From positions 1-28,606 of the IMG/VR virus record IMGVR_UViG_3300023091_000015: DNA of 28,606 nt; one strand, written 5' to 3'. Numbering within the stretch: position 1 is the stretch's first letter; each line of letters starts with the position of its first letter. The position numbers and the translations under genes were made by a program. Of this stretch, positions 1 to 28,606 are shown piece after piece. The notes beneath the pieces were generated by a model. It searched no databases, was not told the origin of the DNA, and saw only the letters and a program-made list of their open reading frames with translations. This DNA is from a virus.

Positions 1-849
1 ATATGATGTGATGTTTACACCACTGATATACAAACCACTGCTGAAGTTACCACTGCCATTGACGTCCAAAGTTGCCGCAGGATTGTTGGTACCGATACCA
101 ACCTGACCAATCTGTGCCTGATTGGAATTTCCCGTACCAGTATAAATACCATTGCCAAACAGTAGGTTGCCAATGTTAAACTGGCCACTATTGCTGTTGG
201 CGGTTCCGCGACCGATGGTGATACTGTTGCTAAAACCAGAAGTCTGCGTATAGTCACCAATTAAAATTGATGAATAACCTGAGGCGTTACAAACATTATC
301 CTGGTAAGCAGAATTACATCCAATCGCAATAACATTGTTTAATCCAGTGGTATTATTGCCAATTGCGGCCCCACCAGCGTTATTACCAATGAAAATGCTG
401 GAATTTGCATTTGTAGCATTAGCGCCAGCGTTATAACCCATGAAGTTACTAAAGGCTGAATTGTTGGCCAAAGAACCAGCATTATAACCCATGAAGTTGC
501 TGAAAAATGAATTGTTAGTCAAAGTACCAGCATTATTACCAATGAAGTTACTGAAAGCTGAATTGTTGGCTAAAGTACCAGCATTATTACCAATACAGTT
601 GCTGAAAGCTGAATTGTTGGCCAAAGCACCAGCGTTATTACCAAGGAAATTTGAACTCGACAATAGAATTTCGTTTTGCAGTGTGCTTGTCAACATCCCT
701 GAAAGCGATGTAATTTCGTTTTGCAGGAAATTACAACTGCTTGCCAATAGCCCTGAATAGACAACGTTTTGACCAGCGACGACCAATTGGCCACCCATTG
801 CGTTCATTAACTGGTTAGAGAGTCTTATCTGATCAAATGATTGAATCAT
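1..849 (-). CDS. Tail fibre protein, N-terminal 283 residues (runs off left edge)
   Basis: The frame is open from an ATG at 849 to base 1 with no stop, so the C-terminus lies outside the window. Residues 70-154 are five tandem 17-residue repeats of the type GNNAGTLANNSAFSNFI, resembling the repeated head strands of trimeric YadA-like adhesins. A Gly/Asn-rich stretch follows. Residues 249-270 contain GIGTNNPAATLDVNG, a motif common just before the distal part of phage fibres, often ones ending in a peptidase S74 self-cleaving chaperone. Such a chaperone beyond the edge is an inference. The start is 6 bases after the stop of the 856-1935 gene, so the two are probably co-transcribed. No Shine-Dalgarno sequence is evident. 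The likely role is a trimeric host-contact fibre on the virion. Confidence 0.75.
   Translation of the reverse strand, partial: MIQSFDQIRLSNQLMNAMGGQLVVAGQNVVYSGLLASSCNFLQNEITSLSGMLTSTLQNEILLSSSNFLGNNAGALANNSAFSNCIGNNAGTLANNSAFSNFIGNNAGTLTNNSFFSNFMGYNAGSLANNSAFSNFMGYNAGANATNANSSIFIGNNAGGAAIGNNTTGLNNVIAIGCNSAYQDNVCNASGYSSILIGDYTQTSGFSNSITIGRGTANSNSGQFNIGNLLFGNGIYTGTGNSNQAQIGQVGIGTNNPAATLDVNGSGNFSSGLYISGVNITSY
388..642 (-). repeat. Five tandem 51-bp (17-aa) coding repeats in the fibre gene
   Basis: The period is 51 bases. The translated units are GNNAGALANNSAFSNCI, GNNAGTLANNSAFSNFI, GNNAGTLTNNSFFSNFM, GYNAGSLANNSAFSNFM and GYNAGANATNANSSIFI. The first four are nearly identical and the last has drifted. 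The unit keeps the reading frame, so gain or loss of copies would change fibre length without breaking the protein. Confidence 0.9.
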
Positions 850-855
850 AATTTA

Positions 856-1935
856 TTAAAAGTTGATTTGAGTATTAAGGATATATCCGCCATTCGACAA
901 ATAATCGGAAAATCCGATAATAAATCCACTTGTATTTACACTGGAAATAGCGTAGCTGTAAACATAATTGTCCACGTCATTTTGAAACGTACATGAAACT
1001 TCCAATGGTGGAGTGACAAAAGTCTGCCCGTATGAAATGGTTTGACTATTAATCCCGCTTATTAGTGTTGTTTTGAATGAGTACACATTGTTCTTTGTTA
1101 AAAATCCTGATGGATTAGCTGAAGAATAAAATTGACCTGTTTGTGCCGATGTTATAAAATCACCAGTGATATTTTGTCCACCAGTTGTAATTGGTTGTCC
1201 ACCAACGGTAAGAGACTGGGCGTTCCAGTCGCCCGATAATATTCTATTTTGCCAGTCAACAGAAGGAAGTGTATTGTTACCAATCAACCACTCATTATTA
1301 AGATTAATTCCATAGGGAAGAAAAGTGTTTTCAAGATTTCCACTAGTAACGCAACCTATCGGCAAACTAGAGTTACCATACATTGAAATAGTATTGACAA
1401 GATCGCCGCTTGCACTTAATAATTGTCCAGATGAAATGAAATTTCCTGTTTGTTCTGTTGTTATAAAGTTGCCAGTGTTTATGCCTATAACTCCACTGTA
1501 ACGATAAAACGTTATCAATGGAGGCATGTTTGGCGGCACACCATTGTTAAACATTAAAATTCCCGCCTCCGTGTCTACCGTCCAATCATTTACGCCAAAA
1601 GCAATTTGGGAATAAGTGCTATCGTAAAGTTTGTAATTGTAGCTTGTTCCATCACCCCAGTTGAATGGAATTGTATTTTGTAACAATGCGCCAGAAAAAG
1701 AGTTTGTGGTGCCAACTACAGCAGTTAGCGGATATTCCGTGACATATTGAACAATACCAGACGAACTTGTTGGAGCGGTATTTGGAATTTGGTTAGATTG
1801 TCCCCAAATTTGTGAATTAACCACGAACACACGTCCACGAATCGGTTCATTAAAGAACTGTCTTCCCGATTGAGTGTCGCCAAGGCCCATCCATTTTTTG
1901 AATAAAATGTCGGCAATTTGTGTGATACTGGGCAT
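856..1935 (-). CDS. Virion tail/fibre-associated protein, 359 aa
   Basis: No named family is recognised. The protein is rich in Gly, Ser, Thr, Asn and Tyr, with no membrane segment, as is usual for beta-rich tail proteins. Residues about 158-268 form a module closely matching residues 107-216 of the next upstream gene product (1937-4057). Both contain ENTFLPYG, LNNEWLIG, DWQNR, LSGDWN and TGGQNITGDFIT. The N-terminal 90 residues (MPSITQIADILFKKWMGLGD) are distinct and may be the attachment part. The C-terminus (YSYAISSVNTSGFIIGFSDY) resembles a small beta-sandwich, but this is a guess. The start lies 1 base from the neighbouring stop, and the fibre gene starts 6 bases after its own stop, so it sits in a tail operon. 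Confidence 0.7.
   Translation of the reverse strand: MPSITQIADILFKKWMGLGDTQSGRQFFNEPIRGRVFVVNSQIWGQSNQIPNTAPTSSSGIVQYVTEYPLTAVVGTTNSFSGALLQNTIPFNWGDGTSYNYKLYDSTYSQIAFGVNDWTVDTEAGILMFNNGVPPNMPPLITFYRYSGVIGINTGNFITTEQTGNFISSGQLLSASGDLVNTISMYGNSSLPIGCVTSGNLENTFLPYGINLNNEWLIGNNTLPSVDWQNRILSGDWNAQSLTVGGQPITTGGQNITGDFITSAQTGQFYSSANPSGFLTKNNVYSFKTTLISGINSQTISYGQTFVTPPLEVSCTFQNDVDNYVYSYAISSVNTSGFIIGFSDYLSNGGYILNTQINF
1132..1464 (-). repeat. Duplicated fibre module, copy A (paired with 3410-3739)
   Basis: This segment encodes residues 158-268 of the 359-aa protein. It matches 3410-3739 both in protein and over long runs of nearly identical DNA, for example around 1156-1191 against 3434-3468. The nucleotide identity suggests a recent duplication or gene conversion between the two tail genes. 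Confidence 0.85.
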
Positions 1936-1936
1936 A

Positions 1937-4057
1937 TTATACTTGTACTAAACTTATAGATGAAAAATTCTTATTACTACCGCTTGGAATTCCAACTCTA
2001 ATATACACGGGACCAGTCAATGAAACTGAACCAAACGTAATCAGTTTAACGGTACTTAAGCTTAAAGCAACTACCAAAGCTGAATCTCCATTGTTAGTTG
2101 GATTACCAACCCCAGGATAAGCAGAATTACCATTAATCCATCCAGCCGTTTGTCCTGAAACTTGTACGTACAACAAAAGATCACTGACGATGGCAGAACT
2201 TCCAAAATTATTTGCATTATTGAATGTTACTTGGACGTTTGAAGCGTTTGTAACTTGACCCATGTTAAACATGGCCCAACGATATCCCAAGTAGGTACCC
2301 GCTGGTAAATTGGTATAGTTTACTCCTGATGGAAGATAAATTCTATAGTCAACTGATGGAGGATATTGTAAAGCCCCATTAATCATTTGAAGTTCTTCAT
2401 TGCCGCTTATACTGATATTGTTGTTGTATAATGCATTAAATCCAATAGTAGGATACAATCCTGAACCAGCGGTTGTTCTTTGAGCCTGTTGATTGGAAAC
2501 TGTATCAACACGGACATTTGTTTGATTTGCAATGGAAAAAGATTGACCAGCGGAATTATATGCCGTCAAATTAATAGTCGCACCAGTTGTGTAGGCATTA
2601 TTGGCCGCCGTTAAAACTGTGGATAAAACTAAAGTTGTTCCACTTGCAGGTGCCCCTGTTGGAGCGACGTTAACTGTTGACAATTGAGAACAAGAGGCTT
2701 GGGCAATTGGATTTGCATAAAAAGCTCCAACCCCGCTTAATACATTGAAATTAATTAGAACTTGATCATTTGGGGCCAGTGAAATTACCCCATCAGTCAT
2801 GCGGGTTGTTGCCGTTCCCGTGTTAAAAGTATTCAAAACTGTTTTTGCTGTTTGAGAAAAATCACAATAACCAGTGATAATGTTTGTGGGTCCAGTCTGA
2901 GAATGAACTAATTGAGTTGTAAACATACCGCTGTTTAATGGTGAAATGGGACTAACTTGAGCATTCAAATAATACCAAAATCCAGCCTTACCAAATGTTC
3001 CACCCCAATAATCAGCATCAGTAGTAATAGTCAGGCCCGTATAATTACCGACATCATTTCCAGTAGTCAGAATATCCTGCCCCGTCAAAATTCCATTAAT
3101 GAAACCCGATAGTGTGCCCGCTGCGCCATTATAGAAACCCGTCGCATATCCCGTAAAACGGAAATTATTCACAACATTACTAACTAAAGTATTTGAGCCC
3201 TGCATGTATGCCGAGTAAGTTCTGCCCGTTAGCAAAAACGTTGATTGAGAAAGATTTAATGGTTTCGCAGGAGCCAATAGTCCCAAAATCAAATCAATCT
3301 GATCAAGGGCATCTTCGTGACGAAGACCAGCGGTGAGTCCCGCGGTCGAACCATTAGACTGAGAACCATAGTATCCCACAGTTGGTAGACCAATATTTTC
3401 TGGTGCGAAAATTCCCGTTTGTCCCGTTGTAATAAAATCACCAGTGATATTTTGTCCACCAGTTGTAACGGGCTGTCCACCAATTGTAAGAGACTGGACA
3501 TTCCAGTCACCCGACAATACTCTATTTTGCCAGTCAATAGAAGGAATTGTATCGTCGCCAATCAACCACTCATTATTAAGATCAATTCCATAGGGAAGAA
3601 AAGTATTTTCAATATTTCCGTTGGTAACACTCGTCGGTAAATTAGGGTAACAGTACTTTAAAAGGGTATTGACAAGACTGCCACTCGTACGTAACAATTG
3701 TCCATAGGAAATAAAATTTCCCGTGTCAACAGTGGTAATTACCCGATTACCACTTGAAAAAATTGCTCCACCGTAGATGTCAAATCCGTAAATATATGGT
3801 TTTCCATATGGAACAGGAGCAATATTACTCGTACCATAAAAATCTATAAGAAAGATATTTGAAGGATAACCAAATTGAAATCCCTGCTCGTAGAAATTAT
3901 TGGTAGAATCGTATAAGAACGTTCCAGCAGATGGGCTGCTGAGTCGAAAATATTGTAGCCCAGCAGCTTGACTGCCCTGTGTAACAACACTCAGGATATA
4001 TCCAGAGAGTTCTGGATTATTAATCTGCTTTAGCCGTACAAGACTTTCCTGTGACAT
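1937..4057 (-). CDS. Large tail/fibre virion protein, 706 aa
   Basis: No named family is recognised. The N-terminus SLVRLKQINNPELSGYI resembles the start of the collagen-like protein at 15379-17622 (SIRIRQLNQADLSGFI), suggesting a shared docking peptide on the virion. Residues 107-216 are the module shared with the 359-aa protein. Residues 228-270 (GSQSNGSTAG, then LRHEDALDQIDLILGLL) look like a short linker followed by a helix. The remainder is Gly/Ser/Thr/Asn-rich and probably beta-structured. The composition fits an extended tail or adhesin component. It is the largest gene of the left-hand tail block. An inverted repeat (4059-4081) stands directly before the start. Confidence 0.7.
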   Translation of the reverse strand: MSQESLVRLKQINNPELSGYILSVVTQGSQAAGLQYFRLSSPSAGTFLYDSTNNFYEQGFQFGYPSNIFLIDFYGTSNIAPVPYGKPYIYGFDIYGGAIFSSGNRVITTVDTGNFISYGQLLRTSGSLVNTLLKYCYPNLPTSVTNGNIENTFLPYGIDLNNEWLIGDDTIPSIDWQNRVLSGDWNVQSLTIGGQPVTTGGQNITGDFITTGQTGIFAPENIGLPTVGYYGSQSNGSTAGLTAGLRHEDALDQIDLILGLLAPAKPLNLSQSTFLLTGRTYSAYMQGSNTLVSNVVNNFRFTGYATGFYNGAAGTLSGFINGILTGQDILTTGNDVGNYTGLTITTDADYWGGTFGKAGFWYYLNAQVSPISPLNSGMFTTQLVHSQTGPTNIITGYCDFSQTAKTVLNTFNTGTATTRMTDGVISLAPNDQVLINFNVLSGVGAFYANPIAQASCSQLSTVNVAPTGAPASGTTLVLSTVLTAANNAYTTGATINLTAYNSAGQSFSIANQTNVRVDTVSNQQAQRTTAGSGLYPTIGFNALYNNNISISGNEELQMINGALQYPPSVDYRIYLPSGVNYTNLPAGTYLGYRWAMFNMGQVTNASNVQVTFNNANNFGSSAIVSDLLLYVQVSGQTAGWINGNSAYPGVGNPTNNGDSALVVALSLSTVKLITFGSVSLTGPVYIRVGIPSGSNKNFSSISLVQV
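3410..3739 (-). repeat. Duplicated fibre module, copy B
   Basis: This segment encodes residues 107-216 of the 706-aa protein and is the partner of 1132-1464. The shared protein landmarks are TGNFIS, GQLL, ENTFLPYG, NNEWLIG and GGQNITGDFIT. The sequences flanking the module differ completely between the two genes, which marks the module edges. Confidence 0.85.
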
Positions 4058-4058
4058 A

Positions 4059-4081
4059 CCATGAATTACACGCTTTCATGG
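4059..4081. promoter_or_regulatory. Inverted repeat before the 706-aa gene, containing GTGTAAT
   Basis: ccatgaa (4059-4065) pairs with ttcatgg (4075-4081) around a 9-base loop, directly before the ATG at 4057. No T-run follows, so it is not an obvious terminator. The GTGTAAT word (4065-4071, minus strand) overlaps the stem and loop. The hairpin could hide the start region in the mRNA, but only the symmetry is seen. Confidence 0.35.
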
Positions 4082-4087
4082 CAGTAG

Positions 4088-4438
4088 TTAACGTCCTTCG
4101 GACAAAACTTTCAGGGCGGCAGCTTGCATGGCATGATCAGCCCGCATTGTAACAGCCTGAGATACTGGTTTTCTCAAAAGAGAAACATAAGAACGGAAAT
4201 CAGCCATCAAACGATCCTTGATACGCGTTGTTTCGGCAACGATAATACTGCCTTTCATACGCGCCTCATGTTCAAGATCAACACGAGTCATGTTGTTCAA
4301 CCGTTCTTCGTAAACAGAGGCGTCAGTTGTACCGTAACGAGAAAGTTCATTGTTGCCAGCCCAAACTTGTTCCAAAGTAGTGGCTTCAAAATTTTCAACT
4401 TTGCCGTGACATTCTATTGCCTGTTTTTTTGCTTTCAT
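4088..4438 (-). CDS. Conserved-looking small helical protein, 116 aa
   Basis: No function is recognised. The sequence is charged and mostly helical: EQVWAGNNELSRYGTTDASV is followed by YEERLNNMTRVDLEHEARMKG and a long C-terminal helix ending at ALKVLSEGR. The pattern of an N-terminal ELSRYGT segment, then a YxxRLxxMxRxDLxxHA helix, resembles short uncharacterised proteins I recall from T4-like phages; that is memory, not a search result. It forms its own unit between the terminator at 4471-4497 and the tail genes, with only a 30-base gap to the 706-aa gene. TATAAT occurs just before the start on the minus strand and may be a -10 element. A role in tail or neck assembly is possible but unsupported. 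Confidence 0.65.
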   Translation of the reverse strand: MKAKKQAIECHGKVENFEATTLEQVWAGNNELSRYGTTDASVYEERLNNMTRVDLEHEARMKGSIIVAETTRIKDRLMADFRSYVSLLRKPVSQAVTMRADHAMQAAALKVLSEGR

Positions 4439-4470
4439 ATATTATTATATGGATTTTAGATATAAATAAT

Positions 4471-4497
4471 AAAAAACCTCACATTTCTGTGAGGTTT
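4471..4497 (-). terminator. Intrinsic terminator after the 156-aa gene
   Basis: A perfect 10-bp stem, aaacctcaca with tgtgaggttt, closes on loop tttc (4474-4497). On the minus strand it is followed by a T-run. It sits 17 bases after the stop of the 4514-4984 gene. The stem is also flanked by T-rich DNA on the plus strand, so it may work both ways. Confidence 0.85.
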
Positions 4498-4513
4498 ATT
4501 TTTCAAAACTTTT

Positions 4514-4984
4514 TTATTGGACGTTCCAGTGAGTACCGTCATTAAAGAAGAAACGGGTGGTTCCTGATATTACATTGAAACCATTTGTAATTATTCCTGT
4601 ATTAAAGAATTGATTTCCTGGACTAATACCTGTCACTTGCAATGTTCCACCCTTGTTTGTCATACAAATTTCTTGACCAACAGTTGTTGCAATATTTGGA
4701 AAATATCCAGTGTTTGCAGCAATACCGCTACTTACCACATAAGAATATCCGCCAACATTACCACTTACGCCACCAGTCAAAATTAGTGGGGGATTAATAT
4801 AACTACCAGCATTAATGATTCCTCCTCCAACAGTCAAAGCTCCAGAAACATTTTCGTTTGCACTAACATTTGCTGAGCCAAAAACGTCCAATGTAAATTG
4901 GGGGTTGTTATTATTAACACCCAACTGGCCCGACTGGGTTGCTGTTAAAGATACCGTTGATGTAAATTGAATTGTATCGCTCAT
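4514..4984 (-). CDS. Small fibre-like structural protein, 156 aa
   Basis: The N-terminal third contains QLGVNNNNPQFTLDVFGSAN, the same type of motif seen near residue 250 of the left-edge fibre (GIGTNNPAATLDV). It is followed by alternating NVSANENVSGALTVGGG strands typical of fibre shafts. The C-terminus ends TTRFFFNDGTHWNVQ, an aromatic strand resembling the end of small trimeric tail proteins. No catalytic motif is visible. It stands alone between two terminators, directly after the capsid gene, so it is probably transcribed at its own level. It could be a short tail fibre, a head fibre or a decoration component. Confidence 0.65.
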   Translation of the reverse strand: MSDTIQFTSTVSLTATQSGQLGVNNNNPQFTLDVFGSANVSANENVSGALTVGGGIINAGSYINPPLILTGGVSGNVGGYSYVVSSGIAANTGYFPNIATTVGQEICMTNKGGTLQVTGISPGNQFFNTGIITNGFNVISGTTRFFFNDGTHWNVQ

Positions 4985-4994
4985 ATTGACATAT

Positions 4995-5001
4995 ATTACA
5001 C
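4995..5001 (-). promoter_or_regulatory. GTGTAAT element, candidate phage promoter for the 156-aa gene
   Basis: The minus strand reads GTGTAATATATG ten bases before the ATG at 4984. The element lies between the capsid-gene terminator and this gene, where a new promoter is expected. The same word precedes the genes starting at 4057, 17622, 26736 and 26787. Confidence 0.35.
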
Positions 5002-5021
5002 AAGATTAAACTCATGTGAAT

Positions 5022-5046
5022 AAAAAAACCCCACATTTCTGTGGGG
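5022..5046 (-). terminator. Intrinsic terminator after the major capsid gene
   Basis: A 7-bp stem, ccccaca (5029-5035) with tgtgggg (5040-5046), closes on loop tttc. On the minus strand it is followed by seven Ts. It begins 21 bases after the capsid stop. The loop and inner stem (cacatttctgtg) are identical to those of the terminator at 4471-4497. Confidence 0.9.
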
Positions 5047-5067
5047 CTATGATTAGTAAAACTAATT

Positions 5068-6192
5068 TCAAACTACTATTCCAGCGACCGCGCGGGCATC
5101 CAAACAAACACGAGATTCATCAAGGAATCCGTAGAAGCCAACCTTCTCAACTCGGCTACCGTACATGTCATACTGACCATCAGGAATGACACTGAAAGTA
5201 CCACCCGATTCAGACTGACGAGCAACTGGGCGAAGGAAAGCACCGCGAGTATTGTCAATACCAACAGCAATCTGTTGTGTAGCAGGAGTAAAGGACCCAC
5301 CAGCGTTGTTATAGAACAAGCTGAACAACGCATTATACTTCTGATTGACACCGAATTCGATCAACTCGATCAAATTGACACCATAGATGTTCTGCAACCC
5401 AGCATTCTTGTAAATCTCATCTCGGAGATTCTCAGACAAGAACTGACCACGGATACCGCCGACGGCACTAGAATCAGATGATGAGGTATTGATTGGATTG
5501 TAAGCAAATGCACGGATAGCCTGCTTAATTTCAGGGGAAATATACATTTCCGTAATTCCGTTGGTGTAGGGCTGAACAGCCGTGTTACCAGAGTAGGATT
5601 CGTTGATCCGCTTGATACGAACCAAGAGAGCGTTCAAGTCAGCAAGCAAGAAATTTCCAGCAGATGTAGCGTTGATGATGTGGCCCAATTGACCATAAGC
5701 AACGTTGGCTGTCTTGGCTTCAGCAAGAGCTTTTAGAACAACGGCCCAACCGTTACGTTCCTGCTTAATCAAAACTTCGTTGACCATGCGTTCAATAGCC
5801 TTGGAAATGACATCCAAGCGGCTCTTGCGAGCATATTTTTTGTTGAAAGAAACACCAGAGTCAATGCGGTAGGAACCGAACTTGAGTTCCTTAACGCCTT
5901 CAATCTGTGAAGTTGGCATACCACCAGCCATGTTCTGAGACCAGACGGTAATGTAACCAGAGGTTTCATTGTAGAACAAATCCAATGGGATGGATGGGTC
6001 ACTATCCTCGTCATAAGGAACATCGTTGTAAATCTTGGAAACAGTACCAGCGGTCATCAAGACTTCATGGATGACTGGTCCAAGAAAAGCCGCAACAGCT
6101 TCGGTGGCCTGACGGGCGATTGAAGTGTCCTTTGAGGCGATGGCCTTAATCAATTCAACCTGCTCCTGAGTATTCTTTAGTTTGATTTGCAT
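5068..6192 (-). CDS. Major capsid protein, HK97-fold, 374 aa
   Basis: It is called from position and sequence character. It follows the prohead protease/scaffold and a small probable decoration gene, and is closed by a strong terminator, the classic order for a major capsid gene. The N-terminal 40 residues (QVELIKAIASKDTSIARQ) are helical, like an N-arm. SYRIDSGVSFNKKYARKSRL, then a long helix (DVISKAIERMVNEVLIKQER), fits the E-loop and spine-helix region. YNALFSLFYNNAGG and the C-terminal VEKVGFYGFLDESRVCLDAR fit the late strands of the A and P domains. Length is normal for the family. An AGGA sequence about 14 bases before the ATG supports the start. These domain assignments are inferred by eye. 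Confidence 0.85.
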   Translation of the reverse strand: MQIKLKNTQEQVELIKAIASKDTSIARQATEAVAAFLGPVIHEVLMTAGTVSKIYNDVPYDEDSDPSIPLDLFYNETSGYITVWSQNMAGGMPTSQIEGVKELKFGSYRIDSGVSFNKKYARKSRLDVISKAIERMVNEVLIKQERNGWAVVLKALAEAKTANVAYGQLGHIINATSAGNFLLADLNALLVRIKRINESYSGNTAVQPYTNGITEMYISPEIKQAIRAFAYNPINTSSSDSSAVGGIRGQFLSENLRDEIYKNAGLQNIYGVNLIELIEFGVNQKYNALFSLFYNNAGGSFTPATQQIAVGIDNTRGAFLRPVARQSESGGTFSVIPDGQYDMYGSRVEKVGFYGFLDESRVCLDARAVAGIVV

Positions 6193-6229
6193 AAATTATT
6201 TTTTCCTTTTGTGTTTTATTAAATACAGA

Positions 6230-6832
6230 TTATTGCAAGTTCAACCAGACAAGAGCGATAGCACTCTGATCGGAAGCGGTGAAAAGACCCGTACTATAAG
6301 CACCAGTCGTTCCCAAAAACTTACCAATAACAGTAGAACCAGAGGTTGCGATTTCACCGTTGTAACCCAAATAAGCAGGGGCACCCGCAGTAACAGGGAC
6401 ACTACCTGAGACACGGATACCGCTGTACATGAATGTACCACGAGTGACGAGAGGAACAACCTGACCAGAAATAACGACTTCCATTTCAGCAGCTTTGCGG
6501 GGGTTGTATTTGAGAGGCAATTGATTTTCATCCAATTCGCGAACATCAAACAACGTCATGCCGACAGGAATTGTTCCTGGGTTGGCGGCTGTTACGAAAG
6601 CAGTAGCACCATAACGTTGAGCAACAAAGTTGTTGACGCTAAATGAACCAAAGTTACCGAGCATCTGGATTGGCTCGTTGACTGAAGGAGTAAAACCAAT
6701 ACCAGTAATGGTACAGATAGTTCCTTTGTTTGCTAAAATAAGATAGTTTGAATCAATTACGTTACCTGAGTAGGCAAAGAAATTGAGAACATCTTTTTCA
6801 TCATAATCTCTGAATGGTCTTAGTGTTGGCAT
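6230..6832 (-). CDS. Probable capsid decoration/stabilisation protein, 200 aa
   Basis: It lies between the protease/scaffold gene and the capsid gene, where many phages keep the head decoration protein. The sequence starts MPTLRPFRDYDEKDVLNFFA and continues with a Gly-rich beta segment. GMTLFDVRELDENQLPLKYNPRKAAEMEV then precedes a second beta-barrel-like part (GQVVPLVTRGTFMYSG, and AYLGYNGEIATSGSTVIGKF). The C-terminal half (vtrGtf, then a Gly/Ala turn, then ..GkflG) resembles decoration proteins that cap the capsid at high copy. No catalytic residues or signal peptide are present. AGGA nine bases before the ATG supports the start. The function is inferred from context. Confidence 0.65.
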   Translation of the reverse strand: MPTLRPFRDYDEKDVLNFFAYSGNVIDSNYLILANKGTICTITGIGFTPSVNEPIQMLGNFGSFSVNNFVAQRYGATAFVTAANPGTIPVGMTLFDVRELDENQLPLKYNPRKAAEMEVVISGQVVPLVTRGTFMYSGIRVSGSVPVTAGAPAYLGYNGEIATSGSTVIGKFLGTTGAYSTGLFTASDQSAIALVWLNLQ

Positions 6833-6862
6833 AGTTTTATCCTAAAATTTGTTTTGTTTGTA

Positions 6863-7594
6863 TTATCGGTTGACGATAATGTTTTCGTGTGCAAAAGCTT
6901 GAGCGGCAAGCTGCCTCAATGTTGGTTTCTCGGAAGCTCCACCATTTGGTAGACCGCCCTTGGAAGTATCGGCATCATCCAAAGCATTTTCAACGGCGGC
7001 AATTGCTTCGGCGGCTTTGGCGGCTTTGGCATCCTTCTTTTTCTTTTTGGCTTCGGCGTCATTGCCCATGTCATCAGCATCGGCATCCTGGTCTTTGTCA
7101 TCTTTTCCGTCTTTGCCGTCTTTGCCGTCTTTTCCGTCTTTGCCGTCATCTTTCTTGGGAGCAGCTTTCTTGGCATAGCCCTTCAAAATAACTTTTGCTT
7201 TGGAGAACCACTTCTCAAAGGAGGCATCATCCTTCAAGTCTTTGATTTCTTCAACCAAAGCTTCACGAACGTCGTCAGAAAGATCGAAACTTGCAACTAC
7301 TTGAGTCATGCGGGCATTGAACTTATCAACAGCTTCGCGGTTTGCCTTTTCTTTCGCAAGAGAATCAAGTTGCTTTTTAACTTCGGTCATTTCCCCCTGA
7401 ACCTTGATAAGATTCGCTATAGCTTCTTGCGACTGACGAGTCGCTTCTGCAACTTGAGTATTAAGTGCATCCTTTTGAATTTCCCACGTCTTGCTACTTT
7501 TGGTAAGCTCGGACTCAATAAACTCGGCGACAACGGACGCATTAGCCTGCTTCAAATTTTCATCAGTGATGTCTTTGATGGACGTGAATTTCAT
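6863..7594 (-). CDS. Possible nested scaffold protein from an internal start, 243 aa
   Basis: An in-frame ATG at 7594 (MKFTSIKDITDENL) coincides with the beginning of the scaffold domain. It is preceded by AAGAAAGAAGA (7604-7614), a purine-rich sequence at Shine-Dalgarno distance that is better than any in front of the long form. Making the scaffold separately from within a protease gene is known in lambda (C and Nu3). Here the internal start is inferred from sequence only. Confidence 0.4.
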   Translation of the reverse strand: MKFTSIKDITDENLKQANASVVAEFIESELTKSSKTWEIQKDALNTQVAEATRQSQEAIANLIKVQGEMTEVKKQLDSLAKEKANREAVDKFNARMTQVVASFDLSDDVREALVEEIKDLKDDASFEKWFSKAKVILKGYAKKAAPKKDDGKDGKDGKDGKDGKDDKDQDADADDMGNDAEAKKKKKDAKAAKAAEAIAAVENALDDADTSKGGLPNGGASEKPTLRQLAAQAFAHENIIVNR

Positions 7595-8569
7595 AGTAGT
7601 TAATCTTCTTTCTTGATTTACATTTAATTGTGATGTTCGGGAAATTTTATTTTGTTCTTCGGTCATAGAAGCTAATCCTGCTTCTTGAGAAGGGCGTCCG
7701 ATGGCTGGTTTTTCGACAATGCCAACTTCATTTTTAACAGGAGAAACGGGAATAATTGCGGGTTTTTCCACATCATCATTTTCAGATGGACGACCGATGG
7801 CTGGTTTTTCGACAATACCCACTTTTTCTTTGGCTTTTGTGGCAACGCCTTTTACTTCGGCGGCTGGTTTTTCAGTAAATCCAATACCAAGAGGAAGTAC
7901 ATCATAAGACGGCATTCGATAAGCAAACATATCTTGAAATTTACCCGTTCCACCCAATGAAATCAGGTTATTCTGAGCGGCTTCAACTTCTTTTTCATCC
8001 GTCAAAATTTTTGAAGCATCACTAAGATTTTTCTTTCCACCCTCCAAAAGAGCAATACGATAACCCGTAAAACCAAGTTCCCAACTGGCTGAAACAGACA
8101 TATAGTTTTGAGAGGTCGGGTCGCTGGCTTCCTCAATTAAATCGGCCAAATCAGGAGAAACTATCTTCCAGATTACCCCTCCCAATGTTATATTAAACGG
8201 CCCATCCATCTTGGAGACTTCTAATTCACTTAATGGTTTATCGGAACCAAATTCACTAAAACCCGCCGAAAGAATAACACCAATATTCTTCTGTCGAGAA
8301 TGTTCGACATTAATTGGTTTGTTGACAAAATTTTTGTACATTCCCAAAGCCGTCGCCGTATCAATGACATCGGTATTACGATTGACTCTATTAACCACAC
8401 AGGCATTAAAAGAAACGGGAAGTAAATCAGCATTGCTGGCAGTATCAATATTGGGAATAAATTGACGTAAAGTTGTCAAAGAAGCCAAAGAAAGATACTT
8501 ATCCTTTTCATTCGAGGTCATGCATCTGACCGTCGAAGAAAATGATGTGGTATATGGGAAATTCTTCAT
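6863..8569 (-). CDS. Prohead protease fused to scaffolding domain
   Basis: I place the start at the ATG at 8569 (568 aa, beginning MKNFPYTTSFSSTVR). The frame stays open to an ATG at 8674, but that would overlap the preceding gene by 46 bases; ATGs at 8587 and 8521 are alternatives. Numbered from 8674, the protease domain spans about residues 50-260. INVEHSRQKNIGVI (H125) and YMSVSASWEL (S193, S195) match the His and Ser motifs of phage prohead proteases, and FSEFGSD lies between them. Residues 285-335 hold two copies of VGIVEKPAIGRPS, a probable linker or cleavage region. The last 240 residues are a helical, coiled-coil-rich scaffold with a GKD repeat and a very acidic/lysine-rich tail. The protein should template the capsid and then digest the scaffold. 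Confidence 0.85.
   Translation of the reverse strand: MKNFPYTTSFSSTVRCMTSNEKDKYLSLASLTTLRQFIPNIDTASNADLLPVSFNACVVNRVNRNTDVIDTATALGMYKNFVNKPINVEHSRQKNIGVILSAGFSEFGSDKPLSELEVSKMDGPFNITLGGVIWKIVSPDLADLIEEASDPTSQNYMSVSASWELGFTGYRIALLEGGKKNLSDASKILTDEKEVEAAQNNLISLGGTGKFQDMFAYRMPSYDVLPLGIGFTEKPAAEVKGVATKAKEKVGIVEKPAIGRPSENDDVEKPAIIPVSPVKNEVGIVEKPAIGRPSQEAGLASMTEEQNKISRTSQLNVNQERRLTTMKFTSIKDITDENLKQANASVVAEFIESELTKSSKTWEIQKDALNTQVAEATRQSQEAIANLIKVQGEMTEVKKQLDSLAKEKANREAVDKFNARMTQVVASFDLSDDVREALVEEIKDLKDDASFEKWFSKAKVILKGYAKKAAPKKDDGKDGKDGKDGKDGKDDKDQDADADDMGNDAEAKKKKKDAKAAKAAEAIAAVENALDDADTSKGGLPNGGASEKPTLRQLAAQAFAHENIIVNR
7103..7150 (-). repeat. 9-bp tandem repeat encoding GKD units in the scaffold tail
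   Basis: The plus strand repeats gtctttgcc or gtcttttcc about five times, encoding consecutive Gly-Lys-Asp triplets flanked by KKDD and DDKD. The segment is hydrophilic and disordered. Copy-number slippage would keep the frame. Confidence 0.85.
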
Positions 8570-8628
8570 CTTAATTGTTTTACACATTTTTTGCTTTTTT
8601 TGGAAATTCTTGATTGATACATCAAAAA

Positions 8629-10197
8629 TCAACTTGGGCAACCAATTACACTTGGGTCGCAGGGAGAAGACCAAGTAGTGAGAAAACCTACGGTGAGCGT
8701 TCCTCCATCCTGACCATAAAAATATCCCGTAGGAGGTTGAAAATCCGAATAAGATTCATTAGGCAATTGATACGTTCCTGCGGAAGTGTTGATTGATGGA
8801 TAAAGTCCAATCAAATCAGCAAAAATAATATCGTAAAAAGGAATATAATTAGAGTTTGAATCATAATATGAAAGGGTTAAAGCTCTAATAGGATTATTGA
8901 CAAATGACACGTTTGTGCCATCCGCCCAATTAATTCCATTAAATTGAAAAGAAAAATTTATTGATCTACTTCTATCACTTGGTGTAAAGTTGTTCATTGG
9001 TAATTTACTTACACTATCGCACTGTTTGGCGTTTACAATAAAATTTTGTTGATCTGATGTTAATTGATCCGATGTGGTATTTAGAGTATAATCAGTATCA
9101 AGAGGATAATAACTATTGCCTCCTCCACCTTGACGAACAGCGTAAAAATTTCCTAGGAATGCGCCTCCATTTTCTTCTGTTGGTGTCGGATGCCAGTCCA
9201 TTAATCCTAATCCATTCGCCGCTGCCGAAGATTTATCCGAAACATTCCCCCCTTCTTCTCTATTAACGAGAAATTGAATATTATCTGTACTGACAAATGC
9301 AGTCAAATTGCCAAAAGACGGTGACGTACTCGAAGCTGGACAACTCGGTTCCATCGGCGCCCCCCAAGGACCAACAAAAGATTCTCCATAAAAATCACCA
9401 TCAATATTCTGTTGACTACCTCCATCATAAGTCTTTTCATCCCAAACCAATTTTAAACCATGATGCACTTGATTGGCCCGACCAGTAAGATGACCTGAAA
9501 AATTCGTTGATGGAGAATCCTCAAGATCAATCGGGATATTGAAAGTTTGAACACCAGAATCAAATGATAATTCCAGTTTATAAGAGACAACGATGTAATT
9601 ACTTTGATTGACTGAGATGGGCACTAATACTCGTGCAAAAGCATGATAACCAGAACAGATAGAAATTGTATAAGGATTAGAAGCACTCTGAGCTACGGGA
9701 GAACCATCTGTTCCAACATTTCCATCAGTGTTAGAATCGCCACAACCACAGGCTACATCGCCAGCGATGGCTTTTACTCCTGGGTATCCAGGACTAACCA
9801 TAAATTCTTGAAAAGTATAGTCAGAGTCGAATGTCCCCGTTGTTGGTACGCGCCATCCCCGACTTAATGATACTATATTACCCTCTTCTTCAAATCCACA
9901 ATATTGAGAGGCATAATAACCATTTTGGTCTTGACTGCAATCATACCCACCAATATAAGAAAATGAAGATACACCAGTGGATAAACCCGTTGTTCCTAAA
10001 CCCACCACAGTATTTGGTGTCGTCCCTATTCCAAGAGAAACAAAACGAAAACAATCTGCAAAAGCGTATTGAGATGGATAGCTTAATCCTGTTGAAGTAA
10101 TAAAGTTCTCTTTTTCAGTCTCATAACACAAACTGCTCTCGTTAAAAACTTGAAATTTAAACTTACCCTTGACGCCAATATTTTTCTGTAAAAACAT
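8629..10197 (-). CDS. Cys-rich virion protein of unknown function, 522 aa (paralogue of the next gene)
   Basis: No named family is recognised. It aligns by eye with the 791-aa product of 10199-12574 at several landmarks in the same order: FKFQVFNE at residue 13, ENFITSTGLSYP, FADCFRFVSLG, LSRGWRVPTTG, EFMVSPG, the segment around FVSTDNIQF, and PPTGY with WSSPC near the C-terminus. The stop of the 791-aa gene is one base before this start, so the pair arose by tandem duplication and is co-transcribed. It has many Cys (for example ACGCGDSN), an unusual Gly/Ser/Asn load, and no signal peptide or membrane helix. Its place between portal and protease suggests a head, neck or whisker structural part. 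Confidence 0.65.
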   Translation of the reverse strand: MFLQKNIGVKGKFKFQVFNESSLCYETEKENFITSTGLSYPSQYAFADCFRFVSLGIGTTPNTVVGLGTTGLSTGVSSFSYIGGYDCSQDQNGYYASQYCGFEEEGNIVSLSRGWRVPTTGTFDSDYTFQEFMVSPGYPGVKAIAGDVACGCGDSNTDGNVGTDGSPVAQSASNPYTISICSGYHAFARVLVPISVNQSNYIVVSYKLELSFDSGVQTFNIPIDLEDSPSTNFSGHLTGRANQVHHGLKLVWDEKTYDGGSQQNIDGDFYGESFVGPWGAPMEPSCPASSTSPSFGNLTAFVSTDNIQFLVNREEGGNVSDKSSAAANGLGLMDWHPTPTEENGGAFLGNFYAVRQGGGGNSYYPLDTDYTLNTTSDQLTSDQQNFIVNAKQCDSVSKLPMNNFTPSDRSRSINFSFQFNGINWADGTNVSFVNNPIRALTLSYYDSNSNYIPFYDIIFADLIGLYPSINTSAGTYQLPNESYSDFQPPTGYFYGQDGGTLTVGFLTTWSSPCDPSVIGCPS

Positions 10198-10198
10198 A

Positions 10199-12574
10199 TT
10201 AGTATGTAATATTACTGGCCACTAATGGAACATCAATACAGTTTTTTGTTGCACTGCCACCGCATGGTGCAGTCCACATTATGTCCAAGTACAAATCCAA
10301 ACCATTATCACGACTTAACGCGGGATATTGACCGCCTGTTGTTGGCAAATATGTATCACTGATGTCATTATTCGGATACCCGCAATTCGGTAATAAACGA
10401 TACCCTGTTCCGCCAATTCCGTCGTAATGAGAAATATATCCTGTTGGAGGACAGAAATGACATGGATTACCTATCCAGTTATATCCTGGTTGCCCTACGA
10501 CTCCAGGAATACCTGTTAAAGGAGTCGTATTAGGACTAAAGCATGATTGGCTAGAATAGTAAGAAACATTCGTTACGGAAAGAGTTAAAATATTACTTTG
10601 CACTGGTGCTGGCCAGTATAAATTAGAAGAATTAGATGGTGCGCCCATAATTGGAGCACTTCCATTTATAAGGGGATTAGGATCAGGATTAAATGCCGTG
10701 ACCATTAGTCCCCCTCCGTACATAGAAACGTTGTGATCAGCTAATCCAAGATCATAAGGCAATCCAGTATAGTCTGCTCCATTTGTCGGTCCTACAACCC
10801 CGATAACAGCACCCCATCCAGAACAACCATAAGCCGCCCCGAAAGTACTATTACCAGTAGTTGGTGTATTAACACCGTCCAACCAATATCCGCTGTTCAG
10901 TCCACCATTGAGAGAAAAGAAACCATTATCCACAATTGTACCGTTGGAAGAAATCGCGCCCTGCATTGTTTTGCAGGTTAAGAAACGTTGAATATTTGTA
11001 TCGCCCGTTGGTTGAATAGTAAAGTACGCATCTGCAACGCCAGTACCACGATTTGTCAAATAGATACCGCTAATTTGGCGATAGTGTTGCATGGTTGAAC
11101 GACCAGCAGTATCAAAAAACAGACAGTCAATAATTGGAAAAGTAATTAATTTTGGCGGGGTCTGTGTATCATCTGTATTGTATGCGGCTACCAATGAACC
11201 AAATCTAGTATTATAACCCAGACTGGAAATTGGCGCGAAAGTTGTTCGGCAAGTTCTTTTTTTTGCCCGTCCAGTTGGATTAATGGCTGGTAATGCAAAT
11301 ACGGTTGAAGAAAAAACAGCTTGCTGTCCATAATTAGCAATTCCTTTTTTGAAATTCAAGATACCAGGAGAAGCATAACTAATTGGTTGAACGGTTGAAT
11401 CTTCTTCTGATTGATAATTAAAAGTTGCAGGAGACATTACAGGAGCATTAAAATAATTAGACAATAAAGGAGTAACCAGTCCGTTTAATGCACTTCCTAA
11501 ACGTATATTGGTTAATCTTGTGTTTGATGCTACTAAAGAAGGAACATCATTAGCAGGTGTCCCCAACGTCGGATTTTGATACCAAGTCGCTGGATTTGAA
11601 GGCGGATTTCCAGGATTAACACCATGTGCTGTTGGAGGGAAACTAATATCAGATAAAGCCACCTGTTGCATTAAACCATCAGAAGTATAAGCCAAATCTA
11701 TATTTGATTGTCCATATCCATCAACATTATTTACATCAAATTGGGCATTATCAGGAGAAAGATAAAACGTCATGGCTGATAAATCTTTATTGCATGGCTC
11801 CATTAAATTACCCCAGGCTGGAGTATATGAGGCTCCCCAAGCATCTACAACACACAAAGACGGACAAACTTGACGATAGTATCCAGAAAGAGAATTCCAT
11901 CCAGAAACCAAATCAAAATCCTCGGAAATATCAGCATTTCCTGTTTGGAAAGACCCCGAAGGCAACAGGGTTAGTCCTGTATTTTGAAAAACGATTCTCA
12001 GTTGATAGCTGATAGTGGCTTTGTAACCATTTGGAATTGAAAGAGAGCGAGTAATACGACTGAACGCAAATTGTCCAGATGGGTCTGAGCCAGAGGAAGG
12101 GGAGACCATAAACTCTCCGATTTGCAAACCATTTGAACCTTGATTCATTGTACAACCAACGTCTCCCGTGGGAATTGTCCAGCCCCGATATAATGAAAGG
12201 CCTCGTTCGTCTAAATTAGTCCCACACACGGAGGATTGATTCGTACTTCCGATGGCATATCCCTGCCATCCAATATATTGTGGAGTCTGTGAATAACCTT
12301 CTGAGGTTCCATAACCAGTAATTGGATATGCAAGACCCGTTGTGGCATATTGACCTGAACCAGCAATATAACCAGAATTAGGCACGTTATTACCCTCGCT
12401 TCCACCCAAAGAAAGGAAACGAAAACAATCGGCGAACGGATAAATTGTTGGATAAGATAAACCAGTATGAGTAATGAAATTATCAAACCAATCAGTCGTT
12501 GAAACCATGGTTGTTCCGCTGTACAGGTCGAATTTGAACGCCCCGTGCAGCGAATATTTTACTTGTGCGTGCAT
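10199..12574 (-). CDS. Large Cys-rich virion protein of unknown function, 791 aa
   Basis: No named family is recognised. N-terminal landmarks shared with the 522-aa neighbour are FKFDLYSG, DNFITHTGLSYP, FADCFRFLSLG, LYRGWTIPTGD and IGEFMVSPSSG. The middle 400 residues are an extra Gly/Asn/Thr-rich region not obvious in the paralogue. The C-terminal part holds a cysteine cluster (CHFCPPTGY, LLPNCGYP, WTAPCGG), possibly metal- or disulfide-stabilised. It lies between the 248-aa gene (3-base gap) and the 522-aa gene (1-base gap), within the head operon. A long extended virion appendage such as a head fibre or collar is plausible, but only position and composition support this. Confidence 0.65.
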   Translation of the reverse strand: MHAQVKYSLHGAFKFDLYSGTTMVSTTDWFDNFITHTGLSYPTIYPFADCFRFLSLGGSEGNNVPNSGYIAGSGQYATTGLAYPITGYGTSEGYSQTPQYIGWQGYAIGSTNQSSVCGTNLDERGLSLYRGWTIPTGDVGCTMNQGSNGLQIGEFMVSPSSGSDPSGQFAFSRITRSLSIPNGYKATISYQLRIVFQNTGLTLLPSGSFQTGNADISEDFDLVSGWNSLSGYYRQVCPSLCVVDAWGASYTPAWGNLMEPCNKDLSAMTFYLSPDNAQFDVNNVDGYGQSNIDLAYTSDGLMQQVALSDISFPPTAHGVNPGNPPSNPATWYQNPTLGTPANDVPSLVASNTRLTNIRLGSALNGLVTPLLSNYFNAPVMSPATFNYQSEEDSTVQPISYASPGILNFKKGIANYGQQAVFSSTVFALPAINPTGRAKKRTCRTTFAPISSLGYNTRFGSLVAAYNTDDTQTPPKLITFPIIDCLFFDTAGRSTMQHYRQISGIYLTNRGTGVADAYFTIQPTGDTNIQRFLTCKTMQGAISSNGTIVDNGFFSLNGGLNSGYWLDGVNTPTTGNSTFGAAYGCSGWGAVIGVVGPTNGADYTGLPYDLGLADHNVSMYGGGLMVTAFNPDPNPLINGSAPIMGAPSNSSNLYWPAPVQSNILTLSVTNVSYYSSQSCFSPNTTPLTGIPGVVGQPGYNWIGNPCHFCPPTGYISHYDGIGGTGYRLLPNCGYPNNDISDTYLPTTGGQYPALSRDNGLDLYLDIMWTAPCGGSATKNCIDVPLVASNITY

Positions 12575-12577
12575 AAA

Positions 12578-13324
12578 TTAAGGATGATATTCGTATTTAA
12601 CAGTTGAAAATTGAGTGTTCATATTTGTAGTGTCTCCTGTACTGATTATAATAGCGTTCACCACATAAAGTGAATAAGAAACCGAATTAAAATTACAACT
12701 CATGTCTCCAACATCACGATTATTATGATTTATGCTGCCTGAAAAGTTTATGACATAAACGGGACGATCATTATTGTTGCTTATAATTGATCCCGAGATA
12801 AAGTTTCCAATAGCAAAAAAATCCTTCGCTCCAGAGATGGTTTGACCAGAATAATTAACTGCATTAACGGGGAAGTCTTTCGTTCCAGAAGGAATAATGC
12901 CCGAATATGAAAAGGCAAATGGACTCTGATTGTTATCTTGTTTTACTTCCCCTGATAGATTAATACCCATTTGTCCTGATTCTTTAAGCAGAGGATACAA
13001 AAATCCATAGATATTATTATTAAAAGAAACTTGATGAAGATTACTGGAATTTGCTTCTCCACTAATTTTTGCCTTAAAAGTTGAAGGATATGTGGAAGAA
13101 TCATTAAATAATTCCCAAAGAAAACCAGCCACTCCACCTTCCAATAGAGAAGGCGTGATATAATAACCAATGAAACTATTGTAGTAGGGGGCCGTAACAG
13201 GAGTGACCACCCCGCTCCAAACAACTACACGATTTCCATTTGCCCCCGTATAAGCAAAGGGCGTTATCGTTGTAGCACCAGGTACAAGACCGTCATACTG
13301 ATAAAAACTAAATTGATTACCCAT
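12578..13324 (-). CDS. Unknown structural protein, 248 aa
   Basis: No family is recognised. The start overlaps the portal stop by 8 bases, so translation is probably coupled. The protein is beta-rich in appearance, with repeated short strands of the form F.NGSG or NFSGSI (for example VNAVNYSGQTISGAKDFFAIGN and PVYVINFSGSINHNN). It has no Cys cluster beyond one residue, no membrane helix and no catalytic motif. Position next to the portal suggests a head, neck or collar component. The Gly/Ser/Asn-rich composition resembles the fibre-like proteins elsewhere in the window. Confidence 0.6.
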   Translation of the reverse strand: MGNQFSFYQYDGLVPGATTITPFAYTGANGNRVVVWSGVVTPVTAPYYNSFIGYYITPSLLEGGVAGFLWELFNDSSTYPSTFKAKISGEANSSNLHQVSFNNNIYGFLYPLLKESGQMGINLSGEVKQDNNQSPFAFSYSGIIPSGTKDFPVNAVNYSGQTISGAKDFFAIGNFISGSIISNNNDRPVYVINFSGSINHNNRDVGDMSCNFNSVSYSLYVVNAIIISTGDTTNMNTQFSTVKYEYHP

Positions 13325-15368
13325 TTGCTTCTATTTTGCTGGCAAGTAGAATACCAGCCAAGAAGTTGTCGAGTTGATGGATTGTGGCAATTTTGTTTAC
13401 TTCCAACACTCGCTTGTGATTCTTGTCTTCGGGCGATTCCACGTAACTAGCAGATGTTTCAATCCACTTATCAGGAGTTTCGTTTGCAATAATTAATTCG
13501 ACCATACTATCTGCAACTTCTCGTTGAAGTTTCGTCAGACGTTTGGCTTTAATTCCATGAGTTTTACGCAAGTGTTCCATGACAGCTTTATCAAGGTCTT
13601 GAGCAAGCGCCAAATAATCACGTACTTTGACCATACTGAATTTTGTTTCGTCAATCGAGGCTTTGCTTCCGATTGGGCCAACAGTTTTAGGCACTGATTG
13701 TGGACCCGTTGCCCCTCCTGGACTTCCAGGGTCATCCGTTGAACCCGCTCCCACACCAGCCCCGCCTACCAGCGGCACATATAAACCATTATCCCGATCT
13801 GTTTTATAATCTTCCTGCTCTTGTTGCATCAGTGTGGGGTCGGGAAGAATACCATTGGTGAGGGCCTTGAATCCTTGCTCGGGAGTCAGCACTCCGACTT
13901 CAATCAAACGACCATAAATCCTGTTCATGGTTGAGTCATCCTTGAGTTTTATGTCTTCGTAGGTAATTTCGGGATAGTTTTTGAAATTCAATGACTTGGC
14001 AATCCGACGCATTTCTGGCAATAAAAAGTTGTTGATGAAAGATCGGCGGCCCCGTTCCAAACGGGCGATAAATAGTTCAACCTTCTGTTGTTGGTTGGCA
14101 AATTTATCCCCACCAGCAAAAACGTTGTTCAAACCAATGTTAATATCATCATTGATAATTTCGTATTTCTTTGGGTCAAGCAATTCGGCAATTGCTGGAA
14201 CTTTGAATTCAGCCTTCGTGGTATAATCAGCAATAAGAACGCGCCCGACTGATTGATTGGCAAATAGTTTACGCAAAGAATCAACATACTTCTGATTAAC
14301 GCCGCCCTTTACAGGTTCAGTACCACTGGTCACTAAAAGAATGATTTGTTGCATGGTTCGTGCGACGGCCATGTCAATTTTCTTCATTTCTGCTTTTGCA
14401 TCAATATCTTCCAAAACGGGATAACCCATTGGTACGGCGAAAGGTTCATAGTCTTGCTTTTTATAAAAGACCATGGATACCTTCGTTGGGTCCAATGGAA
14501 TGGCAACCACCCGACTACCTGTTTTGATCTGTTTTTGAACTTGATCTGGCAAGTCTTTGAAGACGGCGATGTCTTCCTCAGTGACGGGATTACGAAGACG
14601 AGCTATTTCATAATCGGTTAATATTTTGAAGTAGATGCCATATGCAAAATTCAAGGTTGACATCATTTGAATATCGGCAGGGTTCAAAATGAGATAACGG
14701 GCGGGAATGGAAAAGGGTTCAATGGTCAACTTGTCGGGTTTAATGACAATAGTGTCCTCGGCAATGTAACTGGCTGCTTTTTGTTGTCCAGCGTCATAAT
14801 TATTTTCGGCGGCGAAGGCTTGGATGATCTTTTGAACATCAGCAGGCTTGATGATCGCATCGAAACGATAGGTAAATACGTTTCCTGAGCGATAATACTC
14901 CCGATACCATCTTTCTTGAAAATCTTCCATGTTAATTTTTCTCCATAAAGCATGGAAAAAATCCCTGGATTGTTGACTACCCCCGCGCAAAATTAAACGT
15001 CCAACCGAGAATTCCGTCATCAAATCAATGACATTTCGGAACAACGCAAAATTGTAATAACACTTCTGACACAAAACTACGGCATCACGAACATCAATTG
15101 AAGAACGGTTGGCCCCATAAATCGAGCTTGAATAACGAAAAGGCACAAGTCCATTGTCAATGTTGGCAAAGCGATTCGTGCGTTCGATGATACCCGCCAC
15201 ATTGCGGCGTGTGTCATGGTTATGTTGGTCGCCTTGAAAGTCACTGGCGATTGATTCCATGTATGGTTGGGTTAATTCCATCTTTTCAACTTTTTTAGTT
15301 GGTTTGAGATTTGTCAAGTTTCCTTGACCATCATCACCCTTGGCGATTGTTAGTTTTTTGCGTGCCAT
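13317..15368 (-). CDS. Portal protein, 683 aa
   Basis: The portal is the dodecameric ring at the capsid vertex through which DNA enters. The call rests on order (after large terminase, before protease and capsid), on length, and on sequence features. YGANRSSIDVRDAVVLCQKCYYNFALFRNVIDLMTEF near the N-terminus, then FQERWYREYYRSGNVFTYRF, are typical of the portal clip/wing core. The middle carries PVLEDIDAKAEMKKIDMAVARTM and INIGLNNVFAGGDKFANQQQKVELF, resembling the stem and tunnel-loop helices. The C-terminal third has a Gly/Pro-rich linker (GGAGVGAGSTDDPGSPGG) and a helical tail. It is the first of the head-assembly genes and is followed by a coupled 248-aa gene. Confidence 0.85.
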   Translation of the reverse strand: MARKKLTIAKGDDGQGNLTNLKPTKKVEKMELTQPYMESIASDFQGDQHNHDTRRNVAGIIERTNRFANIDNGLVPFRYSSSIYGANRSSIDVRDAVVLCQKCYYNFALFRNVIDLMTEFSVGRLILRGGSQQSRDFFHALWRKINMEDFQERWYREYYRSGNVFTYRFDAIIKPADVQKIIQAFAAENNYDAGQQKAASYIAEDTIVIKPDKLTIEPFSIPARYLILNPADIQMMSTLNFAYGIYFKILTDYEIARLRNPVTEEDIAVFKDLPDQVQKQIKTGSRVVAIPLDPTKVSMVFYKKQDYEPFAVPMGYPVLEDIDAKAEMKKIDMAVARTMQQIILLVTSGTEPVKGGVNQKYVDSLRKLFANQSVGRVLIADYTTKAEFKVPAIAELLDPKKYEIINDDINIGLNNVFAGGDKFANQQQKVELFIARLERGRRSFINNFLLPEMRRIAKSLNFKNYPEITYEDIKLKDDSTMNRIYGRLIEVGVLTPEQGFKALTNGILPDPTLMQQEQEDYKTDRDNGLYVPLVGGAGVGAGSTDDPGSPGGATGPQSVPKTVGPIGSKASIDETKFSMVKVRDYLALAQDLDKAVMEHLRKTHGIKAKRLTKLQREVADSMVELIIANETPDKWIETSASYVESPEDKNHKRVLEVNKIATIHQLDNFLAGILLASKIEANG

Positions 15369-15378
15369 AATCTACCTA

Positions 15379-17622
15379 TTATGAATAATTCAAAGTATAT
15401 GTACAATAAATTCGTGGAGAATCGTCGATAGGATCGTTTGGGTATCTTACAAATGTGTAGATTGATGTTGTATTTGGTTCTGGTGCGGGCGCAGACACAC
15501 CATAGGGAAAATGAATTCCAGGATTTCCGTCAATAGTCCAAGCCATCAAAGGATATTCCGTATTGGAATATGATGAATTGTTAGTTATATTGAGTTGCAC
15601 TGTTTCACCAACGGCAAAATCAGCAGACAAAAAATTAACCGTATTGCCATAATTGTTAAAAGTAAGCACCCAGGCACTGTAGGTATTACCATTAATATTT
15701 ACGGTATTTGAGGTTTGAGAGCTTACATTGATAGAGGGACTCATGGTAAATATTGGGTTTGGATTACTGGCTGGACCCTGTATTCCTTGTGGGCCAATGG
15801 GACCAGCGGGTCCAGGAGAACCAAGACCACCCAAGTTCATGGCAATACTGTTAAATTGATTCCAATACATATAAGAACCATTTAATCCCACGGGAGCATA
15901 AGGAGTGTTTTGTACAAGTAAACTTATACTTCCAGCGGTTGCATTAAAAGATTCAACAAAGGAATAAAAATATCTTGCACCAGGATAGTCATTATCCGCA
16001 ATAATAACACTTTGCCAGGGAGAATAAGCCTTACCAATGAGATCATTATGTTGAAATTGAATGGCGTCCCCACCTTGAAAATACATTTGATTTCCAGTAC
16101 AATATGTCCATGTACTGCTACCATTAGACATTTTGTTTAGTGATGGGGAAATACCCGATGTGGCATTAATGGTATTAGTGGCAAAATAACATACATATGT
16201 ATCTGCAAAACCTGGCGCGCCAGCCTGACCCGCCACACCATTTGGACCTTGTGGTCCAGTAAGTCCCATCGGACCCGTAGGACCCATTGGCCCCACTGCA
16301 CCACCCATTGGTAATGTCAATAAAGGACTGGTCGAACCATCAGAGTAAAACAATTGCATTTGCGACCCATTACTAGTGGCTCCTGTGATGCCAACCCCAG
16401 GGTTTCCTCCGTTACCCGCTGGTCCAATGTCTCCTTGTGGGCCAGGAACACCCATTGTTCCTGCTGGTCCTGCTGGACCCACTGGACCAAAGTAATCACA
16501 ATATAAATTACCAAGAACCACACCACCATAGGTTTGTTCTCCGTTAGTCCCAAAAAGTTGGCCATTAAGATTATATCGGGCAAAACCATAATAGTATGCC
16601 GAACTGGCCCCCAAAGAGATATTGAATGAAATCGAACGTTTGTATGGGTCTTCAACAATATTCTGCAAAACAGAACTATCATCAATATAGTTTATTGGAT
16701 TAAAACTTACTTCTGGATAGACAACCCGACCCGTATATGTGGAATCTGGAACAGCAATACCCCAAACAGTAAAACGAAGATAACCAGTCGTACCATATTC
16801 ATCAATAAAGAAATTGGTATTATAAGGTGTTCCAGAAACAGTGACGGTACTGAGATTTAAACCACTTTGACCAATGGTATATCTCATGCCTTTGATGAAA
16901 TTTAAATCAGGATTTATGTTTGTACTGGGATTGACGTTATAAATGTCAATGGCGGGGGCAATTTGATGCTCCATCACGCCAGTAATCTGACTACAATCAA
17001 TAAAAATACCCCCAGCCACGCCCTGTTGTCCCTGCGCCCCGCTTGCTAAAAGAATGAATGTTCCGCTCGTTCCATTTGAAAACACGGGCTGAACATAATT
17101 GCCGCTTTGATTAAAACGGGATAGTGAAGCTCCTGTTGGTCCCATTACTCCCGTGGCACCTGACGGAAGTGAAATTGGATTGCTTTGCGTGGCATCCGAG
17201 TATTGCAGGACCATATTGCCGTTAAGGGCGTATGCTCCTGTAATGCTGCGTCCCGTTGCCCCCACTGGTCCTGTTGCTCCCACTGGTCCCTGTGGGCCGA
17301 TAATTGATAATCCCTGGGCCGTAGATGAAATGAGATAACCATTGATGTTAAGGTATGCTGTATTACCACTGACGGTTGAAGTCAAAAAAACATTTGGGCC
17401 AAAGAAAATACCACTGCCAGATGGAAGAAATAGACTGTTTGTGGCAACCTGGCTGAAAGGCAATAATGGAGACCCAAGCGCAAAAGACCCCGACCCAGTT
17501 GGAGAGAGAGTCTTTCCACTGAACCCTATACCGTTGCTCTGAAGGATGGGATTAATGACTCCCCCAATAAATCCAGATAGATCGGCCTGATTAAGTTGTC
17601 TGATGCGTATGCTGCTGTCCAT
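15379..17622 (-). CDS. Collagen-like virion fibre protein, 747 aa
   Basis: Gly-X-Y collagen-like blocks lie at about residues 109-127, 155-165, 195-204, 379-414, 440-472 and 598-617 (for example GPVGPAGPAGTMGVPGPQGD), separated by globular beta-rich inserts. Such blocks form trimeric rods in phage fibres. The N-terminus SIRIRQLNQADLSGFI resembles that of the 706-aa tail protein, suggesting a common docking peptide. Residues 127-166 and 411-451 are an internal duplication (ITGA, then YSD, then LP.G, then MGPTG). No signal peptide is present. The position between large terminase and portal is unusual for a fibre and may indicate a head fibre or a recent insertion. GTGTAAT stands 14 bases before the start. 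Confidence 0.8.
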   Translation of the reverse strand: MDSSIRIRQLNQADLSGFIGGVINPILQSNGIGFSGKTLSPTGSGSFALGSPLLPFSQVATNSLFLPSGSGIFFGPNVFLTSTVSGNTAYLNINGYLISSTAQGLSIIGPQGPVGATGPVGATGRSITGAYALNGNMVLQYSDATQSNPISLPSGATGVMGPTGASLSRFNQSGNYVQPVFSNGTSGTFILLASGAQGQQGVAGGIFIDCSQITGVMEHQIAPAIDIYNVNPSTNINPDLNFIKGMRYTIGQSGLNLSTVTVSGTPYNTNFFIDEYGTTGYLRFTVWGIAVPDSTYTGRVVYPEVSFNPINYIDDSSVLQNIVEDPYKRSISFNISLGASSAYYYGFARYNLNGQLFGTNGEQTYGGVVLGNLYCDYFGPVGPAGPAGTMGVPGPQGDIGPAGNGGNPGVGITGATSNGSQMQLFYSDGSTSPLLTLPMGGAVGPMGPTGPMGLTGPQGPNGVAGQAGAPGFADTYVCYFATNTINATSGISPSLNKMSNGSSTWTYCTGNQMYFQGGDAIQFQHNDLIGKAYSPWQSVIIADNDYPGARYFYSFVESFNATAGSISLLVQNTPYAPVGLNGSYMYWNQFNSIAMNLGGLGSPGPAGPIGPQGIQGPASNPNPIFTMSPSINVSSQTSNTVNINGNTYSAWVLTFNNYGNTVNFLSADFAVGETVQLNITNNSSYSNTEYPLMAWTIDGNPGIHFPYGVSAPAPEPNTTSIYTFVRYPNDPIDDSPRIYCTYTLNYS

Positions 17623-17636
17623 AAACCTATATTTGT

Positions 17637-17643
17637 ATTACAC
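17637..17643 (-). promoter_or_regulatory. GTGTAAT element before the collagen-like gene
   Basis: The minus strand reads GAGTGTAATACAAATATAGG upstream of the ATG at 17622. GAGTGTAATA is identical to the sequence before the PhoH gene (26757-26765). This makes a candidate promoter for the portal/head block. The element lies in the short gap between the terminase stop and this start. Confidence 0.4.
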
Positions 17644-17648
17644 TCATT

Positions 17649-20600
17649 TCAAATCATCATGGGTTCAAATGTTTCTAAACTCGTGGGTTGGAAGGCCATG
17701 ATATCGTTATATGACTTCATACACCAAGCTGCCAACATACATGCGGTATAACTATCTCGTCGCATTCTACTTGCCGTATTATCCCGTTTCATCACCAGGG
17801 GAAGATCAAAACTCTGAACTCCGCGCTGGGAAGTCTTTACTTCAATGGAGGCACACTGATATTTTGTTTGTTTGCATAAAATTTCCTGACGATCAATCAT
17901 ATAACCCATGGGGGTTTCATTTTTATCGTCCAAATCTTTGTTTGCAAAAACTTGTTTGAAATCAATTGGCAAAGAAGCAATCTCATTAAACACTTCTGGA
18001 CATCCCTTGATACTGCCGCCGAACCAAAGACGTTTGTAATCAAAACATCCCTGCAACCATTCGTTGGCCTTGCGAATAAAGTCGCTCGTGAAGTATTGAT
18101 TGAAAACTATGCGTCCAATCTGCTTGTTGTATGAATTGCGGGCCTTGCGCAATTCTTCATTGTATTCTTCCCCGTCTTTCTCAGAAGTAAAATCAAAAAT
18201 ACTCAAATTCATATTGGCATCACGGAACAATTGACTCTCATTGGCAGCTTCAATAAATTGATAACCAGCATAGTCAATAATAATCATATCAATGCCGAAG
18301 TTGGTCAGGATATAATGCAAATAACGAATGTGATCTTTCAAGTCTTTTCCTGATTCGGCATAAGTATGAGCCACGGTTCCCCCTTTGCCGTTATCATCCA
18401 ATTCCACTACGCACATGGCAAAATCGTCACCCGTTGGTGAGTTTGAAAAGTCGGGGTCAATGGCCAAAATGTATTTTTTATCCCGTTTACCACGCACAAG
18501 TAATGTGGGTTTTTCCCCATCTGGCACAGTACATGCAATCATTTTTTGCATGGAAAAGTAACTGTCGGAGCCGTCCAAAAATTGGGCACAGTATTCTCGT
18601 TTGAAAGTGGCCATATTAGACTCGTTAGTCTGGGCCATTTCAATGATACTTTTATCCATACGATCCTCTGGAATGGCATCCCAGGATAACTGTGATACAA
18701 AGTACTTGGCCCCTTCGTCAGGCAAGTCGGGGCTGTAAATTTTTTTTACGTAATCGTCGTACTTTTTGTACAAATATTCACAGGTATAACTGGCTGATGA
18801 CAGGGCTATTAGTTTGGCATTGCCAGTAAATTTGGTGCGTTCCGTTTCGGTGATGATTCCCCTCTGAATCAAGTCACTTTCCTTGTCACGAATTTGCTTA
18901 CGACGTTTAACCTCAGCCGAAGTGGGTGATACAAGATAAGGAATTAAGACTTTTTCCACCAAATCCTCAGACATCAAAAGAAACTCGTCAATCAGAAGTA
19001 CGTTGGCGCGGAAACCACGAATCTTTTCGCCGTTTAGGGGAATGGCCACAATTTCCCCACCATTGATACTCCAACGGAACTCGTCATTACGACGTACCTT
19101 AAAATCAACATTAAAAGCGGCGGCCAACATCTGAGCTTCAGGTTGATTGACAATCTTTTCAATATGGTTAAAAATGAAACGGGCTGTACGGAAGGTGGGG
19201 CCAGCAATTAATATAGACGACTTGGGAAAGAAGATCATCTGCAAGATGCAATAGACTGCCGCCGTCCAGGTATTATGAGAGATAAAACCATTTGACCAAT
19301 ACATTTCTCCATCTGGAATATTAAAATCCAAACAATCCCGACCACCAATATCTTCAATTGATTCTACCTGATCAAAAAAGAAATGTTCGTTTTTAATAGA
19401 TTTAAGATTTTCTATATGTTCTCCTGTGATACCAGCCCGAACGAAGAACTCTAAATAAGAGTCTAAAGTATCATAAGTTAGATTTAGTTGATTGTCTTTA
19501 CGGCGAATTTTGTTACGCCATTCATCAGATAAGATTTTTGGAAGACGAGCCTTAGACTTAATTTCTCGTTGGCAGTATTCTTTAAGACCTGGGATAACAT
19601 CTATGTTGGTATTATAATTGCCATTTAAAAGATGCTGATTTAAAATATTCTGTTTTCGTGAGAGACGAAAACCAATTTGTTCCGAAAATATTCGGCAATC
19701 TTGACCAGTAATGATAACTTTCCATGCATGGCCAAATGGTGATGGGATTTTATATTCCATTAAATGGGAAACAATTCCAAAAGTTAAAAGGGCGAAATGA
19801 ACCTGTCTTGCCATTTCAATGGAGGTGGAACAATATTCCACAGTCAACTGCGACGAAGTAACGCATCCATCCGTGTCAAACAAACCTTGAAGACAAGCCT
19901 TTAGCATTTGTTTTGAAGAAAATATTGTTTGAGGGATTATTTTATCATATGAAAGTCCGCGTTTTACTTGATATTTTCCAAGAAATTTATCAATTATGTC
20001 TTTGGGAAAATATAAATCCCATGCCCTTGTATTTTTTTTAAGATGAATATTCGCCCCATATTTTAGACAAAAATCAGATATTTCTTCATCTGCCGTAGTA
20101 ATTTCTGTTGAGGGGTTGTGGGAAGAAATACAACCGTCTCCCAATATTAAACCAATTAAATAAGATTCATTTGCATCGGTTGCTTCTCCCCATTCATTCT
20201 GACGATTTCTATTAATACAAATATAATCGTCTTTGGTAATTTCTGGATATTTTTTCCAAACCACTTTGCATTGAGTTTTATCCCAAACTTTTATAATATG
20301 AGTTTTGGCCCCCTCTAAACTATAGCCTCGTTTGGTTTTAATTCTTAAAGAATCTTTTTTGGGTTGAATAAATAGTTTAGATGTTGCCTGCCATCCAGAA
20401 CCGTTCCAGAATTTTCTAGTTGGAATATTAACCTCTTGATCTTTTGAAAAGTCTAAATTAGGGAAAAGGTCTTTAAGAAGTAGCAGACCTTTTTCTTGAT
20501 CAATAACCCATGTATTAGAATAACTTACCGATTTTGATACGCCGCGCCCCCAAACACACAAGGTATAATTGCTTTGAAGCATTCCTTTAATAGTGATAAT

Positions 20601-20777
20601 TTGATCAGGGTAAAGATCAATTCCCGTCAAGAAATTGGTGGTAATACCCAGGTTGCGATAAAGGAACTTGGCCAGGGTAATCTTGGCTTGTATGTCGTCC
20701 AATTCCCCCTTGAGAGCCTTGGCCTCAATGTTGAAATCTAGGACTTCTTTACTATACTTCGTAGGACTGTGCCACAT
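17649..20777 (-). CDS. terL: Terminase large subunit with an intein in Walker A, 1042 aa (622 after splicing)
   Basis: This is the packaging motor ATPase and nuclease. The spliced sequence reads WGRGVSK then TWTAAVY, restoring a full Walker A (residues 77-82 plus T503). Walker B is VLLIDEF with D597 and E598. The nuclease domain shows YILAIDPD (D774), MIIIDYAG (D835) and RRDSYTACMLAAW (D1008), the expected acidic set of the RNase H-like fold. The extein length of about 620 residues is normal for large terminases. The intein spans S83-N502. A purine-rich ggaaggag stands upstream of the ATG, within the end of the HNH gene, which overlaps this one by 26 bases. Activity in packaging requires the intein to be removed, because it splits the P-loop between Lys and Thr. 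Confidence 0.93.
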   Translation of the reverse strand: MWHSPTKYSKEVLDFNIEAKALKGELDDIQAKITLAKFLYRNLGITTNFLTGIDLYPDQIITIKGMLQSNYTLCVWGRGVSKSVSYSNTWVIDQEKGLLLLKDLFPNLDFSKDQEVNIPTRKFWNGSGWQATSKLFIQPKKDSLRIKTKRGYSLEGAKTHIIKVWDKTQCKVVWKKYPEITKDDYICINRNRQNEWGEATDANESYLIGLILGDGCISSHNPSTEITTADEEISDFCLKYGANIHLKKNTRAWDLYFPKDIIDKFLGKYQVKRGLSYDKIIPQTIFSSKQMLKACLQGLFDTDGCVTSSQLTVEYCSTSIEMARQVHFALLTFGIVSHLMEYKIPSPFGHAWKVIITGQDCRIFSEQIGFRLSRKQNILNQHLLNGNYNTNIDVIPGLKEYCQREIKSKARLPKILSDEWRNKIRRKDNQLNLTYDTLDSYLEFFVRAGITGEHIENLKSIKNEHFFFDQVESIEDIGGRDCLDFNIPDGEMYWSNGFISHNTWTAAVYCILQMIFFPKSSILIAGPTFRTARFIFNHIEKIVNQPEAQMLAAAFNVDFKVRRNDEFRWSINGGEIVAIPLNGEKIRGFRANVLLIDEFLLMSEDLVEKVLIPYLVSPTSAEVKRRKQIRDKESDLIQRGIITETERTKFTGNAKLIALSSASYTCEYLYKKYDDYVKKIYSPDLPDEGAKYFVSQLSWDAIPEDRMDKSIIEMAQTNESNMATFKREYCAQFLDGSDSYFSMQKMIACTVPDGEKPTLLVRGKRDKKYILAIDPDFSNSPTGDDFAMCVVELDDNGKGGTVAHTYAESGKDLKDHIRYLHYILTNFGIDMIIIDYAGYQFIEAANESQLFRDANMNLSIFDFTSEKDGEEYNEELRKARNSYNKQIGRIVFNQYFTSDFIRKANEWLQGCFDYKRLWFGGSIKGCPEVFNEIASLPIDFKQVFANKDLDDKNETPMGYMIDRQEILCKQTKYQCASIEVKTSQRGVQSFDLPLVMKRDNTASRMRRDSYTACMLAAWCMKSYNDIMAFQPTSLETFEPMMI
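19272..20531 (-). mobile_element. Intein with LAGLIDADG endonuclease in terminase Walker A, 420 aa
   Basis: The N-end is Ser1 in SVSYSNTWVIDQEKG. The C-end is FISHN followed by extein Thr, the normal Asn plus Thr junction. Two LAGLIDADG motifs are visible, YLIGLILGDG (D214) and LQGLFDTDG (D303), so the homing endonuclease looks intact. Block B reads GAKTH, with Ala where the usual Thr of T-x-x-H stands. Block F reads IPDGEMYWSNG, with Glu where a His is usual; the penultimate His501 is present. Splicing may therefore be slow or conditional, which is inference. The insertion site is the most conserved DNA in the gene, typical for homing elements. Confidence 0.92.
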
Positions 20778-21300
20778 GACGTTTCCAACTCCTTCCTTTT
20801 AAAATATCTTGAATGGTAGAAATACTCACATTAAATTTTCTGGCAATTGTTGAATGACGAGAACCATCAAAAAGTAAATTTTTAATAATTGTCACATCTT
20901 CATTTTTTAGTTTTGCCTTATAATGTTGTTCGCCGATTGGGTGTAAACCATTATCATAAGCATGAATTACATTATAAGAAACTGAACACCATTCTAAATT
21001 ATTGATGTTATTATTCGCTTTATTTCCATCTTTATGATTAATAGATGGTTGAGTTTCAGGAAAAAATGTCTCTAAAACGAGTCTATGAACTGTTTTACCA
21101 TTGGGTTTTCCATGTAAACATAAAATTACTTTTAAATAACCATCTGAATCTTTCCCAGGTTTTAAAATTCTTTCTCGTCTAATTCTTTGTTTGGCGCGAC
21201 CGCCACAAATCTCAGTACGTTCCAAAGATTTAACTTTGCCAGTATTTGATACTTGATAATGTCCTTCGTAGCCTTTAATATTTTTCCAAATCTCCTGCAT
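20752..21300 (-). CDS. Free-standing HNH homing endonuclease (NUMOD4 type), 182 aa
   Basis: Residues 4-25 (IWKNIKGYEGHYQVSNTGKV) match the NUMOD4 DNA-binding motif. Residues 70-105 carry the HNH core, with HRLV, then NHKDGNKANNNINNLEWC. The C-terminal 50 residues end in a helix-turn-helix-like segment (STIARKFNVSISTIQDILKGRSWK), the NUMOD1-like tail of these enzymes. It should cut a specific phage DNA site and spread itself. It sits directly before the large terminase, overlapping its start by 26 bases, and is A/T-richer than its neighbours, consistent with a mobile insertion. No group I intron ends are recognised around it. Confidence 0.88.
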   Translation of the reverse strand: MQEIWKNIKGYEGHYQVSNTGKVKSLERTEICGGRAKQRIRRERILKPGKDSDGYLKVILCLHGKPNGKTVHRLVLETFFPETQPSINHKDGNKANNNINNLEWCSVSYNVIHAYDNGLHPIGEQHYKAKLKNEDVTIIKNLLFDGSRHSTIARKFNVSISTIQDILKGRSWKRHVAQSYEV

Positions 21301-21330
21301 GATATATTTTATTTTTATTTACCACAATCT

Positions 21331-22266
21331 CTAAATTAATTTTCCCGTATCATAACAGAATTGCAAATCAACCCTCTTGAACTCTCCATTGGATTGAAAG
21401 ATGCGCTCAATAGCTTCAACGGCTTCTGCTCGGTCGTTCACAAAGAGAAATTGAACGTTATCGTAGTTCTGACAGATGGCTCTAAGATTATGGAAGACAT
21501 ATTCAGGAGAAATATAGACAAATTTACTTCTGAGCATCTTGATATGATCATTGATAGATTGCATGGAACTTTCGACCACGACCACCAGGTAAAATCCAGC
21601 GGCCTGGGCACGCTCAATTTCTCGGCAAAAACGTTCATAACCTGTTGATAATGTGCCAAATAAATCAGTCAAAGCCTTGCGTTCAATACAACAATTTTGA
21701 GTAAATTCGTCATCGTTCAGGCGATAATCCCCGAAGGTCAATCCTTGCAATATAGACTTAATGTTAAATTTCAAAGGTTGTTGTTCTCGGCTGTCACAGT
21801 AAATCCCGTGATGAGGCAAAAAACTCCTGGGAGTGTCACTGAGTTTACCGCCGACAAAACGCGCACTTAATCCCAGGGCCTGACATTCCTTATAATAATT
21901 TCCAAAAAGTTTATTCAAGTAAACCATGCCAGGCAACATCAAAGAACGCAATTCAACCTGACAAAGGGCGTATTTTAGATTTTTTTGCAACTTTCTCTGC
22001 GAAAGATAACCACGAATGTAATCTTTCGCCTCGTCCCGAGAGACCCGATTTAACCATTTATTAAGATTTTGTTTTGAATTAAAATCATTTGAAAAATAAT
22101 AATCCCTGTTTTTAAATAAAATAATCTTGCCATCAAACTTATCGTAACGAGGTTCGTATTTTTGATAATAATAAGCCTGCGTCATCTTATGGGCTTTTAA
22201 GTGACGATGCAAAGAGGAATCTGAACCAAATTCCTTAAAACAGGCTCGACATTGGACATTAGCCAT
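21331..22266 (-). CDS. Zinc-finger plus ERCC4/XPF-type nuclease, 311 aa
   Basis: Residues 6-26 form a C2H2 finger with exact spacing (C6, C9, H22, H26). Residues 156-220 hold the ERCC4 nuclease signature: IYCDSREQQPL (D158, E161), FGDYRL (D180) and CIERKALTDL (E195-R-K197), followed by a helix around YERFCREIERA. This family, which includes XPF/MUS81 and phage branched-DNA nucleases, cuts at single-strand/double-strand junctions. A central Lys/Tyr-rich region may bind DNA. In a packaging cluster it could resolve branched replication intermediates before DNA is packaged, a role T4 gives to a different enzyme; this is inference. A GGAGG sequence lies before the start, which overlaps the upstream gene by 8 bases. 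Confidence 0.85.
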   Translation of the reverse strand: MANVQCRACFKEFGSDSSLHRHLKAHKMTQAYYYQKYEPRYDKFDGKIILFKNRDYYFSNDFNSKQNLNKWLNRVSRDEAKDYIRGYLSQRKLQKNLKYALCQVELRSLMLPGMVYLNKLFGNYYKECQALGLSARFVGGKLSDTPRSFLPHHGIYCDSREQQPLKFNIKSILQGLTFGDYRLNDDEFTQNCCIERKALTDLFGTLSTGYERFCREIERAQAAGFYLVVVVESSMQSINDHIKMLRSKFVYISPEYVFHNLRAICQNYDNVQFLFVNDRAEAVEAIERIFQSNGEFKRVDLQFCYDTGKLI

Positions 22267-23353
22267 TGATAATACCCTCCTTGCTTAAACCCAATATGCG
22301 GGCCTTAAAATCGGGCAATGAACTTAAGCGGGCCACTTCGGTCTTCATGGCCTCCTGTTCTTTCTCGGCATGTTTCAACCATTCCTTGCGGCCCTCTTCA
22401 GTCTTCCAGTGATTAACCAAATCCAAAATACTTGAGGCCCCCTCGCGTTGTTTGGAAATGCGCTCGCTACGAGACACTGACAAAGTATCAAGCAGGTCTT
22501 GTTCGCGCTTTTTGCACAAATTGAATTCAGTACTGGCCTTGCCAATGGCTTCAACCAGACCCATGCAGTATTTTCGGCTATCGGGGTCACTGGCATCAGC
22601 CATTTCTTCCTGCTGGTGCTGGAGTATTTCTTTTCGTCGTTGAATTTTGAAACCCTCAACAACTTGATTGGCATATTCGATGTATTGGTCAACTTCGGTT
22701 TGCGCCAAATCAGGCTTGTCATAGGTGGCGCGGACAAATGCGTCCTCACACAGGGAACGGTCGCTCACCGATTCATAATTGTTCATCTGAGCAGTATAAC
22801 GATAGGTGTGCATGTAACCAATCAACGTGTCAAGATTCTTTTTCCAAGCCGCCGTCAGTTTATCCTGTTCCATGGGCGGATTAATGTAACGATTGACCAC
22901 CCGCAAAACCGCCTCTGGTGTTTTGGGTGGAAAATACTTGCCATCGGGGATGTCCATATCCTCGGCATGACGCACGCGAATATTCAAAGTTTTAATGTAT
23001 TTATTGACGGCCAGGGCCTCGGCGGCCAGATTACTGAGATTTGGGTTATTAAATAGAACACGGGAAATTTGAGCACTATTCATTGACTGAACATTATTGG
23101 CAATGTAAAGTTTCTGCTCATCACTAAGCTCAATCAGATCGGAAACACGTTGATACTCAGAAGTGGTTTGAGCTTTGAGATTTCGGCTCGAAAGAAACTT
23201 TTTGATTGCCTTCGCCTCATTAGTACGGCCATCATGGCCATCACCAAACACGGAAATAGTCAAATCCTTCAAAGCGGGTGGAGTTTCAGGATTGGCATTC
23301 CAGAGATCAACCACTTGTTGTTCCTGGGCGGGAGTTAACGTCAGGTCAGTCAT
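22259..23353 (-). CDS. Possible terminase small subunit, 364 aa
   Basis: No diagnostic motif was found; the call is from position. It begins the run that leads through nuclease and HNH to the large terminase, and its start overlaps the sigma-like gene by the 4-base ATGA. The N-terminal 130 residues contain helix-turn-helix-like segments (LSDEQKLYIANNVQSMNSAQISRVLF, then a second around NLAAEALAVNKYIKTL), fitting DNA recognition. The remainder is highly helical and charged, with probable coiled coil (EGFKIQRRKEILQHQQEEM, and KHAEKEQEAMKTEVARLSSL) suitable for oligomerisation. Length is above the usual small-terminase range, so a different DNA-binding packaging or recombination protein is possible. 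Confidence 0.5.
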   Translation of the reverse strand: MTDLTLTPAQEQQVVDLWNANPETPPALKDLTISVFGDGHDGRTNEAKAIKKFLSSRNLKAQTTSEYQRVSDLIELSDEQKLYIANNVQSMNSAQISRVLFNNPNLSNLAAEALAVNKYIKTLNIRVRHAEDMDIPDGKYFPPKTPEAVLRVVNRYINPPMEQDKLTAAWKKNLDTLIGYMHTYRYTAQMNNYESVSDRSLCEDAFVRATYDKPDLAQTEVDQYIEYANQVVEGFKIQRRKEILQHQQEEMADASDPDSRKYCMGLVEAIGKASTEFNLCKKREQDLLDTLSVSRSERISKQREGASSILDLVNHWKTEEGRKEWLKHAEKEQEAMKTEVARLSSLPDFKARILGLSKEGIING

Positions 23354-24024
23354 ATAATATCAATATCGCCGTTCGCCAGGCATTTTTTTACTTTAACCAT
23401 GATGATTTTACGTATGTTACGAATCTGTTTATAGCGCGGCTTTCTATCCTTCTCATTGGAACTGTAACCCAGACGCTTTGCAACTTCATCCTCATCCAGA
23501 TTTAAAATGAATAATCCCTCATAGACCCGCCACTCGGTTGGCTTTAAAATCTCCTTCATGCGATCATGCAATTTATCGGCATGTCTGGATACATCAGTGG
23601 AATCATCAAAAATACTCCTGACTTCATTTTGATGATTTTCAATGGAGACGGGTATTTTGATTTGGGTGGCGGGCATTTTCCGTTTCACCCAATGAGCATA
23701 CAATGGACAAGCGACGCACTGCGTCCCATAAATAACGCAGCCCGTCATGTCTTTGGCAGCCCCGCACTTGAGACACGGACGGGCAAAATTTGAATAATGG
23801 TTGCGAATGAGATTTCTAATCTGATTGGTAATGATGATGTTAAGCCAGGGGGCCAGGGGTTTGCTTTCATCATATTGCGCCCATTTGTTGTAAATGTGAA
23901 TTCTAATGATCTGAGATACATCGTCATAGTCCATCCAAGTTAAAGAAGTCAAGTTCCATTTGTGTTTTCGCTTGGCAATTTCTTCATCAATGATCTTGAT
24001 ACTTTCTTCAAATGTGGCTTTCAT
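23350..24024 (-). CDS. Sigma-70-like factor with an internal cysteine cluster, 224 aa
   Basis: Residues 28-78 fit sigma region 2: WMDYDDVSQIIRIHIYNKW, then APWLNIIITNQIRNLIRNHY. Residues 84-106 hold five cysteines (C84, C87, C96, C103, C106), probably a zinc-binding insert. The C-terminal 65 residues (TEWRVYEGLFILNLDEDEVAKRLG, then a basic helix) fit region 4. It may redirect host RNA polymerase to late promoters, like T4 gp55, to which it has general similarity only. It is placed just before the packaging genes, with a 4-base overlap, so it may drive the operon that includes it. The GTGTAAT words in this window are candidate targets. Confidence 0.72.
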   Translation of the reverse strand: MKATFEESIKIIDEEIAKRKHKWNLTSLTWMDYDDVSQIIRIHIYNKWAQYDESKPLAPWLNIIITNQIRNLIRNHYSNFARPCLKCGAAKDMTGCVIYGTQCVACPLYAHWVKRKMPATQIKIPVSIENHQNEVRSIFDDSTDVSRHADKLHDRMKEILKPTEWRVYEGLFILNLDEDEVAKRLGYSSNEKDRKPRYKQIRNIRKIIMVKVKKCLANGDIDII

Positions 24025-24027
24025 GTA

Positions 24028-24426
24028 TTACTCGATTTCGATCTTGGGAGTTTTGCCCGCCTCATTCTTGAAATCTGATAAAATACTCTTCGGGTCTTCC
24101 GCACCATTATAAATGCCAAACTTACGCCCGTCCTCTCTCATACCAAGGGCACCCTGTTGAAGCACACTGGAAAATTCTTCTCCCAGCGGGCGATCTTTCA
24201 CAATCTCAACTGCCAAGGCCGTTTGGGTTATTACAAAATGACCCTCTGGTTCATCATCTTCATCTGGTTCTTCATAGCGATTACCCCGTCTATTCAGAGC
24301 GACAGGTTGGATTTCGGAAGCGGGACGCGATGCCAGCGAAGTGAGATTAGTACCGCACTTCTGGCAGAAATTATTCCCAAGGGCGTATGGTTTTCCACAG
24401 TTATGACAAAACAATTGTTGACTCAT
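24028..24426 (-). CDS. Zinc-ribbon protein, 132 aa
   Basis: I choose the ATG at 24426 (MSQQLFCHNCGKPYALGNNF). The frame continues upstream to 24507, but that would overlap the divergent gene at 24474. Two CxxC pairs (CHNCG and CQKCG), 14 residues apart, form a zinc ribbon as in small regulatory or scaffold proteins. An acidic linker (EEPDEDDEPEG) follows, then a conserved-looking C-terminal part (ITQTALAVEIVKDRPLGEEF). The function is unknown; protein-protein or nucleic-acid contacts are typical of such ribbons. It is 3 bases from the sigma-like gene and probably shares its transcript, so a role as transcription co-factor is a reasonable guess. Confidence 0.7.
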   Translation of the reverse strand: MSQQLFCHNCGKPYALGNNFCQKCGTNLTSLASRPASEIQPVALNRRGNRYEEPDEDDEPEGHFVITQTALAVEIVKDRPLGEEFSSVLQQGALGMREDGRKFGIYNGAEDPKSILSDFKNEAGKTPKIEIE

Positions 24427-24473
24427 ATCTATTAATGTTATAAGAAATACTAAATCTTTCTTAAAATAATTAT

Positions 24474-24980
24474 ATGAATCAGCCAGAAGTACGCGCATTT
24501 CAGACACTCACAAACGAGGAAAGGGTCGAGTTCTTTTTACAGGGCCAGAAGTTACTATTGGAATTTCACCCAAATAGCCCATTTGTCATCCACAAACATA
24601 CTCTAAATGAACGCATGGAACATTTGAAAGTATTGGCGGCCCAATATCAAGGTTTAACCTACAAAGATGATAATATCTGCATCCTATTCAATAAAATTTA
24701 TGTCGCCGACGAAAATGACCCAGTAACGGCCCTGGCCCAATCAAAGTTCAAGCCGCCCCATGCCAATTATAATGGCGTAAGCATTGACTTCGTGGTGTTC
24801 CGAAAATTGAAGGACTGCGCCGAATGGTGTAAGCGTTATCACGAGCAACGCATCCAGCACGTTCTTTATGTCAAAAATGGCAAACCTCAAATATACAAGC
24901 CAATGGACCTCATGAAGAAAGTTTTCAACCTTACTTCTCCTGCGCATCCAAATCTTCCATCAGTTCCACAAGCAGTTTAG
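24474..24980 (+). CDS. Hypothetical protein, 168 aa, plus strand
   Basis: No family is recognised. The sequence has an ordinary soluble composition with aromatic and basic residues (EERVEFFLQGQKLLLEFHP, DFVVFRKLKDCAEWCKRYHE). It is one of the few plus-strand genes. Its 3' end overlaps the end of the PhoH gene by 50 bases in convergent orientation. Its start is 47 bases from the divergent zinc-ribbon gene, so that A/T-rich gap (24427-24473) should hold promoters for both. Codon-level plausibility and the absence of a competing long frame support it as real. Confidence 0.6.
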   Translation: MNQPEVRAFQTLTNEERVEFFLQGQKLLLEFHPNSPFVIHKHTLNERMEHLKVLAAQYQGLTYKDDNICILFNKIYVADENDPVTALAQSKFKPPHANYNGVSIDFVVFRKLKDCAEWCKRYHEQRIQHVLYVKNGKPQIYKPMDLMKKVFNLTSPAHPNLPSVPQAV

Positions 24981-26736
24981 TTAAATCATCGCGCATAATG
25001 TCGGCCCTGGTGAACTCAAAGTAGTGAATCCCGCCCGCCCGACCTTTCTCTTGAGTGAAATGTTTGGCCAACTTGGTAAACCCCCCGCGCTTCTTTGAGT
25101 CTTTTAGGTCTGATTGTCTTGGGTCGGCCAAAATAAACAGCTTGCTGAACTTACCAACGCGAGTCATGATGGTGAAGATTTCATCCTTGGTCATGTTCTG
25201 GCAATTGTGGACAATAACTCCTGAATTATTTTTTAACATTCCCCTTGTTTTTGAAGCAATAATAAAATTATGATTATCCTCCACTTCCAAGTCAAATACA
25301 TTTTCAACGGAGGCTGGACTAATAGAGTCAAAAATAACATGATTATAGGGTAAAAAAATATTATTCCATTTGTACTTTGTATGTGAATTTATGTTTTTAT
25401 AATCCATGGATTCATGAATATATGGGGAGATTTTATCCAATAGTTTTATTGTATTTTCCTTGTCAAAAACCAGACTAAAACATGCCTTTCCTCTTTTTGG
25501 ATACAGATCAAGATGATATTTGCATTTTATTCCAAGATTTTCAAATTTTTCCACAAATTTTTGTTGAGATTCCTCCGAAAAAGAACAAGTATAGATTTTT
25601 GCCCCGTTTTTTCCAGCGAAAATACTTCCGTCATCCATAAACCATATTCCTATGCCCCGCCAGTCCAATTCATCCAAAACCCATTGCGGACAATGAGACT
25701 TTTTATGATGAGCGAAATCTTTTTGGTCAAATGCAAAACACTTAGTGGCGAATTTTATGGCTGGTTTTTGACTGTAACCATTTTTCTCAATAATGGAAGT
25801 GGAAGAACCAAACATGCTGGCTTTCCACTGGCAATATTCCTGTTGTTTGATTCCATGGATAATTCTTAATCGGTTTCGATTAATCCCATGATTGCTAACG
25901 CCTCCATCCCCCAAAAAGCTGCCAAGAAAAACTTGTTTTTGATCGTCGTTAAGGGCATTTAAAACCTGATGACGATGTTCATCATTGGCCAGTAAAATGT
26001 CTCCTTTTTGAAGGTTTCGCGCCTCAACCCATCCTTTGCTGGTTAAAAATTTATGATTATCAGTGCATTGAATCTTTCGATTCCCCGCTCTAATAATGAC
26101 AGTTTCCCGTCGCCCATTGCAAATGATATTTTTGATTTTTTTAAATTCAAATTGTCTTGTGGTTTCGTTAAAAGTTTTAACCAAGGGCAATTGTTTTCCC
26201 AAATTATGATCTTTTTTTAAATTTGAAATAGTTTTGGTGCCATTTTCCAGAACAATTTGACTGTCTCCAGTCAAACATTCGTCGGCGATCGCCACTCGGG
26301 CGTTCCAACTTTGTCCACGAATATAATTCAATGGACGAAGATGCACTCGTTCATCAGCCAACAATGCTTTGATTTCAGGTTTGGTGAGCAGCTCTTCCAG
26401 CTTTTCCATGAGAGGATAGCCATAGTTCATCATTTTTTCGTCAACTGAACCTGGAAGAAATCCCAAACTCTCAGAAGAGCTTTCAACAGCCGACCGAAGA
26501 TAAATTATATCGGAAACCCGACGCTGGTTAAGCAATTCCAATGCGGCAAAGACTGCCATGATAGTTTTGGTACTGCCAGCAGGGCCGTTGACAAATATAA
26601 TTCTGGTTGATTTATCCAAAGCGAGTTTGAGGAACTCTTTTTGGCGATCAGTCCATGCTAATGGTTTAAGATCGAACGTATTCTTAATTTTATCCCGTTG
26701 TTGGATACGCTCAGACGTATCTTTTTTAGGTTTCAT
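24931..26736 (-). CDS. phoH: PhoH-like ATPase with an intein at Walker B, 601 aa (243 after splicing)
   Basis: Walker A is VNGPAGSTKT (residues 49-58). The spliced Walker B region reads VAIADE then CQNMTKDE, the conserved DE.QN motif of the PhoH family. IIYLRSAVESSSESLGFLPG and FILADPRQSD are other PhoH landmarks. The extein of 243 residues is normal for phage PhoH. Family members are P-loop ATPases common in aquatic phages; their role is still debated, and RNA handling is one proposal. The intein covers C154-N511. No Shine-Dalgarno sequence is visible; GTGTAAT lies 20 bases before the ATG, inside the divergent symmetric element at 26757-26777. Confidence 0.92.
   Translation of the reverse strand: MKPKKDTSERIQQRDKIKNTFDLKPLAWTDRQKEFLKLALDKSTRIIFVNGPAGSTKTIMAVFAALELLNQRRVSDIIYLRSAVESSSESLGFLPGSVDEKMMNYGYPLMEKLEELLTKPEIKALLADERVHLRPLNYIRGQSWNARVAIADECLTGDSQIVLENGTKTISNLKKDHNLGKQLPLVKTFNETTRQFEFKKIKNIICNGRRETVIIRAGNRKIQCTDNHKFLTSKGWVEARNLQKGDILLANDEHRHQVLNALNDDQKQVFLGSFLGDGGVSNHGINRNRLRIIHGIKQQEYCQWKASMFGSSTSIIEKNGYSQKPAIKFATKCFAFDQKDFAHHKKSHCPQWVLDELDWRGIGIWFMDDGSIFAGKNGAKIYTCSFSEESQQKFVEKFENLGIKCKYHLDLYPKRGKACFSLVFDKENTIKLLDKISPYIHESMDYKNINSHTKYKWNNIFLPYNHVIFDSISPASVENVFDLEVEDNHNFIIASKTRGMLKNNSGVIVHNCQNMTKDEIFTIMTRVGKFSKLFILADPRQSDLKDSKKRGGFTKLAKHFTQEKGRAGGIHYFEFTRADIMRDDLTKLLVELMEDLDAQEK
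25204..26277 (-). mobile_element. Intein with LAGLIDADG endonuclease in the PhoH-like ATPase, 358 aa
   Basis: The intein begins with Cys1 in CLTGDSQIVLENGTKTI and ends GVIVHN before extein Cys. Block B is CTDNH (T225, H228). Block F is FDLEVEDNHNF (H489), with an unusual insertion of about a dozen residues (KTRGMLKNN) before the C-terminal SGVIVHN. Two LAGLIDADG motifs, FLGSFLGDGG (D277) and GIWFMDDGS (D369), look intact. All canonical splicing residues are present, so efficient splicing is expected. The site splits the ATPase Walker B neighbourhood after DE. Confidence 0.93.
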
Positions 26737-26756
26737 AGCAAAGAACTACAAACCAT

Positions 26757-26777
26757 ATTACACTCAATTCGTGTAAT
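26757..26777. promoter_or_regulatory. Divergent GTGTAAT inverted repeat between phoH and a plus-strand gene
   Basis: attacac (26757-26763) and gtgtaat (26771-26777) face outward around the spacer tcaattc. The arrangement gives GTGTAAT upstream of PhoH on the minus strand and upstream of the 26787 gene on the plus strand. It may be two promoters back to back or an operator for a dimeric regulator. Confidence 0.45.
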
Positions 26778-26786
26778 TTAAAATAT

Positions 26787-26987
26787 ATGTACATAACAGG
26801 AACAATAATTGATTTTGCATCAAGACTTCATCAGCTAGCCACGACCACGGGTGATCTGGCCAATTTTAAAACAGAAGCGAGTGGATATTGGTCCACGTAT
26901 GATGCGAATACCCAGGTGAAACTTCAAACCGAAGCAAATTTAAAATTCACCCAATTGAATACGCCACAGACGGGGCTGTACTTCTAA
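26787..26987 (+). CDS. Small hypothetical protein, 66 aa
   Basis: No family is recognised. It begins MYITGTIIDFASRLHQLATT and ends QLNTPQTGLYF, a soluble, probably helical protein with no Cys. The start is 9 bases after a GTGTAAT word, which supports it being a real gene. It reads away from PhoH. The stop overlaps by 3 bases the stop of a possible minus-strand frame ending at 26984. Confidence 0.5.
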   Translation: MYITGTIIDFASRLHQLATTTGDLANFKTEASGYWSTYDANTQVKLQTEANLKFTQLNTPQTGLYF

Positions 26988-27201
26988 ATAACCGCAGATT
27001 TACTTTTCACGAAAATGTCTTCGGGTATTTTTTGACCTGAAGGTTTATAGATGAATGGGCTTTCCCATATTGAAATTGATTTTTAATAGTAAGCGAAGAA
27101 GGATTTTTTACCTTTTTTGTTTTGGTTAAAATGACCCGTTCGGATTTTTGACCTGAAGGTTTTTGTGATGATAAGGAAAGGTAATTTAATTTTGATTTCA
27201 T
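26984..27201 (-). pseudogene. Possible frameshifted small gene with two KPSGQK units
   Basis: The ATG at 27201 opens a 64-aa frame (to 27007) containing QKPSGQKSERVILTKTKK. A second frame, without its own ATG, reads WESPFIYKPSGQKIPEDIF and ends KSKSAVI with a stop at 26984. Both contain KPSGQK followed by a similar pattern. They are encoded by an 18-base direct repeat, tttttgacctgaaggttt, at 27029-27046 and 27145-27162. One frameshift near 27050-27075 would join them into one protein of about 71 residues. It is either a degraded tandem duplication or a sequencing error; the 64-aa frame alone is the other possibility. Confidence 0.35.
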
Positions 27202-27238
27202 TTAAAAAGGCTATCTACATATAACCCAGTATGAGTTT

Positions 27239-27259
27239 TTCTAATGATATTCATTAGAA
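27239..27259. promoter_or_regulatory. Perfect 9-bp inverted repeat, possible operator or stem-loop
   Basis: ttctaatga pairs with tcattagaa around tat. There is no T-run on either side, so an intrinsic terminator is unlikely. It lies in A/T-rich DNA upstream of the hairpin-chain ORF and could be a repressor site for that gene or for the small minus-strand gene. Confidence 0.35.
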
Positions 27260-27301
27260 TAATTTCAAATAATACCCCTTGCAATTTGGTATACGAGTTG
27301 T

Positions 27302-27347
27302 ATGCCAACTATGCGCAAGCTAGTTTCATGCCAACTATGCGCAAGCT
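27302..27347. repeat. Two 26-bp-period direct repeats, left flank of the GC-rich segment
   Basis: The 20-base unit atgccaactatgcgcaagct occurs at 27302-27321 and again at 27328-27347, identical in both. Degenerate relatives with the same 26-base period occur at 28334-28388, on the other side of the hairpin-chain ORF. Confidence 0.85.
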
Positions 27348-27492
27348 TAAAGCGTGCCAGCATCGCGCCGCGCGTTGAATTAAAAACAGTTTATCCGCTG
27401 GTGAATTAAGCGGTTCCATGGTATTTTTTCTTCACAACGCGGGGGGTAAACCCGCTGGCGTCGGTCCATAGCCGATTTGCAGAAAAACAAAA

Positions 27493-28275
27493 ATGAAAGT
27501 CATGGGAAACTTCAGGCTGGAATTCCCCCGCGCGGGGGATGTCCTAGACCTAGACGCGCAATGCGCGTCAAAGATGCTGATCAACGGGACCAGTGTCGTT
27601 GGGCAGACTCCCGCAGAGCGGGAGTTGGAAGCAAATCCTGAATTGGGTTGCTTCCATGTGGTAGGACACTGGATAGTTCCAAGTGTCCGCACGGGAGATA
27701 AAATCTCCCTATCAATCCCGTCAGGAAACCTGACGGGAACTGTGACAAGTGTCACGGTAAACAAGGATGGCGGACAAACCGCCATCACTGCTGGCCTATG
27801 GAGCGGCAGGAGTGGCGGGGTGGAAGGCGGATTGTCCGCCTTCATCTCTTTTTCCGTGGCGGGTGTCACGGAAGTTAGTGGCACCTTCGGGCGCCATACA
27901 AGCATGGCGGCCTATCGTGCCGCCCAAGCCGCGCATCGGGCGCGGCTCGTCCGCTGTGAGGCGGACGAAACGGGCCAAGACTGGCCCATGGGCCTTACTC
28001 CCTTGGGGGAAAGGCTTGCCCGCGAAGACGGGCGTCAGTTCGTCGGGGGGGGCATTCATGCCCCGTCCGAAATGGTTAGTTTCGGAGGAAGTGACTCCGA
28101 AATTTCTGTCGGTCAATGGGCTGACACGGTGGAAGCTAGGCAGGCAAAAGCAATGCGCTCGTCGCGCATTGCAAAGGCCATTGCAATGGGGGCGCATATC
28201 CCCCAAAACGCGGTGGACGTCGTTTTCGTCCACCCCCCGCAGGGGGGCAGAACAAGTTGGTCGTTCGTTATCTAG
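27493..28275 (+). CDS. Hairpin-chain ORF, unknown protein of 260 aa
   Basis: This is the longest frame in the GC-rich right end. The start may be 27493 or the second ATG at 27502 (MGNFRLEFPRAGDVLDLDAQ); upstream DNA is A-rich with no clear Shine-Dalgarno. The stop at 28273-28275 is 13 bases before a strong terminator, which supports this frame over the rival ORFs on both strands. The protein begins with beta-like segments (DKISLSIPSGNLTGTVTSVT) and ends with Ala/Arg-rich helices (SMAAYRAAQAAHRARL, RQAKAMRSSRIAKAIA). I recognise no family. Nearly every part of the coding DNA after codon 11 belongs to an inverted repeat, so it may be selected mainly for structure. Its G/C richness differs from every other gene here, suggesting another origin. 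Confidence 0.55.
   Translation: MKVMGNFRLEFPRAGDVLDLDAQCASKMLINGTSVVGQTPAERELEANPELGCFHVVGHWIVPSVRTGDKISLSIPSGNLTGTVTSVTVNKDGGQTAITAGLWSGRSGGVEGGLSAFISFSVAGVTEVSGTFGRHTSMAAYRAAQAAHRARLVRCEADETGQDWPMGLTPLGERLAREDGRQFVGGGIHAPSEMVSFGGSDSEISVGQWADTVEARQAKAMRSSRIAKAIAMGAHIPQNAVDVVFVHPPQGGRTSWSFVI
27525..28247 (+). repeat. Chain of about 25 distinct inverted repeats, nearly end to end
   Basis: Stems seen (5' arm / 3' arm): cccccgcgcggggg palindrome 27525-27538; gacgcgca/tgcgcgtc 27553-27569; actcccgc/gcgggagt 27607-27625; tggaagcaa/ttgcttcca 27626-27656; ggacact/agtgtcc 27664-27688; gggagat/atctccc 27693-27709; tcccgtcagg/cctgacggga 27716-27738; gtgaca/tgtcac 27742-27755; gatggcgg/ccgccatc 27766-27786; gaaggcgga/tccgccttc 27823-27843; ttccgtg/cacggaa 27852-27873; a ttcg-loop hairpin with one mismatch 27879-27896; cgccat/atggcg 27892-27909; ggcggc/gccgcc 27906-27924; agccgcgc/gcgcggct 27927-27947; tcgtccgc/gcggacga 27947-27968; gggcca/tggccc 27972-27987; gcccg/cgggc 28018-28033; ggggcat/atgcccc 28049-28064; tccgaaa/tttcgga 28066-28086; tttcggag/ctccgaaa 28080-28102; gcaatgcgc/gcgcattgc 28150-28172; ccattgcaatgg 28178-28189; tggggg/ccccca 28187-28205; ggtggacg/cgtccacc 28212-28234; cccccc/gggggg 28233-28247. 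The stems differ in sequence, so this is not one repeated element. Confidence 0.93.
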
Positions 28276-28288
28276 TTTCCCCATTCAC

Positions 28289-28323
28289 GGCGCAAGCGGT
28301 TTTTCCGCTTGCGCCTTTTTTTT
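28289..28323 (+). terminator. Strong intrinsic terminator after the hairpin-chain ORF
   Basis: ggcgcaagcgg (28289-28299) pairs perfectly with ccgcttgcgcc (28305-28315) around ttttt and is followed by eight Ts. It ends plus-strand transcription of the 27493-28275 ORF. Its stem contains the word gcgcaagc that recurs in the flanking repeats. Confidence 0.93.
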
Positions 28324-28333
28324 GTTTACCTAG

Positions 28334-28388
28334 TACCAAGGGCGCAAGCAAGTATCGCACCAACTACGAGCAAGCAAGTTCTATGCCA
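28334..28388. repeat. Degenerate 26-bp-period repeats, right flank of the GC-rich segment
   Basis: gcaagcaagt occurs at 28344-28353 and 28370-28379, 26 bases apart. Between them, ccaactacgagcaagc (28360-28375) differs at two positions from ccaactatgcgcaagc of the left-flank repeats (27305-27320). Both flanks therefore carry the same family in direct orientation, about 1 kb apart. Confidence 0.7.
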
Positions 28389-28452
28389 GCCCAAAAATTG
28401 AGTTTTTTTAGACTAAAAAGGGGTCCCGCCGAAAGTCTGAAAAAATCCAAAA

Positions 28453-28606
28453 CTTGGCGCGAAAATTGCTTGCGCCCCGCTTGGCGCGAAAATTGCTTGC
28501 GCCCCGCTTGGCGCGAAAATTGCTTGCGCCCCGCTTGGCGCGAAAATTGCTTGCGCCCCGCTTGGCGCGAAAATTGCTTGCGCCCCGCTTGGCGCGAAAA
28601 TTGCTT
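28453..28606. repeat. Perfect 27-bp tandem array running off the right edge
   Basis: Five full copies start at 28453, 28480, 28507, 28534 and 28561, followed by 19 bases of a sixth. Each unit is cttggcgcgaaaattgct followed by tgcgccccg, with no differences and no spacers. Within a unit ggcgc can pair with the downstream gcgcc, and equally with the gcgcc of the preceding unit (loop ccgctt), so alternative foldings run through the array. gcttgcgcc in each unit is the complement of ggcgcaagc in the terminator. Confidence 0.95.

Follow-up and report, generated by a model that had tools for sequence, protein, structure and literature searches.

An open reading frame (ORF), probably translated, close to the end of a phage contig carries a chain of short, mutually unlike hairpins that is far denser than in controls preserving the protein and the codon counts, coincides with one transcription unit and is absent from related phages. 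This is a strong and real anomaly and, so far, a single instance without homologues. The explanation that we favor, with a probability that we would put slightly below even, is that the ORF represents a protein-coding gene that was acquired recently and is transcribed independently, and whose entire transcript has been selected for local self-pairing, with shielding of the message as the likeliest benefit.

Source of the sequence and layout of the locus

The window, i.e., the whole stretch of DNA analyzed here (28,606 nt, positions 1 to 28,606 of the IMG/VR record IMGVR_UViG_3300023091_000015), comes from an uncultured phage and extends to a contig end. Profile searches identify terminase, PhoH and ERCC4-nuclease, and the terminase matches agree with the assignment to tailed phages in an earlier note that was made from the sequence alone. 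The phage genome is at least 112 kb in size, as pieced together from two contigs, G001 and G002, which, together with the window record, are separate records of one phage. Over 19 kb, 6 SNPs separate G001 from the window, and the hairpin gene is identical in the two records, so the hairpin chain is not an assembly artefact. Between the window and G002, which comes from another metagenome, there are 12 SNPs in 27.5 kb. The locus is present in G002 as far as position 27542, where the contig stops within the first palindrome; a hairpin that hinders sequencing or assembly might be the cause. At this locus, the genes on the left side point leftward, and small genes that point rightward begin. The features discussed below are the following (window coordinates).

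26787..26987, plus strand: gene for a 66-aa protein on the left side of the slot that holds the hairpin gene; conserved in the relatives L058, L059 and G003
27304..27360, minus strand: a pair of 26-nt elements resembling the iterated motif that flanks the gene, directed leftward (repeat search)
27395..27438, plus strand: putative promoter region containing CCGC-N11-GCGG, similar to the region upstream of the next plus-strand cassette (CTGGTGAATTAA...)
27439..28315, plus strand: hairpin chain, about 32 consecutive local hairpins, all unlike, from the 5' leader to the terminator (folding, shuffles)
27446..27495, plus strand: leader, GGTAAAC ... AAAAACAAAAATG, with a pattern common to neighboring genes
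27493..28275, plus strand: ORF of 783 nt (ATG..TAG) that bears the hairpin chain and encodes an orphan protein of 260 aa
28289..28323, plus strand only: intrinsic terminator, an 11-bp perfect stem (28289-28315) followed by T8 (terminator scan)
28347..28388, minus strand: two sigma-54-like -24/-12 elements (TGGYRYR-N4-TTGCT), directed leftward into the 3' end of the gene (pattern scan)
28453..28606, plus strand: 5.7 identical copies of a 27-nt repeat, every copy containing a sigma-54-like element TGGCGCG-AAAA-TTGCT, directed rightward (pattern scan)

Stem density, composition and folding energy

Stems were defined as perfect, non-overlapping inverted repeats of at least 7 bp with a loop of 0-8 nt. 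The ORF contains 13 such stems (10 with the threshold raised to 8 bp and 17 with it lowered to 6 bp), compared with means of 0.41, 0.10 and 1.6, respectively, in 1000 dinucleotide shuffles, for which the corresponding maxima are 3, 2 and 6. The estimate in the earlier note, about ten or more 8-bp stems where chance predicts well under one, is thus borne out. Codon-preserving shuffles, which leave the protein and the codon counts unchanged (n = 200), contain 1.1 +- 1.0 stems by the 7-bp definition and never more than 4. Given that no type of shuffled sequence approaches the stem density of the gene, the dense hairpin chain described in the earlier note is real. Elsewhere in the window, 750-nt blocks contain 0-3 stems of at least 7 bp, and no comparable stretch is found in the remainder of the phage (112 kb, G001 and G002). 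In 79 further loci from this phage family (1.08 Mb in total), the maximum is 6 stems, in AT-rich DNA, and in T4 and Bxb1 (50 kb each) and in lambda and phiC31 (whole genomes), the maximum is 5.

When the pair span is limited to 60 nt, the region of about 0.88 kb folds into 32 hairpin loops, with 63% of the bases paired. Alongside the perfect stems, the chain contains about 15 that are shorter or interrupted, which makes the spacing tighter than the 25-35 bases given in the earlier note. The chain does occupy positions 27525-28247, where it was first delimited, but is wider, extending from the leader at about 27439 to the stem of the terminator. The longest stem in the chain is 10 bp (27716-27738), next to 11 bp in the terminator. 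The stems have almost no mispaired positions in their interior (the Watson-Crick fold shows a single 1x1 mismatch) and are unlike one another, and no direct repeat within the gene is longer than 23 nt (74% identity), in agreement with the earlier inference that the array did not originate by copying of one palindrome. The 28 apical loops share no common motif. The GC content is 70% in the stems and 33% in the loops, compared with 43% at the unpaired positions of codon-shuffled copies; this composition fits selection for stable stems.

The folding energy leads to the same picture. The minimum free energy (MFE) of the ORF RNA is -419.8, against -311.2 for dinucleotide shuffles (z -13.9, an excess of 35%) and a mean of -322 +- 8.8 for codon-preserving shuffles (z -11). 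In a scan of z-scores for 150-nt blocks over the 112 kb, the gene forms the strongest cluster, a result that is less telling given that the blocks cut stems. A different kind of structure is found in the relative G003 (L046 2326-2618), where an intergenic region beyond the genes on the phoH side contains repeated palindromes (GTACGGATA..TATCCGTAC) that reach z -6.8 in one 150-nt block and, unlike the hairpin gene, are apparently non-coding.

Genomic context

In two relatives, L058 and L059 (72% and 69% identity, respectively, in the nearby sigma-like protein), the 66-aa gene and the gene to the right of the slot are homologous to those in this phage. In L058, the two flanking genes adjoin and the slot is empty; in L059, a LAGLIDADG homing endonuclease gene occupies it. 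On the strength of these arrangements, the hairpin gene is an insertion special to this phage. G003 (L046) has a different gene beside the 66-aa gene than L058 and L059 have, and the right boundary of the slot is therefore defined by the latter two loci. Phage morons offer a parallel: like them, the hairpin gene is an additional gene that has its own terminator and occupies a variable position, here between two genes that are direct neighbors in a relative. Of the features that define morons, the insertion between such genes and the terminator are seen directly, and the promoter is putative. We know of no phage moron with a comparable hairpin structure.

The hairpin chain fills a single transcription unit, starting just past the putative promoter and ending with the terminator. 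The similarity to the region upstream of the next plus-strand cassette suggests that 27395..27438 is the promoter of this gene; a scan of these positions for consensus sigma-70 promoters yields no match. The leader pattern, GGTAAAC followed by an A-rich stretch and ATG, recurs in neighboring genes and in G003, and in the hairpin gene, the GGTAAAC sits at the loop of the first hairpin. That the chain lies in one open frame closed by a strong terminator, as stated in the earlier note, holds for the ORF and terminator delimited here, and a 90% identical copy of this terminator follows the next cassette (G001:20171-20211). In L001 (8186-10240), small-gene cassettes are parted by a repeated element (core CCGCCGAAAGTCTGAAAAAATCC) and near-identical terminators.

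The iterated elements that flank the gene look like sigma-54 promoters in that they fit the -24/-12 pattern, and the contig ends within the rightward 27-nt repeat array. The pattern TGGCRYG-N4-TTGCT occurs 11 times in this phage, compared with 0.65 expected, and 13 times in L059, compared with 0.1 expected. In both phages, the sigma-54-like arrays (28347-28606 in the window; 2995-5496 in L059) are confined to the small-gene region beside phoH. It would be uncommon for a phage to rely on the sigma-54 of its host. Three unrelated contigs that match the pattern of the iterated elements do so inside coding genes, and these matches were judged to be due to chance.

The open frame and its predicted product

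Several lines of evidence suggest that the ORF is probably translated. The leader, together with a stop codon located 13 nt ahead of the terminator, fits the neighboring genes. G occupies 43% of the first codon positions, a bias in the same direction as in the other genes of the phage (0.28-0.36), and among the six frames, the amino acid composition is best in that of the ORF. Shuffling of the base pairs and of the unpaired bases with the structure left intact yields at least 255 consecutive codons uninterrupted by a stop, in any of the six frames, in 3 of 5000 trials. Finally, in 16 of 28 helices, codon position 1 pairs with position 3, compared with 7 and 5 helices in the other two registers. 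The neighbor-type leader, the codon-position bias, the rare open length and the helix register together support translation.

At the same time, the paired bases are spread evenly over codon positions 1, 2 and 3 (66, 66 and 63%, respectively), which implies that the stems have shaped the protein sequence too. Such accommodation of a protein to an RNA structure would be unexpected for a gene whose function lies in the protein. The 260-aa product shows no significant match in Pfam, PHROG, NCBIfam, PADLOC or PDB, and a single-sequence AlphaFold model has a pLDDT of 35. A homology search with both the protein and the DNA, the course advised in the earlier note, detects no homologue outside the same phage, with the protein compared to phages, plasmids, 84,980 genome species and IMG/VR.

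Proposed selection for self-pairing of the transcript

The match between the chain and the transcription unit, the GC-rich stems with AT-rich loops, and the lack of a common sequence or loop motif favor selection that acts on the transcript. Under this hypothesis, an RNA that runs from the gene's own promoter to its own terminator would form some 30 short hairpins without branches, their stems GC-rich and their loops AT-rich, and selection would act on pairing along the entire transcript, agnostic to the sequence of the stems or to any loop motif. The folded message would be poorly accessible to RNases specific for single strands and to annealing of antisense RNA, for which the two leftward sigma-54-like elements past the terminator could be a source. 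We infer from the above that the folded molecule is RNA rather than DNA; that shielding is the benefit is suggested by analogy with RNA viruses, in which coding RNA can be densely structured, a property linked to its shielding within the cell.

The closest analogy is with GORS, the pervasive ordered structure in the coding RNA of persistent RNA viruses, which consists of unbranched sequential stem-loops and is agnostic about which bases pair (PMC7642675). In both cases, coding sequence is filled with dense, sequential and largely unbranched stem-loops that share no repeated motif and exceed those of shuffled controls. In the hairpin gene, the excess of folding energy (z -11 to -14) extends throughout the coding region and, at 35%, is larger than the 7-24% reported for GORS. 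However, GORS spans whole RNA genomes of eukaryotic viruses, whereas the chain described here, with its near-perfect stems, is confined to one gene in a dsDNA phage genome of at least 112 kb. Thus, the hairpin gene appears to work like GORS and yet cannot be called a member of this class, which is defined for whole RNA genomes.

Among phages, the natural comparison, made already in the earlier note, is with the ssRNA phages of the class Leviviricetes, in which coding RNA also contains many adjacent hairpins. The comparison stands, with the hairpin gene being the denser: in a stretch of 783 nt, MS2 has at most 3 stems of 7 bp or more and Qbeta at most 6, compared with 13 in the hairpin gene, and an MS2 stretch of the same length has z -7.3, compared with -13.9; furthermore, the hairpin gene resides on a DNA genome. 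Derivation of the gene from Leviviricetes is not supported, as neither its DNA nor its protein has a match in 50,697 phage records, MS2 and Qbeta included.

If the transcript is indeed the target of selection, dense ordered structure would be selectable one transcript at a time. The gene stands out as a single dsDNA-phage gene with a signal beyond that of the RNA viruses tested, unique among 79 related loci, and makes a compact test case: the gene is only 0.9 kb long, and a version that lacks the stems can be set against the native one. A more specific version, in which the gene is dual-purpose, encoding a protein and at the same time forming a fully self-paired RNA, selected over its full length to leave hardly any single strand exposed, as a shield against an RNA-cleaving or RNA-guided host defence, such that counter-defence would reside within the message, seems quite improbable.

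Alternative explanations

The likeliest rival is the possibility raised in the earlier note that this is a structural RNA with a secondary ORF. In this case, the transcript would be a large non-coding RNA comparable to GOLLD and ROOL, and the open frame would be incidental or secondary. GOLLD (>800 nt) and ROOL (659 nt) adopt complex folds with pseudoknots or kissing loops (PMC12286853). The size of about 0.9 kb and the phage context are reminiscent of these large structured phage RNAs (0.6-0.9 kb), the product is an orphan, and pairing at codon positions 1 and 2 is as strong as at position 3. However, the hairpin gene is a string of simple unbranched hairpins with no complex tertiary fold and carries an ORF with several coding signals. 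A search against Rfam, including the GOLLD and ROOL covariance models, identifies no family at its cut-off (the GOLLD model searched alone is empty for the gene and for the controls as well), and a large non-coding RNA of phage ICP1 has one such stem in 1 kb, with z -2.2. The independent signs of coding weaken this reading without refuting it, and we consider it unlikely.

Alternatively, the stems could act in single-stranded or supercoiled DNA, as a replication origin, a priming region or a packaging or recombination site, with the iterated elements serving as protein-binding sites. Such a role would be compatible with the location of the gene at the switch between leftward and rightward genes, with the flanking iterated 26-27-nt elements, which cluster only in a 3.2-kb region around the gene out of 112 kb, and with the break of G002 within the first palindrome. 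The stems also fold alike on both strands (z of the RNA MFE about -13 on either strand for 27430-28330), and the strand test, G.U versus A.C, gives ratios of 16 to 11 at stem ends and 11 to 7 within helices, which are not significant; the sequence thus does not separate a role in DNA from a nuclease-resistant mRNA, both of them among the suggestions of the earlier note. Against a DNA role, GC skew shows no turning point at the locus, and the chain keeps to the bounds of the transcription unit. Moreover, relatives lack the hairpin gene, which argues against a conserved origin, and L059 has the same sigma-54-promoter-like elements without hairpins, ahead of ordinary genes. Overall, a function in DNA is decidedly unlikely.

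The chain could also be a functionless mutational by-product, with polymerase template switching between imperfect inverted repeats having perfected quasi-palindromes along the gene. Template switching is known to homogenize the arms of inverted repeats in coding genes (PMC8604942), and the near absence of mismatches in the stems is what it would produce. Copying of arms, however, predicts a composition close to the local one, contrary to the GC-rich stems and AT-rich loops observed; the effect is seen in no other gene of the 112 kb or of the 79 family loci; and the open frame of 260 codons survives. This origin of the chain is therefore very unlikely.

Equally doubtful, and very improbable in our estimate, is a decoy or sponge RNA that would titrate a host RNA-binding protein, such as a CsrA-like protein, RNase III or a phage-defence sensor. 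Sponges of the CsrB/RsmZ type are generally built of many stem-loops in series, and the chain matches this build; there is also a sub-threshold similarity to RsmW in Rfam (E 0.7, 21.7 bits compared with the cut-off of 52). Against this, GGA occurs 24 times, compared with 19 expected, mostly within stems rather than in loops, and the apical loops lack a shared motif. The earlier note had suggested a decoy for a host protein; a decoy for a CsrA-type protein is rejected on loop content. A group II intron, a retron, an attC array and repeated palindromic elements were dismissed because there is no reverse transcriptase at the locus and no shared repeat unit.

Other features of the phage

Apart from the hairpin gene, the window encodes a sigma-70 region 2 protein with cysteine pairs (23350-24024), relatives of which are present in more than 500 viral contigs, with at least 53% identity among the best 80, and which can serve to mark a large family of phages. 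The PhoH-like protein (24931-26736) and the terminase large subunit (17649-20777) both contain inteins with LAGLIDADG domains, and judging by their sequences, RecA-like and replicative-helicase-like ORFs elsewhere in G002 seem to bear inteins as well. At positions 425-648, 51-nt tandem repeats (4.4 copies) encode a repeated peptide on the plus strand, and the surrounding region has an 84% identical copy in G002, just beyond the window. A large protein with a match to collagen repeats, encoded at 15379-17622, is probably a virion protein.
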